Below, piece by piece: positions 1 through 64,000 of a stretch of DNA of 64,000 nt. Numbering within the stretch: position 1 is the stretch's first letter; each line of letters opens with the position of its first letter. Origin of the DNA: Streptomyces cathayae (GTDB lineage Bacteria; Actinomycetota; Actinomycetes; Streptomycetales; Streptomycetaceae); assembly GCF_029760955.1 (NCBI RefSeq), contig NZ_CP121682.1:2108001-2172000 (forward strand). The letters are read 5' to 3'. A model generated the notes under the pieces. That model was given only the letters and a program-made list of their open reading frames with translations. It searched no databases and was not told where the DNA came from. Both the position numbers and the translations under genes were made by a program.

Positions 1-1099
1 CGTCCTCGGCCACGCGCAGCAGCTTCTTGGTGCGCAGCACCTCGTTCACCGTCTTGGCGACGGCCTGCTCGAAACCGGCGACGTGGGTGCCCCCCTTGGG
101 GGTGGCGATGATGTTGACGAACGACCGGAGCGTCGTGTCGTAGCCGGTCCCCCAGCGCATCGCGACGTCGACACCGAGTTCGCGGGTCATCTCGGTGGGT
201 GTCATCTGGCCGTGCTCGTCCAGAACCGGGACCGTCTCCTTGAAGCTGCCCTGGCCCGTGAAGCGGAGGGTGTCGCAGACGGCCTTGTCGGTGGCCAGGA
301 ACTCGCAGAACTCGCTGATGCCGCCGTCGAAGCGGAAGGACTCCTCGCCTTTGCTGTCGCCGTCGCCGAGCCCGTACTCGTCGCGGACGACGATGGTCAG
401 GCCGGGCACCAGGAAAGCGGTCTGGCGGGCACGCTGGTGCAGGGTCTCCAGGGTGAGCCTGGCGTCCTTGAGGAAGATCTGGCGGTCGGCCCAGTAGCGC
501 ACCCGGGTGCCGCTGCGGGTCTTCGGGATCTTCTTGGCCTTGCGCACCCCGCTCCCGGCCTCGAACTTCGCGTCGGGGCCCGCGGCGGCGAAGGCGCCGG
601 GGACCCCCCGGCGGAAGCTGATCGCGTGGGTGTGCCCGCCGCGGTCCACCTCGACGTCCAGCCGCGCGGACAGCGCGTTGACGACGGACGCGCCGACGCC
701 GTGCAGTCCGCCGGACGCGGCGTACGAGCCGCCGCCGAACTTGCCGCCGGCGTGCAGCTTGGTCATGACGACCTCGACACCGGAGAGGCCTGTCTTGGGT
801 TCCACGTCGACCGGGATGCCGCGGCCGTTGTCCCGGACCTCCACCGAACCGTCGTCGTGGAGGATCACCTCGATGTGGTCGCAGTGGCCCCCGAGGGCCT
901 CGTCCACCGAGTTGTCGATGATCTCCCACAGGCAGTGCATCAGACCGCGGCTGTCGGTCGACCCGATGTACATCCCGGGGCGTTTCCGCACGGCCTCGAG
1001 CCCCTCGAGGACGAGCAGGTGCCGCGCGGTGTAGTTGGAACCGTCCCGGTCTGCTCCTGCCAGCAGCGCTGTGGACGGCACGGACGTCTCGGCGGTCAC
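1..1099 (-). CDS. parE: DNA gyrase/topoisomerase IV subunit B (ParE-like), 3' end outside window
   Basis: ATPase subunit of a type IIA topoisomerase, which pairs with a GyrA/ParC subunit to pass one duplex through another. About 366 codons are visible; the gene runs off the left edge. The GTG start at 1099 follows a GAGGAG ribosome binding site. The N-terminal GHKL ATPase is clear: RKRPGMYIG, the ATP/Mg-binding EIIDNSVDE segment, the DNGRGIPVD loop and the GGLHGVG lid. The last visible part (GGTHVAGFEQA) is the transducer domain. The position next to hrdB matches the second gyrB-like gene of Streptomyces rather than the oriC gyrB. A truncated view cannot by itself separate GyrB from ParE; the assignment rests on context. 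Confidence 0.93.
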   Translation of the reverse strand, partial: MTAETSVPSTALLAGADRDGSNYTARHLLVLEGLEAVRKRPGMYIGSTDSRGLMHCLWEIIDNSVDEALGGHCDHIEVILHDDGSVEVRDNGRGIPVDVEPKTGLSGVEVVMTKLHAGGKFGGGSYAASGGLHGVGASVVNALSARLDVEVDRGGHTHAISFRRGVPGAFAAAGPDAKFEAGSGVRKAKKIPKTRSGTRVRYWADRQIFLKDARLTLETLHQRARQTAFLVPGLTIVVRDEYGLGDGDSKGEESFRFDGGISEFCEFLATDKAVCDTLRFTGQGSFKETVPVLDEHGQMTPTEMTRELGVDVAMRWGTGYDTTLRSFVNIIATPKGGTHVAGFEQAVAKTVNEVLRTKKLLRVAED

Positions 1100-1543
1100 G
1101 CGGTTCGCTCCTCGCTGAATTTCAGATGGGGCCCTCATGGGTAAGGGCACGTCACTTGTCACCGGTGAGAGGGTACCGAGGCCTGGTAGAGCCGTTGTCA
1201 CGCCACCCACGTCTGAAACGTAGACTAGTCGAGAGTCGTATACCTGTTCGATCCCTCGATGGAGTGAAGCACACATCACGTTCCCTTCCAGGCATGAACC
1301 ATTTAGGCTCCGGGCACGTCCTCAAGAACAACCGGCAACCCAGCCGGGAGGGCCGACCACCACCGATCCGACGCGAATCCGTACGACGACACAGCCACGC
1401 GATACGGCACATTCGCCCCCAACCGGCAGCACCCAGCCACCTCGGAAAGAATTTTTCGAGAAGAAGCCACGAGCGGGAACGTTTTGGGGCTGGTTGGATG
1501 TTGACCCTGGTACGACAGCTCGTCGAGCTAGAGAAGAGGCGAC
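1100..1543. other. Divergent intergenic region
   Basis: No gene is supported in these 444 bases, which lie between the leftward topoisomerase gene and the rightward DUF7455 gene. It must hold both promoters. A TTGACC hexamer lies at 1501-1506, about 38 bases before the GTG at 1544, but no convincing -10 follows it. A short inverted repeat (GTCT...AGAC) lies near 1210-1225, and a weak SOS-like box is at 1236-1251. Confidence 0.6.
1236..1251 (-). promoter_or_regulatory. Weak candidate LexA (SOS) box upstream of topoisomerase gene
   Basis: Read on the minus strand this is TCGAACAGGTATACGA. It matches the actinobacterial SOS consensus TCGAAC-N4-GTTCGA at every left-half base and at four of six right-half bases. 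It lies about 137 bases upstream of the GTG at 1099. The match is weaker than the lexA box in this window but comparable with the imperfect recA box. LexA binding is an inference. Confidence 0.3.
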
Positions 1544-1774
1544 GTGACTACTGTTCTGACCCCCGCGAGCCCGCTGACGGCCGCCGATCGCTGCGACCGC
1601 TGCGGCGCCCAGGCATACCTGCGCGTCGTCCTGCTGAGCGGCGGAGAACTGCTCTTCTGCGCCCACCACGGCCGCAAGTTCGAGCCGGAACTCAAGAAGA
1701 TCGCCGCCGAGATACAGGACGAGACGGAGCGGCTGACCTCGCCCTCGGCGAGTTCCGCCGAGGAAGAGCGCTGA
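1544..1774 (+). CDS. Small DUF7455-type zinc-ribbon protein
   Basis: A 76-residue acidic protein of the conserved actinobacterial DUF7455 type; its function is unknown. Cys17 and Cys20 (CDRC) and Cys39 followed by His41-His42 (CAHH) form a plausible four-ligand zinc site. The C-terminal third is charged and low in complexity. The GTG start follows AGAGAAGAGGCGAC. In Streptomyces the gene sits between the second gyrB gene and the protease/hrdB region, so a link to transcription or topology is possible but unproven. A strong hairpin follows it at 1814-1859. Confidence 0.82.
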   Translation: MTTVLTPASPLTAADRCDRCGAQAYLRVVLLSGGELLFCAHHGRKFEPELKKIAAEIQDETERLTSPSASSAEEER

Positions 1775-1813
1775 CACCTCGCGCACCACGACGGGCCGGT
1801 CCCTCACGGGCCG

Positions 1814-1859
1814 ACAGGGAGGGCGACCGCCCCGAAGCCGAAGCGGCCGCCCTCCCTGT
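1814..1859 (+). terminator. Hairpin terminator after DUF7455 gene
   Basis: A 17-bp stem with one wobble pair (left arm ACAGGGAGGGCGACCGC) closes a loop of about 12 bases, 40 bases after the stop. No U tract follows, as is usual for Streptomyces terminators. Confidence 0.75.
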
Positions 1860-1998
1860 GCGCGAGGAACATCACGAGAAACACCGCGAGGAGCACCCGG
1901 CAAGCGCCCGAGGACCGCTCCCCGCGAGTTCCGAGGCCTGCCTCAGGGCCTCCCGGGCGCCTTGAGGCGCCCTTCCGTGATTGTCATGTTCACGACCA

Positions 1999-2841
1999 TC
2001 ACGCGGATGTCCGGTCGAGGGTCCGCACCACCTCTGACACACGCGTGTAGACCCCCGGACTACTCTCCCAGCCGCAGCCGCTCCCCCAGGACACCAGGCC
2101 GATCAGCCGCCCCCGGGCCACCAGCGGCCCACCACTGTCCCCCTGGCAGGCGTCCGGCCCGCCGGCCTCCTCACCGGCGCACAGCATGGTCCCCGCGCGA
2201 TACTCGCCTTCGTCACCCCCCGGGTACGCGGCCTCGCACAGGGTGTCGCGCAGGACGCGCACATGTGCCGCGTGCAGGCTGCCCGCGAAGGAACCGGCAC
2301 CCGTGGTGTCGCCCCAGCCGTAGACGGTCGCGGCCGAGCCGACCCGGTACCCGGGATCACCCGCGGCGGCCATGCCGATGACCGCCTCCGAGGGCAGCGC
2401 CGCGGCCAGGGTGAGTACGGCGAAGTCGCCGGAGTTGCTGGCCGGGTCGTAGTCCGGGTTCACCCAGGCCTTCCGGACGGCTATCTCCTCGCCCCGGTCC
2501 GAGAGCAACTCCGTACGGCCCGATATCACCCTGAGGTCGGGCACCCGGTCCGGCGCGGCCCCCAGGGTCTCCTTGCCCATGCAGTGGGCAGCGGTGAGCA
2601 CGGTGGTCCGGCCGACGGCCACACCGCCGCAGAACTGCCCCGCCCGGGTACCTCCGAACCGGTCACGACTGGCCAGTGCCACCGTCCACGGGCTCTCGGA
2701 CACATCGATCGGGAATCCTCCGACGACGACACCGCCGGGGGCCGCTGGAGCCGCCGGAGCGGCCGCTGCCAGCGGTATCGCGGTCGCTGCGGCGGCGAGG
2801 GCCAGTGGCCGGACCAGAATCCGGGCTAGGCGACGACGCAT
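1999..2841 (-). CDS. Secreted trypsin-like serine protease (S1 family)
   Basis: An extracellular peptidase of 280 residues. The N-terminus is Arg-rich followed by an Ala-rich hydrophobic stretch (residues 8-35), a typical signal peptide. The mature chymotrypsin fold would start near VVVGG (38-42), like the IVGG of activated trypsins. The triad is His86 (TAAHC), Asp139 (SGDFAVL) and Ser236 (GDSGGP). Cysteines at 71/87 and around 221/232/256 fit S1 disulfides. The start at ATG 2841 is preferred over an in-frame GTG at 2847, because GAGGAG lies five bases before the ATG but overlaps the GTG. The gene stands alone downstream of the hrdB terminator. Confidence 0.9.
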   Translation of the reverse strand: MRRRLARILVRPLALAAAATAIPLAAAAPAAPAAPGGVVVGGFPIDVSESPWTVALASRDRFGGTRAGQFCGGVAVGRTTVLTAAHCMGKETLGAAPDRVPDLRVISGRTELLSDRGEEIAVRKAWVNPDYDPASNSGDFAVLTLAAALPSEAVIGMAAAGDPGYRVGSAATVYGWGDTTGAGSFAGSLHAAHVRVLRDTLCEAAYPGGDEGEYRAGTMLCAGEEAGGPDACQGDSGGPLVARGRLIGLVSWGSGCGWESSPGVYTRVSEVVRTLDRTSA

Positions 2842-2916
2842 GCGCACTCCTCACACTGGGGCGTTGATGGGACACCCAGAGTGATCCACCTCGTCGCACC
2901 ACGCACCCGCGGAACA

Positions 2917-2958
2917 CCTCTGAGGCCCGGTCCCGAGAACGGGACCGGGCCTCAGAGG
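2917..2958 (-). terminator. Terminator of hrdB
   Basis: A perfect 19-bp stem with an AGAA loop (left arm CCTCTGAGGCCCGGTCCCG) lies about 75 bases beyond the hrdB stop. It separates hrdB from the protease gene, which is read in the same direction. Confidence 0.85.
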
Positions 2959-3031
2959 ACACGTGGCTCGACGCCTGGCGGGAACGGCCTCGTACGGCTG
3001 CCCGCCGCGGCGCGGCGGCCGTACGGGCGGC

Positions 3032-4561
<1,530 letters not shown>

Positions 4562-4873
4562 GAACAACCTCTCGGAACGTTGAATAACGGCTTCCGGCCC
4601 CGTCCACGACGGACAGGAGCCGACCGCCGACTTGGGGATGGGCCGACGGTGCGGGCGGGGGCCGGGGAGGTGCACAGCGCCGTGAACGGCGTCCGTATTC
4701 CCTCTGCGACTGCCACCTCTTAGGTCATCGCGTTCTTTCCAGGAGTGTTACGCCCAATCCGCGTGGCCCGAGTCACACCCCGTAAGTGCCCAGAATCGAT
4801 CAGACCGGGACAGAAACGGTCACTCAGGGGTGACAGCGACACGGTGCCGAACCTTACGGCCCCTTCACCACTG
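4562..4873 (-). promoter_or_regulatory. hrdB promoter region
   Basis: About 310 noncoding bases upstream of hrdB and the main place for its promoters. On the minus strand a GGGAAT hexamer at 4702-4697 is followed after 18 bases by GCTGTG. This resembles the SigR-type pattern GGGAAT-N18/19-GTT with one mismatch; a SigR-dependent second promoter is known for S. coelicolor hrdB. The main ECF (ShbA)-dependent promoter expected further upstream could not be placed. Confidence 0.4.
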
Positions 4874-4874
4874 T

Positions 4875-4912
4875 AGGACCCCGCGGGACCAAAGGTGATC
4901 CCGCGGGGTCCT
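4875..4912 (-). terminator. Terminator after whiH
   Basis: A perfect 14-bp stem (left arm AGGACCCCGCGGGA) with a 10-base loop, extendable by three more pairs around one mismatch. It lies downstream of the leftward whiH gene and insulates hrdB. Confidence 0.75.
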
Positions 4913-5036
4913 GCAGGAGGCGGCTCGCCGGTCGGACGCTGCCACAGGAGGGGGGTGGCACGTCGGACCCGGCCGCCTCCGGAACACGGTCGGTGCTCGC
5001 GCGAAGGACGCGCGGGGGTGTTCGGTGCGCGGGGTT

Positions 5037-5909
5037 TCAGTGCTCGCGCGGAGCGGGCACCACGGGGTGGACCATCAGCAGCTGGCTCATGGCGGCCTCG
5101 GCCGCCTCGCCGTCACCGCCGGCGAGGGCCTCGACGATCTGGCCGTGGTGCGCGAGCGACGTCTCGTTGGGCCGCTCACAGCCCGTGGCCGGCCCACCCG
5201 AGACCTGCAGCGCGGCGGACACGATCCCGGAGAGGTGCTCCAGCATGCGGTTGCCGGCGACCTGGATGAGCAGCGAATGGAACTCGCAGTCGGCCCGGGC
5301 GAAGGTCAGCGCGTCCCCCTGCCCCATCGCGTGGCCCATGATCTCCACCATGTCGGACAGACGCTGCTGAACGTCCTCACGTCCGTGCCCGGCGGCGAGA
5401 CGGGCGGCCAGCGGCTCGATCGTCCAGCGCAGCTCGCAGAGCTCACGGCGCTGGTCGTCCCGCTGAGGCCCGAAGGCCCGCCACTCGATGATGTCCGCGT
5501 CGAGGAGGTTCCAGTCGCTGACCGGGCGCACGCGCGTACCGACGTTCGGGCGGGCACTGACCAGCCCCTTGGCCTCCAGGACACGGAGCGATTCACGGAC
5601 GACCGTGCGGGAGACCTCGAAGCGCTGGCCGATCTCCTCGGGAACCAGGGGGCGGTCGGCTCCCAGATCGCCCGAAACGATCATCTGACCCAGCTGCTGG
5701 ACGAGTTGACCGTGCAGCCCGCGCCCACGGCTGCCCGCGGTGCGGCGGCCCGCGCGGCCCAGTTCGGGGTCGGTGTCCCAGACAGGGGCCCCGGCGCGGC
5801 CGCCGACGGGTGTGTCGGCATAGGGGTAGCGGTCGATTTCGCCCGGGTTCGCGAGGCCGGAGTCTGCGGAGCGGGCGGTGGTCATCATGGTGTGCGCAAG
5901 GGTACTCAC
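5037..5909 (-). CDS. whiH: GntR-family sporulation regulator WhiH
   Basis: A transcription factor needed for septation of aerial hyphae in Streptomyces, itself a target of the sporulation sigma factor WhiG. The 290 residues start with a poorly conserved tail (1-60). A GntR winged helix follows (about 66-130, with EEIGQRFEVSRTVVRESLRV), then an FCD ligand domain (150-280) with the metal/ligand pattern DCEFH (207-211) and HH at 254-255. The GTG at 5909 is chosen as the family start; the ribosome binding site is weak (GACAAAAGATGC), and ATG codons lie seven and eight codons further in. The place directly beside hrdB is diagnostic. A WhiG-like -10 and an inverted repeat lie upstream. Confidence 0.86.
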   Translation of the reverse strand: MSTLAHTMMTTARSADSGLANPGEIDRYPYADTPVGGRAGAPVWDTDPELGRAGRRTAGSRGRGLHGQLVQQLGQMIVSGDLGADRPLVPEEIGQRFEVSRTVVRESLRVLEAKGLVSARPNVGTRVRPVSDWNLLDADIIEWRAFGPQRDDQRRELCELRWTIEPLAARLAAGHGREDVQQRLSDMVEIMGHAMGQGDALTFARADCEFHSLLIQVAGNRMLEHLSGIVSAALQVSGGPATGCERPNETSLAHHGQIVEALAGGDGEAAEAAMSQLLMVHPVVPAPREH

Positions 5910-5933
5910 GCATCTTTTGTCGGCGCGGCTCCC

Positions 5934-5950
5934 AACTCCCTTGAGGAGTT
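5934..5950 (-). promoter_or_regulatory. Inverted repeat in whiH leader
   Basis: AACTCC-N5-GGAGTT lies about 25-40 bases upstream of the whiH GTG, downstream of the predicted transcription start. It could be a GntR-type operator for autoregulation or an RNA hairpin; the sequence alone does not decide. Confidence 0.4.
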
Positions 5951-6001
5951 TGGTGAAAAGCACACGAAAGGGTGATCGCTCACCCCGTCGCAATTGACGC
6001 C

Positions 6002-6009
6002 TTATCGGA
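6002..6009 (-). promoter_or_regulatory. Candidate WhiG (flagellar-type sigma) -10 element for whiH
   Basis: The minus strand reads TCCGATAA, one base from the WhiG -10 consensus GCCGATAA, about 95 bases before the whiH start. Fifteen bases upstream the expected TAAA is CGGA, so the -35 is poor. The element is credible mainly because whiH is a known WhiG target. Confidence 0.5.
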
Positions 6010-6072
6010 AAGAAGTGGGCTCCCTCCGGGGAGTTGTCGGCACGGGCGGATCGATCGAGTCACGGTCGGTCG

Positions 6073-7992
6073 TCAACGGGCCCTGTTCCGCAAGGATGTG
6101 AACAGATACAGGCAAAGCAACACCCCCAGTGACAACGCCAGGGCGCCGCCCACAGGCTGGGCGAACATCCGCAACGCGCCCTCCAGATGACGCTCACCCC
6201 CGAAGGGCCACTGGAGCGGGAACATTTCACGCAGCCGCAGCGGCAACCCCGCCGCGCTCCGCGCCGACGGCCCGCTGACCGCCTTCCGCAGCAGGGGCAC
6301 GACGAGGAGGGGGACGGCGACGACCACGGCGAGCCCGGCGGTGGTGGACCGGAAGATCCCCGCCGCCAGCACCCCGGTCCAGGCGCACCCGATCGCAAGT
6401 CCGAGCCAACTCACCCCGAGCGGGAACCAGTCGCCGGGGACTTCGACGAGTTCCCGGCCGTACACGAGATAGAGCACTTCGGCGTCGCACCCGATCGTCA
6501 GCACGGCCAGCACCAGCGCGGTGGCCGAGGCGACGAGGAGTTTCGCGCCCAGCAGCCCCAGGCGCCGGGGCACGCTGCCCCGGTCCGCCGCCAGAGCGGG
6601 GTGGCGGAACTCGTCGCCGGAGGCCAGCGCGCCGAGCAGTCCCGCCCCGAAGGCCGCGGGCGGCAGGGGCAACTCCCTGGGCCACGCCGCGAGCAGCCGC
6701 GGCTGCGGGGTGTGCCCGGTGCGGGCCAGCAGTACCGCGGTGAGCATGGACACCGCGAGCACGACGGCGCCGACGAGGAACCCGGTACCGACGCCGGTGA
6801 CCCGACGGATCTCGTAACGCACCGGACGGAGGGGGCGGGGGGCGGGACGGACCGAGATGGGAGGCGGCAGACCGACCGAGGACTCCCGGAGACGGTCTCC
6901 GCCACCGGCACGGGGCCCGGCCGGGTCCTTGGCGGCGGAGGGCAGCGGGTCGGAGGACGGTCCGACGGCGGGGTGCGTCTCACCGGCAGGGGACGGCGTG
7001 GCGACGGGGGGTGGAGTGTCAGCAAGAGTCGGCGTGGCGGCAGGCGGTGGCGTGGCGGCGGAGGATGGCCCACCCGAGAGGGCCGACGGCTGCTCGGTGT
7101 GCGGCGTGCCCGCGCCGGGTCCCATGTCCCCTACCTCGTCAGCGAGTTGGTGTACGACGACGCCGTTCCGGAACGCGATCTCACCCACGTCGGCGCAGGT
7201 ACTGCCGTAGACGGAGATGCGGTTGCCGCCCTCCTGAGCCACCTCCACGGAACGCCGGTCGGTACGGGCCTCCTTGGCGAGCAGCGCGGACAGACGGGCG
7301 GCGTGCGGCGTGCGGACGGCGACGCGGGGGCGAAGCCGGGTGCGCGAGAAGTCCGCGGCCTGCTGGTCGGCCACGATCCGGCCCTGCTCGAGGGTGACCA
7401 CCCGGTCCGCGACGCGCGCCGCCTCCTTGGGGTCGGCCGTCGTGCTCAGGACGGTGCCGCCTCGGGCCGCGTAAGCCCGGAGCGTGTTGTGGAGCCAGCG
7501 GTTCTCGCCGGTGGAGAGTCCGCGGGCGGGTTCGTCGAGCACGAGGGTGTGCGGGTCCGCCAGCAGCGCGCAGGCCAGCCCGAGGCGTCGGTCCATACCG
7601 CGCGAGAGCGTGCCGAGGCGTTCCTCGCGCAGACTCACCAGCCCGACGGCTTCCAGGACTTCGTCGGCCCGGCGGACCGGGACTCCCACGGCGGCGCACA
7701 GCATGCGCAGGTGTCCGCGGACGGTACGTGCGGGGTGACCCGGCACTTCGCCCAGCAGCACGCCGACTTCACGGAAAGGGTGCCCGATGCGGTGCAGGGG
7801 ACGGCCCCTGAAGCAGGTGACTCCACGGCCCGGTTGGAGTTCGAGCATGAGTCTGAGCACCGTCGTCTTGCCTGCGCCCGGTGCTCCGAGCAGCGCGGTG
7901 ACGTGGCCTGCGTGTGCCTCGAAGGAGACGTCGTCGACGGCGGGCGGAAGCTCTTTGCGAGGGTTGCTGGTCAGTCCGAAGGCCTGGATCAC
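6073..7992 (-). CDS. ABC transporter: ATPase and permease in one chain
   Basis: A probable efflux-type ABC system of about 639 residues. The ATPase comes first: Walker A GAPGAGKTT (36-44), a divergent signature LSRGMDRRL (129-137) and Walker B LVLDEP (150-155) with a switch-like TTAD. A Pro/Thr-rich linker (roughly 280-390) leads to a permease half with about six membrane segments up to the basic C-terminus. In most Streptomyces exporters of this kind the two parts are separate genes. No substrate can be named. The GTG at 7992 is taken as the start; an in-frame TTG at 8001 is possible and neither has a clear ribosome binding site. Confidence 0.82.
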   Translation of the reverse strand: MIQAFGLTSNPRKELPPAVDDVSFEAHAGHVTALLGAPGAGKTTVLRLMLELQPGRGVTCFRGRPLHRIGHPFREVGVLLGEVPGHPARTVRGHLRMLCAAVGVPVRRADEVLEAVGLVSLREERLGTLSRGMDRRLGLACALLADPHTLVLDEPARGLSTGENRWLHNTLRAYAARGGTVLSTTADPKEAARVADRVVTLEQGRIVADQQAADFSRTRLRPRVAVRTPHAARLSALLAKEARTDRRSVEVAQEGGNRISVYGSTCADVGEIAFRNGVVVHQLADEVGDMGPGAGTPHTEQPSALSGGPSSAATPPPAATPTLADTPPPVATPSPAGETHPAVGPSSDPLPSAAKDPAGPRAGGGDRLRESSVGLPPPISVRPAPRPLRPVRYEIRRVTGVGTGFLVGAVVLAVSMLTAVLLARTGHTPQPRLLAAWPRELPLPPAAFGAGLLGALASGDEFRHPALAADRGSVPRRLGLLGAKLLVASATALVLAVLTIGCDAEVLYLVYGRELVEVPGDWFPLGVSWLGLAIGCAWTGVLAAGIFRSTTAGLAVVVAVPLLVVPLLRKAVSGPSARSAAGLPLRLREMFPLQWPFGGERHLEGALRMFAQPVGGALALSLGVLLCLYLFTSLRNRAR

Positions 7993-8091
7993 CCGAAGCA
8001 AGATAGCGCGCCATATCGGGTTTTCCGGGCATCACCAGGCTTACCGGGAACGGGGAGCCAGCCGTGCGGGATGCCCGGTGCGCCCCCTGCG

Positions 8092-8850
8092 TCACACTTC
8101 GGGGCGCAGCATCGGCGGGTTGAGCAAGGTGGCTCCGCCGGCCCGGAAGAGCTGAGCGGGGCGACCGCCCTGCCGGGTGGTCGTGCCGCCCGTCGGAACC
8201 AGAAAGCCGGGCGTTCCCGTCACTTTGCGGTGGAAGTTGCGCGGGTCCAGTGCCACCCCCCACACGGCCTCGTAGACGCGGCGCAGCTCACCGACGGTGA
8301 ACTCGGGCGGGCAGAAGGCCGTGGCCAGCGACGAGTACTCGATCTTGGAGCGGGCGCGCTCCACCCCGTCCGCCAGGATCCGGGCGTGGTCGAAGGCGAG
8401 GGGCACCACCGGTTCGTCGCCTCTGCCGTACCCCGCCTGTTGCAGCAGTTCATCGACCTGGGCCCACCGTGCGTTGCTGGCGTCGCCGCCCGCCCTGGGT
8501 GCGGGCAGGTCGGGAGCGAGTGCGAGGTGCGCGACGCTGACGACACGCATCCGGGGGTCGCGCTTGGGGTCGCCGTAGGTGGCGAGCTGTTCCAGATGCG
8601 CGCCGTCGGCCTGGGCGGGGGCTGCGGGGTCGTGCACCCGCAGCCCGGTCTCCTCCGCCAGTTCGCGCGCCGCGGCCTGGGACAGGTCCTCGTCGGCCCG
8701 TACGAATCCGCCGGGCAGCGCCCACCGCCCCTGGAACGGCGGTTCGCCCCTGCGGACCGCCAGCGCGCACAGGGCATGGCGGCGCACGGTCAGCACGACC
8801 AGGTCCACGGTGACGGCGAAGGGCGGAAAGGCTGACGGGTCGTAGGACAT
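8092..8850 (-). CDS. NUDIX domain/winged-helix regulator (NrtR-like)
   Basis: 252 residues with an intact NUDIX box: Gly48, Glu54, Arg62, Glu63, Glu66, Glu67 and Gly69 all fit Gx5Ex7REUxEExGU. A C-terminal winged-helix-like part (about 165-252) follows, with FTVGELRRVYEAVWG and NFHRKV. This architecture is that of NrtR, the NAD-metabolism repressor that senses ADP-ribose, and of related hydrolases. Because the catalytic box is complete, it may also hydrolyse ADP-ribose or another nucleoside diphosphate. The promoter suggests a leaderless transcript with an operator-like palindrome between -35 and -10. Confidence 0.83.
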   Translation of the reverse strand: MSYDPSAFPPFAVTVDLVVLTVRRHALCALAVRRGEPPFQGRWALPGGFVRADEDLSQAAARELAEETGLRVHDPAAPAQADGAHLEQLATYGDPKRDPRMRVVSVAHLALAPDLPAPRAGGDASNARWAQVDELLQQAGYGRGDEPVVPLAFDHARILADGVERARSKIEYSSLATAFCPPEFTVGELRRVYEAVWGVALDPRNFHRKVTGTPGFLVPTGGTTTRQGGRPAQLFRAGGATLLNPPMLRPEV

Positions 8851-8856
8851 GCGGCG

Positions 8857-8878
8857 ATCATAGTCGTCTCCCTGACGA
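8857..8878 (-). promoter_or_regulatory. Leaderless promoter with palindrome upstream of NUDIX regulator
   Basis: The minus strand has TATGAT at 8862-8857, six bases before the ATG, which places transcription start on or beside the start codon. Directly upstream is TCGTC-N5-GACGA (8878-8864), inside the promoter spacer. No Shine-Dalgarno is present. Autoregulation by the gene product is an inference. Confidence 0.5.
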
Positions 8879-9023
8879 TAAACACTCCCTTCGCTGACAC
8901 GTCACCTCTCCGCCTCCTCGCCTCGCTGACGAGCCGGCTCACCCGCCCACCTGTGCGGCGGGGCTCGGAGGGCGCACCGTCCGCCGCCGGCACCGCCCTC
9001 CCCCGCTCAGTCACCGAGCCCGG

Positions 9024-10799
9024 TCACTCCGCCCTCGCGCTCCCCCGGCCGCGGGGCCGCGCTTCCGGCGAGGCCGTGCGACGAGAACGCGTGGCTCCCG
9101 GCCCCTCGCACCCGGGGCGCGCCCCACCCGGACGCGTGCCACCGATCGCGGTGCGGAGATCACGGGAATCACGGGAATTACGAGGATCACGGGGATCACG
9201 GAGATACGGAATCCGCGCGCCCGGCCGGTGTCCGGCCGAACTCGGCCGGCGCGGGGACCCGCCACCGGTACCGGAGGCCTGCGTGCGCCGCCGGCGGCGC
9301 GGGGACGTCTCGCGCCGTACGGACGCCGCCTCCCCGGAAGGCATGGCCCCCTCCCCGCTCTCCGGGTTCTCCGGGTTCTCCGGGTTCTCCGGCTCCCGTA
9401 CGCCCGGCGCCCCGGTACCCTCCCCCGCGCCGGTCCCGGTGGCCGGGTCGGCGGCGGCCGGGTCGCCGTGGTCCGTCTTCCCGTGGCTCTCGCGTTCCGC
9501 CCGCAGGCACCGGCGGATCGATTCCGGGTCGAGGCCCTCGTTGCAGGCCTGGTGCAGCAGACGGGCGAAGAGGTAGTCGGGGTCGGCGCCCAGGGCCATG
9601 GCAAGCGCCTCCCTGGCCTCCAGTTCGTCGCCGGTGGACCACGCGACCCAGCCGGCGAGCGTCAGGGGCGCCGCGGCGTGTTCGCCGTACGAACCGACAC
9701 AGCGGCGCGCCAGGGCCCGCCACAGCCGGAGCGCGGGACCTGCTTCCTCGCCCTCCATCCACGCGGCCGCGCGGTCCCGGGTCGTCCGGTCCTGCAGACC
9801 GAGGATCAGCGTCGCCGCCTCGTCGTGCCGGAGCAGTTCGTCGTCCCGCAGATCCGCCGGGAGCATGCCGGGCACGGGCGGGACGCCGGCGAGCCGGCCC
9901 ATGATCTGCTCGGCCAGTTCCAGCGTCCGCTCGGCGACCTGACGTCGGCCCGCCGCGTCGAGGATCCTGGGGATCAGCGCCTTGCTGGCGGCGTCCAGGG
10001 CGGCCTCCTGTCCGAGGGCGGCGGCGTTCTCCCGCGGGAGGAACCTCGCCCTCAACTCCCGCAGTGTGCCCCGGACCTGAAGCCCGGCGTAGGTCGCGGC
10101 GGCGGCCAGCACCGAGGTGCCGGGCAGCCCCATCGGCACCCCCTCCGGCGGACAGCACGCCTCGTCGTCACAGCAGTACGACCAGAAGCGGCCGTCCGAC
10201 AGGCACAGGGCCTCCACCACGGGAACGTCGAGGGCACCGCACTCCACGCGCAGCGCATGAGCGAGCGGGCCCAACCGCTCCTTGACCTGCGCTCCGGGGG
10301 CCTGCACTCCGGGTTCCCGGCTGCCCGGTTCCTGGCAGAGGAAGACAACCATCTGCTCGGGCTTGGCACCCCGGCGCTCGCTGCCCGTCACCAGCCCCTG
10401 GGCCAGTTGCCGGGCGGCCGCGGGCCAGTCGTCCCTGTTCGCGGGGATGCCGAGCCGGGCGCGACCGCCGAACCGGCTCCGTCCGTCCTTGTCGTACAGG
10501 GCGACCAGGACGATGCTGTCCTCGGGCCGGTAGCCGAGGAGGTAGGGCAGTGCGTCGGCGAGTTCGGCGGGGGTCCGCAGCGTGACCTGCTGCGCCTCGC
10601 CGTGGTCGCCGTAGGCGGTGCAGGCGATGTCCTTCGCACGTCGTGGGTGCGTGTGCTCACCGTCGTGCGCCCTCTGCGGTGGGAGCCCGGCGGGGCGGGC
10701 GACCCCCTCGGGGTCCGGAAGGCCGGCGTACTCGTCCCGCTTCCGCCCGGCGATGTCGTCGTTCTCGGGGGATTCGTTCGTTTCGCTGCGGTTCGTCAT
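9024..10799 (-). CDS. DUF4192 domain protein
   Basis: A large actinobacterial protein of unknown function, 591 residues. The conserved DUF4192 part (about 65-440) begins with QQVTLRTPAELADALPYLLG and contains DSIVLVALYDKDG. The last 140 or so residues are low in complexity, rich in Pro, Arg, Asp and Glu, and encoded partly by two sets of 9-base tandem repeats, so they are probably disordered and length-variable. The ATG at 10799 is chosen because the protein becomes family-like there; no good ribosome binding site is visible. It is divergent from the recQ gene, 187 bases apart. Confidence 0.82.
   Translation of the reverse strand: MTNRSETNESPENDDIAGRKRDEYAGLPDPEGVARPAGLPPQRAHDGEHTHPRRAKDIACTAYGDHGEAQQVTLRTPAELADALPYLLGYRPEDSIVLVALYDKDGRSRFGGRARLGIPANRDDWPAAARQLAQGLVTGSERRGAKPEQMVVFLCQEPGSREPGVQAPGAQVKERLGPLAHALRVECGALDVPVVEALCLSDGRFWSYCCDDEACCPPEGVPMGLPGTSVLAAAATYAGLQVRGTLRELRARFLPRENAAALGQEAALDAASKALIPRILDAAGRRQVAERTLELAEQIMGRLAGVPPVPGMLPADLRDDELLRHDEAATLILGLQDRTTRDRAAAWMEGEEAGPALRLWRALARRCVGSYGEHAAAPLTLAGWVAWSTGDELEAREALAMALGADPDYLFARLLHQACNEGLDPESIRRCLRAERESHGKTDHGDPAAADPATGTGAGEGTGAPGVREPENPENPENPESGEGAMPSGEAASVRRETSPRRRRRTQASGTGGGSPRRPSSAGHRPGARIPYLRDPRDPRNSRDSRDLRTAIGGTRPGGARPGCEGPGATRSRRTASPEARPRGRGSARAE
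9159..9203. repeat. 9-bp tandem repeats near end of DUF4192 gene
   Basis: Five imperfect copies of ATCACGGGA in a row, in frame, encode a run of Arg-Asp/Asn-Pro/Ser triplets in the disordered tail. Confidence 0.7.
9362..9388. repeat. 9-bp tandem repeats in DUF4192 gene
   Basis: Three exact copies of CCGGGTTCT encode Glu-Asn-Pro triplets in the tail of the DUF4192 protein. Confidence 0.75.
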
Positions 10800-10986
10800 G
10801 AGAAGAAGATTTCGCGGATCGGGAAAGCCTGCTCGCCCTGTGGACAACTTTCGCCGGGAACACGTCATGCACCCCACATGACCTGCACTTTCGCTTCCAG
10901 GGCGGCCCGATTACCACATAAGCTCCCTCCTCTCGCCGCCCCACACCTCCGCCCGGCTGTCCTTGCCGTCCTGTTGTATGGGACTC

Positions 10987-13152
10987 ATGGAGCACACGAA
11001 CAACACGGATCTCCGGACGGCGGCGGACGCCGTTCTCGCCCGGCTCGTCGGGGACGCCTCGGGAGAAGCCCGGCTGCGCGAGGACCAGTGGCGAGCGATC
11101 GAGGCGCTGGTCGCCGACAAGCGCCGGGCCCTGGTCGTCCAGCGCACGGGCTGGGGCAAGTCCGCGGTCTACTTCGTGGCCACGTCCCTGCTGCGGGCCC
11201 GGGGCAGCGGCCCCACCGTGATCGTCTCCCCCCTCCTGGCGCTGATGCGCAACCAGGTCGAGGCCGCGGCCAGAGCCGGTGTCCACGCCCGCACCATCAA
11301 CTCCTCCAACAGCGAGGAGTGGGACACCATCCAGACCGAGATCGCCGCGGGCACGGTCGATGTCCTGCTGGTGAGTCCCGAACGGCTGAACAACCCCGAC
11401 TTCCGTGATCACGTGCTGCCCAGACTCTCCGCCGCGACCGGACTCCTCGTGGTGGACGAGGCGCACTGCATCTCCGACTGGGGCCACGACTTCCGCCCCG
11501 ACTACCGCAGGCTGCGCACCATGCTCACCGACCTCCCACCCGGCGTGCCCGTCCTGGCCACCACCGCCACCGCCAACGCCCGGGTGACCGCCGACGTCGC
11601 GGAGCAACTCGGCACGGGAGGCACCTCGGACGCCCTGGTGCTGCGGGGTCCGCTGGACCGGGAGAGCCTGAGCCTGAGTGTGCTGCGCCTGCCGGACGCC
11701 GCGCACCGGATGGCCTGGCTCGCCGATCATCTCGACGAACTGCCGGGCTCCGGGATCGTCTACACCCTCACCGTGGCGGCCTCCGAGGAGGTGACCGCCT
11801 TCCTGCGGCAGCGCGGCCACACCGTCGCCTCGTACACCGGCAAGACGGAGAACGCGGAGCGGCAACAGGCGGAGGAGGACCTGCTCGCCAACAAGGTGAA
11901 GGCCCTGGTCGCCACCTCCGCCCTCGGTATGGGTTTCGACAAGCCGGACCTGGGATTCGTGGTCCACCTCGGCTCACCGTCCTCTCCCATCTCCTACTAC
12001 CAGCAGGTCGGCCGCGCCGGCCGTGGAGTGCGCCACGCCGAAGTCCTGCTCCTTCCGGGCAAGGAGGACGAGGCGATCTGGACGTACTTCGCGTCCCTCG
12101 CCTTCCCCCCGGAGGAACTGGTGCGCCGCACACTCGACGTCCTCGCCCACGCGGACCGGCCCATGTCGCTGCCCGCCCTCGAACCCCTGGTCGAACTGCG
12201 CCGCTCCCGGCTGGAGACCATGCTCAAGGTCCTCGACGTGGACGGGGCGGTCAGGCGGGTCAAGGGCGGCTGGATCGCGACCGGTCAGCCCTGGACGTAC
12301 GACGCCGAACGGTACGCGTGGGTGGCCCGCCAGCGGGGGGCCGAACAGCAGGCGATGCGTGAGTACGCGACGACCGCGGACTGCCGGATGGAGTTCCTGC
12401 AGCGCCAGTTGGACGACACGGGCGCGAAACCCTGTGGCCGCTGCGACAACTGCGCGGGCGCGCGCTACCTCCCCGAGGCCTCTCCCACCGCACTGGAGGC
12501 GGCCCGCGTGGATCTCGGCCGGGCGGGGGTGGAGGTGGAACCGCGGCGCATGTGGCCCACCGGGCTTCCGGCGATCGGCATGGACCTCAAGGGACGCATC
12601 CCGGCCGGGGAACAGAGCGCTCAGGGCCGGGCGTTGGGGCGCCTGTCGGACATCGGCTGGGGCAACCGGCTGCGTCCGCTGTTCGCGCCCCAGGCCCCGG
12701 ACGGGCCCGTGCCCGACGACGTGGCGAAGGCCGTGGTGGAGGTGCTGGCCGACTGGGCCAAGGGGCCCGGCGGCTGGGCGTCGGGGGCGCCGGACGCCCA
12801 GCCCCGGCCGGTCGGTGTGGTCACCCTCCCCTCCCGCACCCGTCCCGCCCTGATCCGCTCGCTGGGAGCGCACATCGCGGAGGTCGGACGCCTGCCCCTG
12901 CTGGGTTCCGTGCAGTACACGGACGAGGCCCGGCCGGCCTCCCGGAGCAACAGCGCGCAGCGCCTGAAGGCCCTCGACGGGGCGCTGGCCGTCCCCTCCC
13001 CTCTCGCCGCGGCCCTCGCCGAGGCCCGGGGACCGGTGCTTCTGGTGGACGACCACACGGAGACGGGCTGGACCCTCGCGGTCACGGCACGCCTGCTCCG
13101 GCGGGCCGGCGCCGAGGGGGTGCTGCCCCTGGTACTGGCCGTACAGGGCTGA
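10987..13152 (+). CDS. recQ: RecQ-family DNA helicase with C-terminal phosphoribosyltransferase-like domain
   Basis: An ATP-dependent 3'-5' helicase for repair and recombination, 721 residues. Motif I is TGWGKS (54-59), motif II DEAH (157-160) followed by [10 protein letters not shown], and motif VI is QQVGRAGRG. The RecQ zinc site is Cys near 466 with CGRCDNC (about 482-488). Instead of an HRDC domain, the C-terminus has [13 protein letters not shown] (about 684-696), the PRPP-loop motif of type I phosphoribosyltransferases. This fused form appears to recur in actinobacteria; its role is unknown. The ATG at 10987 is preferred over ATG 10978 and TTG 10963; none has a strong ribosome binding site. 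The Walker A second residue is Trp rather than the usual small residue. Confidence 0.9.
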
Positions 13153-13377
13153 CGCCCCGCGGGGGACCGCGCCCGGCGCACCGGGCAGGGATATAAGCCG
13201 CCGACCATGAGATACCGGTCTCCCCGCGTGATTGCTCGTTGCCGCATCCAGGTTCGACGGGAAGAATCGAGGTCCGCACCCGCACGGTTCTTCCGCCGAT
13301 CAGGTTGGGCTCTGTTGCGTGCGCGCTCCCCGAAATCCGCCCCCGCCCGCAGTCCGGGCGTAGCCGAAGGGAGGACC

Positions 13378-13986
13378 GTGACCTTCGGATTCGCTTCGTC
13401 CTCGGCCGCATCACCGTCGACGTCCGCCACTCGTGTACTCGAACCCGCCGAGTGGGCTGCCGCGGGAATTCCGCTGCTGCGCAACCCGCGTGAGGTCGTC
13501 AGCGGTCTGCACGCCCGGCATCGCCCCGGGCCGACGACCGCGGTCGTCGCCGTGCTCGACGCGGACGAGCGACTGCGGGCGAGCGCTTCGTTCACCCGCC
13601 GTCCCGCCTCGGCGGCGGACGGCTGGATGTTCCGCAACGCGCTGCTGTCCCAGTTGCGCCGGATCATCCCGCACGATCTGCGGCGCCGTACCCCGGTGCG
13701 TACCGCCGTGTTGCTCTACTGCCGTGACGGCGACGCGCGTTGGACGGAGGAGGACGGCGCGTGGATGTGGGGGCTGCGGGACGCCTGCACGCTGCACGGG
13801 CTGCGCTGCGGGGCGTACATCACGCTGACCCGTGACGGCTGGCAGGTGCTCGGCGAGGGGCGCGGTGGGCGCCGGCCCACCGCCGACTCGGCGCCCGAGC
13901 CGTTCGCCACGGCCGAGGCACCACCGCGAATACCGCGCACCGGCGGTGTCGCGTCCGAGGTCCTGCGCCGCGCGGCGGCACGCTGA
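13378..13986 (+). CDS. Conserved actinobacterial protein of unknown function
   Basis: 202 residues, start GTG 13378 with a strong GGGAGGACC site; the longer open frame upstream lacks this. No family is recognised with confidence. The central part has two hydrophobic strands (TAVVAVLDADERLRASASF and RTAVLLYCRDGD), then a helix (EEDGAWMWGLRDACTLHGL) and a final strand (GAYITLTRDGWQVL). The arrangement recalls the RadC/JAB fold but lacks the HxH...D metal site, so enzymatic activity of that type is unlikely. It follows recQ in the same direction after 225 bases, so it probably has its own promoter. Confidence 0.7.
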   Translation: MTFGFASSSAASPSTSATRVLEPAEWAAAGIPLLRNPREVVSGLHARHRPGPTTAVVAVLDADERLRASASFTRRPASAADGWMFRNALLSQLRRIIPHDLRRRTPVRTAVLLYCRDGDARWTEEDGAWMWGLRDACTLHGLRCGAYITLTRDGWQVLGEGRGGRRPTADSAPEPFATAEAPPRIPRTGGVASEVLRRAAAR

Positions 13987-14049
13987 GGGCCGACGGCGCC
14001 CCCGGAACCGGGACCTGGCGCCCGTACCGACGGGCGCCAGGGCGTAGGC

Positions 14050-14715
14050 TCAGACGCCCGCGTCCATCACCGAGTTGATCCGCTTCGGGTCACCGCAGAC
14101 GATCAGCAGAGCGGTGGCTTTGGCGTGGGCGGCGGACAGGGCCGACGCGGTCACCGCCTCGGAGCCGCCGTTGACGGCGACCACGACGACGGGCCGCGCC
14201 CCGGCACGCTCCGCACCGGCGACGTCCGTGTGGAAGACGTCGTCACCGGCGTCGTGCAGAGCCCAGTAGGACGCTTCGCCGAAGGACAGCTCGTGGGTGG
14301 CCCACGGATGCGGCTCACCGGTGGTGATCACCAGCACGTCGCCCGGGGCACGGCCCGAGTCCAGCAGCAGGTCCACGGCTTCCTCGGCGGCGTCGAGCGC
14401 CCCCTGGACCGAGGCCGGAATGAGCTGGATCTGGGTGCCGTCCGCGGCAGCGGCGGCCGGCTGCGGGACAGCCTGCTTCGAAGGGACGGGTTTGGCCGCC
14501 GCAGTGGCTTCACGCGGCGTGCGTTGCGCCGGGGGCGCCGGCCGGGCCGGGCCGGGACGACCAGGACGCGGCGGGGCCACAGGGCGGGGACCGGGTACGG
14601 GGCGGGGGGTCGGCGCGGTACGGCTGCTGGCCGAAGTGACGCGGGGACCCTGGGCACTCTCGTGAATCTGAGGCTCCTCGGGAATGAGAGGCATGGGCTG
14701 ATTTTTATCAAACAT
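14050..14715 (-). CDS. Hypothetical protein, Pro/Arg-rich N-terminus with alpha/beta C-terminal domain
   Basis: 221 residues; no family is recognised. Residues 1-90 are rich in Pro, Ala and Arg and look disordered. The C-terminal 130 residues alternate strands and helices (GDVLVITTGEPHPWATHELS, ARPVVVVAVNGGSEAV, ATALLIVCGDPKRIN). This is reminiscent of the last domain of UvrD-like helicases, where strands ending in GDP precede the C-terminus; that resemblance is only by eye. It lies 47 bases downstream of rnhB in the same direction and is probably cotranscribed. The ATG at 14715 (MFDKNQ) has no clear ribosome binding site. Confidence 0.65.
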   Translation of the reverse strand: MFDKNQPMPLIPEEPQIHESAQGPRVTSASSRTAPTPRPVPGPRPVAPPRPGRPGPARPAPPAQRTPREATAAAKPVPSKQAVPQPAAAAADGTQIQLIPASVQGALDAAEEAVDLLLDSGRAPGDVLVITTGEPHPWATHELSFGEASYWALHDAGDDVFHTDVAGAERAGARPVVVVAVNGGSEAVTASALSAAHAKATALLIVCGDPKRINSVMDAGV

Positions 14716-14762
14716 TGGTACGGCTCGCGACGCCGGGTGGCACATGAGTGCGAACGGAACCG

Positions 14763-15464
14763 TCAGAAGTCGAAGCCGAGCTGGCCCTCGACCTCCGGAA
14801 CGCTTCCGTCCGCCCGACTGCGGACCTTCTTGAGATGCCGCCACTGGGGCAGCGCATCAAGATACGCCCACGACAACCGGTGGTAGGGAGTGGGTCCCCG
14901 GACCTCCAGCGCGGCCCTGTGCACGGGTGACGGATACCCGGCGTTGTCCGCAAAACCGAAGTCTGCATGGTCGGCACCCAGTTCGGCCATCATTTTGTCA
15001 CGGTGCACCTTGGCGATCACCGAGGCCGCCGCGACCGCCACGCACGACTGATCACCCTTGATCACGGTGCGGACCCGCCAGGGCGCCCCGAGATAGTCGT
15101 GCTTGCCGTCGAGGATCACCGCGTCGGGCCGGACCGGCAGCGCCTCGAGCGCGCGTACCGCCGCCAGCCGCAGCGCGGCCGTCATCCCCAGCTGATCGAT
15201 CTCCTCGTGGGACGCGTGTCCCAGGGCGTACGACGTCACCCAACTCCTCAGCGTCCGGTCGAGTTCGGCGCGCCGCTTGACGGTGAGGAGCTTGGAGTCG
15301 GTGAGACCTTCGGGGGGCCGACGCAGTCCGGTGATCGCCGCGCAGACGGTGACGGGACCGGCCCAGGCGCCGCGCCCCACCTCGTCGACACCTGCGACGA
15401 TCTTCGCCCCGGTGGTGGCGCGCAGAGAGCGCTCGACGGTGTGAGTCGGTGGTTCGTACGGCAT
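14763..15464 (-). CDS. rnhB: Ribonuclease HII
   Basis: Cleaves RNA in RNA-DNA hybrids and removes single misincorporated ribonucleotides. 233 residues. The catalytic DEDD set is visible: Asp27-Glu28 in [13 protein letters not shown], Asp119 in VILDGKHDY and a further Asp in [12 protein letters not shown]. The conserved LTDSKLL lies at 54-60. ATG 15464 follows GAGGGCGCC; a longer reading to 15563 lacks a ribosome binding site. The downstream gene (14050-14715) follows closely. Confidence 0.95.
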
Positions 15465-15584
15465 GGCGCCCTCAGCGTACGCCGCCCGGAACGGCCCGCG
15501 ACACCCAGGTTCCCCGAACGACGTCACGGTCCACGACGACCCGGCTCGGGAGCCTCTCGGCACGCGGGGAATCGCATGCGTGAA

Positions 15585-16493
15585 TCACCGGGCGTGGGAC
15601 GTCCAGCCCGGCAACGCCTCGACCCGCTCGGTCCACCCGGAAGGCGGCACCCCGGCCTTCCCCGCCGCGACCACCCCGCCCACGATGGCGCACGTCGTGT
15701 CCATGTCTCCGCCCGCCTGGACCGTCGTCCAGAACGCCTGCTCGTAGTCGCTCAGGGACCGCGCGGCCGACCACAGCGCGAAGGGCACGGTGTCGTGGGC
15801 CGTCGTACGCCGCCCGCAGCCGAGGACGGCGGCGACGGTGGCCACATCGCCGAAGTCGAGCATGTCCCGGGCCCTGCGCAGCCCCGCACCGACCGCGCTC
15901 CTCTTGGGCACCAGTGCGACGACCCCGTCGAGGAGGGCTTCCGGTGCGGGCGTCCCCCCGGGGGCGGCGGCGAGCGCGGCTGCCGCGGCGACGGCCATCG
16001 CGCCGACCACGGCCTCACGGTGCTGGTGGGTCGGGTAGGCCGAGATCTCGGCCTGGTGGACGGCCTGCTCCGGATCGTCCGCGTACCAGGCACCCAGCGG
16101 TGCGATGCGCATCGCCGCCCCGTTGCCCCAGGAACCCTGACCGTTGAAGAGCCCGGCGGCGAGCTCCCGCCAGTCGCCGCCCTCACGGACCAGCCGCAGC
16201 AGCCGGCCGACCGCGGGCCCGTAGCCGCGGTCGAAGTCGTGGCGCCCGGCGAAGGACTGCGCGAGGGCCTCCTGATCGATCCGCCGGTGAGCGGCCAGGA
16301 CGGCGACGACCGAGCAGGCCATCTCCGTGTCGTCCGTCCACTGCCAGCGGCCCGGGGGCAGCTCACGGCTCATGAGCAGCGGATAGTTCCCCGGGACGAA
16401 GAACTGCGAGCCCAGCGCGTCCCCCACCGACAGTCCGCGCAGGCTGGCCAGGGCGCGGTCCAGGCGCCCGGCGAAGGAGAGGTCAGCGGTCAT
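15585..16493 (-). CDS. ADP-ribosylglycohydrolase family protein
   Basis: A DraG/ARH-type hydrolase, 302 residues, predicted to remove ADP-ribose from proteins or related substrates using two Mg ions. Conserved metal motifs are present in order: GDALG, WTDDTEM, GSWGNGAAMR and GGDMDTT. It starts 12 bases after the histidine phosphatase gene, so the two are probably one operon. Targets cannot be read from the sequence; no ADP-ribosyltransferase gene is nearby. Confidence 0.9.
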   Translation of the reverse strand: MTADLSFAGRLDRALASLRGLSVGDALGSQFFVPGNYPLLMSRELPPGRWQWTDDTEMACSVVAVLAAHRRIDQEALAQSFAGRHDFDRGYGPAVGRLLRLVREGGDWRELAAGLFNGQGSWGNGAAMRIAPLGAWYADDPEQAVHQAEISAYPTHQHREAVVGAMAVAAAAALAAAPGGTPAPEALLDGVVALVPKRSAVGAGLRRARDMLDFGDVATVAAVLGCGRRTTAHDTVPFALWSAARSLSDYEQAFWTTVQAGGDMDTTCAIVGGVVAAGKAGVPPSGWTERVEALPGWTSHAR

Positions 16494-16505
16494 CGCCCTG
16501 CCACC

Positions 16506-17165
16506 CTATCCGGTGATCCCGTACGGTTCCGGCACCCGCCAGCGTTCGAAAGGCCGGTCGAGCGTGTACTTTCCGTTCTCGCCCAGGAGGAGCATCCGCG
16601 TCTCGGCGTTCTCCGGGTTCGACAGGGATTCGAACTCCGCCACGGTCCAGTGGAACCACCGCATGCAGAACAGCCGCATGGCCAGACCGTGCGTCACGAT
16701 GAGGACGTTCGGCGGATGGTCGGGGGCGTCGAAGCTGCGGAAGAGGCTCTCCAGGAAGCCGTCGACCCGGTCGTAGACGTCGGCGCCGGACTCCCCCTGG
16801 GCGAAGCGGAAGAAGAAGTGGCCGTACGCGTCCCGGCGTTCCTTCTGCAGGCGTACGTCCTTCTGGTCCTGCCAGTTTCCCCAGTCCTGCTCGCGCAGTC
16901 TCGGCTCCTCACGCACACGTATGAGCTCCGGGTCGAGCCCGAAGGCGTCCAGCGTCTGGTGCGTGCGACGGTAGGGGGACACGTACACGCTGACGCGCTC
17001 GCGGCCGAACAGGTCGCGCAACCGCTTACCCGTCTCCTCCGCCTGCCGCCGGCCCCGCTCGGTCAGGGCCAGCGCGTGATCGGGTTCGCGTTCATAAACG
17101 GAGTCGTCAACATTGCCCGTTGATTCACCGTGCCGGACAAGGACGATGCGCCGTGGTCGTGCCAT
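16506..17165 (-). CDS. Histidine phosphatase family protein
   Basis: A phosphoglycerate-mutase-like phosphohydrolase, 219 residues. The catalytic histidine is in RHGES (11-15), the second in VTHGLAMR, and the supporting Glu in EQDWGNWQ. Length and the DWG motif fit small-molecule phosphatases rather than glycolytic mutase. It is the first gene of a two-gene operon with the ADP-ribosylglycohydrolase. Confidence 0.88.
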   Translation of the reverse strand: MARPRRIVLVRHGESTGNVDDSVYEREPDHALALTERGRRQAEETGKRLRDLFGRERVSVYVSPYRRTHQTLDAFGLDPELIRVREEPRLREQDWGNWQDQKDVRLQKERRDAYGHFFFRFAQGESGADVYDRVDGFLESLFRSFDAPDHPPNVLIVTHGLAMRLFCMRWFHWTVAEFESLSNPENAETRMLLLGENGKYTLDRPFERWRVPEPYGITG

Positions 17166-17345
17166 GCCGAAACCCTAGAACGGGTGACGACCGGCCGAGC
17201 ACCCGTACGCACCCGGTACGGCACAGGTCACACATTTCCTGCCCCACGGACAGCCCCACGATCCGCGCCCCACGCGGCACACAAGCCGCATGACTCACAC
17301 ATGCCACATATAGGGCGACGCGCTCGGTGCGCGTGGGCGTGGGCG

Positions 17346-17951
17346 TCAGACCGTCCAGACCGGCTCCATGTCGACGACGTCCCCCGTCAGGGCCGCTATG
17401 TCGGCCTCCGTCTGTGCCCTCAGGGCGAGACGCTCCACCCGCTCGGTGCGGTACTTGCCGTGCTCGGCCGCGGACCACCACATCGACAGCACCAGGAACT
17501 CGCTGCCGGGGGCCTCACCGAACAGGCCTCGGACCATGCCGGGCGAGCCCGCCATCGCCGGGTTCCAGACCTTCTCGTGCATCAGCACGAAGTGCTCCGC
17601 CCGCTCCTCGTGGACCCGGCACAGCGCCACTCTCAGCAGGTCCACGTCCGTGAAACGCGGCTCGAAGCCCGTCTTCACGTCGAAGCGGTGGTCGAAGAGC
17701 CGGACCTGGGCGTCCTTGAAGGTGCCCGCCTGGGCCGAGGCGAGCCGATCGTGGGAACGCGCCATGAACGAGTCGTAGAAGGCACGGCTCTCCCAGAAGG
17801 AGAAGATGTGCGCCACATCCTGCCGTGCCCGGCTCCATCCTCCGCCCTGTCCGCGAAATCCCGGCTCCCCCAGAAGCCCCGCCCACTTCCGCTGTCCCCG
17901 TTCGAACCCCCGGCGGTCCACCACGGTGCAGCGAATCCACTTGACCAGCAC
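17346..17951 (-). CDS. YdbC/DUF4937-type protein
   Basis: 201 residues, similar in pattern to the YdbC family (DUF4937), whose function is unknown. Two ferredoxin-like repeats seem present: an N-terminal half with MLVKWIRCTV and DVAHIFSFWESRAFYDSFM, and a C-terminal half with SEFLVLSMWWSAAEHGKY. Such dimeric alpha-beta barrel folds occur in small monooxygenases and stress proteins. The GTG at 17951 is accepted as the first codon. Transcribed alone. Confidence 0.75.
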   Translation of the reverse strand: MLVKWIRCTVVDRRGFERGQRKWAGLLGEPGFRGQGGGWSRARQDVAHIFSFWESRAFYDSFMARSHDRLASAQAGTFKDAQVRLFDHRFDVKTGFEPRFTDVDLLRVALCRVHEERAEHFVLMHEKVWNPAMAGSPGMVRGLFGEAPGSEFLVLSMWWSAAEHGKYRTERVERLALRAQTEADIAALTGDVVDMEPVWTV

Positions 17952-18109
17952 CGCGCCATCGTAAGGCCGCGGAGCGTGGCGTCGGTCACCCTCGTCCGGA
18001 CTGCTTCACCTCACTTACCCGGCCGAACATGACAGGATGGACAACCTGCCGGAGCCATCCGGCAGTTGGGCTGAAAGGGCAGGATGGTCGCGCAGGAAAG
18101 GGGACATGG

Positions 18110-18643
18110 GTGACCGGCGTCAACAAGGGCATCGACAAGGTCGAGATCGCGCTGAGGTGGGACCCGAGTCCCACGGGACAACCGTCCACCGATCTCGATC
18201 TCGTCGCCGCGCCCTACCCGGCAAGCGATCCACACGGCGATCCCTCCTATGTGGTGCACTTCGACAGCCGCTCCCCCGACGGCACCATCACACTGAACCG
18301 GGACAGCAGGGACGGCTTGGGCTTCGGCTTCGACGAGGTCATGACGCTGGAGCTGAACCGGCTCGACCCGCGGTACGCGCGCGTGGTGGTCGGCGTCGTC
18401 ATCCAGCAGCACCAGGCGCGGCGGACCTTCTCCGGCGTGGCGCACCCCGGTCTGCGCATCCGCCAGGGGTACACCGTCCTGGCCGAGGACGACTTCGGCG
18501 GTGTCCCGGGAGCCACGGCGGCCGTCATCGCCGAGTTCACCCGGAACGACAGCGGCGCATGGGACTTCCACCCCGGCGTCGAGGGCTTCCTCGACGACCC
18601 GGTGACGTTCACCCGTGCGATGGGGACGATCCGCCGGGCGTGA
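18110..18643 (+). CDS. TerD-family tellurium/stress protein
   Basis: 177 residues of the calcium-binding TerD family, multi-copy in Streptomyces and linked to tellurite resistance and morphology. Seen: VEIALRWDPS, a DLDLVAAPY segment, HFDSRSPDGTITLNRDSRDG (metal-binding acidic loops) and a C-terminal beta-rich part. The GTG at 18110 follows GGAAAGGGGAC; the ATG four bases earlier is in another frame. Isolated from other ter genes; convergent with nrdJ, sharing the hairpin at 18717-18752. Confidence 0.85.
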   Translation: MTGVNKGIDKVEIALRWDPSPTGQPSTDLDLVAAPYPASDPHGDPSYVVHFDSRSPDGTITLNRDSRDGLGFGFDEVMTLELNRLDPRYARVVVGVVIQQHQARRTFSGVAHPGLRIRQGYTVLAEDDFGGVPGATAAVIAEFTRNDSGAWDFHPGVEGFLDDPVTFTRAMGTIRRA

Positions 18644-18716
18644 CCCGCGCCCGCAGCGGCTCGGCCGCCCGCGGGCTCGGGAACCATCGGGGAAGCGGCG
18701 GAGACTAGAGACAGCG

Positions 18717-18752
18717 GAGCGGGGCACCGGCCCATGGGCCGGTGCCCCGCTC
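18717..18752. terminator. Bidirectional terminator between terD and nrdJ
   Basis: A perfect 36-base palindrome (arm GAGCGGGGCACCGGCCCA, centre CCATGG) between two convergent genes. It can form the same hairpin in either transcript. Confidence 0.8.
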
Positions 18753-18815
18753 CCGCACTCCGCACCGCTCAGTCACCGGACGGACGCACCGGTGCCGGCG
18801 GTGTCGGGCCCGGTG

Positions 18816-21722
18816 TCAGCTGCATCCGCTGGTCGAGCCGCAGCCCTCGCAGATGTAGCAGGAGCCGGCCCGCTGCATCTTCGTGCCGCAGGAGAAGCAG
18901 AGCGGAGCGTCGGCCTGGATGCCCAACTGCATCTCGACCAGCTCGGCGCTGGTGTGCGCCTGCTGCGGGGCCGGCTTGACCGCCTCGGTCTCGGCCTTCG
19001 GCGTGGCGACCGCCTTCAGCTCCTGGGTCCGCGGCGCGGACTGGGCCAGGCCCTCGACGTCGAGATCGAGATCGGCGTCGTCGAGGGACTGCTCGTAGGA
19101 GCCGGTCTCGAGGTGGCGCTGACGCTCCTCGGCGGAGTGGATGCCGAGCGCGGAGCGCGTCTCGAAGGGCAGGAAGTCCAGTGCCAGCCTGCGGAAGATG
19201 TAGTCGACGATGGACTGCGCCATCCGCACGTCCGGGTCGTCCGTCATGCCGGCCGGCTCGAAACGCATGTTGGTGAACTTCGAGACGTACGTCTCCAGCG
19301 GGACGCCGTACTGGAGGCCGACGGACACCGCGATGGAGAAGGCGTCCATCATGCCCGCGAGGGTCGAGCCCTGCTTGGACATCTTCAGGAACACCTCGCC
19401 GAGCCCGTCGTCCGGGTAGGAATTGGCCGTCATGTAGCCCTCGGCGCCCCCGACGGTGAAGGAGGTGGTGATGCCGGGACGCCCCTTCGGGAGACGCTTG
19501 CGGACCGGGCGGTACTCGACCACCTTCTCGACCGCGGCGCGGATCGTCTCCTCGGCCTTCTCCGTGACCTCGGCCTTCTCCTTCTCCTTGGTCTTCGCGG
19601 AGAGCGGCTGGCCCACCTTGCAGTTGTCGCGGTAGATGGCGAGCGCCTTGACGCCCAGCTTCCACGCCTCGAAGTAGATCTCCTCGACCTCTTCGACGGT
19701 CGCCGTCTCCGGCATGTTGACCGTCTTGGAGATCGCGCCGGAGATCCAGGGCTGGATCGCGGCCATCATGCGGACATGGCCCATCGGGGAGATGGCGCGC
19801 TCGCCCATGGCGCAGTCGAACACCTCGTAGTGCTCGTGCTTGAGGCCGGGGGCGTCGATCACATTGCCGTGGTCGGAGATGTGGGCGACGATCCCCTCGA
19901 TCTGCTCCTCCTGGTAGCCCAGGCGGCGCAGGGCCTGCGGGACGGTGCCGTTGACGATCTGCATCGAACCGCCGCCGACGAGCTTCTTGAACTTGACCAG
20001 GGCGAGGTCGGGTTCGACACCGGTGGTGTCGCAGGACATCGCCAGGCCGATGGTGCCGGTCGGGGCGAGCACGGACGCCTGGGAGTTGCGGAAGCCGTTC
20101 TTGTCCCCGAGGCGCACCACGTCCTGCCATGCCTCGGTGGCGGCGGCCCACACCGGGCTGTCCAGGTCGTCCATGCGCACGGCCGCGCCGTTGGCGTCGA
20201 AGTGCTGCTTCATGACGCGCTGGTGGGCGTCGGCGTTACGGGCGTAGCCGTCGTACGGGCCGACCACCGCGGCCAGTTCCGCGGAACGCCGGTAGGCCGT
20301 GCCGGTCATCAGCGAGGTGATCGCACCCGCGAGGGCACGGCCGCCGTCCGAGTCGTAGGCGTGACCGGTGGCCATCAGCAGGGCGCCGAGGTTGGCGTAG
20401 CCGATGCCGAGCTGGCGGAACGCGCGCGTGTTCTCGCCGATCTTCTGGGTCGGGAAGTCCGCGAAGCAGATCGAGATGTCCATCGCGGTGATGACCAGCT
20501 CGACGACCTTCTGGAAGCGCTCGGCCTCGAAGGACTGGGTGCCCTTGCCGTCGTCCTTGAGGAACTTCATCAGGTTCAGCGAGGCCAGGTTGCAGGACGT
20601 GTTGTCCAGGTGCATGTACTCGCTGCACGGGTTCGACGCGGTGATCCGGCCGGACTCGGGGCAGGTGTGCCAGTTGTTGATCGTGTCGTCGTACTGGATG
20701 CCCGGGTCGGCGCAGGCCCAGGCGGCCTCGGCGATCTTGCGGAAGAGCGTCTTGGCGTCGACCTCCTCGATGACCTCGCCGGTCATCCTGGCCCGGAGAC
20801 CGAACTGGCCGCCCTGCTGGACCGCGTTCATGAACTCGTCGTTCACGCGGACCGAGTTGTTGGCGTTCTGGTACTGGACGGAGGCGATGTCGTCGCCGCC
20901 CAGGTCCATGTCGAAGCCCGCGTCACGCAGGACGCGGATCTTCTCCTCTTCCTTGACCTTCGTCTCGATGAACCCCTCGATGTCGGGGTGGTCCACGTCG
21001 AGGACGACCATCTTGGCGGCCCGGCGGGTGGCACCGCCGGACTTGATGGTGCCGGCGGACGCGTCGGCGCCGCGCATGAAGGAGACCGGACCCGAGGCGT
21101 TGCCGCCGGAGGACAGCAGCTCCTTGGAGGAGCGGATGCGGGAGAGGTTCAGGCCGGCGCCGGAGCCGCCCTTGAAGATCATGCCCTCCTCCTTGTACCA
21201 GTCGAGGATCGACTCCATGGAGTCGTCGACGGACAGGATGAAGCAGGCGGAGACCTGCTGCGGCTGGGGCGTGCCGACGTTGAACCAGACAGGGCTGTTG
21301 AAGCTGAAGATCTGGTGCAGAAGGGCGTAGGCCAGCTCGTGCTCGAAGATCTCGGCGTCGGCGGGCGACGCGAAGTACTTGTGGTCCTCGCCCGCCTTCC
21401 GGTACGTCTTCACGATGCGGTCGATCAGCTGCTTGAGGCCGGTCTCGCGCTGCGGGGTGCCCACAGCACCGCGGAAGTACTTGCTGGTGACGATGTTGAC
21501 CGCGTTCACCGACCAGAATTCGGGGAACTCGACGCCGCGCTGCTCGAAGTTGACCGAGCCGTCGCGCCAGTTGGTCATGACGACGTCACGGCGCTCCCAG
21601 ACCACCTCGTCGTAAGGGTGGACCCCGGGAGTGGTGTGGATGCGCTCGACCCGCAGTCCCTTGCCGGCCTTGGTGCTCTTGGCCCGGGAACTCCGTGTCG
21701 GACCGCTCGCCGTCTCTGTCAT
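18816..21722 (-). CDS. nrdJ: Vitamin B12-dependent ribonucleotide reductase (class II)
   Basis: Reduces ribonucleotides to deoxyribonucleotides with an adenosylcobalamin radical, independently of oxygen. 968 residues, normal for the long bacterial NrdJ. Seen: VWFNVG and CFILSVDDSMESI near residue 160, GGSGAGLNLSRIRSS, the active-site NPCSEYMHLDNTSCN loop with Cys and Glu, and APTGTIGLAMSCDTTG. The C-terminus has CFSCGTKM and CYICEGCG, a cysteine-rich tail of this type. It lies 150 bases downstream of nrdR and is probably cotranscribed from the NrdR-controlled promoter. Confidence 0.96.
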   Translation of the reverse strand: MTETASGPTRSSRAKSTKAGKGLRVERIHTTPGVHPYDEVVWERRDVVMTNWRDGSVNFEQRGVEFPEFWSVNAVNIVTSKYFRGAVGTPQRETGLKQLIDRIVKTYRKAGEDHKYFASPADAEIFEHELAYALLHQIFSFNSPVWFNVGTPQPQQVSACFILSVDDSMESILDWYKEEGMIFKGGSGAGLNLSRIRSSKELLSSGGNASGPVSFMRGADASAGTIKSGGATRRAAKMVVLDVDHPDIEGFIETKVKEEEKIRVLRDAGFDMDLGGDDIASVQYQNANNSVRVNDEFMNAVQQGGQFGLRARMTGEVIEEVDAKTLFRKIAEAAWACADPGIQYDDTINNWHTCPESGRITASNPCSEYMHLDNTSCNLASLNLMKFLKDDGKGTQSFEAERFQKVVELVITAMDISICFADFPTQKIGENTRAFRQLGIGYANLGALLMATGHAYDSDGGRALAGAITSLMTGTAYRRSAELAAVVGPYDGYARNADAHQRVMKQHFDANGAAVRMDDLDSPVWAAATEAWQDVVRLGDKNGFRNSQASVLAPTGTIGLAMSCDTTGVEPDLALVKFKKLVGGGSMQIVNGTVPQALRRLGYQEEQIEGIVAHISDHGNVIDAPGLKHEHYEVFDCAMGERAISPMGHVRMMAAIQPWISGAISKTVNMPETATVEEVEEIYFEAWKLGVKALAIYRDNCKVGQPLSAKTKEKEKAEVTEKAEETIRAAVEKVVEYRPVRKRLPKGRPGITTSFTVGGAEGYMTANSYPDDGLGEVFLKMSKQGSTLAGMMDAFSIAVSVGLQYGVPLETYVSKFTNMRFEPAGMTDDPDVRMAQSIVDYIFRRLALDFLPFETRSALGIHSAEERQRHLETGSYEQSLDDADLDLDVEGLAQSAPRTQELKAVATPKAETEAVKPAPQQAHTSAELVEMQLGIQADAPLCFSCGTKMQRAGSCYICEGCGSTSGCS

Positions 21723-21872
21723 GCCGCCTCCCTGTACGGGCTAAAACGCCCTGAAGTGCCCCGATGTTCCGGTGGCACGGTATTTGTCCGACGCCGCGGG
21801 CGCCCCACTGGCATCACCCGCAACAGATTTCCTCGTCGCCGCCGTCCGGCCGCACCCGGCCGGGACCGCCGG

Positions 21873-22430
21873 TCAGTCGGCGGCCGGAGCGGGTTCCGGG
21901 ACCTGGACAGTCCCTCCGGACCCGCTGCCGTCTTCCTGGCCCCCCACGACAGCCCCTTCGCGGTCTTCGTCGTCCGCGCCGGAGTGCCCCACCTGCCTGA
22001 GTTCCGCGATCGCGGCCTCGAAGTCCTCCAACGACTCGAACGCCCGGTAGACAGACGCGAACCGCAGATAGGCGACGAGGTCGAGTTCCTGCAGCGGACC
22101 GAGTATGGCCAGCCCCACGTCATGGGTGGTCAGCTCGGCGCTCCCGGTGGCCCGCACCGCTTCCTCGACCCGCTGGCCGAGCTGCGCGAGCGCGTCCTCG
22201 GTGACGGGACGCCCCTGGCACGCCTTGCGCACACCGTTGATGACCTTGGTGCGGCTGAACGGCTCGGTGACTCCGGACCGCTTGACCACCATGAGCGAGC
22301 ACGTCTCCACGGTCGTGAAACGACGGGAGCAGTCAGGGCACTGGCGGCGCCTGCGGATCGACGTGCCGTCGTCGGTCGTACGACTGTCGACGACCCGGCT
22401 GTCGGAGTGCCTGCAGAAGGGGCAGTGCAT
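21873..22430 (-). CDS. nrdR: Transcriptional repressor NrdR
   Basis: Zinc-finger/ATP-cone repressor of ribonucleotide reductase operons; dATP or ATP binding sets its DNA-binding state. 185 residues. The zinc ribbon uses Cys3, Cys6, Cys31 and Cys34 (MHCPFC and CPDC). The ATP cone (about 47-137) begins MVVKRSG and contains [11 protein letters not shown]. The acidic tail after about 150 is an extension beyond the usual length. ATG 22430 follows GGGAGGG. Two boxes upstream (22538-22584) predict autoregulation of nrdR-nrdJ. Confidence 0.95.
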
Positions 22431-22537
22431 GAAATCCCAACCCTCCCTCACGGCAGACTCCATGGCCCCACAAGGCCTGTCCGGCCCCACGAAGCTGCTC
22501 CAGCATAAGCGATCTCCGAGGGCCTCAAGACCCGGGG

Positions 22538-22584
22538 ACCACAACTTCTGGGTAGCGAGTGCAATCCAACCACTAGATGTGGGG
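22538..22584 (-). promoter_or_regulatory. Pair of NrdR boxes
   Basis: Two 16-base partial palindromes, plus-strand ACCACTAGATGTGGGG at 22569-22584 and ACCACAACTTCTGGGT at 22538-22553, have starts 31 bases apart, which is three helical turns. Paired boxes at 31-32 bases are the hallmark of NrdR operators. They lie 108-154 bases upstream of nrdR. Confidence 0.75.
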
Positions 22585-22599
22585 ATTGGCTCATACATG

Positions 22600-23040
22600 C
22601 ACTCCCGTACGCGTGTCACTCGAATCCGGGCAACCGACGCCCGACCGGACCCTCCCGCAGGCGTCCGCACGGCCCCCGCACGACCCCCGCACGGCCTCAC
22701 GACGACCCCCGTGCGGGCCACCGCACCCCAGGCCGCGCGGGAGCCTTCGGCGGGCCCCCGCGCGGGGCGCCTTCCCCGCCGCCGGGGCTCGCAGTCGTGT
22801 GCCGCCGCGACACACGGGGAGATGTCGCGCACACGGAAGGGAGAGCGCGTACGGCTCCCGAAGAGAGCCGGGGCCGCCCCCGTGCCGCGAGACACCCGGT
22901 GGCAGACTGGCCCGACGACCGGGAGACCGCCGTCCCGGCGGCGAGAAGCGCGACCGGGAAGCACACCCGGGGCGCGCCCGTCCGACAAGAAGCATTGCCG
23001 CCAATACACCTCAGCACGCGACCGCATAACGTAATTCGCG
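22600..23040. other. Long GC-rich intergenic stretch
   Basis: About 440 bases between the nrdR promoter and the lexA promoter. Open frames on both strands here are compositional, with no ribosome binding site and Arg/Pro/Gly-rich translations. Apart from C-rich GCACGACCCCCGCACGGCC-like repetition near 22670-22700 nothing definite was seen. Confidence 0.55.
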
Positions 23041-23049
23041 ATTTTTCAC

Positions 23050-23065
23050 TCGAACGTGTGTTTGG
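23050..23065 (+). promoter_or_regulatory. SOS (LexA) box of lexA
   Basis: TCGAACGTGTGTTTGG fits TCGAAC-N4-GTTYGA with a single change at the last base. It is 60 bases before the lexA start, in a stretch less GC-rich than its surroundings, and predicts autorepression. Confidence 0.88.
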
Positions 23066-23124
23066 CGCAACCTTTCGAAAGCTACTACCGTTGTCCTGCA
23101 GGGAGACCATCGAGAGGGGCCGAC

Positions 23125-23904
23125 GTGACCACCACCGCCGACAGCGCCAGCATCGCTGCCCAGGACCGCTCCCAGGACCGGCTCGAGCCGGTGCATGCGA
23201 TGAGCGAAGCCGCGCATCCTGAGGGACCCAAGCGCTCCTTGCCGGGCCGACCTCCCGGCATCCGGGCGGACAGCTCCGGACTCACCGACCGCCAGCGCCG
23301 GGTCATCGAAGTCATCAGGGACTCGGTGCAGCGCCGCGGTTATCCGCCGTCGATGCGCGAGATCGGCCAGGCGGTCGGCCTCTCCAGCACGTCATCCGTG
23401 GCGCACCAGCTGATGGCTCTGGAGCGCAAGGGATTCCTGCGCCGCGACCCGCACCGCCCCCGCGCCTACGAGGTGCGCGGCTCCGACCAGGCCGCCTCCG
23501 TGCAGCCCGCGGACACCGCGGGCAAGCCGGCCGCTTCGTACGTCCCCCTGGTGGGCCGTATCGCCGCCGGTGGCCCCATCCTCGCCGAGGAGTCGGTCGA
23601 GGACGTCTTCCCCCTCCCCCGGCAACTCGTCGGTGACGGCGAGCTGTTCGTCCTGAAGGTGATCGGCGACTCCATGATCGAGGCCGCGATCTGTGACGGC
23701 GACTGGGTCACGGTCCGACGCCAGCCCGTCGCCGAGAACGGTGACATCGTGGCGGCGATGCTCGACGGCGAGGCCACCGTCAAGCGCTTCAAGCGCGAGG
23801 ACGGCCACGTCTGGCTCCTCCCGCACAACGCGGCCTACGAGCCGATCCCGGGCGACGACGCGACCATCCTGGGCAAGGTGGTGGCCGTTCTGCGCCGCGT
23901 CTGA
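23125..23904 (+). CDS. lexA: SOS repressor LexA
   Basis: Repressor of the DNA-damage regulon that cleaves itself when RecA is active. 259 residues. A winged helix-turn-helix spans about 52-115 ([20 protein letters not shown]). The self-cleavage Ala-Gly bond lies in RIAAGGP, the catalytic Ser in GDSM and the Lys in [13 protein letters not shown] 23125 follows GAGAGGGG; the open frame to 23056 would overlap the SOS box. Monocistronic, with a hairpin directly after. Confidence 0.97.
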
Positions 23905-23911
23905 GTCCGGT

Positions 23912-23934
23912 GCGGGGCCGCGGTGCGGCCCCGC
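23912..23934 (+). terminator. Terminator of lexA
   Basis: A perfect 10-bp stem (GCGGGGCCGC) with a GGT loop, eight bases after the stop. A second, weaker hairpin follows. Confidence 0.7.
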
Positions 23935-24043
23935 CCTCCGACCGGGCCCCGGGACCCCTGCGCCGGTTCCGGGGCCCTGTGCTGTCCGGACTGCCCGGAC
24001 CGTCCGGCTCCGTGGCCGCGATCCGTGACAGGCCGCCCCGCTG

Positions 24044-26068
24044 TCACTCCGCCTCCACCGGTACCTCCGCCTCGGTCTCGGCCCGCTTCGCGACCGCGTC
24101 GATCGCGGCCAGGGATTTCCTGACCTGATTCCGGTCCGTGGTGCACCAGAAGTCGGGCAGCGAGGCCTTCAGATAACTTCCGTAGCGGGCGGTCGCCAGC
24201 CGCTGGTCCAGTACGGCGACCACACCGCGGTCGCCCGTGGCCCGGACGAGACGGCCGGCACCCTGCGCCATGAGCAGCGCCGCATGGGTGGCGGCGACCG
24301 CCATGAAACCGTTGCCGCCCGCCTCCTCCACGGCCTTCTGCCGGGCGCTCATCAACGGGTCGTCCGGGCGAGGGAACGGGATCTTGTCCATGACGACCAG
24401 CTGGCAACTGGGACCGGGGACATCGACCCCCTGCCAGAGCGACAACGTGCCGAACAGGCAGGTCTTCGGGTCGGCCGCGAAGTTCTTGATCAGTTCGCCG
24501 AGCGTCTCCTCGCCCTGGAGGAGGATCGGGAACTCCGGGATCCGGGAGCGCAGTTCCTCCGCGGCGAGCTGGGCGGCCCGCATCGAGGAGAACAGCCCCA
24601 GAGTCCGGCCGCCCGCCGCCTGGATCAGCTCGGTGAGCTCGTCCAGCATGTCCGCGCGGTCGCCGTCACGGGCCGGGCGCGCCAGATGCTTGGCGACGTA
24701 GAGGATGCCCTGCCTGGGGTAGTCGAACGGCGAGCCGACGTCGACGCCCTTCCACTGCGGCAGGTCGTCTCCTTCGGCGCCCTCGGGGCCGAGCCCCAGG
24801 GAGGCTCCCACGCCGTTGAAGTCGCCGCCCAGTTTCAGGGTCGCGGACGTCAGGACCACGGAGCGGTCGGTGAAGAGCTTCTCGCGCAGCAGACCGGAGA
24901 CGGACATGGGGGCGACGCGCAACGAGGCTCCGCTGTGCCGGTACGCGGCTCCGCCGCGGGGCTCGTGGCGCTCGTACCAGACGACGTCCCATTCGGAGCC
25001 GTTGGCGATCCGCTCCGCCACGTCATGCACGCTCTCCACCGAGGCCAGCGCCTGTTTGCGGACCGCGTCCTCGTCCTGGACGGACTTGTCGCGGGTGTTC
25101 CCGATGGCGGAGATGACGGTCCGGCAGGCGTCGCGCAGCGCCATCAGCGCGTATCCGAGGTCCTCCGGGATCTCCTCGAGCCGGCCGGGGAGGGCCAGCT
25201 CCATCAGGCGTTCGAAGCCCTCGGCCGCGGTCTGCAACTGGTCGGCGGCCTTCTCGTCGACGAGTTTCGCGGCACGGCGCACCGCCCGGTTGACCTGGCC
25301 GGGGGTGAGTTCCCCCGTGGCGACCCCGGTGACCCGGGAGACCAGCTCATGGGCCTCGTCGACGATCAGCACCTCGTGCTGCGGCAGCACCGGAGCGCCC
25401 TCGATCGCGTCGATCGCGAGGAGCGCGTGGTTGGTGACGACGACCTCGGCCAGTTTGGCCCGCTCACGGGCCGTCTCCGCGAAGCACTCCGCGCCGTAGG
25501 CGCACTTCGTGGCGCCCAGGCACTCCCGGGACGACACCGACACCTGGGACCAGGCCCGGTCGGAGACGCCCGGCGTGAGGTTGTCCCGGTCGCCGGTCTC
25601 CGTCTCGTCCGCCCAGTCACGCAGGCGCAGCAGGTCCTGGCCCAGCTTGCTGGTGGGGGCGGCCGCCTCGAACTGGTCGAAGAGGCCCTCCTCCTCGTCC
25701 TGCGGTACTCCTTCGTGGAGACGGTGCAGACACAGGTAGTTGGACCGGCCCTTGAGCATCGCGAACTCCGGGCGGCGGCGCAGCAGCGGATGCAACGCCT
25801 CCACCGCGCGCGGAAGGTCGCGCTCCACGAGCTGGCGCTGCAGGGCCAGCGTCGCCGTCGCCACGACGACTCGCTCCCCCTGGGCGAGCGCGGGCACCAG
25901 ATAGCCGAGCGACTTTCCGGTGCCGGTGCCGGCCTGGACCAGCAGATGAGAGGCGCCGTCGATCGCTTCGGCGACGGCTTCGGCCATGGTCACCTGGCCG
26001 GGGCGCTCCGTGCCGCCGACGGCGGTGACGGCGGCCTGCAGGAGTTCGGGGAGTGAGGGCTTCGTCAT
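24044..26068 (-). CDS. dinG: DinG-family ATP-dependent DNA helicase
   Basis: A superfamily 2 helicase of the XPD/DinG type, 674 residues. Walker A is AGTGTGKS (about 41-48) and the DEAH box is IVDEAHEL. Between them lie spaced cysteines (CLGATKCAYGAECF) that fit an iron-sulfur cluster domain. Later motifs include VVLTSATL and the C-terminal GAGRLVRATGDRGVV. It probably acts on R-loops or G-quadruplex structures. It is convergent with lexA. No SOS box was found upstream. Confidence 0.9.
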   Translation of the reverse strand: MTKPSLPELLQAAVTAVGGTERPGQVTMAEAVAEAIDGASHLLVQAGTGTGKSLGYLVPALAQGERVVVATATLALQRQLVERDLPRAVEALHPLLRRRPEFAMLKGRSNYLCLHRLHEGVPQDEEEGLFDQFEAAAPTSKLGQDLLRLRDWADETETGDRDNLTPGVSDRAWSQVSVSSRECLGATKCAYGAECFAETARERAKLAEVVVTNHALLAIDAIEGAPVLPQHEVLIVDEAHELVSRVTGVATGELTPGQVNRAVRRAAKLVDEKAADQLQTAAEGFERLMELALPGRLEEIPEDLGYALMALRDACRTVISAIGNTRDKSVQDEDAVRKQALASVESVHDVAERIANGSEWDVVWYERHEPRGGAAYRHSGASLRVAPMSVSGLLREKLFTDRSVVLTSATLKLGGDFNGVGASLGLGPEGAEGDDLPQWKGVDVGSPFDYPRQGILYVAKHLARPARDGDRADMLDELTELIQAAGGRTLGLFSSMRAAQLAAEELRSRIPEFPILLQGEETLGELIKNFAADPKTCLFGTLSLWQGVDVPGPSCQLVVMDKIPFPRPDDPLMSARQKAVEEAGGNGFMAVAATHAALLMAQGAGRLVRATGDRGVVAVLDQRLATARYGSYLKASLPDFWCTTDRNQVRKSLAAIDAVAKRAETEAEVPVEAE

Positions 26069-26431
26069 AGCGCGACCACCCTACGGCCCGGCACCGACAA
26101 TCATGCCCTCCGTGACCACCGGAGAGGTGCCGACGCCGGGCCGGGCGGAGCGATCCCACCGCGAAGTCCGGGTAACCCGGCGGTCGTTGCTCATCGCACG
26201 GGGGACGGCAGACCGTGCCCGGTAAGACGTCACAGTGGTGGGTCCCGAAGACCGGCCAGGTCAGAATGCTCGTAGCGAAACCGTTGCCGTTCCGTCGGCC
26301 GCCCCTCACGGCGAGCGCATAGTCTGTGGTGCCGTTCCCGGTGGTCGTGTGTTCGCTCCGTACTCCGCTCGAGTCCAGGATGTGAGCACGGCCGAAGCAC
26401 CACGTTCGTCCTCAGCAGGGGGAGTCAGATC
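26069..26431. other. Divergent intergenic region, dinG and protease lipoprotein
   Basis: 363 bases with no supported gene. It must hold two divergent promoters. Only an AGGGGGAG ribosome binding site at the right end was recognised. Confidence 0.5.
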
Positions 26432-27652
26432 ATGCGATCCATACGGCCGTCGTCCACCATTCGCCGAAACGGGAGGGCGCGCCGCGGAACCTCCCCCGTA
26501 CTGACCGCCGTCGCGCTCGCCTCGGTGCTCGCGCTCACGGCGACCGCCTGCGGTGCGGGCGACGACACCGCGGGCGGCGACGCCTCCGCGACCGCCGCGG
26601 CCGGCGACGGCAAGATCACGATCCCGGACGACATCAAGGACCGGCTCAAGGAGCACGGGATCGATGTCGACAAGTGGCGTGACGGCGAGTGGAAGAACTG
26701 GGACCAGGACGACTGGCTGCGTGAGGCCAACGACTACATCAACCCGATCATCGAGGACCTGTGGGACCCGGACCGCATGCGGGAGGCGGAGGAGCCGGAG
26801 CAGGAGGTCGACGAGAGCGACATCTCCGGTGACCAGGGGGTGACCGACCCGACGCCGGAGCCGGTGCAGGCGCAGGCCGTGCCGCCTTCCTACCACGCCA
26901 ACGCCCCCACGGCCGGCAAGGTGTTCTTCGACTCCCCGGAGGGCACCATGGTGTGCTCCGCCACCGTGGTGCAGGACCCCGCCAACCCGGGCAAGTCCAA
27001 CATGGTGTGGACGGCCGGCCACTGTGTGCACGCCGGCAAGAAGGGCGGCTGGTACCGCAACATCGCCTTCGTGCCGTCGTACAACGACGCGGGCAAGCCG
27101 ACGGCGGAACTCGAGGGCGCCGCCAAGGAGGAGGTCGCTCCGTACGGTGTCTGGTGGGGGGACTGGGCGCAGACCTCCGACCAGTGGATCGAGCAGGGCG
27201 GTCCGACCGGTGGCGACGGCGCCTCGTACGACTTCGCGGTCATCCATGTGACGCCGGAGAAGGGCGGTGACGGCAAGTCGCTGGAGGAGACGGTCGGTTC
27301 GGCGCTGCCGGTGGACTTCGACGCTCCGGCGGTGCCCGACACGGAGAGCGTGACCGCGATCGGTTACCCGGCCGGAACCCCGTACGACGGCCAGAAGCTG
27401 TTCCGTTGCGAGGACCGGCCGGGCCGGCTCTCGCTCCACACGTCCGAGCCGACGATGTACCGGATCGGGTGCAGCATGACGGCCGGTTCGTCCGGTGGCG
27501 GCTGGGTCGCGGCGGGCTCGGACGGCCGGCCCGCTCTGGTGTCCAACACCTCCATCGGCCCGGTGACCTCGGGCTGGCTGGCCGGTCCCCGGCTGGGCGA
27601 CGATGCCAAGGGCGTCTACGACGCGGTCAGCGACAAGTTCGCCGGACAGTGA
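26432..27652 (+). CDS. Trypsin-like serine protease lipoprotein
   Basis: A cell-surface protease of 406 residues. The basic N-terminus, hydrophobic stretch and lipobox LTATAC with Cys40 predict a lipoprotein anchored outside the membrane. A charged helical region (about 60-140) precedes the protease domain. The triad is His197 (WTAGHC), Asp267 (YDFAVIH) and Ser354 (TAGSSGGGW). The domain resembles V8/trypsin-like peptidases. ATG 26432 follows AGGGGGAG. Single gene with its own terminator. The substrate is unknown. Confidence 0.9.
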   Translation: MRSIRPSSTIRRNGRARRGTSPVLTAVALASVLALTATACGAGDDTAGGDASATAAAGDGKITIPDDIKDRLKEHGIDVDKWRDGEWKNWDQDDWLREANDYINPIIEDLWDPDRMREAEEPEQEVDESDISGDQGVTDPTPEPVQAQAVPPSYHANAPTAGKVFFDSPEGTMVCSATVVQDPANPGKSNMVWTAGHCVHAGKKGGWYRNIAFVPSYNDAGKPTAELEGAAKEEVAPYGVWWGDWAQTSDQWIEQGGPTGGDGASYDFAVIHVTPEKGGDGKSLEETVGSALPVDFDAPAVPDTESVTAIGYPAGTPYDGQKLFRCEDRPGRLSLHTSEPTMYRIGCSMTAGSSGGGWVAAGSDGRPALVSNTSIGPVTSGWLAGPRLGDDAKGVYDAVSDKFAGQ

Positions 27653-27659
27653 CCGACGG

Positions 27660-27696
27660 GCCCGTTCCCGGGTGCGCGGCGCATCCGGGAACGGGC
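27660..27696 (+). terminator. Terminator after protease lipoprotein gene
   Basis: A 12-bp perfect stem (GCCCGTTCCCGG) with a 13-base loop, starting seven bases beyond the stop. Confidence 0.75.
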
Positions 27697-27801
27697 ATCG
27701 GTCCGATCGACGGCATCTGGCTCGCGGGCCCGCGGTCGGGCCGGGACGCCGAGTCGCTGTGCCGGAACCCGGGCAGGAGCCACGGCGGCCGGTGACCACC
27801 C

Positions 27802-27849
27802 ACGCCGACGGCCCGCCCCCTGCCGGAGCAGGGGGCGGGCCGTCGGCGT
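27802..27849 (-). terminator. Terminator of hflX
   Basis: A perfect 22-bp stem with a CGGA tetraloop, 20 bases past the hflX stop. One of the longest uninterrupted stems in the window. Confidence 0.82.
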
Positions 27850-27868
27850 CACACTGCGGGTGGCCGGC

Positions 27869-29365
27869 TCAGTGGGCGGCCGACGTGAGCAGGTACGGCG
27901 TGAGTTCCGCCGCCAGTTCCTCGTGCACCCGCACCTTGAGCAGGGTGCCCTCCGGGGTGTGCTCCTCGGAGATCACCTCCCCCTCGTCATGGGCGCGGGC
28001 GACCAGCTTGCCCTGGGTGTACGGCACGAGTGCCTCGATCTCCACCGCCGGGCGGGGCAGCTCGTCGTCGATGAAGGTGAGCAGTTCCTCGATGCCCTGA
28101 CCGGTGCGGGCCGAGACCGCGATGGAGTGCTTCTCCGTCCGCAGCAGCCGCTGGAGCGTCAGCGGGTCGGCCGCGTCGGCCTTGTTGATCACGACGATCT
28201 CGGGTACGTCGGTGGCGCCGACATCCCTGATCACCTCGCGCACGGCAGCCAGCTGCTCCTCCGGGGCGGGATGCGAACCGTCCACCACGTGCAGGATCAG
28301 GTCGGCGTCGCCGACCTCCTCCATGGTGGAGCGGAACGCCTCGACCAGATGGTGCGGCAGATGGCGGACGAACCCGACGGTGTCGGCCAGCGTGTACAGC
28401 CGTCCGCTCGGCGTCTCGGCCCGGCGCACGGTCGGGTCGAGGGTCGCGAACAGGGCGTTCTCGACCAGTACGCCCGCGCCCGTGAGGCGGTTGAGCAGGG
28501 AGGACTTGCCCGCGTTGGTGTAGCCCGCGATGGCGACGGACGGCACCTTGTTGCGCCGGCGTTCCTGGCGCTTGATGTCGCGGCCGGTCTTCATCTCCGC
28601 GATCTCCCGGCGCATCTTCGCCATCTTCTCGCGGATCCGGCGCCGGTCGGTCTCGATCTTGGTCTCGCCGGGGCCACGGGTGGCGAGCCCGCCGCCCGTG
28701 CCGCCGCCCATCTGCCGGGACAGCGACTGACCCCAGCCGCGCAGCCTCGGCAGCATGTACTGCATCTGCGCGAGCGCGACCTGCGCCTTGCCCTCTCGGG
28801 ACTGGGCGTGCTGGGCGAAGATGTCCAGGATCAGGGCCGTGCGGTCGACGACCTTGACCTTGACGACGTCCTCGAGGTGGATCAGCTGGCCGGGGCTCAG
28901 CTCACCGTCGCAGACGACCGTGTCGGCGCCCGTCTCGAGGACGATGTCACGCAGCTCCCCGGCCTTGCCGGAGCCGATGTAGGTCGCCGCGTCGGGCTTG
29001 TCCCGGCGCTGGATCATGCCGTCGAGCACGAGGGCGCCCGCCGTCTCCGCCAGGGCCGCGAGCTCCGCGAGGGAGTTCTCGGCGTCCTGCGCGGTTCCCG
29101 ATGTCCACACGCCGACGAGCACGACCCGCTCCAGACGGAGCTGTCGGTACTCGACCTCGGTGACGTCCTCGAGCTCGGTGGAGAGGCCTGCGACGCGGCG
29201 CAGGGACGCGCGCTCGGAGCGGTCGAACTGGTCGCCGTCCCGCTCTCCGTCGTTCTCGGGGCTCCAGGCGACGTCCTCTTCCATCAGGGCATCGGCCCGG
29301 AGGCCCTCGGGGTAGGTCTGCGCGAGGCGCTTGGTGTCCTGGGAGGGGGAAGAAGAGGAGGTCAT
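27869..29365 (-). CDS. hflX: GTPase HflX
   Basis: Ribosome-associated GTPase that splits stalled ribosomes. 498 residues. The N-terminal HflX domain shows YIGSGKAGEL and a glycine-rich RQMGGGTGGGLATRGPGETK linker. The G domain has G1 GYTNAGKSS, G3 DTVGF and G4 NKAD. The N-terminus (1-75) is an actinobacterial extension. ATG 29365 follows a purine-rich GAAGAAGAGGAG run; the longer frame to 29530 has no such site. Monocistronic. Confidence 0.95.
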   Translation of the reverse strand: MTSSSSPSQDTKRLAQTYPEGLRADALMEEDVAWSPENDGERDGDQFDRSERASLRRVAGLSTELEDVTEVEYRQLRLERVVLVGVWTSGTAQDAENSLAELAALAETAGALVLDGMIQRRDKPDAATYIGSGKAGELRDIVLETGADTVVCDGELSPGQLIHLEDVVKVKVVDRTALILDIFAQHAQSREGKAQVALAQMQYMLPRLRGWGQSLSRQMGGGTGGGLATRGPGETKIETDRRRIREKMAKMRREIAEMKTGRDIKRQERRRNKVPSVAIAGYTNAGKSSLLNRLTGAGVLVENALFATLDPTVRRAETPSGRLYTLADTVGFVRHLPHHLVEAFRSTMEEVGDADLILHVVDGSHPAPEEQLAAVREVIRDVGATDVPEIVVINKADAADPLTLQRLLRTEKHSIAVSARTGQGIEELLTFIDDELPRPAVEIEALVPYTQGKLVARAHDEGEVISEEHTPEGTLLKVRVHEELAAELTPYLLTSAAH

Positions 29366-29504
29366 TGGGTCCTTACGTCGATGGGATGTCGCGGGTGGCG
29401 GCGGAACGCGGCCGTCACCCCTCACAACGCACGAGCCTGCCGGGAGATTCCCGTCACCCGTGCCGCGGCGACCTGACGATGGTGACACGGCACGGGGCGT
29501 CTCG

Positions 29505-31154
29505 TCATCGTGTTTGTTCCCGGCTCCCACCCGGTCGATGCGCCATCGGCGCGAGGAGTTCCGTGGACCGGGAGCCGGGCTCGGTCGTGGACTTCCAGTC
29601 CGGGTGGCCGGGCATCGGCGGGGTCCTGGAGTCGTAGAGCCAGGGCTCCAGGAATTCCGTCAGGTCCCGTCCCGCGACGTCGGAGGCGAGCCGGACGAAG
29701 TCGGCGGTGGTGGCCGTGCCGTTCCGGTGGTGGGTCACCCAGAGACGTTGCAGGCGTTCGAAGGCGGTGCGGCCGATCTCCTCGCGCAGGGCGTACAGCA
29801 CGAGCGCGGCTCCGGCGTAGACGTTCGGCCTGAAGATGCTGATCTTCTGGCCGGGTTCCGGGGCCTTGGGGGCGGCGGGGGGCCCGCCCTGCGCGCGCCA
29901 GCGGTCGGATTCCTCGTAGGCGGCCTTCATCCGGGCGTCGAGGGACGGGCCGGACCTCTCCTGCGCGTACAGCGCCTCGTACCAGGTGGCGTGGCCCTCG
30001 CCGAGCCACAGGTCGGACCAGGTGCGAGGGCTGACGCTGTTGCCGAACCACTGGTGGGCGAGCTCGTGCATCATGATCGACTCGACGTACCACGCGGGGG
30101 CGCCCGGCTCGGTGAACAAGTCCCTCTCGAAGAGGGACAGCGTCTGGGTCTCGAGTGCGAAGCCGGTGGAGGCGTCGGCCATGAGCAGGCCGTACGTCTC
30201 GAAGGGGTAGCGGCCGACCCTGGCCTCCATCCAGGCGATCTGGTCGGGAGTCCTCGCCAGCCACGGTTCGAGCCCCTCGCGGTGCTTCGTGGGCACGACG
30301 TCGCGCAGCGGCAGCCCCTGCGGACCGGTGCGGTGCAGGACCGTGGAGCGGCCGATGGACACCTGGGCGAGTTCGGTGGCCATGGGGTGCAGGGTGCGGT
30401 ACGTCCAGGTGGTCGCTCCGCGTGTGCGGTCCACACCGGCCGGCCGGCCGTTGGCGACGGCCGTGTGCCCCTCGGGGGTGGTGATGCGGAAGGTGAACAT
30501 CGCCTTGTCGGACGGGTGGTCGTTGCATGGGAACACCAGGTGCGCGGCGTCGGCCTGGTTGGCCATGGCGAGGCCGTCCGCGGTGCGCACCCAGCCGCCG
30601 TCACGGCCCTCGGCCGGCGCCGGATCGCTGGTGTGCCGCACGGTGACGCGGGTCCGTTCGCCCGCGTCCAGGCCGCCCTCGGGCGTGATCACGAGGTCCT
30701 CCCCGGCGGTGGTGAAGGCGGCCGGGGCCCCGTCGACCTCGACCGACCGGACCGTGCCGTGGGCGAAGTCGAGGTTGATCCGGTCCAGGTCCGCGGTCAG
30801 CCGGGCGACGATCGTCGTGGTGGCCTGGAGCGCCTTGTCGTTGGTCCCGGGATAGCTGAGGGCCAGGTCGTACGACGCCACGTCGTACCCGGGGTTGCCC
30901 AGATGCAGGAAGAGGCGGTCGCCGATGCCCAGCGGCGTGGCCGGGGCACTCGCGGCGAGGAGGCAGACGGAGACGGCCGACGCGAGCAGCGCGGCGGACG
31001 TCCGCCGTCGACGGCCCCGGGGCACCAGCGCTCGGGCGGACGGACCGGGGACGGACGGCCGGCCGGAAGCCGGACGGTCGGAGGCCGGGACAGGAGCGGC
31101 CGGGACGGAAGCGGCCGGGACGGGAGCGGTCGGGACGTGGGGAGCGGTCGGCAT
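29505..31154 (-). CDS. Secreted M1-family metallopeptidase
   Basis: A zinc aminopeptidase-like protein of 549 residues. The N-terminus carries Pro/Ala/Val repeats (about 5-30), then a basic patch and a hydrophobic segment (TSAALLASAVSVCLLAAS, 52-69) acting as signal or anchor. The M1 fold is clear, with zinc ligands HELAH (about 362-366) and the third ligand Glu in WLGEGHATW. The family's GAMEN exopeptidase motif is here ALETQ (GFALETQTL), as in several secreted actinobacterial relatives. No strong ribosome binding site precedes ATG 31154; the true start could be internal, after the repeats. Confidence 0.87.
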   Translation of the reverse strand: MPTAPHVPTAPVPAASVPAAPVPASDRPASGRPSVPGPSARALVPRGRRRRTSAALLASAVSVCLLAASAPATPLGIGDRLFLHLGNPGYDVASYDLALSYPGTNDKALQATTTIVARLTADLDRINLDFAHGTVRSVEVDGAPAAFTTAGEDLVITPEGGLDAGERTRVTVRHTSDPAPAEGRDGGWVRTADGLAMANQADAAHLVFPCNDHPSDKAMFTFRITTPEGHTAVANGRPAGVDRTRGATTWTYRTLHPMATELAQVSIGRSTVLHRTGPQGLPLRDVVPTKHREGLEPWLARTPDQIAWMEARVGRYPFETYGLLMADASTGFALETQTLSLFERDLFTEPGAPAWYVESIMMHELAHQWFGNSVSPRTWSDLWLGEGHATWYEALYAQERSGPSLDARMKAAYEESDRWRAQGGPPAAPKAPEPGQKISIFRPNVYAGAALVLYALREEIGRTAFERLQRLWVTHHRNGTATTADFVRLASDVAGRDLTEFLEPWLYDSRTPPMPGHPDWKSTTEPGSRSTELLAPMAHRPGGSREQTR

Positions 31155-31305
31155 GGCCCACGGCTACCAGCGCGCACGGGCGCCCCGGCGACGGCGCGCT
31201 CCCGGCCCACCCGATCGAGTGGACCTGCGGAAGGGCGTTCGGACGGTGGGGCCGCCGCGCGGCGGGCGCTCACGGCCGGGCGGTGCTCCGCCCGCGCGTG
31301 TGCCG

Positions 31306-33483
31306 TCAGGTGCCCTGGGTCTGCGGCTTGGCCCGGCTCACGTCGTACACACCGGCCACGTTGCGCATCGCGCGCATGAGGGCGGGCAGGTGCGCGGCGT
31401 CGGGCAGCTGCACGGTGTACGTGTGCCGCACCTGCTGATGGGTCGGGGGCTCGACGGTCGCGGAGACGATCTCGGCGCCTTCGAGAGCCATGGCCTCGGT
31501 GAGGTCCGCGAGCAGGTGAGGCCGGACGAACGACTCGGCGACGAGCGTGACCCGGCATTCGGCTCCCTCCCCCCAGTGCACGCCGACCTCCGCGCGCCCC
31601 GCGTTCTTCATCCGCGTCACCGCGGCGCACTCGACCCGGTGCACGGTGACCGCTCCCCCGCGCACGGCGAAGCCGGTCACCCCGTCGGGCGGTACGGGCG
31701 TACAGCAGCCGGCCAGCCGAACGGTCGCGCCGGGCCGGTCGGCCAGGACCTGGGCGCCGGTGGAGGGGCCGGGCGCCGCCCCGGGTGCCTGGGCGGCGGG
31801 CTCGTCGGCGGGGCGGGGGGCCCACCGGGCCTCCTCGGGCCGGGCGTCCTCGGGACGGACGGCCGGCGGGTCGCTCCGCTCGGGGTGGGCGGTCAGCCAG
31901 CGCTGGATGGCGATCCGCGCGGCGGGCGTGTGGGCGTGATCCAGCCACTGTCTGGAGGGCTCGGAGGCGGGGTCCTGTCCCATCAGGAGCTGGACGGTGT
32001 CCCCGTCCCTCAGGGTGGTGCTCAGCGTCGCCAGGCGACCGTTGACGCGGGCGCCGATGCACGCGTGCGCGTCCTCCCCGTACTGCGCGTACGCGGCGTC
32101 CACGCAGGTCGCCCCGTCGGGCAGGCCGATCGTGCCGCCGTCGGGGCGGAACACGGTGATCTCGCGGTCCTGGGCGAGGTCCTCGCGCAGGGTCGACCAG
32201 AAGGTGTCGGGGTCGGGTGCGCCGCGCTGCCACTCCAGGAGCCGGGAGAGCCAGCCGGGCCGGGTCGGGTCGACGCGCTCGCCGTCGCTCGCGGACTGCT
32301 CCTCGGCCGGGACGGCGTACGGGTTGCCCAGGGCGACGACACCGGCCTCGGCGACCTTGTGCATCTGGTGGGTCCGGATGAGGACTTCGACGACCTGGCC
32401 GTCGTCCCGGGCGACCGCGGTGTGCAGCGACTGGTACAGGTTGAACTTGGGGACGGCGATGAAGTCCTTGAACTCCGAGACGACCGGCGTCAGGCAGGTG
32501 TGCAGTTCACCCAGGACCCCGTAGCAGTCGGCGTCCTCGTTCACCAGCACCAGCAGACGGCCGAAGTCGGCGCCGCGCATCCGGCCGCGTTTGCGGGACA
32601 CCCGGTGCACGGAGACGAAGTGGCGGGGGCGGATGCGGACCTCGGCGGGGATGTCCGCCTCGCGCAGCACCGTGCGCACCTCGTCGGCGACCTCGGCGAG
32701 CGGGTCGTCCGGGCGGGAGGCGTTGCGGAGGATCAACTCGCGGGTGTGCTCGTTCTCCTCGGGGTGCAGGATCGCGAAGACCAGGTCCTCGAGTTCCGTC
32801 TTGAGCGCCTGGACCCCGAGCCGCTCGGCGAGGGGGATGAGCACGTCCCGGGTCACCTTGGCGATGCGCTCCTGTTTCGCGGGGCGCATGACGCCGAGGG
32901 TGCGCATGTTGTGCAGCCGGTCGGCGAGTTTGATCGACATCACGCGGACGTCGTTGCCGGTGGCGACGAGCATCTTGCGGAAGGTCTCGGGTTCGGCCGC
33001 GGCGCCGTAGTCGACCTTCTCGAGTTTGGTGACGCCGTCGACGATGTAGCTCACCTCCGCACCGAACTGCTCCCGGACCTGATCGAGCGTCACTTCCGTG
33101 TCCTCGACGGTGTCGTGGAGCAGGGATGCCGTCAAGGTCGTCGTCTCGGCGCCGAGTTCGGCGAGGATCAGGGTCACGGCGAGCGGGTGGGTGATGTACG
33201 GCTCGCCGCTCTTGCGCATCTGGCCGCGGTGCGAGGACTCGGCCAGGAGATAGGCCCGGCGCAGGGGGTCGAGAGCGGCGTCGGGATGGTGGGCGCGATG
33301 GGCGTCGACCACATGGCCGATGGCGTCGGGGAGCCGGTCGCGGGAGGCGGGGCCGAGCAGCGCGGCACGGCCCAGTCGGCGCAGGTCGAGCCGGGGGCGG
33401 GCCTTCCTGCGGGTCCCTGTGGGCGCGACATGACCCGATGTCGCAGGACCTGGGGTCGCAGGATTCGCGGCCTCCGCGTTCAT
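31306..33483 (-). CDS. rshA: RelA/SpoT homologue RshA
   Basis: A long-form RSH protein of 725 residues acting on (p)ppGpp. The HD hydrolase domain is intact (SLLHDTVEDTE, ADRLHNMRTL). The synthetase region is diverged: the usual GRPKH is IRPRH, and the YDLxAxR segment reads ADFGRLLVLV, losing the Arg; FKDFIAVPKFNLYQSLHT and VEVLIRT remain. TGS (about 465-530) and ACT (about 645-720) domains follow, with an acidic/Pro-rich insert between. This matches S. coelicolor RshA, the second RSH besides RelA. The start ATG 33483 has GGAGG five bases upstream; the GTG two codons earlier is less likely. Confidence 0.92.
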   Translation of the reverse strand: MNAEAANPATPGPATSGHVAPTGTRRKARPRLDLRRLGRAALLGPASRDRLPDAIGHVVDAHRAHHPDAALDPLRRAYLLAESSHRGQMRKSGEPYITHPLAVTLILAELGAETTTLTASLLHDTVEDTEVTLDQVREQFGAEVSYIVDGVTKLEKVDYGAAAEPETFRKMLVATGNDVRVMSIKLADRLHNMRTLGVMRPAKQERIAKVTRDVLIPLAERLGVQALKTELEDLVFAILHPEENEHTRELILRNASRPDDPLAEVADEVRTVLREADIPAEVRIRPRHFVSVHRVSRKRGRMRGADFGRLLVLVNEDADCYGVLGELHTCLTPVVSEFKDFIAVPKFNLYQSLHTAVARDDGQVVEVLIRTHQMHKVAEAGVVALGNPYAVPAEEQSASDGERVDPTRPGWLSRLLEWQRGAPDPDTFWSTLREDLAQDREITVFRPDGGTIGLPDGATCVDAAYAQYGEDAHACIGARVNGRLATLSTTLRDGDTVQLLMGQDPASEPSRQWLDHAHTPAARIAIQRWLTAHPERSDPPAVRPEDARPEEARWAPRPADEPAAQAPGAAPGPSTGAQVLADRPGATVRLAGCCTPVPPDGVTGFAVRGGAVTVHRVECAAVTRMKNAGRAEVGVHWGEGAECRVTLVAESFVRPHLLADLTEAMALEGAEIVSATVEPPTHQQVRHTYTVQLPDAAHLPALMRAMRNVAGVYDVSRAKPQTQGT

Positions 33484-33783
33484 GGGCACCTCCGGCTGCG
33501 TCGACCGGCGGACGGGCGTGTCCCAGGGCGGACTCGGGCTCAGGGGACGGCGTTCGTCCCCCGTCCGGGCCGGTGCTTGATGCTACCGACCCCGACACGT
33601 GCGACCGACCGCCTCCCGCCGAGCGTGAAACGGATCACCCCATCGAGCGAAGCCCCGCACTACGGCGGTTTCACGCCACGGGACCGGCGGTGCGCCGTGC
33701 TCTCGAAGCCGAAACCCGCCCCGCACCCCGCGGATGCCGGTCTCCCGCCCCCGCGCGTCTGGGATACCGAGCCGGCCCGGACT
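33484..33783. other. rshA upstream region
   Basis: 300 bases between dapF and rshA, both read leftwards. A small hairpin, GGGGACG-N5-CGTCCCC at 33543-33561, lies in the presumed rshA leader. A TAGCAT hexamer on the minus strand near 33577 could be a -10, without a matching -35. No gene seen. Confidence 0.45.
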
Positions 33784-34677
33784 TCAGCGGGGCAGGTTCT
33801 CCAGCCACTGCTCCTCGATCACTCCCTCGGCGACGATCACCGCGGGTCCGGTCATCTCGATCTCGCCGTCGGGCCGTTCGGTGATCACCAGGGTGCCGCC
33901 GGGCACCTCCACGGTGTACGTCACCGGGGTTCCGGTGACGCTCGGGTCGACGCCGTCCCGGCGGGCGGTGGCCACCGCGACCGCGCAGGCACCCGTGCCG
34001 CACGAGCGGGTCTCACCGGCCCCGCGCTCATGGACGCGCAGCGCCACGTGCCGCGGGCCCCGGTCGGCCACGAACTCGACGTTGACGCCGTCCGGGTAGG
34101 CCGAGGCGGGACTGAAGGAGGGTGCGGTGAACAGGTCACCGGCGTGCGCGAGGTCGTCCACGAAGACCACGGCGTGCGGGTTGCCCATGTTCACGTTCCG
34201 CGCCGGCCGGCTGCGCCCGTCGACGCTCACGGTGACCTCGCCGTCGGGGAGCAGCGCCCGGCCCATGCCGACGGTGATGTCACCCGCGGCGGAGCCGCCG
34301 TCGGACCCGGTCTTGGCGATGTGCACCGTCTTCACGCCCCCGCGCGTGGCGACCGCGACGTCCCCTTCGGCCACATGCCCCGCCCGCTGGAGGTAGCGCG
34401 CGAACACCCGCACTCCGTTGCCGCACATCTCGGCGATCGAACCGTCGCCGTTGCGGTAGTCCATGAACCACTCGGCCTCGGCGGCCAGGTGCCGTGCCTC
34501 GGGATGCGCCGCGGACCGCACCACGTGCAGCAGTCCGTCGCCACCGATGCCCGCGCGGCGGTCGCACAGGGCCGCGACGGCGGCGGGGGGCAGGTCGATG
34601 GCGTTCTCGGGGTCCGGGACGATCACGAAGTCGTTCTCGGTACCGTGCCCCTTGAGGAAGGCGATCCGCGTGCTCAT
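33784..34677 (-). CDS. dapF: Diaminopimelate epimerase
   Basis: Converts LL- to meso-diaminopimelate for lysine and peptidoglycan; note that Streptomyces walls carry LL-DAP, so the enzyme mainly serves lysine synthesis. 297 residues. The two catalytic cysteines are Cys85 (MCGNGVR) and Cys226 (SCGTGAC); both racemase half-domains are complete. ATG 34677 (MSTRIAFLKG) is the family start, although GAGGG lies immediately before it; a GTG at 34701 is the alternative. It lies downstream of a membrane-protein gene and of miaA in the same direction. Confidence 0.95.
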   Translation of the reverse strand: MSTRIAFLKGHGTENDFVIVPDPENAIDLPPAAVAALCDRRAGIGGDGLLHVVRSAAHPEARHLAAEAEWFMDYRNGDGSIAEMCGNGVRVFARYLQRAGHVAEGDVAVATRGGVKTVHIAKTGSDGGSAAGDITVGMGRALLPDGEVTVSVDGRSRPARNVNMGNPHAVVFVDDLAHAGDLFTAPSFSPASAYPDGVNVEFVADRGPRHVALRVHERGAGETRSCGTGACAVAVATARRDGVDPSVTGTPVTYTVEVPGGTLVITERPDGEIEMTGPAVIVAEGVIEEQWLENLPR

Positions 34678-34735
34678 CCCTCGATCGTACGGGGTGGCCA
34701 CGACGGCGCGTCCCCGCCGCGGCCCCGCGCGGGCG

Positions 34736-35260
34736 TCAGCGGAGGCGGGCCACTCGCCAGACGGCCAGTGCCACCACCGCGGCGACCATCACGGCGTAGG
34801 CGGTCACGACCCGCCAGTCGGGTCTGCGTCCGGCGCCCCGGGCCGGCAGTCCCGGCCAGGTGTGGCCCACCCTGCGGGCGGCCATCATGCCCCAGCCGGC
34901 CGCGCAGGAGCAGATCAGCAGGCCCAGCATCGCGATCACCGCGCCGCTGTCGCCGAAGTCGAAGGCGAGCGGGAACGCGAACATCAACGAGCCGAGCGCG
35001 GCCAGGCCGACGATGGGCGCGAGCTGCCAGAGGCGCAGCCGCCGCTGCGGGCGCAGCTCGACCTCGACCTCGTCGCCGCCCGCGAACATCTCGTCCGGCT
35101 CGGGGCCGTCGTCGGTCACTCCGCCCTGCGTCTCGTCCGGCCCGTCGGGGCTGAGACGGTCGGGGTCGAGACGCTCGGGTTCCTGCTCCGGTGCACCCCG
35201 CTCGGTGGTGAGGTGTTCGGTGCCGTGTGCGGTGTCGCGAGGGCCGGCCTCCATCGCCAC
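34736..35260 (-). CDS. Small integral membrane protein
   Basis: About 174 residues, unknown function. An acidic N-terminal half (about 1-75) precedes three predicted membrane segments: LAPIVGLAALGSLMFAFPLA, VIAMLGLLICSCAAGWGMMA and VVTAYAVMVAAVVALAVW. A basic C-terminus suggests a cytoplasmic end. GGGAGGG precedes both GTG 35260 and ATG 35254; either may be used. It sits between miaA and dapF in the same direction and may be cotranscribed. Confidence 0.75.
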   Translation of the reverse strand: MAMEAGPRDTAHGTEHLTTERGAPEQEPERLDPDRLSPDGPDETQGGVTDDGPEPDEMFAGGDEVEVELRPQRRLRLWQLAPIVGLAALGSLMFAFPLAFDFGDSGAVIAMLGLLICSCAAGWGMMAARRVGHTWPGLPARGAGRRPDWRVVTAYAVMVAAVVALAVWRVARLR

Positions 35261-35362
35261 GCGCCCTCCCAACTTGGACTCCACTTGGTCGATCGAAGCT
35301 CGATGATGGCACGGTGTCAGAGGCCCGGATGACGGCCTGGGCGTCCCGATGCCATGACGTGA

Positions 35363-36301
35363 TCAGGCTGTAACCGGTCGTTCGACCAATGACAGCGCGA
35401 GCTGCGGAAGTTCCCTGAGGTCCGCCGCGGCCCCACTCAACCAGTGCACCCGCGGATCGCGCCTGAACCATGAATCCTGACGGCGCGCGAAGCGCTTCGT
35501 GGCACGCACGGTCTCCGACCGCGCCTCCTCCAGGGTGCACTCCCCGGCGAGCGCCGCGAGGACCTGCTGGTAGCCGAGCGCGCGCGAGGCCGTACGCCCC
35601 TCACGCAACCCCTGCGCCTCCAGTGCGCGCACCTCGTCCACCAGACCCGCCTCCCACATCCGGTCGACCCGCCCGGCGATGCGCTCGTCGAGTTCGGGGC
35701 GGGCCACATCGACGCCGATCTGAAAGGTGTCGTAGACCGAGTCGTGGCCGGGAAGGTTGGCGGTGAAGGGCAGGCCGGTGATCTCGATCACTTCGAGCGC
35801 CCGGACGATACGGCGGCCGTTGCTCGGCAGGATGGCCCGCGCGGCCTCGGGGTCCGCGGCGGCGAGACGGGCGTGCAGCGCGCCGGAGCCACGCAGGGTG
35901 AGTTCCTCCTCCAGGCGCGATCTGACGTCGGGGTCGGTGCCCGGGAACTCGAGGTGGTCGACGGCCCCGCGGACGTAGAGGCCGGACCCCCCGACCAGGA
36001 CGGGCCAGCGCCCGTCGGCGAGCAGGGCGTCGATCCGCTCCCGGGCCAGACGCTGGTACTCGGCGACGGACGCGGTGACGGTCACGTCCCAGATGTCCAG
36101 GAGGTGGTGCGGGACGCCCCCGCGCTCCTCGGGCGTCAGCTTGGCGGTGCCGATGTCCATCCCCCGGTAGAGCTGCATGGAGTCGGCGTTGACCACCTCA
36201 CCTCCGAGTTGCCGGGCCAGGAACACGCCCAGATCGGACTTTCCTGCTGCGGTGGGACCGACGACGGCGATGACCCGGGGGCCGGAGGATGCGCTGCTCA
36301 C
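35363..36301 (-). CDS. miaA: tRNA dimethylallyltransferase
   Basis: Transfers a dimethylallyl group to A37 of tRNAs reading UNN codons, including the TTA-reading tRNA-Leu (bldA) of Streptomyces. 312 residues. The P-loop is GPTAAGKS (15-22); substrate-binding motifs include NADSMQLYRGMDIGTAKL and DTFQIGV. The C-terminal RATKRFARRQ and WFRRDPRVHWL match the family. GTG 36301 gives the normal N-terminus just before RVIAVVGPT. MiaB, the next enzyme on the same base, is 1.3 kb away in the same direction. Confidence 0.95.
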   Translation of the reverse strand: MSSASSGPRVIAVVGPTAAGKSDLGVFLARQLGGEVVNADSMQLYRGMDIGTAKLTPEERGGVPHHLLDIWDVTVTASVAEYQRLARERIDALLADGRWPVLVGGSGLYVRGAVDHLEFPGTDPDVRSRLEEELTLRGSGALHARLAAADPEAARAILPSNGRRIVRALEVIEITGLPFTANLPGHDSVYDTFQIGVDVARPELDERIAGRVDRMWEAGLVDEVRALEAQGLREGRTASRALGYQQVLAALAGECTLEEARSETVRATKRFARRQDSWFRRDPRVHWLSGAAADLRELPQLALSLVERPVTA

Positions 36302-36413
36302 CGGTCCAGTCTCGCAAACGCCGCAGCCGGGCGGGACAGCCTCCACCCGAGTACCGTATGGAGTGGATATGGGCGTTTTCGCGCATGGACCGCACCGCGA
36401 GGGAAGGTGGACC

Positions 36414-36683
36414 ATGGGTCTCCGGGACAGCATGAAGGCCAAGCTGGGGCCTGCCAAGGACAAGGTCTCGCACCTCGCGCAACAGCACGAGGGCAAGATC
36501 CAGCACGGGCTGGACAAGGCCGCGAAGACCGTCGACAAGCGGACCAAGGGCAAGTACAGCGACAGGATCCAGACGAGCACGGGCAAGGCCAAGCACGCCA
36601 TGGACCGGCTCGCCCACAAGAACGACCCGGGTCCGGACACGGGTGGCACCACGCCGCCGGCCGGGCCGCCGCCCACTTCCTGA
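36414..36683 (+). CDS. MT0933-type antitoxin-like protein
   Basis: 89 residues, highly basic and helical, resembling the MT0933 antitoxin family (GLDKAAKTVDKRTKGKYSDRI). The C-terminus is Pro/Gly/Thr-rich. ATG 36414 follows GGGAAGGTGG. In mycobacteria relatives are paired with a toxin, but no toxin-like gene is adjacent here, so it is probably a stand-alone protein. Read opposite to miaA, with 112 bases between starts. Confidence 0.8.
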   Translation: MGLRDSMKAKLGPAKDKVSHLAQQHEGKIQHGLDKAAKTVDKRTKGKYSDRIQTSTGKAKHAMDRLAHKNDPGPDTGGTTPPAGPPPTS

Positions 36684-36694
36684 GCGCGGTACGG

Positions 36695-36755
36695 CAGCGG
36701 ACGGCCGGGAGTGCCAGGCGCACCTGACGCGCCTGGCACTCCCGGCCGTCCGCTG
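36695..36755. terminator. Very long perfect hairpin between convergent genes
   Basis: A 27-bp uninterrupted stem with a 7-base loop (ACCTGAC), starting 12 bases after the antitoxin-like gene. A TTT follows on the plus strand. It lies about 90 bases from the end of the convergent dioxygenase-like gene and can serve both. Confidence 0.82.
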
Positions 36756-36841
36756 TTTCAGGCCGTTCGTTGTTTCAGGGTCCAGGGGTCCTGGGATTCA
36801 GGCGTTCAGGACCTCAGGCCGGCGTCGCACCCGGTCGGCGG

Positions 36842-37558
36842 CTACGACCAGGTGGCCACGATGTAGCCCACCCCGTACGGGGCGTCCTCGTACAGCAGGC
36901 GGCCCTCCAGGGCGGTGCCCTCGGCCGCGCCCGCGAGGACCTGCCAGGGCGCCCGGCCGGACACCATGAGGTCGCGCGCCAGGCCGCTGTCCAGTGCCCG
37001 CAGGGCCGCCGTGTCGACCGCTCCCAGTGCCCGTGCGGCCTCCGCGTCGAAGGGCGCCGCCCGCTCGTCGAGGTAGCCGGGGGCCTTGAGCGTGCGGCAG
37101 GCACTGGCGTCGCCCATCACCAGCAGCGCCACCCGCTCCGCACCGGCGGCGATGTCCCTTCCCTCCTGGACGCACCGCTCGGCCGCGAGCGGCTCCCCCA
37201 CACCGAGCCCCTCGACCGGGACGTCCGCCCAGCCGGCCCGCTCCAGCAGCCAGGCACCCACCGCGAGCCCGGGGGGAAGTTCCCGTCCGGCCGCCGTGCC
37301 CCGGTCCGCGCCGAGCCGTACGCCGAGATCGACCCCGAAGCCGCGGAAGGACCCCGTGCTGCCCTCCGGGTGGTGCTCGGGCCCCGCGTCGCCCGGCAGC
37401 GGACCGACGACCACGAGCCGGTCGGGACGGGCGGCGGCGAGCACACCGACCGCGACCGTGCACGCGGCCCGCGCGGCGTCCAGCTCGTGGGCGGCGCCCA
37501 CGGCGACCTCGGACACGAGGAGCGGCGGGCAGGGGCAGACTGCGGCGGCGACCATCAT
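36842..37558 (-). CDS. Class III extradiol dioxygenase subunit B-like protein
   Basis: 238 residues, resembling the catalytic LigB-type fold (DUF/class III extradiol dioxygenase-like), widespread in actinobacteria near miaB. MVAAAVCPCPPLLV opens the domain; PDRLVVVGPLPG and ALLVMGDAS are core strands. The metal-binding histidines of true dioxygenases are not obvious (a H-H pair is at PEHHPEG), so ring-cleaving activity is doubtful. Downstream of miaB in the same direction, with 72 bases between. Confidence 0.75.
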   Translation of the reverse strand: MMVAAAVCPCPPLLVSEVAVGAAHELDAARAACTVAVGVLAAARPDRLVVVGPLPGDAGPEHHPEGSTGSFRGFGVDLGVRLGADRGTAAGRELPPGLAVGAWLLERAGWADVPVEGLGVGEPLAAERCVQEGRDIAAGAERVALLVMGDASACRTLKAPGYLDERAAPFDAEAARALGAVDTAALRALDSGLARDLMVSGRAPWQVLAGAAEGTALEGRLLYEDAPYGVGYIVATWS

Positions 37559-37630
37559 GATCGGCAGCGTAGCCCGGGCGGGCCGCCCGCGAGCCCCCGG
37601 CCGGTCGCCGTCAGTCGCTGCCCGTCGCCG

Positions 37631-39148
37631 TCAGTCGCAGCCGCAGCCGCTCGCCGCGACCGGCTGGGGTTCGGGCGCACCGATCTTCGGCAGGCCCAGC
37701 ATCACGCCCGCCGGCCGGGCCGCCTTCTCCGCGTTCCGCTTCTCCCAGGCGTCACCGGCGCGCGTGCGGCGCACGTCCAGGGTGGGGCCCTCGGCGAGAA
37801 GGTGGTGGGGGGCCGCGTACGTGATCTCGACGGTCACGACGTCGCCGGGGCGGACCTCCTGCTCCGGCTTGGTGAAGTGCACCAGACGGCTGTCCCGGGC
37901 GCGGCCGGACAGGCGGTGGGTGGTGTCGTCCTTGCGGCCCTCCCCTTCGGCCACCATCAGTTCCAGGGTCCGGCCGACCTGCTTCTTGTTCTCCTCCCAG
38001 GAGATCTCCTCCTGGAGGGCGACGAGCCGCTCGTAGCGCTCCTGGACGACCTTCTTGGGGATCTGGCCGTCCATCTCGGCGGCCGGGGTGCCCGGCCGCT
38101 TGGAGTACTGGAAGGTGAAGGCCTGCGCGAAGCGGGCCTCGCGCACCACCTGCAGGGTCTGCTCGAAGTCCTCCTCGGTCTCCCCGGGGAAGCCCACGAT
38201 GATGTCGGTGCTGATCGCCGCGTGCGGGATGGCGGCGCGGACCTTCTCGATGATGCCGAGGTAGCGCTCCTGCCGGTACGAACGGCGCATCGCCTTCAGC
38301 ACCGTGTCCGAGCCGGACTGGAGCGGCATGTGGAGCTGCGGCATCACATTGGGCGTCTCGGCCATGGCGGCGATGACGTCGTCGGTGAAGTCGCGCGGGT
38401 GCGGAGAGGTGAAGCGGACGCGCTCCAGGCCGTCGATGCCCCCGCAGGCCCGCAGCAGCTTGCTGAACGCCTCCCGGTCGCCGATGTCGGAGCCGTACGC
38501 GTTGACGTTCTGGCCGAGCAGGGTGATCTCCGAGACGCCCTCCGCGACCAGGGCCTCGACCTCGGCGAGGATGTCGCCGGGACGCCGGTCCTTCTCCTTG
38601 CCGCGCAGCGCCGGGACGATGCAGAAGGTGCAGGTGTTGTTGCAGCCGACGGAGATGGACACCCAGGCCGCGTAGGCGCTCTCGCGGCGGGTCGGCAGCG
38701 TGGACGGGAAGGCCTCCAGCGACTCGGCGATCTCGACCTGCGCCTCCTCCTGGACGCGGGCGCGCTCCAGGAGGACCGGCAGCTTGCCGATGTTGTGCGT
38801 GCCGAAGACGACGTCCACCCAGGGGGCCCGCTTCACGATGGTGTCGCGGTCCTTCTGCGCGAGGCAGCCGCCGACCGCGATCTGCATGCCGGGGCGCTGC
38901 GCCTTCTTCGGGGCGAGGTGGCCGAGGTTGCCGTAGAGCTTGTTGTCGGCGTTCTCCCGCACGGCGCAGGTGTTGAAGACGATTACGTCAGCGTCGCCGT
39001 CGGCGCCCTCGGGGGCGCGGACGTAGCCCGCGTCCTCCAGCAGCCCGGACAATCGCTCGGAGTCGTGGACGTTCATCTGGCACCCGTAGGTGCGGACTTC
39101 GTAGGTGCGCGTGCCGCCCACTGACTGGCTCCGGTCGATGCTGCTCAT
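37631..39148 (-). CDS. miaB: tRNA-2-methylthio-N6-dimethylallyladenosine synthase
   Basis: Radical-SAM methylthiotransferase that converts i6A37 to ms2i6A37. 505 residues. The auxiliary cluster ligands are Cys23 (TYGCQMN), a Cys in FNTCAVREN and one in GGCLAQ. The SAM cluster motif is CNNTCTFC (about 168-175). A TRAM domain lies near the C-terminus (about 395-460). The last residues (GCGCD) form an unusual Cys-rich end. It uses the product of MiaA, encoded nearby. Confidence 0.95.
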
Positions 39149-39216
39149 GCCCTACAGGGTATGCGCTCGCCACGACACGCCGGGACGGCGGAGCCGGGCC
39201 CCGTCCGGGCCCCGGC

Positions 39217-39624
39217 TCAGGCCTCCGCGGCCGGCGTCCATCCCTGCCGGCGCAGCACCCGGGACACGTCCGGGGCCTCGTAGTGGTCCCCCTTGAGGAC
39301 CTTGCCGTCGAAGCGGCGGCTGATCCGGCCGTCGGGGCCGCGCTTGGTCATGTTGGAACGGTGGATCTCGGCGATCACCGCGTCGAGGTCGATGCCGTGG
39401 ACGAGTGCCGTGCCGTAGGCGACGTAGACGACATCGGCCAGTTCGTGCGCGAGCCGGTCGAGCGGGCCGTGCACCGCCACCTCCGCGACCTCGGCGGCCT
39501 CCTCGGCGAGCAGTTCGCCGCGGTGGGCGGCGAGTTCCGGGGAGACCTCGGTCGGTGTCCCGCGCGCCTCCAGCCCGAAGGCGCGGTGGAACTCACGGAC
39601 CAGATCGGCGGGCGAAGCGCTCAT
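39217..39624 (-). CDS. MazG-like nucleotide pyrophosphohydrolase
   Basis: 135 residues of the all-alpha NTP pyrophosphatase superfamily. Metal-binding acidic residues appear as LLAEEAAEVAEV and HELADVVYVAYG, the EExxE and ExxD pattern. A basic C-terminal extension (RRFDGKVLKGDHYE) resembles MazG-like relatives close to phosphoribosyl-ATP pyrophosphatase. A house-cleaning role is likely; the exact substrate is unknown. It lies 68 bases upstream of miaB. Confidence 0.85.
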   Translation of the reverse strand: MSASPADLVREFHRAFGLEARGTPTEVSPELAAHRGELLAEEAAEVAEVAVHGPLDRLAHELADVVYVAYGTALVHGIDLDAVIAEIHRSNMTKRGPDGRISRRFDGKVLKGDHYEAPDVSRVLRRQGWTPAAEA

Positions 39625-39763
39625 GCCGTGACTTTAGCGGCCGCCCCCGACAGTCCCGGCGGTCCCGGCTGCGTCGTCCGGTCCGTCGCGCTGCCCGCCT
39701 TCTCGCCGGGTATGTGCGCTCTGCCCTGGTCAGCGGGGCGTACGGGCTGGCAGGATCGCGCCC

Positions 39764-40759
39764 ATGTCCAACGCGCTGTCCCGTATCGGCAGGCGCCGGG
39801 TCCTGCGGGGCGCGGTCGCCGGCTTCGTGGCGCTCGGACTGCTGCTGTGGTGGCTGGCCCCCTGGAGCGAGGAGCCGCCCCGTGGGACGGTCACCCTGAG
39901 TACGGGGACACGCGCGGGGGTGTACCAGAAATACGGTGAGCTGCTGCGCACCTCGCTCAGCAGGAACATGCCGGACCTCGAGGTGCGGCTGCTGACGAGC
40001 GACGGGTCGCAGGAGAACGTGCGCCGGGTGGCGACCGGAGAGGCCGACTTCGCGATCACGGCGGCCGACGCGGTGGAGGCGTACAGGCTGAGCGACCGGC
40101 ACGGTGCCGACCGGCTGCGCGGAGTCGCCCGTCTCTACGACGACTACGTGCAGCTCGTGGTCCCGCCCGGTTCCGACATCCGTTCCGTCGCCGATCTGCG
40201 GGGGAAGAGGGTCGCCATCGGGCCGCCCAAGTCGGGCGTGCGGCTCATCGCGAACCAGGTGCTCAGGGCGGCGGGCATCGATCCGGAGCAGGACATCAGA
40301 CCCTCCGCGGACGGTATAGACACCGGCCCTGGACGGCTCGGGCGAGGGCTGGACGCGTTCTTCTGGTCGGGCGGGCTGCCCACGGACGGCCTGCAGACGC
40401 TGTCCGAGGACTCCGGTCTGCGGTTCGTGCCGATCACGGCCGACCTGGTCGCCCAGCTCCATCGGCAGAGCGGTGCCACGCGCCACTACCGGGCCACCAA
40501 CATGCCGGAGTCGGCCTACACCGGCAGCCAGCACGATGCGCCCGTCCCGACGATGGCCGTGTCCAATCTGCTGATCACACGGGCGGACACGGACCCGCGG
40601 CTCACCGAATGGCTGACCCGGATCGTGCTCAAGAGCCGGGACCGCATCGGGAAACGCGTCCACTCCGCCCAGTTGGTCGACGTGCGCACCGCCATCTACA
40701 CCGATCCGCTCCGGCTGCACGACGGCGCACGCCGGTACTACCGGTCCGTCAAGCCCTGA
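39764..40759 (+). CDS. TAXI-family solute-binding protein
   Basis: 331 residues of the TRAP-associated extracytoplasmic immunogenic (TAXI) family. A basic N-terminus and a strongly hydrophobic segment (VLRGAVAGFVALGLLLWWLA, about 13-32) without a lipobox suggest a membrane-tethered protein. The domain shows VTLSTGTRAGVYQKYG, DFAITAADAVEAY and LRGKRVAIGPPKSGVR. TAXI proteins of known ligand bind glutamate or related acids. No TRAP membrane subunits are nearby; instead its 3' end overlaps that of gluK by 22 bases on the other strand, hinting at a sensing role. Confidence 0.87.
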   Translation: MSNALSRIGRRRVLRGAVAGFVALGLLLWWLAPWSEEPPRGTVTLSTGTRAGVYQKYGELLRTSLSRNMPDLEVRLLTSDGSQENVRRVATGEADFAITAADAVEAYRLSDRHGADRLRGVARLYDDYVQLVVPPGSDIRSVADLRGKRVAIGPPKSGVRLIANQVLRAAGIDPEQDIRPSADGIDTGPGRLGRGLDAFFWSGGLPTDGLQTLSEDSGLRFVPITADLVAQLHRQSGATRHYRATNMPESAYTGSQHDAPVPTMAVSNLLITRADTDPRLTEWLTRIVLKSRDRIGKRVHSAQLVDVRTAIYTDPLRLHDGARRYYRSVKP

Positions 40760-42171
40760 CCGGTGGTCGCCCCCGCAGGGGCGCTCCGCGGCACCGTCAC
40801 CGTCACCGTCAGCCCGTGCGGCTCGTGGCGGTCGTACGCGATCGAGCCGCCGCCCGCCGTGAGCAGGGCCCGGGCGATGGACAGGCCGAGGCCCGAGCCC
40901 TTGACGTTCTGGTGCCGTCCGCTGCGCCAGAAGCGGTCCCCGACGCGGGTCAGCTCCTCACCGTTCAGTCCGGGACCGTGGTCGGTGACGACGACGGTGG
41001 AGGTGTCACCGTTGGAGGAGACGGCCACCTCGACGTTCTCGCCCTCCGGCGTGAACTTCACCGCGTTGTCGATGACCGCGTCCAGCGCGCTGGACAGGGC
41101 GACCGGGTCGGCCCACGCCGTGGTCGGCGGGCAGTCCCCGGCCAGCAGGACCCCCTTGGCCGCGGCGGTGGGCGACCACGCCGCCACCCGCTCGGCGGCC
41201 AGGGCACCGATGTCGGTGACCTGGAGCTGGGCCTCACTGTGCTCAGCCAGCGCCAGGTCGAGCAGGTCGTCCAGGACGTGCGCCAGCCGCCTGCCCTCGG
41301 CCTGGACCGAGGCGATCTCCTCGTTGCCCTCGGGCAGCTCCAGGGCGAGGAGTTCGATGCGCAGCAGCAGCGCCGAGAGCGGGTTGCGCAACTGGTGCGA
41401 GGCGTCGGCGACGAAGGCGCGCTGCTGTTCCAGCACGCCCTCGACGTTGTCCGCCATCTCGTTGAACGACCGGGCGAGCCGCCGGAGTTCCGGCGGTCCG
41501 CCGGCCACCGCGACCCTGGACTTCAGCCGCCCGGTGGCGATGTCGTGGGTGGTGGCGTCCAGGACCCGTACGGGCTTGAGCACCCAGCCGGTCAGCCGCA
41601 GGGCCGCGCCGACGGCCAGCAGCATCGCCGCCCCCTCACCCACGGCGATGACCAGCCAGCCCTGGAGGATGCGTGAGCGCATCTGCCCGGTGGGAGAGTC
41701 GGTGACGACGACCGCGACGACGTCGCCGTCCCGGATGACCGGTGAGGCCACCACCAGTCTGCGCCGCTCCCAGGGCCACACCTGCTCGGGGTCATGGCTG
41801 CGGCGGCTGAGCAGCGCCTCCCGGAAGGCGTCGCGCACCTCGCCCGTCCGGGGCAGGAACCAGTCGTCCGGCGCGTGCGCCATCGGGACGCCGTTGCGGT
41901 AGAAGACACCGGCCCGGATGCCGTACACCTCGTGGTAGCTGCGGAGCTCGCTGCTGAGAGTCTCCCGGCGCTCGTCGATGTCGCCGGTCACGGGGTCGAC
42001 CGGCTCGGTGACGAACTGGGCGAGGGCCGCGAAGCGCGCCGTGTCGTCGATCCGGTCGACGACGACCTGTTGCTGCTGCGCGCCCGCCAGACTGACGGCG
42101 AGCGGAACCCCGAGCGCGAGCAGTACGGCCGCCATCAGGACGATGAGCAGCGGCAGCAGACGTGTGTGCAC
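40738..42171 (-). CDS. gluK: Sensor histidine kinase GluK
   Basis: 477 residues. Two membrane segments (8-29 and 171-192) enclose an extracellular sensor domain; HAMP follows. The phosphoacceptor is His259 in ADASHQLRNPL, and the ATPase has DNAVKF, DHGPGL and GSGLGLSIA. It starts nine bases after gluR and is cotranscribed with it. In S. coelicolor the equivalent pair GluR-GluK senses glutamate and controls the divergent gluABCD importer; the same arrangement is present here. Confidence 0.9.
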   Translation of the reverse strand: MHTRLLPLLIVLMAAVLLALGVPLAVSLAGAQQQQVVVDRIDDTARFAALAQFVTEPVDPVTGDIDERRETLSSELRSYHEVYGIRAGVFYRNGVPMAHAPDDWFLPRTGEVRDAFREALLSRRSHDPEQVWPWERRRLVVASPVIRDGDVVAVVVTDSPTGQMRSRILQGWLVIAVGEGAAMLLAVGAALRLTGWVLKPVRVLDATTHDIATGRLKSRVAVAGGPPELRRLARSFNEMADNVEGVLEQQRAFVADASHQLRNPLSALLLRIELLALELPEGNEEIASVQAEGRRLAHVLDDLLDLALAEHSEAQLQVTDIGALAAERVAAWSPTAAAKGVLLAGDCPPTTAWADPVALSSALDAVIDNAVKFTPEGENVEVAVSSNGDTSTVVVTDHGPGLNGEELTRVGDRFWRSGRHQNVKGSGLGLSIARALLTAGGGSIAYDRHEPHGLTVTVTVPRSAPAGATTGQGLTDR

Positions 42172-42180
42172 CCGGCCACG

Positions 42181-42867
42181 CTATGCCGCGGGCTCGACGA
42201 GCCGGTAGCCGACTCCGCGTACCGTCTCGATGAGGGCCGGCAGGCGCAACTTGGCGCGCAGGGAGGCGACATGCACTTCCAGAGTGCGCCCCGTCCCCTC
42301 CCAGCTGGTGCGCCACACCTCGCTGATGATCTGCTCGCGGCGGAAGACGACCCCGGGTCGCTGGGCGAGCAGGGCCAGCAGATCGAACTCCTTGCGGGTC
42401 AGCTGGACGACCGAACCGTTCACGCTGACCCGCCGGGTCGGCAGCTCGATGTGCACGGGGCCGAGACGCAGCTCGGCCTCGCCGGCGGCGCCGGCGTCCT
42501 CCTGGACGGTGCGCCGGCTGACGGCGTGGATCCGGGCGAGCAGTTCGCCCGTGTCGTACGGCTTGACCACGTAGTCGTCGGCGCCGAGGTTGAGTCCGTG
42601 GATGCGGGAGCGCACGTCGGCGCGGGCGGTGACCATGATCACCGGAGTGCCGGTGCGTTTGCGGATCTTGCCGCAGACCTCGTAGCCGTCCTGGTCGGGC
42701 AGGCCCAGGTCGAGGAGGACGACGCCGAAGCCGTCGGGCTCGGGGACGAGCGCCTGGAGTGCTTCCTCGCCGCTGCGCGCGTGGGTGACGTCGAACCCGT
42801 GCCTCGCCAGGATCGCCGACAGGGCGGCGGCGACGTGGTTGTCGTCCTCGACGAGCAGCAGTCTCAT
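42181..42867 (-). CDS. gluR: OmpR-family response regulator GluR
   Basis: 228 residues. The receiver domain has the acidic pocket Glu7-Asp8-Asp9 and phosphoacceptor Asp53 (LLDLGLP), with Lys in VKPYD. The C-terminal winged helix (about 125-225) has LTRKEFDLLALLAQRPG and RTLEVHVASLRAKL. ATG 42867 follows GGGGGACC; the longer frame to 43002 runs into the tandem repeats and is rejected. Partner of GluK. Confidence 0.92.
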   Translation of the reverse strand: MRLLLVEDDNHVAAALSAILARHGFDVTHARSGEEALQALVPEPDGFGVVLLDLGLPDQDGYEVCGKIRKRTGTPVIMVTARADVRSRIHGLNLGADDYVVKPYDTGELLARIHAVSRRTVQEDAGAAGEAELRLGPVHIELPTRRVSVNGSVVQLTRKEFDLLALLAQRPGVVFRREQIISEVWRTSWEGTGRTLEVHVASLRAKLRLPALIETVRGVGYRLVEPAA

Positions 42868-42901
42868 CCGGTCCCCCTTCGGTTCATCGGCCGTACGGTC
42901 T

Positions 42902-42965
42902 GCCTGTGTACAAAACCGTCTGTGCACGAAAACGTCTGAGCACGAAAACGTGTGTGCACGCGCGC
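42902..42965. repeat. Four 16-bp iterons upstream of gluR
   Basis: Four contiguous 16-base units start at 42902, 42918, 42934 and 42950. The two middle copies are GTCTGTGCACGAAAAC and GTCTGAGCACGAAAAC, differing at one base; the outer copies are diverged. They lie 35-98 bases upstream of the gluR start codon, in its promoter or leader. They may be binding sites for GluR or another regulator. Confidence 0.75.
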
Positions 42966-43098
42966 ACCTTGCAGTGACGCCGATGAACGAGGACGGCGTC
43001 AAGAGGGTTCCGGTTGCGCTTCGGTACCGTTACCCGGCCGAGATGAGCCCTGCTCACAAGTGCTACGACATGTATCCGATTGCTACCGGATCGTGATG

Positions 43099-43136
43099 CT
43101 CAGATTCCCCTCAGATGTGATGACGTGGATCTGAGG
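43099..43136. promoter_or_regulatory. Repeated CTCAGAT elements upstream of gluA
   Basis: Two direct CTCAGAT copies at 43099 and 43110 are 11 bases apart, as expected for OmpR-type regulators. The second copy also forms an inverted repeat, CCTCAGAT-N12-ATCTGAGG (43109-43136). The site ends 46 bases before gluA. Role as GluR operator is inferred. Confidence 0.55.
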
Positions 43137-43182
43137 GATCACTACTGTCCTGCCAAACCGAGGAGGACGGAGCCCGAGAGCG

Positions 43183-43959
43183 ATGACCGAAGTATCGGCG
43201 GCCAAGGAAGATGTGGTCGCGACCGACGAGCTGGTCGTCCTGAAGAGCGTCAACAAGCACTTCGGCGCGTTGCACGTACTCCAGGACATCGACCTGACGG
43301 TCGCCCGCGGCGAAGTCGTCGTGGTCATCGGGCCCTCCGGGTCCGGAAAGTCCACCCTGTGCCGCACCATCAACCGCCTGGAGACGATCGACACCGGTTC
43401 GATCACGATCGACGGGAAGGCCCTGCCCCACGAGGGCAAGGAGCTGGCGCGGCTGCGGGCCGACGTGGGCATGGTCTTCCAGTCCTTCAACCTCTTCGCG
43501 CACAAGACGGTGCTCGAGAACGTGACGCTGGGCCAGGTCAAGGTGCGCAAGAAGGACAAGAAGCAGGCCGAGGAGCGGGCCCGTACCCTGCTCGACCGGG
43601 TCGGCGTGGGCGCGCAGGCCGAGAAGTACCCCGCGCAGCTCTCCGGCGGCCAGCAGCAGCGTGTCGCCATCGCGCGGGCTCTGGCGATGGAGCCCAAGGT
43701 CATGCTCTTCGACGAGCCGACGTCGGCTCTCGACCCGGAGATGATCAACGAGGTTCTGGAGGTCATGCAGCAGCTCGCCCGCGACGGCATGACCATGATC
43801 GTCGTGACCCACGAGATGGGATTCGCCCGGTCCGCCGCCAACCGTGTGGTGTTCATGGCGGACGGCCGCATCGTCGAAGCCGCTTCGCCGGACCAGTTCT
43901 TCAGCAATCCGCGCAGCGACCGTGCCAAGGACTTCCTGTCGAAGATCCTGCACCACTGA
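43183..43959 (+). CDS. gluA: Glutamate ABC importer, ATP-binding protein GluA
   Basis: 258-residue ATPase of the polar amino-acid importer family. Walker A is GPSGSGKST (50-58), Q-loop VFQSFNLF, signature LSGGQQQR, Walker B VMLFDEP and the switch His in VTHEMGF. The first 17 residues are an extra N-terminal tail. First gene of the gluABCD operon, divergent from gluRK. ATG 43183 has only a modest purine-rich site. Confidence 0.95.
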   Translation: MTEVSAAKEDVVATDELVVLKSVNKHFGALHVLQDIDLTVARGEVVVVIGPSGSGKSTLCRTINRLETIDTGSITIDGKALPHEGKELARLRADVGMVFQSFNLFAHKTVLENVTLGQVKVRKKDKKQAEERARTLLDRVGVGAQAEKYPAQLSGGQQQRVAIARALAMEPKVMLFDEPTSALDPEMINEVLEVMQQLARDGMTMIVVTHEMGFARSAANRVVFMADGRIVEAASPDQFFSNPRSDRAKDFLSKILHH

Positions 43960-44038
43960 CGGCGCCCTCGCGCCCTGACGACTTGCGTCACCGGATGAAC
44001 CGGTCCGCATCACTTCACCAGTCAAAAGGAAGTGCACC

Positions 44039-44884
44039 ATGAAGCTTCGCAAGGCCACCGCCGCCTCGGCCGCCGTGTTCGCCCTCGCCCTGACCGCCAC
44101 CGCCTGCGGGGGCGGCGGTGACAAGGACAGCGATTCGTCCTCCTCCGGGGGCGGCGGCGACAAGATCAAGATCGGCATCAAGTACGACCAGCCCGGCCTC
44201 GGCCAGAAGACCCCGCAGGGCTACGCGGGCTTCGACGTGGACGTCGCCACGTACGTCGCCAAGAAGCTCGGCTACGACGAGAAGCAGATCGAGTGGAAGG
44301 AGTCGAAGAGCGCCGACCGCGAGACCATGCTGCAGCGTGGTGACGTCGAGTTCATCGCCGCCACCTACTCGATCACCCCGGAACGCGAGGAGAAGGTCGA
44401 CTTCGCCGGCCCGTACCTGCTCGCCCACCAGGACGTGCTGATCCGCGCCGACGACGACAAGATCAAGTCGCCGGAGGACCTGAACAGCGCGAAGCTGTGC
44501 TCGGTCACCGGCTCCACCTCGGCGCAGAACGTCAAGGACAAGCTGGCGCCCAAGGCCCAGCTGCAGCCGTACCCGACGTACTCGGCCTGCCTGCCCGGCC
44601 TCCAGAACGGTGCCGTCGACGCGCTGACCACCGACGACTCGATCCTCGCCGGTTACGCCGCCCAGGATCAGTTCAAGGGCAAGTTCAAGCTGGCCGGCTT
44701 CAAGATGACCAACGAGAACTACGGCATCGGCGTCAAGAAGGGCAGCGACCTCAAGGCCAAGATCAACGACGCGCTCGAGGCCATGGTCGCCGACGGCTCC
44801 TGGGAGAAGGCCGTGGACGCGAACTTCGGTCCCGCCAACTACAACAACGAGCCCGCGCCGAAGATCGGCGACATCAAGAGCTGA
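44039..44884 (+). CDS. gluB: Glutamate ABC importer, substrate-binding lipoprotein GluB
   Basis: 281 residues, family 3 solute-binding protein. Signal peptide ends in lipobox LTATAC with Cys23, so the mature protein is anchored outside the membrane. A Ser/Gly linker follows, then KIKIGIKYDQPGLG and the ligand-binding YAGFDVDVATYVAKKLG segment. ATG 44039 follows AAAAGGAAG. Delivers glutamate to GluC/GluD. Confidence 0.95.
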   Translation: MKLRKATAASAAVFALALTATACGGGGDKDSDSSSSGGGGDKIKIGIKYDQPGLGQKTPQGYAGFDVDVATYVAKKLGYDEKQIEWKESKSADRETMLQRGDVEFIAATYSITPEREEKVDFAGPYLLAHQDVLIRADDDKIKSPEDLNSAKLCSVTGSTSAQNVKDKLAPKAQLQPYPTYSACLPGLQNGAVDALTTDDSILAGYAAQDQFKGKFKLAGFKMTNENYGIGVKKGSDLKAKINDALEAMVADGSWEKAVDANFGPANYNNEPAPKIGDIKS

Positions 44885-44968
44885 GGCCTCGCCTGACAGA
44901 GCGCGCCGTCCCGAAGTGCGGGGCGGCGCGCCGGGGCGGCACACCTACACGCGGAAGCGCGGGAGATC

Positions 44969-45634
44969 GTGTTCGACTTTCTTGAAGATTACGACCTGCT
45001 GGGGGCCTTCTGGACGACGGTGCAGCTCGCTGTGCTCTCCGCCGTCGGCTCCCTGGTCTGGGGCACCCTGCTGGCCGCCATGCGCGTCGGCCCGGTGCCG
45101 CTGATGCGCGGTTTCGGGACCGCGTACGTGAACATCGTGCGGAACATCCCGCTGACCGTCATCATCCTGTTCACGTCGCTGGGTCTGAGCCAGACGCTGG
45201 GCATCAATCTCGGCGCGGACGACTTCGAGACGATCAACTTCCGGCTCGCCGTCCTCGGCCTGATCCTCTACACCTCGGCTTTCGTGTGCGAGGCGTTGCG
45301 CTCCGGCATCAACACGGTGCCGGTCGGCCAGGCCGAAGCCGCCCGCGCGCTCGGCCTCAGCTTCAACCAGGTCCTGGGCCAGGTGGTGCTGCCGCAGGCG
45401 TTCCGCTCGTCCGTCGGCCCGCTGGCGAACGTGCTCATCGCGCTCATCAAGAACACCACGGTGGCCGCCGCCATCGGTGTTGCCGAGGCGGCCCTGCTGA
45501 TGAAGGAGATGATCGAGAACGAGGCGCAGCTGCTGCTGATCTCCGCGGTCATCGCCGTCGGTTTCGTGATTCTGACGCTGCCGACCGGCCTGTTCTTCGG
45601 CTGGGTGGGCAAGAAGGTGGCGGTGAAGCGATGA
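44969..45634 (+). CDS. gluC: Glutamate ABC importer, permease GluC
   Basis: 221 residues with about five membrane segments of the HisM/GlnP permease type. The cytoplasmic EAA loop, which contacts GluA, is seen as GQAEAARALGLSFNQVLGQVVLPQA. GTG 44969 follows GCGGGAG. Its stop overlaps the start of gluD by four bases, so translation is probably coupled. Confidence 0.94.
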   Translation: MFDFLEDYDLLGAFWTTVQLAVLSAVGSLVWGTLLAAMRVGPVPLMRGFGTAYVNIVRNIPLTVIILFTSLGLSQTLGINLGADDFETINFRLAVLGLILYTSAFVCEALRSGINTVPVGQAEAARALGLSFNQVLGQVVLPQAFRSSVGPLANVLIALIKNTTVAAAIGVAEAALLMKEMIENEAQLLLISAVIAVGFVILTLPTGLFFGWVGKKVAVKR

Positions 45635-46545
45635 GTTCCATCCTGTACGACGCCCAGGGACCTCGCGCCAAGCGGCGGAACATCGTTTTCACGGTGGTCT
45701 TCCTGGCTGCCTTCGCCGCCCTGCTGTGGTGGGTGCTCAGCACCCTCAACGACAAGGGCCAGCTGGAATGGTTCCTGTGGAAGCCGTTCTTCACCAGCGG
45801 CGAACCGTGGTCCACGTACATCTGGCCGGGTCTGCAGAACACTCTGAAGGCCGCCGCGCTGTCGGTGATCATCGCGCTGCCGCTCGGTGCCCTCTTCGGC
45901 ATCGCCCGGCTGTCGGACCATGCCTGGATCCGCGTCCCGGCCGGGATCGTGGTCGAGTTCTTCCGGGCCATCCCCGTCCTGGTCCTGATGATCTTCGGTC
46001 TCGCCCTGTTCGCCGAGTACACCAGCGTCAGCTCCGACGACCGTCCGCTGTACGCGGTCGTCACGGGTCTGGTGCTGTACAACGCCTCCGTCCTCGCGGA
46101 GATCGTGCGCGCCGGCATCCTGTCCCTGCCCAAGGGCCAGGCCGAGGGAGCGATGGCGATCGGCCTGCGCAAGAACCAGGCGATGCGGCTGGTCCTGCTG
46201 CCGCAGGCGGTCACCGCGATGCTCCCGGCCATCGTCAGCCAGCTCGTCGTCATCGTGAAGGACACCGCCCTCGGCGGCGCCGTCCTCACCTTCCCCGAGC
46301 TGCTCGCCGCGGCCAACACGATGAGCGGCTACTACGGCGCCAACGTCATCGCCAGCCTCACGGTGGTGTCCGTGCTCTTCATCGCGCTCAACTTCGCCCT
46401 CACCTCCTTCGCCTCCTGGCTCGAGGCACGGCTGCGCCGCAGCAAGCGCAGCACGGGCGCGGTTCTCGGCGCCGACGACGTCGACGACCTCAACGCAGGC
46501 GAGGTCGGTGGCGCGCAGAAGACCGGCACGGGCGGCACCGCCTGA
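45631..46545 (+). CDS. gluD: Glutamate ABC importer, permease GluD
   Basis: 304 residues. A first membrane segment (19-36) precedes the permease core; the EAA loop is GQAEGAMAIGLRKNQAMRLVLLPQA. The C-terminal 40 residues are hydrophilic (SKRSTGAVLGADDVDDLN) and probably cytoplasmic. ATG 45631 overlaps the gluC stop (ATGA). Last gene of the operon, followed by a strong terminator. Confidence 0.94.
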   Translation: MSSILYDAQGPRAKRRNIVFTVVFLAAFAALLWWVLSTLNDKGQLEWFLWKPFFTSGEPWSTYIWPGLQNTLKAAALSVIIALPLGALFGIARLSDHAWIRVPAGIVVEFFRAIPVLVLMIFGLALFAEYTSVSSDDRPLYAVVTGLVLYNASVLAEIVRAGILSLPKGQAEGAMAIGLRKNQAMRLVLLPQAVTAMLPAIVSQLVVIVKDTALGGAVLTFPELLAAANTMSGYYGANVIASLTVVSVLFIALNFALTSFASWLEARLRRSKRSTGAVLGADDVDDLNAGEVGGAQKTGTGGTA

Positions 46546-46561
46546 CGCACACCCTGCTGTA

Positions 46562-46608
46562 CCGACATGGCTGTGGCCCGCCCTTCCGGCGGGCCACAGC
46601 CATGTCGG
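46562..46608 (+). terminator. Terminator of gluABCD
   Basis: A perfect 21-bp stem with a 5-base loop (CTTCC), 17 bases after gluD. A left arm of CCGACATGGCTGTGGCCCGC gives its identity. Confidence 0.85.
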
Positions 46609-46843
46609 AGTGCGGGACGGCACCGTCGGCGCGCGAAAATCATCCCGGTACGGGCCGGGCCTGTGTGACGAGCAGTCAAGTGGTGTGGCGGAACCGGACC
46701 GGTTTCATGATCGCCGCTCGCGCCCGTCACTTGACGCAAGCACCGGCAGTAGGTTGCATACGTTCTGTGATCGCGCACCCTGCTCCACCGTCCTGTTCCT
46801 TCCTGTCCCCCGGGACGTCACTTCGAGCAGGGAGCGCCGCGCC

Positions 46844-48502
46844 GTGGACCCGGTGATCATCGTCGGAGCGGGGCCCGTCGGGCTCACGCTCGCCCTGGCG
46901 CTGGCGCGTCAGGAGGTGCCGTGCGTGGTCCTCGACGAGGGTCCGGGCAAGGACGAACCGCGTCCTGCCCGGTCGGTGGTGCTGCGCGAGGACACCACGG
47001 CGCTGCTGGAGCGGCTGACCGGTGCGCCACTGGCCCGGGCCGGCTCCCGTTGGGCCGGATGGCGGTCGATGCGGCGCAAGCAGGTGACACACGAGGTCGT
47101 GTTCGACGCCACCGCTCCCGCACCCCTGCACATCGCCCAGCACGTCCTCACCGGCGCCCTGCGCGCGGCCCTCACCCGTGAACGGCTCGTCGAGGTCGCC
47201 GTGGACAGCCGTCTGGACTCCCTGGAACAGGAGCCCTCCGGTGTCACCGCGCACACCCGCGGTCCCAGGAGCACGTGGTGGCGCGGCAGTTACCTGGTCG
47301 GCTGCGACGGCCCCCGCTCCACCGTGCGCAAGCTCCAGGACATCCGCTTCCCCGGGCGCACGGCGGTGGAACGTCACGCCGTGGCCGCACTGCGTACGGA
47401 ACTTCCCCGGCCCGGCGAAGCGTTGCTGCACCGGATGCCGCCGTGGCGCGCCTCCGGCCCCTTCGCCGGGGAGGTCACCGCGCGTCCGCTGCCGGACAGC
47501 GTGTGGCGTCTGGACTGGCTGCTGCCGCCGGGCAAGGACCTGGTCACCCCCGAGCTGCTGCTGACCCGGATCCGGGAGACCCTCGCCGGCTGGGCCGGCG
47601 GCCCGACTCCCCCGTACGAACTGCTCGACACCGGGGTCCACACCGTCCACCACCGGCTCGCCCGGCGCTGGCGGGCGGACCGTGTGTTCCTCGCCGGGGA
47701 CGCCGCGCATCTGCTCGGCTCGCTGGGCACGCACGGGCTGGACGAAGGGCTTCGCGACGCCGACAACCTCGCCTGGAAGCTGGCTCTGGCCTGGCACCAC
47801 GGCCACCACGAAGCGCTGCTCGACAGCTATCAGGCCGAGCGGCGCGCGATCGTCTCCGCCCGGCTGCGCGCCGCCGATCAGGCGCTGCCGCTGCTGCGGG
47901 GCGGTGGAGGGCTGCGTTCCTACGTGCCCGGTTCCGGCCGCGGTCATGACGCGCTCCTGGTGGACGGCCACCTGGGGCAGGGGCCACTGGGAGCGCCGGG
48001 CGGGCACCCCGGATCACCCCTCGCGCCCCGGAACCTCGAGGGCGCGGTCCCCGTCGACACGCCCCTCGGGGCGCCGGTCACCGATGTGCGGGTCACAGCG
48101 GAGGACGGCACCTTCGTCCGGCTGCGGGACCGGCTCGGCCGGGGTGCGCTGCTGGTGGTGCTGATCGCACCGGGTACCGGGGTGTGGGAGCGCAGGCACT
48201 GGGTGTCCGCCGGGATCATGCCCCGGCTGGCGGCGGCCGTGGCGGCGCTGCCGCATCCGGCCGAGCTGCTGGTCGCGGAGAGCTACCCGGGGGCGGCGGC
48301 CCACACCGTGCTGCTGGTACGTCCCGACGGTCACCTGGTCACGGCGCTCGGTGGGGTCCGTCCGGCGGACCTGTACGCGGCGGCCGAAACGGTGCTCGGC
48401 GGACCGGCGGACGCGGAAACGGCGGGAACAGCAGAGACGGCGGGAACGGCGGAAACAGCGGGGACGGAGGCCCGGACGGCGGCCGGAGCCGGATCGCGCT
48501 GA
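46844..48502 (+). CDS. FAD-dependent aromatic-hydroxylase-type monooxygenase
   Basis: 552 residues of the p-hydroxybenzoate hydroxylase superfamily. The dinucleotide fold VGAGPVGLTLALALAR is at 7-22, the second FAD motif is GCDGPRSTVR and the third FLAGDAAHLLGS. A thioredoxin-like C-terminal domain, common in phenol hydroxylase relatives, may span about 400-520. The tail has three Ala-Glu-Thr-Ala-Gly-Thr repeats. GTG 46844 follows GGGAGC. Such enzymes act on phenols, antibiotics or polyketides; no cluster genes adjoin it, so the substrate is unknown. Confidence 0.88.
   Translation: MDPVIIVGAGPVGLTLALALARQEVPCVVLDEGPGKDEPRPARSVVLREDTTALLERLTGAPLARAGSRWAGWRSMRRKQVTHEVVFDATAPAPLHIAQHVLTGALRAALTRERLVEVAVDSRLDSLEQEPSGVTAHTRGPRSTWWRGSYLVGCDGPRSTVRKLQDIRFPGRTAVERHAVAALRTELPRPGEALLHRMPPWRASGPFAGEVTARPLPDSVWRLDWLLPPGKDLVTPELLLTRIRETLAGWAGGPTPPYELLDTGVHTVHHRLARRWRADRVFLAGDAAHLLGSLGTHGLDEGLRDADNLAWKLALAWHHGHHEALLDSYQAERRAIVSARLRAADQALPLLRGGGGLRSYVPGSGRGHDALLVDGHLGQGPLGAPGGHPGSPLAPRNLEGAVPVDTPLGAPVTDVRVTAEDGTFVRLRDRLGRGALLVVLIAPGTGVWERRHWVSAGIMPRLAAAVAALPHPAELLVAESYPGAAAHTVLLVRPDGHLVTALGGVRPADLYAAAETVLGGPADAETAGTAETAGTAETAGTEARTAAGAGSR
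48413..48466 (+). repeat. 18-bp tandem repeats at end of monooxygenase gene
   Basis: Three in-frame 18-base units (GCGGAAACGGCGGGAACA and two variants) encode AETAGT three times. Likely a slippage-prone tail. Confidence 0.8.
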
Positions 48503-48564
48503 GGCGCCGGGCCCGGACGATCCGTCTCCGCATGCTCCCGGGTGGGCCCGCATGGTGACGGCGA

Positions 48565-48594
48565 GTTGATCCCGTGTGCGTCGTCGTGGTGTAC
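48565..48594 (+). promoter_or_regulatory. Predicted promoter of leader peptide and cysteine dioxygenase operon
   Basis: TTGATC (48565-48570) and TGTACT (48589-48594) are 18 bases apart. Transcription would begin about eight bases later, at the GTG of the leader peptide, giving a leaderless message. Confidence 0.5.
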
Positions 48595-48602
48595 TCCGGT
48601 CC

Positions 48603-48689
48603 GTGACCGACACCTGTGTGCGCCTGTGGCGGAGGGTCCATATGGACCTCGTCCGCTACGCGGGCTGCGTGTGTCGCCCGTCCTGCTGA
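48603..48689 (+). CDS. Cysteine-containing leader peptide upstream of cysteine dioxygenase
   Basis: A 28-codon ORF beginning GTG 48603. The C-terminal part reads LVRYAGCVCRPSC before TGA, with four cysteines in all (positions 5, 22, 24 and 28). An in-frame ATG at 48642 has an ideal GGAGGG site five bases upstream and would give a 15-residue product. The RRVHMDLVR motif is that of short putative leader peptides found upstream of sulfur genes in Streptomyces. In mycobacteria, polycysteine uORFs attenuate cysteine dioxygenase operons in response to cysteine. A similar attenuation is inferred here. Confidence 0.65.
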   Translation: MTDTCVRLWRRVHMDLVRYAGCVCRPSC

Positions 48690-48777
48690 ACTCGCGTTCT
48701 CCCTTTCCCGCGCGCCGCTCGCCGCTTCCACGCCGCTGCCGTGCGCGCTCCGCGAACCTTTCTTCAGGACGGTGCAC

Positions 48778-49338
48778 GTGTCTGCCTCCCCTGTTCTCCC
48801 CTCGTCCCCTGCGGGCTCCCCCTCTGCGGGCTCTCCCTCTGCTCCCGGCCCTTCCCAGGCAGAACTCCTCGACTTCGTACGGCACGTCGCCGCCGACGCC
48901 GAGCTGGTCGCCTCGCTTCCGATCGATCCGGAGGGCCGCACCTGGGTACGGCTCGACGGACCCGGCGGCAGTGAGGCCTGGTTGATCGGCTGGCCGCCCG
49001 GCACGGGCACCGGCTGGCACGACCACGGAAAATCCCTCGGTGCCTTCATGACCGCGGCGGGGGAGCTGCGGGAGAACTCGCTCGCGGTGCGGCTGCCCAC
49101 CGACGGCTGGAAGACGCTGGAACTGAACGCCGGCGTGGACCGGGAACGCCGGCTGACGGCCGGTGCGGGCCGCGCCTTCGGCCGGTATCACGTGCACGAG
49201 GTGCTCAACGAGTCCCCCGTCCGGCACGCGGTCTCCGTCCACGCCTACTACCCGCCCCTGCCCCTGATGCGCCGCTACAGCCGCAGCGGCCAGACCCTGC
49301 GTCTGGAGCAGGTCGAGCGCCCGGCGGACTGGCAGTGA
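48778..49338 (+). CDS. Cysteine dioxygenase family protein
   Basis: A cupin-fold iron enzyme, 186 residues, predicted to oxidise the cysteine thiol to the sulfinate. Iron ligands are His81 and His83 (WHDHGK) and His138 or His140 (YHVHEV). The first 25 residues are Ser/Pro/Ala-rich. GTG 48778 is eight bases after AGGA; another in-frame GTG at 48772 is too close. The rhodanese gene overlaps its stop by four bases. The leader peptide upstream fits a role in cysteine homeostasis. Confidence 0.88.
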   Translation: MSASPVLPSSPAGSPSAGSPSAPGPSQAELLDFVRHVAADAELVASLPIDPEGRTWVRLDGPGGSEAWLIGWPPGTGTGWHDHGKSLGAFMTAAGELRENSLAVRLPTDGWKTLELNAGVDRERRLTAGAGRAFGRYHVHEVLNESPVRHAVSVHAYYPPLPLMRRYSRSGQTLRLEQVERPADWQ

Positions 49339-49763
49339 GCGGGACACCCGAGCGGGCTGCCGGTGCCCCCGGGATCGACGCACTGCTGGAGCGGGTACGC
49401 GCGGGCTACACGCGGATCGAGGCGGTACCCGCGTACGAGGCCGCCCGCGACGGGGAAGCGCTGCTGGTCGACATCCGGTACGCGGCCCTGCGCGACCGGG
49501 ACGGCCTCATCCCCGGCGCCCTCGTCGTCGAGCGCAACGAGCTGGAGTGGCGTCTCGACCCGCGAGGCAGCCACCGCCTCCCCGAGGCCACCGGTCACGA
49601 TCTGCGCGTTGTCGTGATCTGCGACGAGGGGTACGCCTCCAGTCTGGCCGCGGAGTCCCTGCACCGGCTGGGGCTGCACCGGGCCACCGACCTGATCGGC
49701 GGTTTCCAGGCCTGGCGCACGGCAGGTCTGCCGGTGCGGGCGCCGGGCGGGAACCCTCAGTAG
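49335..49763 (+). CDS. Rhodanese-like sulfurtransferase
   Basis: 142 residues with a single rhodanese domain. The catalytic loop is CDEGYASS with Cys96, and GGFQAWRTAGLPV closes the domain. It overlaps cysteine dioxygenase by four bases (GTGA), so the pair is translationally coupled and probably processes sulfur from cysteine breakdown. Its 3' end overlaps that of recX by seven bases on the opposite strand. Confidence 0.9.
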   Translation: MSGTPERAAGAPGIDALLERVRAGYTRIEAVPAYEAARDGEALLVDIRYAALRDRDGLIPGALVVERNELEWRLDPRGSHRLPEATGHDLRVVVICDEGYASSLAAESLHRLGLHRATDLIGGFQAWRTAGLPVRAPGGNPQ

Positions 49764-50584
49764 CCCCCGTCGTCCAGGAATTCGGTGTTCTCGCCCTCCT
49801 CCTCCAGGGCCTGGCGCACCACGCGCAGGGCGAGGCCCTCGGGGTAGCCCTTGCGGGCGAGCATGCCGGCGAGGCGGCGGATCCGCTTGTCGCGGTCGAG
49901 ACCGCGGGTGGAGCGCAGCTTGCGGGCGACGAGTTCGCGCGCGGTGGCCTCCTCCTGCTCGGGGTCGAGCTGGGAGACGGCCGCGTCGATCAGGGTGGCG
50001 TCGACGCCCTTGGTCCGCAGCTCCCGGGCGAGGGCACGCCGGGCCAGGCCCCGGCCGTGGTGCCGGGACTCCACCCAGGCGTCCGCGAAGGCACTGTCGT
50101 TGATCAGTCCGACCTCCTCGAACCGGGACAGCACCTCCTCGGCGGCCTCGTCCGGGATCTCCCGCTTGCGCAGGGCGTCGGCGAGCTGCTTCCGGGTGCG
50201 GGGGGTCCCGGTGAGCAGCCGCAGGCAGATGGCCCGCGCCCGCTCGACCGGGTCCCCCTCGGGCTCCTCCCGCTCGGCCCTCGAAGAGGAGGAGACGTCC
50301 CCGTCCGCCGCGGTCGCCTCGCCGAAAGCCCGGCGTCCGCGCCCACCGCGCGGCCCGCCGTCACGCGAGCCGCTCCCCCGTGCGTCGCCCGCACGGCGGG
50401 ACCCGGCACCGCCTCGGCGCCGGCCACCGCCCGGGACCTCACCGGGGACGCCGGCCGTACCGCCGGTGTCCCCGTCCGCCCCGTCCACGCTCGCGGCTGG
50501 GTCTGCGCCGTCACCGGTGCCTCTCCCCCATGAGGCTCCGGAGGCGGCGAACTCGTACTCGGCCCAGTCGGTTCGTCGCGTCAC
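49757..50584 (-). CDS. recX: Regulatory protein RecX
   Basis: Modulator of RecA filament activity. 275 residues: the RecX domain (about 108-260) has AICLRLLTGTPRTRKQLADA and three-helix repeats. The first 105 residues are Gly/Arg/Asp-rich and disordered, longer than in many bacteria but normal for Streptomyces. GTG 50584 lies three bases after the recA stop, so recA-recX is one operon. Confidence 0.94.
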   Translation of the reverse strand: MTRRTDWAEYEFAASGASWGRGTGDGADPAASVDGADGDTGGTAGVPGEVPGGGRRRGGAGSRRAGDARGSGSRDGGPRGGRGRRAFGEATAADGDVSSSSRAEREEPEGDPVERARAICLRLLTGTPRTRKQLADALRKREIPDEAAEEVLSRFEEVGLINDSAFADAWVESRHHGRGLARRALARELRTKGVDATLIDAAVSQLDPEQEEATARELVARKLRSTRGLDRDKRIRRLAGMLARKGYPEGLALRVVRQALEEEGENTEFLDDGGY

Positions 50585-50587
50585 GGG

Positions 50588-51709
50588 TCAGCTCTTGGCC
50601 GCGGCGGCCTTGGACTTGGTGGTCTTGGCCGCCGGGGCCGGGCCCGCGGTCGCCTCGGCCGGAGCGGTGCTGCCGACGGCGTCCGCGCCCTGCTCGGCGG
50701 CCGACTCCTCGGGCTGGACACCGATGCCGAGCTTCTTCAGGATCTTCTTCTCGATCTCGTCGGCGAGGTCGGGGTTGTCCTTGAGGAAGTTGCGGGCGTT
50801 CTCCTTGCCCTGGCCGAGCTGGTCGCCCTCGTAGGTGTACCAGGCGCCGGCCTTGCGGACGAAGCCGTGCTCCACCCCCATGTCGATCAGACCGCCCTCG
50901 CGGCTGATGCCCTGGCCGTAGAGGATGTCGAACTCGGCCTGCTTGAAGGGCGGCGCCACCTTGTTCTTGACCACCTTGACCCGGGTGCGGTTGCCCACCG
51001 CGTCGGTACCGTCCTTCAGGGTCTCGATCCGGCGGATGTCCAGACGCACCGAGGCGTAGAACTTCAGCGCCCGGCCACCGGTGGTGGTCTCCGGCGAGCC
51101 GAACATCACACCGATCTTCTCGCGCAGCTGGTTGATGAAGATCGCCGTGGTCTTCGACTGGTTGAGCGCGCTGGTGATCTTCCGCAGCGCCTGGCTCATC
51201 AGCCGGGCCTGCAGGCCCACGTGGCTGTCGCCCATCTCGCCCTCGATCTCCGCGCGCGGCACCAGCGCCGCCACGGAGTCGATCACGATGAGGTCGAGGG
51301 CACCGGAGCGGACCAGCATGTCCACGATCTCCAGCGCCTGCTCGCCGTTGTCCGGCTGGGACAGGATCAGGTTGTCGATGTCGACGCCGAGCTTCTTCGC
51401 GTACTCGGGGTCCAGGGCGTGCTCCGCGTCCACGAAGGCGACCTGGCCGCCGGTCTTCTGCGCGTTGGCCACCGCGTGCAGGGTCAGGGTCGTCTTGCCG
51501 GAGGACTCCGGACCGTAGACCTCCACCACCCGGCCGCGCGGCAGACCACCGACACCCAGGGCCACGTCCAGCGCGGTCGACCCGGTGGGGATGACCTCGA
51601 TGGGCTCGTTCGTCCGGTCACCCATGCGCATGACCGCGCCCTTGCCGAATTGTCGTTCAATCTGCGCGAGCGCGGCGTCGAGCGCCTTCTCGCGGTCGGT
51701 TCCTGCCAT
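50588..51709 (-). CDS. recA: Recombinase RecA
   Basis: Forms filaments on single-stranded DNA, drives homologous recombination and triggers LexA self-cleavage. 373 residues. Walker A is GPESSGKT (66-73), Walker [11 protein letters not shown], and the L2 loop [10 protein letters not shown] is intact. The C-terminus has the Ala/Lys-rich tail ([12 protein letters not shown]) typical of Streptomyces. ATG 51709 begins the canonical [10 protein letters not shown]. Promoter and imperfect SOS box lie near 51874-51900. Confidence 0.98.
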
Positions 51710-51873
51710 GGGTTCCACCCGATTTGCTTGGTTCGATCGCTTCACGTCGACGACGCTAGCGCCTGCCACTGACAACGCGCTCCGGTGCACCTCCGGCCTG
51801 TGGACAACCGGCACCCTTTCCCGCACGAACCGGGCCATAACACCCGCCGTCGGGCCTCACCGGCGCACCCATA

Positions 51874-51900
51874 AGAATAGATGTTCGATTTTGGTGTCAA
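51874..51900 (-). promoter_or_regulatory. recA promoter with SOS box
   Basis: On the minus strand TTGACA (51900-51895) is followed by TCGAACATCTATTC (51888-51875), an SOS box with a good left half and imperfect right half. A -10 lies in TATTCTTAT just after. Operator and promoter overlap, as in other Streptomyces recA genes. Start of transcription is about 160 bases before the ATG. Confidence 0.75.
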
Positions 51901-51958
51901 GCGCACCACGCTGCACCCGCACAAGGCGTTCACCCCTCGGCGACGGCCCCGCCGTCGC

Positions 51959-53227
51959 TCAGCTGTCCTCGGTGTTCCCGGTGTCCTCGCTGCGGGGTGG
52001 CGTCGTACCCTGTCGCCGGCTCCGGAGACTGCGGGCGCGGGCTGCGAGGCTCTCCCGGCCGTCGGAGCGGTGGTGGCCGTGCACGCGGGGGTCGTCCGTG
52101 ACGTCGTAGCGCTTCACGTACGCGACCAGGAACGCCTGGAGGGTGGCGACCGCGGGGATGGCTATCAGCGCGCCGACGGCACCGAGCAGGGCGGTGCCCA
52201 TGACGACCGAGCCGAAGGCGACCGCCGGGTGGATGTCGACGGTCCGCGCGGTCAGCTTGGGCTGCAGCACGTAGTTCTCGAACTGCTGGTAGATCACCAC
52301 GAAGATCAGCACCCACAGTGCGTACCAGGGGTCGACCGTGAAGGCGATCAGCATGGGCAGGGCGCCCGCGAGATACGTGCCGATGGTGGGGATGAACTGC
52401 GACACCAGGCCCACCCACACGGCGAGCACGGGCGCGTAGGGCACCTCGAGTATCTCCAGCAGCACGTAGTGGGCCAAGCCGGAGACCAGCGCCATCAGCC
52501 CGCGCGAGTACAGGTAGCCGCCGGTCTTGTTCACGGCGATCTCCCACGCGCGCAGCACCTCGGCCTGGCGCGCGGGCGGCAGTACGGAACAGACGGCTCG
52601 CCGCAGCCGCGGACCGTCGGCGGCGAAGTAGAACGAGAACAGCCCGATGGTCAGCAGCTGGAAGAGGCCTCCGAGGACCTGCGCGGAGACGTCCAGGACA
52701 CCGGTGGCGCTGTTCTGCACGTAGTTGCGCAGCCAGTCGGAGCGGAGCAGGCCCTCCTGGATGTCCACCCGCCGCAGTTCGGTGCGGAAGTGGGTGTTGA
52801 CCCAGTTGATGACGGAGTCGAGGTACTCCGGGAAATCCTCGACGATCTTGATGATCTGTCCTGCGAGCATGGATCCGAGCAGCGTGACGAAGCCCGCCGC
52901 CACGATCATCACCCCCAGGAAGACCAGGAAGGTCCCCAGCCCTCGGCGCACCCCCCGCGCGGCCATCCAGCTCACCGCGGGCTCGACGGCGAGCGCCAGG
53001 AAGAACGCGATGAGGATGTTGATCAGCAGCCCGGTGAGTTCGTGGAAGGCCCAGCTGCCCAGCTGGAACAGCGCGATCAGCGCGAGCGCGAGCACCATGG
53101 CCCGGGGCAGCCAGCGCGGCATGCGGGCGCCGGGCGGGGCAGCGGGACCCGGCGGGCCGGGGGGCGGCGGCGCGCCGGGCGCCGAGGAATACCGGGCCGC
53201 CTGCCCGGTCTCGTCTGTGGATGCCAC
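51959..53227 (-). CDS. AI-2E family (PerM-type) membrane protein
   Basis: About 422 residues and seven or eight membrane segments. A Pro-rich N-terminus (about 15-40) precedes VLALALIALFQLGSWAF and ILIAFFLALAVEP; conserved LVSQFIPTIGTYLAGALP and IGTYL-type motifs, and the PKLTARTVDIHPAVAF segment, identify the family. Members export small molecules or act as Na/H antiporters; the name does not prove AI-2 transport. GTG 53227 is chosen, with no ribosome binding site, so a leaderless message is possible. An in-frame GTG at 53245 is the alternative. Confidence 0.85.
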   Translation of the reverse strand: MASTDETGQAARYSSAPGAPPPPGPPGPAAPPGARMPRWLPRAMVLALALIALFQLGSWAFHELTGLLINILIAFFLALAVEPAVSWMAARGVRRGLGTFLVFLGVMIVAAGFVTLLGSMLAGQIIKIVEDFPEYLDSVINWVNTHFRTELRRVDIQEGLLRSDWLRNYVQNSATGVLDVSAQVLGGLFQLLTIGLFSFYFAADGPRLRRAVCSVLPPARQAEVLRAWEIAVNKTGGYLYSRGLMALVSGLAHYVLLEILEVPYAPVLAVWVGLVSQFIPTIGTYLAGALPMLIAFTVDPWYALWVLIFVVIYQQFENYVLQPKLTARTVDIHPAVAFGSVVMGTALLGAVGALIAIPAVATLQAFLVAYVKRYDVTDDPRVHGHHRSDGRESLAARARSLRSRRQGTTPPRSEDTGNTEDS

Positions 53228-53286
53228 GGAGTAAGTTTGGCGCACGCCACCGGCAGCCGTCCGCCCTGTGGCCGTCTCTGTGACGA

Positions 53287-53481
53287 TCAGCGCTTTTCCC
53301 GCGGCACGTCCATCACCGCGCAGACCACCTGCCAGACGTCCTTGGCGTCCCAGCCGGCCCTCAGCGCCTCGTGCACGGTGCGCCCGCCGAGTTCCGACAT
53401 GACGTGATCGCGCGCGAAGGTGTCGGCGTAGCCCGTACCGAAGTACTCCGCCATCCGTTCCCAGAAGACCGTCAACCGCAT
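53287..53481 (-). CDS. DUF3046 protein
   Basis: 64 residues; complete DUF3046 domain with MRLTVFWERM at the start, FGTGYADTFARDHVM and WDAKDVWQVVCAVMDVP. Family members are often found near recA in actinobacteria; function unknown. No signal peptide or membrane segment. Confidence 0.88.
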   Translation of the reverse strand: MRLTVFWERMAEYFGTGYADTFARDHVMSELGGRTVHEALRAGWDAKDVWQVVCAVMDVPREKR

Positions 53482-53531
53482 GCCCTCAGTATCCCGCCCG
53501 AGAGCGCGGGCCCGAGCCGGGGCCGCCGGCC

Positions 53532-53720
53532 GACAGTCCGCTCGCCCGCGCGGAGCGTTTCGTCCGGCTGACCGCGCGGGCGCTCGAACAGCGTCTGTTC
53601 GCCCACGGGTTCCACATGGTCGCCCACGAGTTCCACAGGGCGGTGCCGGCCCGGTGGAGCGGGCGCCGGCCCCGGTGGCGCGGTGACCATCGACGCGCTG
53701 CGCACGCTCAGGGCGTACGG
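53532..53720 (+). pseudogene. Possible gene remnant
   Basis: In the plus-strand frame from 53532 a well-formed segment (PLARAERFVRLTARALEQRL, then FAHGF) is followed by low-quality sequence, while a later piece starting with VTIDALRTLRAYG is in another frame. Together they look like the N-terminal fragments of a larger protein broken by frameshift and loss. A 21-base unit is duplicated inside (about 53598-53639). No start or ribosome binding site is evident. The identity of the parent gene is not known. Confidence 0.3.
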
Positions 53721-53749
53721 CCGCCCGGTCGGCCGGCCCGGCGCCGGTC

Positions 53750-54058
53750 TCAGCCGCCCAGGGCCCGGACCCCCGCCGTCACCACCACGGCCGCCCCGAC
53801 GACGACCAGGAACGGGGCGCGCAGCATCAACGCCACGGCGGCGGCGGCGAGACCCACCCCCCGCGCGTCCAGCACCAGCGTCTGCCCGTCGGCGAAGGTC
53901 TGCTGGGCCGTGAGGGCGGCGAGCAGGGCGACGGGCAGCAGCGCGGCCAGACGCCTGACCAGCGGCCGTTCGAGGACACCGGCGGGGACCAGCAGCCCGG
54001 CCAGCTTGACGGCGTAGCACCCGAGGACGGTCACCCCGATCGCGATCCAGATGTTCAA
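53750..54058 (-). CDS. azlD: AzlD-family branched-chain amino-acid export subunit
   Basis: 102 residues, almost entirely hydrophobic, with three to four membrane segments (IWIAIGVTVLGCYAVKLAG, LAALLPVALLAALTAQ, VVVGAAVVVTAGV). Small partner of AzlC. The TTG start at 54058 has an excellent GGGAGG site and overlaps the azlC stop by four bases (TTGA), so translation is coupled. Confidence 0.88.
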   Translation of the reverse strand: MNIWIAIGVTVLGCYAVKLAGLLVPAGVLERPLVRRLAALLPVALLAALTAQQTFADGQTLVLDARGVGLAAAAVALMLRAPFLVVVGAAVVVTAGVRALGG

Positions 54059-54825
54059 CGGTCCTCCCTCGATACGCCGTCGTGCGGTACACCGTCGTGC
54101 GGTGTGCCCCTGCGGCGGCCCTGGGCCCACAGGACCGCCGGTGCCGCGAGCGCGGCCACCAGGACCGGTACGCCGGCGGGCAGGACCGGCAGCAGGCCGA
54201 GTCCCAGCAGGACGGCGAGCCCGGCGACCATCCGTTCGGTGCCGGTGCGCAGCATCGGCGCGAGCAGGGCCAGGAAGACCGCGGGGCCGGCCGCGTCCAG
54301 GCCCCACGCGCCGGTGTCCCCGATGGCTTCGGCGCCCAGCGCGCCGAGCAGCGTGGTGAGGTTCCACAGGACGTACAGGCTGAGCCCGGTCACCAGGAAA
54401 CCGATCCGCGCGCTGCGCCGGGTGGGCTGGGCGAGGGAGACCGCGGCCGTCTCGTCGATGACCCACTGGGCCGCGAACGGCCGCACCGCGCGCGGGAGGG
54501 CCAGCAACTGGGACAGGCGCAGCCCGTAGAAGGCGTTGCGCACTCCCAGGAAGAAGGCTCCGGCGGCGGCCGTGAACGGGCTCCCGCCTGCGGCGAGCGC
54601 CCCCACCAGCGCGAACTGGGACGCCCCGGTGAACACGAGAAGGCTGAGCACACACGTCTGGAGCAGCGTGAGCCCGCTGCCGGCCGAGGTCACCCCGAAG
54701 GCGAATCCGGAGAGTCCGACGGCTGTCCCCACGCCCAGGGCGTCCCGGACGACGGCGCCGTCCGGTTTTTCTTCCCGGGCGTCCCCGTCCCGGACGTCCG
54801 CGAGTGTTGTCTGTTCTGTTGCCAC
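54055..54825 (-). CDS. azlC: AzlC-family branched-chain amino-acid exporter
   Basis: 256 residues with the AzlC core: GLSGFAFGVTSAGSG, TGASQFALVGALAAGG and FFLGVRNAFYGLRL. Exports branched-chain amino acids or analogues with AzlD. The GTG at 54825 lies inside the end of the upstream AraC gene, an overlap of 136 bases; a later start is possible, but none has a better ribosome binding site. The C-terminus has a duplicated PHDGV. Confidence 0.87.
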   Translation of the reverse strand: MATEQTTLADVRDGDAREEKPDGAVVRDALGVGTAVGLSGFAFGVTSAGSGLTLLQTCVLSLLVFTGASQFALVGALAAGGSPFTAAAGAFFLGVRNAFYGLRLSQLLALPRAVRPFAAQWVIDETAAVSLAQPTRRSARIGFLVTGLSLYVLWNLTTLLGALGAEAIGDTGAWGLDAAGPAVFLALLAPMLRTGTERMVAGLAVLLGLGLLPVLPAGVPVLVAALAAPAVLWAQGRRRGTPHDGVPHDGVSREDR

Positions 54826-55691
54826 ACCCCGGACGGTACGTGGAGCGCTCTTCGGATGTCTTGTACGTTCTTGCGCTCGCGCTGGTAGGCGCCCGGCGGC
54901 ACTCCCACGATCCGGCCGAAGTGCCGGTTCAGGTGCGGCTGGTCGGTGAATCCGACCACGACGGCGGCCTCCGACGGCACGGTCCCGGCGTCCAGCAGCC
55001 GACGCGCCCGCCGTACCCGCGCGTCGGTGAGCCAGGCGTGCGGCGGCATTCCGTAGGTGTCCCGGAAGGCCCGCAGCAGCGCGAACGGGCTGGTGCCCAG
55101 CTCGTCGGCCAGCTGCTCCAGTGTCGGCGGGGCAGCCATCCGCTCCTCCAGCAGGGCACGGGCGCGCGCGGCGGTCCGGGCGCCGGCCGTACGCACCTCG
55201 CGCCGGGGCAGCGAGCCGCCGTTCAGCCTCAGCAGCCGGGTCACGGCCGCCCGCAGCAGGGTGTCGGCGGCGAGCGCGTTGCCCTCGTCGGTGGCCCGCA
55301 GTACCTGGTGCACCAGGCGGACGGTGTACGGATCGTCGAGCACCGGCCGCACGAAGCCCGGGGTGCCGCGCAGTGTGGTGGTCTCCGCGGCGATCGCCGC
55401 GACCACCTCGGGCGACGGGTACACCGCGCCGTACCGCCAGCCCTCCGGCACCCCGGCCCGCCCGGTGTGCGGGGTGTCCGGGTTCACCAGCGCCAGTGCC
55501 CCGGCCCCCGCGTACTGGTCGCCGCCGCCGTGGTGGAAAACCTCCACACCGTCGGCGATGGCGGCGATCACGAAGTGCTCGTGGGTGTGCCGTACGAAGG
55601 CCTTGTGGATGTAGCGGGCCCGGAGCAGATCGACGCCGGGCAGGTCGGCGTACTGCCAGTGCCGCGCCCGTTCCTTGCCCTGTTCCGCCAT
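54690..55691 (-). CDS. AraC-family transcriptional regulator
   Basis: 333 residues. An N-terminal cupin-like sensing domain (FVRHTHEHFVIAAIADGVE, LALVNPDTPHTG) is followed by two helix-turn-helices (about 185-285): TLEQLADELGTSPFALLRAF and PSEAAVVVGFTDQPHLNRHF. The tail after about 290 is unstructured and overlaps azlC by 136 bases in another frame. It likely controls azlCD directly downstream in response to an amino acid. Divergent from lhr. Confidence 0.88.
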   Translation of the reverse strand: MAEQGKERARHWQYADLPGVDLLRARYIHKAFVRHTHEHFVIAAIADGVEVFHHGGGDQYAGAGALALVNPDTPHTGRAGVPEGWRYGAVYPSPEVVAAIAAETTTLRGTPGFVRPVLDDPYTVRLVHQVLRATDEGNALAADTLLRAAVTRLLRLNGGSLPRREVRTAGARTAARARALLEERMAAPPTLEQLADELGTSPFALLRAFRDTYGMPPHAWLTDARVRRARRLLDAGTVPSEAAVVVGFTDQPHLNRHFGRIVGVPPGAYQRERKNVQDIRRALHVPSGVWQQNRQHSRTSGTGTPGKKNRTAPSSGTPWAWGQPSDSPDSPSG

Positions 55692-55783
55692 ACGGTCATT
55701 GTCACTCTTCCCCCGAACCGGCCTCGCCGGGGCCGTCCTGCCTGCTCAGGCCCGTTGTCAGTGCCCGGGTGCAGGATGTACGC

Positions 55784-58700
55784 ATGGTCAGCACTGCGCA
55801 CCGAGCTCTGGACGGCTTCTCCGCCGCGACCCGCGGCTGGTTCACGGGGGCGTTCTCCGCGCCCACCGCGGCCCAGTCCGGCGCCTGGCGGGCCATCCAG
55901 GAGGGGGCGGACGTGCTGGTCGTCGCTCCCACCGGCTCCGGCAAGACGCTGGCCGCGTTCCTCGCGGCCCTGGACCAGCTGGCCGCCGCGCCCCCGCCCG
56001 CGGACCACCGAAAGCGCTGCCGCGTCCTGTACGTCTCCCCGCTGAAGGCCCTGGCCGTCGACGTCGAGCGCAATCTCCGCAGCCCGCTGACCGGCATCCG
56101 CCAGGAGGCCCTGCGCCTGGGGCTGCCCGAGCCCGAGGTCAGGGTCGGGATCCGCTCCGGCGACACCCCGCCCGCCGAGCGCCGGGCCCTGTCCACCCGC
56201 CCGCCGGACATCCTCATCACCACTCCGGAGTCCCTGTTCCTGATGCTGACCTCGGCCGCGCGGGACGCGCTGACGGGCGTGGAGACGGTGATCCTGGACG
56301 AGGTGCACGCGGTCGCCGGCACCAAGCGCGGGGCGCACCTCGGGCTCTCCCTGGAGCGGCTGGACGAACTGCTGCCCCGGCCGGCCCGCCGCATCGGCCT
56401 GTCGGCGACGGTCCGCCCGGTCGACGAGATCGCCCGTTACCTGTCCCCGCGCGGCAGGGTGGAGATCGTCCAGCCCGAGGCCGGCAAGGAGTTCGACCTC
56501 TCCGTCGTGGTCCCGGTCGAGGATCTGGGGGAGCTGGGCGGCTCTCCGGTGGCCGAGGCGTCGGAGGGGGCGGAGCGCCCGTCGATCTGGCCGCACGTCG
56601 AGGAGCGGATCGCCGATCTGGTCCAGTCCCACCGCTCGACGATCGTGTTCGCGAACTCCCGCCGGCTCGCGGAGCGCCTGTGCAACCGGCTCAACGAGAT
56701 CGCCCACGAGCGGGCCACCGGGGAACCGCTGGGTGAGCACCACTCCCCGGCCGAGCTCATGGGCGGTTCCGGGGCCGCCCGGGGCGCGCCCGCCGTCATC
56801 GCCCGCGCGCACCACGGCTCGGTGTCCAAGGAGCAACGGGCCCTGGTCGAGGAGGACCTCAAGGCGGGCCGGCTGCCCGCGGTGGTCGCCACCTCCAGTC
56901 TGGAGCTGGGCATCGACATGGGCGCGGTCGACCTGGTGGTCCAGGTCGAGTCGCCGCCGTCGGTGGCCTCGGGGCTCCAGCGCGTCGGCCGCGCGGGCCA
57001 CCAGGTGGGGGCGGTCTCCACGGGCGTGGTGTTCCCGAAGTACCGGGGCGACCTCGTCCAGGCCGCCGTGGTCACCGAGCGGATGCGGACCGGCGCCATC
57101 GAGTCGCTGCGGGTCCCCGCGAACCCGCTGGACGTCCTGGCGCAGCAGATCGTCGCGATGACGGCCATGGACACCTGGCGGTTCGACGATCTGCTGGCCC
57201 TGGTGCGCCGGGCGGCCCCCTTCGCCTCGCTGCCCGAGTCGGCCTTCACGGGCGTGCTGGACATGCTCGCCGGCCGCTACCCGTCCGACGCGTTCGCGGA
57301 GCTGCGCCCGCGCGTGGTGTGGGACCGGGTCACGGGCGAGATCACCGGCCGTCCCGGTGCCCAGCGCCTCGCCGTCACCTCCGGGGGCACGATCCCCGAC
57401 CGGGGCCTGTTCGGGGTGTTCCTCGCGGGCGCCGACCCCAAGAAGGGCGGCGGGCGGGTCGGCGAGCTCGACGAGGAGATGGTCTACGAGTCCCGGGTCG
57501 GTGACGTCTTCACGCTCGGCACCACCTCCTGGCGCATCGAGGACATCACGCGCGACCGGGTGCTGGTCTCTCCGGCCCCGGGCGTACCGGGGCGGCTCCC
57601 GTTCTGGAAGGGGGACCAGCTGGGCCGCCCGCTGGAGCTGGGCCGCGCGGTGGGCGCGTTCCTGCGGGAGGTCGGCTCGCTGTCCCCGCGGGAGGCGCGG
57701 CCGCGGCTCCTGGCCGCCGGGCTGGACACCTGGGCCGCCGACAACGTGCTGTCCTACCTCGACGAACAGCGCCGGGCCTGCGGCCATGTCCCGGACGACC
57801 GCACGATCGTCGTGGAGCGTTTCCGGGACGAGCTCGGCGACTGGCGGGTCGTGGTGCACTCCCCGTTCGGGGCCCAGGTGCACGCCCCGTGGGCGCTCGC
57901 GCTCGGTGCCCGCCTCTTCGAGCGGTACGGCATGGACGCCCAGGTGATGCACGCCGACGACGGCATCGTGCTGCGCCTGCCGGACGCCGACCTGATGGGT
58001 CTGGACCTGCTCGACCAGGAGCCGGCGGGCACGGGCACCGAGTACGACGCGGACCGGGCGCCGCTGGGCGCGGCGGACGTGGTCTTCGACAAGGGGGAGG
58101 TCGACCAGGTCGTCACCGACCAGGTGGGCGGCTCGGCGCTGTTCGCGTCCCGTTTCCGCGAGTGCGCCGCCCGTGCGCTGTTGCTGCCGCGCCGCAACCC
58201 CGGCAAGCGCACCCCGCTGTGGCAGCAGCGTCAGCGTGCCTCCCAGCTGCTCCAGGTGGCGGGTGAGTTCGGCTCGTTCCCGATCGTCCTGGAGGCCGTC
58301 CGCGAATGTCTCCAGGACGTCTTCGACGTCCCTGGGCTCGTCGAGCTGATGGGCGATCTGGAGTCCCGCACGGTGCGGCTCGTCGAGGTCACCACTCCGG
58401 AGCCGTCGCCCTTCGCCCGCTCGCTCCTGTTCGGGTACGTCGCCCAGTTCCTGTACGAGGGCGACTCCCCGCTCGCCGAGCGCCGCGCGGCGGCCCTGTC
58501 GCTGGACTCGCGGCTGCTGGCCGAGCTGCTCGGCCGGGCGGAGCTGCGTGAGCTGCTCGACGCCGAGGTGCTGGCCGAGCTGGAGCGCGAGCTGCAGTGG
58601 CTCACCGAGGACCGGCGGGTCAAGGACGTGGAGGGCGTGGCCGACCTGCTGCGCGTGCTCGGACCGCTCACCGGGGCCGAGCTGGCGGAGCGGGGCGCCG

Positions 58701-60589
58701 AGCCGGGGTGGGCCCAGGAGCTGGCCGCGGCCCGCCGCGCGATCCGGGTCCGCGTCGCCGGCGCCGAGCACTGGGCGGCGGTCGAGGACGCCGGGCGGCT
58801 GCGCGACGCGCTGGGCACGGCGCTGCCGGTCGGCGTGCCGGAGGCGTTCACCGAACCGGTCAAGGACCCGTTGGGCGACCTCCTCGCACGGTACGCCCGG
58901 ACCCACGGCCCGTTCACGTCGGCCACCGCCGCGGCCCGTTTCGGGCTGGGCACGGCGGTCACCGAGGGTGCCCTGCAGCGGCTCTCGGCGGCGGGCAGGG
59001 TCGTCCAGGGCGAGTTCCACCCGGCCGGGATCGGCCAGGAGTGGTGCGACGCGACCGTGCTGCGCCGGCTGCGCCGCCGTTCCCTGGCCGCCCTGCGGCA
59101 CGAGCTGGAGCCGGTGCCGCCGGCCGCGCTCGCCCAGTTCCTGCCCCGGTGGCAGCACATCGGCAAGGGGCACACGCTGCGCGGCGTCGACGGCCTGGTG
59201 CGCGCCGTCGAGCAGTTGCAGGGTGCGTCCGTGCCCGCGTCCGCCCTGGAGAAGCTGGTCCTGCCTTCCCGGGTCGCGCACTACTCCCCCGCGATGCTGG
59301 ACGAGCTCACGGCCGCCGGGGAGGTGGTGTGGGCCGGTGCCGGTTCCCTCCCGGGAAAGGACGGCTGGGTCTCCCTGTACCTCGCGGACGCGGCCCCGCT
59401 GCTCCTGCCGCCCGCGCACCCCCTGGAGACGACCGCCCTGCACCGGTCGGTGCTGGACGCCCTCGCCGGCGGCTACGGTCTGTTCTTCCGCCAGATCGCC
59501 GACCAGGTCCGCGCCACCACCCACCCCGAGGCCACCGACCCCCAGCTGGCCGACGCCCTCTGGGACCTGGTCTGGTCCGGCCTGCTGACCAACGACACCC
59601 TCGCCCCCATGCGCTCCCTGCTGGGCTCGGGCCGTACCGCGGGCTCGACCGCCCACCGCGCGAAGCGCCCGGTGCCGCGCGGCCGCTACGGCTCGCTCAC
59701 GGCAGCCGCCCGCGGTACCTCCCGCACCGGCCCACCGACCGTCGCCGGACGCTGGTCGCTGCTCCCGGACCGGGAGGCCGACCTCACGGTCCGCGCCCAC
59801 GCACTGGCCCGCACCCTGCTCGACCGGCACGGCGTGGTGACTCGGGGCGCCGTCTCGGCGGAGGGTGTGGAGGGCGGTTTCTCCGCGGTCTACCGCGTCC
59901 TGTCCGCCTTCGAGGAGACCGGGCAGGCCCGGCGCGGCTACGTGGTCGAAGGGCTGGGGGCCGCCCAGTTCGCCATGGACGGCGCAGTGGACCGCCTCCG
60001 CGCGGCGGCCAACGCCCGCGAGCGGGGGGAGCCCCTCCCCGGCCCGGGCCGGGGCGGCCCGGACGCCACGGACTGGAACGGCCCGGGCCGGGGAGGCTCC
60101 GGCCTCCTCGACGGCGACCCCGCTCCCGGTCTCCGGCAGCACGGGGGGCGCCCCTCGTACGACCCCTTCGCGGGCCGCCGCACCGGCCCGGACCCCGCCC
60201 TGCGCACCGTCGTCCTGGCCGCCGCCGATCCCGCGAACGCGTACGGTGCCGCACTGGGCTGGCCAGAGCCTCCGACGGGCGCCGGACACAAGCCCGGCCG
60301 CAAGGCGGGCTCGCTGGTGGTGCTCGTCGACGGTGAGCTGACGCTCTACGTGGAGCGCGGCGGCAAGACGGTACTGGCCTGGCCCGCGGACCCGGGCGGG
60401 GAGCCCGCCGACGACCCCCGCCTCCCGGCCGCGGCGGAAGCGCTCGCGGCGGCCGCGCGCGCGGGTTCCCTCGGCACGGTCACGGTGGAGCGCCTCAACA
60501 GCGCTCCCGCCCTGACGTCCCCGCTCGGGGCGCTCCTGGAGGCCGCGGGCTTCGTCGCGACCCCCCGAGGCCTGCGCCTGCGCCCCTGA
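55784..60589 (+). CDS. lhr: ATP-dependent helicase Lhr
   Basis: A giant 3'-5' DNA/RNA-DNA helicase, 1601 residues. Motif I TGSGKT (50-55), DEVH box (172-175), TATxR-like LSATVRP and motif VI QRVGRAGHQVG belong to the Lhr core, followed by a winged helix and the long C-terminal region that forms the oligomer in mycobacterial Lhr. Mycobacterial lhr is induced by DNA damage. ATG 55784 follows AGGA; the open frame upstream to 55121 covers the AraC gene on the other strand and is not coding. Probably cotranscribed with nei2. Confidence 0.93.
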   Translation: MVSTAHRALDGFSAATRGWFTGAFSAPTAAQSGAWRAIQEGADVLVVAPTGSGKTLAAFLAALDQLAAAPPPADHRKRCRVLYVSPLKALAVDVERNLRSPLTGIRQEALRLGLPEPEVRVGIRSGDTPPAERRALSTRPPDILITTPESLFLMLTSAARDALTGVETVILDEVHAVAGTKRGAHLGLSLERLDELLPRPARRIGLSATVRPVDEIARYLSPRGRVEIVQPEAGKEFDLSVVVPVEDLGELGGSPVAEASEGAERPSIWPHVEERIADLVQSHRSTIVFANSRRLAERLCNRLNEIAHERATGEPLGEHHSPAELMGGSGAARGAPAVIARAHHGSVSKEQRALVEEDLKAGRLPAVVATSSLELGIDMGAVDLVVQVESPPSVASGLQRVGRAGHQVGAVSTGVVFPKYRGDLVQAAVVTERMRTGAIESLRVPANPLDVLAQQIVAMTAMDTWRFDDLLALVRRAAPFASLPESAFTGVLDMLAGRYPSDAFAELRPRVVWDRVTGEITGRPGAQRLAVTSGGTIPDRGLFGVFLAGADPKKGGGRVGELDEEMVYESRVGDVFTLGTTSWRIEDITRDRVLVSPAPGVPGRLPFWKGDQLGRPLELGRAVGAFLREVGSLSPREARPRLLAAGLDTWAADNVLSYLDEQRRACGHVPDDRTIVVERFRDELGDWRVVVHSPFGAQVHAPWALALGARLFERYGMDAQVMHADDGIVLRLPDADLMGLDLLDQEPAGTGTEYDADRAPLGAADVVFDKGEVDQVVTDQVGGSALFASRFRECAARALLLPRRNPGKRTPLWQQRQRASQLLQVAGEFGSFPIVLEAVRECLQDVFDVPGLVELMGDLESRTVRLVEVTTPEPSPFARSLLFGYVAQFLYEGDSPLAERRAAALSLDSRLLAELLGRAELRELLDAEVLAELERELQWLTEDRRVKDVEGVADLLRVLGPLTGAELAERGAEPGWAQELAAARRAIRVRVAGAEHWAAVEDAGRLRDALGTALPVGVPEAFTEPVKDPLGDLLARYARTHGPFTSATAAARFGLGTAVTEGALQRLSAAGRVVQGEFHPAGIGQEWCDATVLRRLRRRSLAALRHELEPVPPAALAQFLPRWQHIGKGHTLRGVDGLVRAVEQLQGASVPASALEKLVLPSRVAHYSPAMLDELTAAGEVVWAGAGSLPGKDGWVSLYLADAAPLLLPPAHPLETTALHRSVLDALAGGYGLFFRQIADQVRATTHPEATDPQLADALWDLVWSGLLTNDTLAPMRSLLGSGRTAGSTAHRAKRPVPRGRYGSLTAAARGTSRTGPPTVAGRWSLLPDREADLTVRAHALARTLLDRHGVVTRGAVSAEGVEGGFSAVYRVLSAFEETGQARRGYVVEGLGAAQFAMDGAVDRLRAAANARERGEPLPGPGRGGPDATDWNGPGRGGSGLLDGDPAPGLRQHGGRPSYDPFAGRRTGPDPALRTVVLAAADPANAYGAALGWPEPPTGAGHKPGRKAGSLVVLVDGELTLYVERGGKTVLAWPADPGGEPADDPRLPAAAEALAAAARAGSLGTVTVERLNSAPALTSPLGALLEAAGFVATPRGLRLRP

Positions 60590-60633
60590 CCAGCGGGCCT
60601 GCCCGCCGCACGAGAGCGTGCGACCCTTGCCCC

Positions 60634-61488
60634 ATGCCCGAAGGAGACACCGTCTGGCAGGCCGCGCGGCGGCTGCACGACGCCCTCGCCGGCACGGTGC
60701 TGACCCGCAGCGACCTGCGGGTGCCCCGGTTCGCCACGGCCGACCTGACCGGCCGCGCCGTCCTGGACGTCACCCCGCGCGGCAAGCACCTGCTCACCCG
60801 GGTCGAGGGCGGTCTGACCCTGCACTCGCACCTGCGGATGGACGGCTCCTGGCGGGTGTACGCGCACGGGCAGCGCTGGAGCGGCGGCCCCGCCCACCAG
60901 ATCCGCGCGATCCTGGGCAACACCGGCCGCACCGCCGTCGGCTACCGTCTGCCCGTCCTCGAACTCCTGCGCACCACCGACGAGGACCGCGTGGTCGGCC
61001 ACCTCGGCCCCGACCTGCTGGGCCCCGACTGGGATACCGCCCTGGCGCTGGCGAACCTTCTCCGGGACCCGGCCCGCCCGCTCGGCGAAGCCCTGCTGGA
61101 CCAGCGCAACCTCGCCGGTATCGGCAACGTGTACAAGAGCGAGCTCTGTTTCCTGCTCGGTGTCACGCCCTGGCTCCCCGTCGGTGACCTGTCCGCCGAA
61201 CGCGCAGCGAAGCTGCTCGAGTCCGCCAGGAAGCTGCTGGGGCACAACCGCGACCGCCCGGTCCGCAGCACCACCGGCCGTCGTGGCCAGTACCTGTTCG
61301 TCTACGGTCGTGCGGACCGCCCCTGTCTGCGCTGCCGCACTCCGGTCCGCCGGGCCGACCAGGGCGACGGTTCCCGCGAGCGCCCCACCTACTGGTGCCC
61401 CGCCTGCCAGCCGGGCCCGGTCCCCACGGCGGCCTTCACCACCAGCCGGATTCCCCGTCCGGACGGGGGCGCGGCGATGCCGTGGTGA
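60634..61488 (+). CDS. nei: Fpg/Nei-family DNA glycosylase (endonuclease VIII, Nei2-type)
   Basis: Removes oxidised pyrimidines and nicks the abasic site. 284 residues. The N-terminal MPEGD provides catalytic Pro2 and Glu3, the H2TH region has DQRNLAGIGNVYKSE, and the C-terminal zinc finger has CLRC and CPAC. Starts 44 bases after lhr in the same direction, suggesting a repair operon; MPEGDTVW fits the actinobacterial Nei2 group. The stop lies inside 15-base tandem repeats shared with the antisense gene. Confidence 0.94.
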   Translation: MPEGDTVWQAARRLHDALAGTVLTRSDLRVPRFATADLTGRAVLDVTPRGKHLLTRVEGGLTLHSHLRMDGSWRVYAHGQRWSGGPAHQIRAILGNTGRTAVGYRLPVLELLRTTDEDRVVGHLGPDLLGPDWDTALALANLLRDPARPLGEALLDQRNLAGIGNVYKSELCFLLGVTPWLPVGDLSAERAAKLLESARKLLGHNRDRPVRSTTGRRGQYLFVYGRADRPCLRCRTPVRRADQGDGSRERPTYWCPACQPGPVPTAAFTTSRIPRPDGGAAMPW

Positions 61489-61789
61489 CCTCGGACGTGG
61501 TGACCTCGGATGTGGTGACCTCGGATGTGGTGTCGGCCGCTGTGCCGGTCCCGGGCGCGGCGGCCGCGCCCGTGTTCCAGGCCCGACGCCAGCGCCCGGG
61601 CGCCAGGGCTCCTTCGGCCCGCGCCTTCGGCATGCAGTGCACCGGAAGTACGCTCAGCCCCCATCCTCCGGCCGCGACCGTCGCCTCCAGCGTCCCCGCC
61701 TCGGGCACGAGCAACAGCCTCGCCACGGCCCACCACCACAGCGCCCCGAGCCCCAGCGCCGCACCCCAGCGAACCGCCCGCACTCTCAT
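61436..61789 (-). CDS. Hypothetical membrane protein with tandem repeats
   Basis: 117 residues, no recognised family. One or two hydrophobic segments near the N-terminus (WGAALGLGALWWWAVARLLLV, about 8-28) and the central part VAAGGWGLSVLPVHC suggest a small membrane or secreted protein. The C-terminus has three SEVTT repeats. ATG 61789 has a strong GGAGGTGGGG site, the main support that it is real. The last 53 bases overlap nei on the opposite strand. Confidence 0.6.
   Translation of the reverse strand: MRVRAVRWGAALGLGALWWWAVARLLLVPEAGTLEATVAAGGWGLSVLPVHCMPKARAEGALAPGRWRRAWNTGAAAAPGTGTAADTTSEVTTSEVTTSEVTTASPRPRPDGESGWW
61486..61530. repeat. 15-bp tandem repeats at nei stop codon
   Basis: Three copies of TGACCTCGGAYGTGG at 61486, 61501 and 61516. 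The nei stop TGA is the first three bases of the first copy; on the minus strand the copies encode the repeated SEVTT. Confidence 0.8.
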
Positions 61790-61986
61790 GGCCCCCACCT
61801 CCGGCACCTCCAGCCGGACGCTATAGGGGCGCTCACCCGGGCAGCCAGGGCGCACCCCCGGCACACGGGCGCACCACCCCCGGCGCCGGCCACCGCACCG
61901 CCACCGCCGTCACAGGCCGTTTACGCCCCGTGTGCCCCGTGTGCCGCACGTCCACCCCACCGCTCGGCACAGCGCCCGGGGCCACA

Positions 61987-62457
61987 TCACCCGTTCTCGG
62001 CCTGGAACATCCAGTGCTGCTTCTCGAGATCCGCCGTCGCCGAGATGAGGATGTCCTGGCTCACCGGGTCCGGCTCGGCGGTCGCACCGACCCGCTCGCG
62101 CATCCGCTCGATCACCGCGCCCAGGGCGTCCACCATGGCGCCCACCGCGGCCGTGTCGTCGACCCAGCCCTCGGGCGTCACCCCGATGCCGCTGCCGACG
62201 GCCACCGTCGCGGCGCGCCCGTCGGGTGAGACACCCAGGGCCGCGGAACGCTCCGCCACGGTGTCGGAGTGGGTCCGCGCGAGGGCCACCACCTCGTCAA
62301 GCTGTAGGTGCACGGAGCGGAAGCGCTGCCCGACGACGTTCCAGTGGATCTGCTTCGCCACCAGAGCGAGGTCCACCAGGTCGACGAGGGCCCCCTGGAG
62401 CGCCTCGGACACGGTCTTCAGGTTCTCGTCGGACAACGGGCTCTTCACGACGTACAT
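61987..62457 (-). CDS. dpsB: Dps-family ferritin-like protein (DpsB)
   Basis: 156 residues of the Dps family, dodecamers that store iron and protect DNA. The ferroxidase-type motif is AKQIHWNVVG with HLQLDEVV, and ATADLEKQHWMFQAENG ends the fold. ATG 62457 has GGAGG at normal spacing; a TTG four codons earlier overlaps that site. The position between nei2 and clgR matches dpsB in S. coelicolor. Basic DNA-binding tails are short. Confidence 0.88.
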   Translation of the reverse strand: MYVVKSPLSDENLKTVSEALQGALVDLVDLALVAKQIHWNVVGQRFRSVHLQLDEVVALARTHSDTVAERSAALGVSPDGRAATVAVGSGIGVTPEGWVDDTAAVGAMVDALGAVIERMRERVGATAEPDPVSQDILISATADLEKQHWMFQAENG

Positions 62458-62638
62458 CCGCGCCTCCAAGGCCGGTCACCGCGTGTGGATTTCTCCCTCG
62501 TTCCCTCAACCATCGCCGCCATGCACCGGACCGGCAAACGCACGCACCGGGAAGCAGCGGGCAAGCGAAAACCCCGGCGACGCCCCTCCGGATCTTCCGG
62601 AAGGACCCCGGCCGGGGCCTCTCACACCTTCACGCCGC

Positions 62639-63019
62639 TCAGGCGGCGACGACGTCGACCGCCTCGGCGGGCGCCTTGATGGTCACCCGTTCCGGTGGCA
62701 CGCCGGTCACCGAGACGGAGCCCAGCATCGGACGGACCGACGCGGGCACGGGTTCGCTGGGGGTCGCCGCAGCCGACCGGGCCAGCTCGGCGAGGGCGAG
62801 CTCGTCGCTCACTTCCCGCATGAGCTCGGACATCCGTACGTCCAGCGCGTCGCAGATCGCGGAGAGCAGCTCGGAGGAAGCCTCCTTCTGCCCCCGCTCC
62901 ACCTCGGAGAGATAGCCGAGTGAGACTCGGGCGGACGAGGAGACTTCGCGCAGAGTACGGCCCTGACGTTGGCGCTGCCGACGCAGCACGTCACCCAGCA
63001 GGCGACGGAGCAGAATCAT
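62639..63019 (-). CDS. clgR: Clp protease regulator ClgR (XRE family)
   Basis: 126 residues. An XRE helix-turn-helix at about 18-72 ([20 protein letters not shown]). ClgR activates clp and lon genes in actinobacteria. The protein ends DVVAA; ClgR in S. lividans is degraded by ClpP through a C-terminal Ala-Ala signal, and that signal is present. ATG 63019 follows GGAGGGAG. The order pgsA-cinA-clgR matches the clgR region of other actinobacteria, in part. Confidence 0.9.
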
Positions 63020-63128
63020 CGGTGGCTCCCTCCTCGGGCCGTGTATCCGGATCCTTCTCGCCCCACCGTACCGCCTTGTGCTGCGGCCGTGCGGGGAGCG
63101 ATGTCGTGTTCACTCTGGGCTGCAAACA

Positions 63129-63674
63129 TCAAAACCCCCCGTTCCGTTCCGTATCCTGTGCCCGCTCATTCCCGGTCTGTTCGCCCGCAAGCTCCCCGAG
63201 AAGCAGTGCGAGTACGCTCCGTACACTCTCCATACGAATTTCCGCCCGGTCGCCGTTCAATCGCAGATGCTTCACTTTTCCGCCACCGGCAAAGACGGAA
63301 TCCGTCACCGACGGCCCGGACACCGCCACATAGACGGTCCCGACGGGTTGGCCGTCCTGGGGGTCCGGGCCGGCGACACCCGTGGTCGCGATGCCCCAGT
63401 CGGCGCCCAGCGCCTTGCGGACGCCGGCCGCCATCTCGGCCGCCACCTGCGGATCCACCGCCCCGCGCTGCGCCAGCAGAGTGGCGTCGACGCCGAGCAG
63501 TCCGTGCTTCAGCTCGGTGGCGTAGGCCGTCACCGAACCTCGGAAGACCTTCGACGCTCCGGGCACGGAGGTGATCTCCGCCGCGACCAGGCCGCCGGTG
63601 AGCGACTCGGCGACGGCGAGCGTCTCACCCTTGACGGTGAGCAGTCGCACTGCTTCGGCGGCCCGGGAACTCAA
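63129..63674 (-). CDS. cinA: CinA-type nicotinamide-nucleotide amidohydrolase
   Basis: 181 residues, the stand-alone C-terminal domain of CinA (PncC type), which deamidates NMN to NaMN. Motifs AESLTGGLVAA, FRGSVTAYATELK and TTGVAGPDPQDG are complete. The start is TTG 63674, overlapping the pgsA stop by four bases (TTGA), with GGAAGC upstream. No ATG or GTG is available, so the TTG is the best choice. Middle gene of pgsA-cinA-clgR. Confidence 0.88.
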   Translation of the reverse strand: MSSRAAEAVRLLTVKGETLAVAESLTGGLVAAEITSVPGASKVFRGSVTAYATELKHGLLGVDATLLAQRGAVDPQVAAEMAAGVRKALGADWGIATTGVAGPDPQDGQPVGTVYVAVSGPSVTDSVFAGGGKVKHLRLNGDRAEIRMESVRSVLALLLGELAGEQTGNERAQDTERNGGF

Positions 63675-64000
63675 GCTTCCGGCTCTTTCAACGCCGCTTC
63701 GCGCTCTATGATTCCCTTCCTGCGCAGCACCATGGCCTGTCTCACGTAGTCGAGTCCGGTCACGACCGTGAGCACAACGGCCGCCGCCATCACCCAGAAC
63801 CGCAGGGTGGCCAGCCACCCGGTCAACGCCAGCACGTACATGCCGACGGCCACGCCCTGGGTGAGGGTCTTGAGCTTGCCCCCGCGACTTGCCGGGATCA
63901 CACCGTGGCGGATGACCAGAAAACGCAGCAGCGTGACGCCGAGTTCCCGGCCGAGGATGACACCGGTGACCCACCAGGGGAGGTCGCCCAGCGAGGAGAG
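63671..64000 (-). CDS. pgsA: CDP-diacylglycerol-glycerol-3-phosphate phosphatidyltransferase, 5' end outside window
   Basis: The last 109 codons of a CDP-alcohol phosphatidyltransferase. Membrane segments are visible at TGVILGRELGVTLLRF, GVAVGMYVLALTGWL and FWVMAAAVVLTVVTG; the catalytic DGx2ARx8Gx3Dx3D motif lies outside the window. Typical PgsA RELGVT and GKLKT sequences are present. The stop overlaps cinA. Confidence 0.9.
   Translation of the reverse strand, partial: LSSLGDLPWWVTGVILGRELGVTLLRFLVIRHGVIPASRGGKLKTLTQGVAVGMYVLALTGWLATLRFWVMAAAVVLTVVTGLDYVRQAMVLRRKGIIEREAALKEPEA

Follow-up and report, generated by a model that had tools for sequence, protein, structure and literature searches.

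The dioxygenase-rhodanese operon of Streptomyces cathayae is preceded by a conserved leader ORF of 28 codons, in which a single one of four cysteine codons, the rare UGU of Cys24, is invariant among all leaders compared. The best explanation of this arrangement, to which we assign a probability of about 0.6, is that a leaderless leader peptide gates translation of the operon by way of a pause at UGU24 and an anti-Shine-Dalgarno sequence in the last codons of the ORF. In the resting RNA, codons 26-28 (CCGUCCUG) would pair with the dioxygenase Shine-Dalgarno sequence (CAGGACGG), assisted by a short helix past the leader stop codon. A ribosome dwelling with the UGU of Cys24 in its A-site would cover CCGUCC and thus partly free the Shine-Dalgarno sequence, which would not be freed with Cys22 in the A-site. 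Most likely the ribosome would pause because Cys-tRNA is slow to reach this one codon, which is read by wobble, and the conserved nascent chain RRxHxDLxR, then located in the exit tunnel, may contribute to it.

The window, i.e., the whole stretch of 64,000 nucleotides that was analysed (contig NZ_CP121682.1), provides the coordinates used throughout. The relevant features are as follows:

48566-48595, forward strand: promoter-like element TTGATC-N18-TGTACT, assigned on the basis of conservation, with a transcript start expected at or adjoining 48603
48603-48689, forward strand: leader ORF of 28 codons with a GTG start and leaderless geometry, matching NF042934
48627-48656, forward strand: predicted hairpin over codons 9-18 (WRRVHMDLVR), burying the internal GGAGG/ATG
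48631-48644, forward strand: internal Shine-Dalgarno sequence GGAGG with ATG at codon 14, judged not to be a conserved start
48666-48668, forward strand: Cys22 codon TGC, Cys in 107 of 109 leaders (TGC in 100, TGT in 7)
48672-48674, forward strand: Cys24 codon TGT, the proposed sensing codon, TGT in 109 of 109 leaders and, in the family register Asp+9, in 64 of 65
48678-48685, forward strand: candidate anti-Shine-Dalgarno sequence CCGTCCTG in codons 26-28
48692-48696, forward strand: 5' arm (TCGCG) of the predicted helix directly past the leader stop
48751-48755, forward strand: 3' arm (CGCGA) of this helix, before the Shine-Dalgarno sequence
48765-48772, forward strand: dioxygenase Shine-Dalgarno sequence CAGGACGG, complement of 48678-48685
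48778-49338, forward strand: cysteine dioxygenase type I gene (PF05995, E 8.3e-47)
49335-49763, forward strand: rhodanese-like gene (PF00581, E 3.2e-12), sharing 4 nt with the end of the dioxygenase gene

The leader ORF, its family and its occurrence

The leader is situated 5' of two sulfur-metabolism genes on the same strand, encoding a CDO_I-type dioxygenase, which matches five solved sequences of which four are named cysteine dioxygenase, and a rhodanese. The next gene after the rhodanese gene is recX, on the opposite strand, and the ORF beyond it is probably recA, as read from its sequence. On the upstream side, an ORF for a FAD-dependent monooxygenase (46508-48502) carries a low-complexity Ala-Gly-Thr-Glu tail (GTAETAGTAETAGTEA). 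No match to the leader family was found near the second dioxygenase gene of the same genome.

On re-reading of 48566-48777, all elements listed in the preliminary description were recovered: the promoter-like pair TTGATC (48566-48571) and TGTACT (48590-48595), separated by an 18-nt spacer and followed after a further 7 nt by the GTG at 48603; the 28-codon ORF, encoding (M)TDTCVRLWRRVHMDLVRYAGCVCRPSC* with cysteines at residues 5, 22, 24 and 28; and the 88 nt (48690-48777) between the leader stop and the dioxygenase GTG at 48778. A generic sigma-70 scan, which requires A at the second position of the -10 hexamer, called no promoter at this leader, and the promoter assignment is instead based on the conservation of the element across leaders. 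TTGA is present in all 109 leaders, the spacer measures 17 nt in 74 of them, 18 nt in 34 and 15 nt in one, and the -10-like hexamer conforms to TNNACT in 108 (TTCCCT in the other). The first ATG or GTG is positioned 6-7 nt past the -10-like element in 106 of the 109 leaders and 3 nt past it in the other three, while the start codon, taken as that 12 codons before His13, is GTG in 57, ATG in 47 and other in five, leaders of different length being counted as 'other'. Because of this start spacing and the exchange between GTG and ATG at this position, the leaderless ORF is well supported; the leader is likely translated without a 5' untranslated region, from a transcript that, judging by promoter spacing, would start at or near 48603.

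The leaders compared were gathered in several searches. Among 61 genomes of the genus, 53 possess an orthologous dioxygenase (identity at least 66%), the other eight having no match or a weak one; all 53 loci were read, and the leader is present at 52, the exception (L068) being a locus at which the N-terminus of the dioxygenase is replaced. A wider search returned 118 matching genomes, of which 40 were taken by hand, mostly the most divergent ones plus seven of the closest, and a further search added 23 loci. This gave 116 loci in total, 111 of which fit the leader pattern; setting aside a duplicate (L083) and a leader of another type (L090) left 109 distinct leaders of the Streptomyces type for comparison. 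Genomes from outside Streptomyces are scarce in this dioxygenase sample (two in one search, two in another). Five loci gave no pattern match (L068, L089, L091, L092 and L093), although divergent leaders are visible by eye in L092 and L093. At L089 (genome G076) the dioxygenase match comprises the C-terminal piece only (query residues 118-186) and there is no leader, as if both had been lost together. L090, from family f35 of the class, combines a distant dioxygenase (40-45% identity) with a leader-like ORF, RRIHLDLLLTQGSVC, which has UGU at Asp+9 and extends in another frame past the likely dioxygenase start. In L036 the spacer between the leader stop and the Shine-Dalgarno sequence contains a run of approximately 40 C, possibly an assembly fault.

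Residues W9, R10, R11, V12, H13, D15, R18, C24 and S27 are identical in all 109 leaders; the search pattern requires His, Asp and some of their neighbours, so that the invariance of these is partly by construction, while Cys24 and the codons were not required. The peptide encoded in the window scores 37.1 bits against the NCBIfam profile NF042934 (cis_reg_atten, 'putative leader peptide'; cut-off 27, E 1.6e-9), and the features of this type that it carries, R11, D15, L16, R18 and C24, each occur in 108 or 109 of the 109 leaders. Against NF042933 (leader_Ms5788A) it remains below the cut-off (17.9 bits versus 45), and an Rfam scan of 48300-49000 at E values up to 1 returned no element. This score, together with the presence at 52 of 53 orthologous loci, sets the leader apart from a chance ORF. 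Judged by its sequence, the ORF encodes a conserved leader peptide with cysteines that belongs to a known attenuator-type family, and its kind is thus already known.

The cysteine codons and the fixed UGU

The preliminary description further proposed that ribosome stalling at the cysteine codons sets expression of the operon by cysteine supply, and named conservation of these codons in other Streptomyces as a check. The interpretation is supported in part. Cysteine is found at residue 24 in 109 of 109 leaders and at residue 22 in 107, but at residue 28 in 98 and at residue 5 in just 31, and Cys5 and Cys28 were accordingly ruled out as sensors. A conserved cysteine leader with leaderless geometry and a plausible pausing switch stands. 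Cys24 is the sole invariant cysteine and is encoded by the rare UGU in every one of the 109 leaders. Third positions do vary elsewhere in the same leaders; Tyr19, for example, is TAC in 56 and TAT in 51. UGU would be decoded by a single tRNA-Cys through wobble.

The same codon is fixed beyond the dioxygenase leaders. A set of 65 other family leaders was assembled from 60 loci, hand-picked from the best-scoring places in the class with dioxygenase loci excluded, and five leaders of the present genome, using a pattern that requires R, D, L, R and a Cys at any place but does not specify the Cys codon. R, D, L and R are present in 65 of 65, as the pattern demands, and Asp+9, the equivalent of Cys24, is Cys in 65 of 65, encoded by TGT in 64. 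The other cysteine codons from Asp+3 onwards in these peptides are TGC in 35 cases and TGT in nine (9/44), which corresponds to a Fisher p of 5e-19 for TGT enrichment at Asp+9, the rows not being independent owing to shared ancestry; at Asp+2 the codon is TGC in 34 and TGT in two. As background, 36 long ORFs of the window with high GC3 contain 157 Cys codons, 29 of them TGT; in 48 such ORFs from the family loci, 6 of 93 are TGT. Arg at Asp+3, a residue that the pattern requires, is encoded by six different codons across the 65 leaders. TGT at Asp+9 also occurs in L090, L092 and L093, which are dioxygenase leaders from outside the genus. The one family leader with TGC at the sensing position, L178, is located 5' of a nitrite/sulfite reductase-type gene. 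Loci L134 and L143 each contain two family leaders close together. All of these have TGT at the sensing position, and only the first leader of each locus entered the set.

These data permit a wider proposal, which is considered somewhat less likely than not: the actinobacterial leaders of NF042934 would be single-codon cysteine sensors, in which the nascent R, D, L and R slow the ribosome at UGU (Asp+9), and the dioxygenase leader would add an anti-Shine-Dalgarno tail, placing the enzyme under a sulfur-shortage regulon or reversing the sensor towards excess. If this is true, one fixed codon, and not a run of codons, measures Cys-tRNA. A rare synonymous codon that stays fixed, across a family, at a fixed distance from a conserved nascent chain would then be an unusually clear natural experiment on the joint setting of a metabolic sensor by codon choice and contacts in the exit tunnel.

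Proposed masking of the Shine-Dalgarno sequence and ribosome position

Codons 26-28 are exactly complementary to the dioxygenase Shine-Dalgarno sequence. This paired arrangement (spacer of 55-85 nt) was found at one place in the window and in none of 100 shuffles, and the best fold of 48603-48800, in which GUCCUG pairs with CAGGAC, has a z-score of -4.12, with none of 200 shuffled sequences being as stable. The Shine-Dalgarno sequence is CAGGACGG in 100 of the 109 leaders, CAGGAACGG in six and CCGGACGG in two, while L026, which is off-pattern, has CAGGGACGG. Where an 8-nt motif is present (102 rows), 783 of 816 leader-Shine-Dalgarno cells can pair; for 30 leaders hand-picked from the 109, pairing reaches 89.2% of cells versus 27.5-53.8% when the partners are slid by one to three positions. 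With G-U pairs allowed, a helix of at least five pairs can form in 109 of 109 leaders, and one of at least six in 97; the second helix, between the sequence after the leader stop and that before the Shine-Dalgarno sequence, reaches the score threshold in 99 of 109. Among leaders with CCT in place of CCG, six carry CAGGAACGG and retain the pairing (UUCCUG:CAGGAA), whereas six others retain CAGGACGG and have a mismatch. Outside the genus, CCGUCCG of L092 can pair with CGGACGG in a shifted register, and no clear leader-Shine-Dalgarno pairing was found in L093.

Covariation adds nothing to this picture. In the alignment of the 30 hand-picked leaders, double substitutions were found at none of the eight pairs of the leader-Shine-Dalgarno helix, 141 of 500 sets of shuffled partners scored as high in paired cells, i.e., there is no excess for this helix, and RNAalifold returned no common structure. 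Approximately 25% of synonymous recodings pair equally well. When each leader is compared with swapped partners, none of 200 swaps reaches the observed mean for either helix, a result that is confounded by relatedness and in which the margin is small (19.9 versus 19.3 and 12.1 versus 11.5). Read from sequence, the leader-Shine-Dalgarno helix is thus based on complementarity and constraint, without covariation support.

To model the effect of ribosome position, the ribosome was taken to reach 12 nt from the start of its A-site codon, and just the RNA beyond that point was folded. Averaged over 108 RNAs, the Shine-Dalgarno sequence is predicted to be unpaired with a probability of 0.054 when no ribosome is present. 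Placing codon 22 in the A-site leaves this at 0.055, whereas codon 24 gives 0.271 and the stop codon 0.300, and codons 26 and 28 give much the same opening as these two. In 37 RNAs for which the reach was varied, the rise from codon 22 to codon 24 is seen at 10, 12 and 14 nt and is less clear at 15 nt (0.131 to 0.281). The predicted opening is partial, the freed Shine-Dalgarno sequence being only about 0.3 unpaired, and when the anti-Shine-Dalgarno sequence is scrambled the free RNA reaches just 0.144. In these models, the invariant UGU would be the Cys codon at which pausing first clearly opens the gene. A family-wide rule of Shine-Dalgarno unmasking was also considered and was not found: in the 35 of the 65 other family leaders that passed a crude call of start and Shine-Dalgarno sequence, the same model gives no opening at UGU, the value rising in three and falling in two by more than 0.1 between Asp+7 and Asp+9. 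Because these 35 leaders show no step, the anti-Shine-Dalgarno tail appears to be specific to the dioxygenase leader.

Two other ways of regulating or reading this leader have to be weighed against masking. The C-rich, G-poor stretch past the leader stop could be a Rho site that is shielded by a paused ribosome, as has been suggested for mycobacterial cys leaders (Seliverstov 2005, PMC1262725, in the part consulted). Consistent with such attenuation, C exceeds G over the 70 nt past the stop in 109 of 109 leaders (means 0.46 and 0.26), and a classical intrinsic terminator is not apparent, with no terminator-like site at 48500-48900 and a longest T run between stop and Shine-Dalgarno sequence of 1 to 5 nt across the 109 leaders, reaching 5 in one. 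However, C-rich spacers are frequent in Streptomyces, the stretch past the stop is highly structured in the model, and an exact, conserved anti-Shine-Dalgarno sequence needs no Rho, so that we consider Rho-dependent control distinctly unlikely. The preliminary description also envisaged a dual start, with a leaderless GTG and an internal ATG preceded by a ribosome binding site yielding two peptides. The internal GGAGG (48631-48635) does lie 6 nt before the ATG at 48642, and 78 of 109 leaders have both elements (81 with GTG allowed). Yet codon 14, which is ATG in 84 leaders and GTG in four, is CTG in 17 and CTC in four, and GGAGG is kept in 20 of these 21. The element is moreover buried in the predicted hairpin of codons 9-18, the mean energy of which is -16.9 kcal/mol versus -11.0 kcal/mol for synonymous recodings, and which in every one of the 109 leaders is more stable than the average of 30 recodings of that leader. 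The use of AGG at codon 11 in 102 of 109 leaders, a codon that makes up 5% of Arg codons in window ORFs, could be cited for an internal start but is better explained by the hairpin. Given that 21 of 109 leaders have CTG or CTC at codon 14 and that the hairpin amounts to about -17 kcal/mol, the dual start was rejected as a conserved feature, and we regard two peptides from this ORF as very improbable.

The signal and the relation to known leaders

Under the proposed masking mechanism, pausing would switch the enzyme on, a consequence that the preliminary description did not raise. If the ribosome pauses for want of cysteine, a cysteine-degrading enzyme would be induced by shortage, which is physiologically unexpected; the enzyme would then have a role in sulfur scavenging, or else the pause would be due to an excess of cysteine. 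Shortage is ranked ahead of excess, with modest confidence, because the fixed slow codon points to tRNA supply. In the scavenging version, which is possible if on the unlikely side, the enzyme would be induced by shortage to release sulfite from a thiol other than free cysteine and would thereby join the sulfur-assimilation set. The company kept by other family leaders speaks for this: downstream genes were picked by codon composition and the proteins of 30 of 64 such ORFs were scanned by Pfam, of which 16 are plainly or plausibly of a sulfur type (NIR_SIR 6, rhodanese 4, ThiS 2, APS kinase, PAPS reductase, TauD and sulfatase), 13 fit by association only (ABC transporter parts 4, SDF symporter 3, DUF4395 3, luciferase-like monooxygenase 2, flavin reductase 1) and one, POR (L190), does not fit. 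On the other hand, NIR_SIR cannot separate sulfite from nitrite reductases, and the NCBIfam model that fits L006, L177 and L178 best, though below its cut-off, is that of a nitrite reductase. The protein itself is moreover a clear CDO_I with solved matches largely named cysteine dioxygenase, and a Streptomyces dioxygenase is reportedly active on cysteine.

The opposite sign could arise if, by analogy with arrest peptides, abundant cysteine or a product arrests the ribosome at UGU24 or at the stop codon, freeing the Shine-Dalgarno sequence. This would give the physiologically expected response, the enzyme being made when its substrate is plentiful, and is consistent with the invariant residues listed above other than Cys24 (His and Asp being required by the pattern), with the Arg at Asp+3 retained through six codons, and with the similar modelled opening at codons 24, 26, 28 and the stop. 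Feather induction also leans to excess: in Streptomyces SCUT-3, two dioxygenase genes are reported to be up 50.2- and 8.3-fold in feather medium versus LB (PMC7181669, in the part consulted), although the leader-bearing gene need not be one of them and the media differ in many other respects. Nevertheless, sulfur-assimilation genes, which are expected to answer shortage, are preceded by leaders with this motif and codon, and the fixation of a rare codon is more suggestive of tRNA supply than of a ligand; arrest by excess is judged unlikely, and a pause caused by scarce Cys-tRNA is what we infer with modest confidence. Whether the operon is on at scarce or at plentiful cysteine matters for how Streptomyces uses keratin and produces sulfite.

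The closest known relatives are the peptides of NF042934 themselves, to which the leader corresponds by a score over the curated cut-off, by an R..H.DL.R core with Cys at Asp+9 and by a sulfur gene downstream. NF042934 is, however, a protein profile without a mechanism, which cannot encode a fixed UGU codon or an anti-Shine-Dalgarno tail, and the target of the dioxygenase leader is catabolic.

In mycobacterial polycysteine leaderless short ORFs, the ribosome-binding site downstream is reportedly masked. The present leader resembles these in its leaderless geometry and in Cys codons near its end, and its downstream site may likewise be masked, a point on which complementarity and folding agree and covariation is absent. 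It differs in that CVCRPSC contains no two adjacent cysteines, i.e., there is no Cys run but one invariant UGU and a near-invariant Cys22, and in its target. Such ORFs are cited as a case of translation attenuation in PMC13236596, in the part consulted. The preliminary description had them attenuating cysteine dioxygenase operons; Shell 2015 (PMC4633059) names cysA2/Msmeg_5788, Rv0485/Msmeg_0932 and nirA/Msmeg_4527, and the word 'dioxygenase' does not occur in the main text as consulted.

Another likeness is to uORFC-8-2, which precedes cysS in Rhodobacterales and whose Cys codons are presumed to sense tRNA-Cys (PMC8632094, in the part consulted). That uORF has tandem Cys codons with UGC dominant, and a run of U compatible with an intrinsic terminator closes its consensus, whereas the present leader has a single UGU and no terminator was found at 48500-48900. 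It is nevertheless the nearest case to a fixed UGU, of which no statement was found for cysteine leaders in the parts consulted of the open-licence literature searched. The metL leader of S. lividans, called methionine-dependent in Table 4 of PMC8079986, ends in CMCRRMCAF, with three cysteines, and may be a cysteine leader. Within the portions of the literature consulted, described cysteine leaders have clustered or tandem Cys codons, and none combines a single fixed UGU in a fixed register with a matched anti-Shine-Dalgarno tail.

Beyond cysteine leaders, the arrangement recalls the regulatory nascent chains. TnaC is an arrest peptide that controls a catabolic gene and carries conserved nascent-chain residues at a fixed distance from its stall codon. 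By its sequence, the dioxygenase leader appears similar in its conserved residues in a fixed register, partly a product of how the search was constructed, and in its catabolic target; it departs from TnaC and other arrest peptides in that the fixed element extends beyond the residues alone to a codon.
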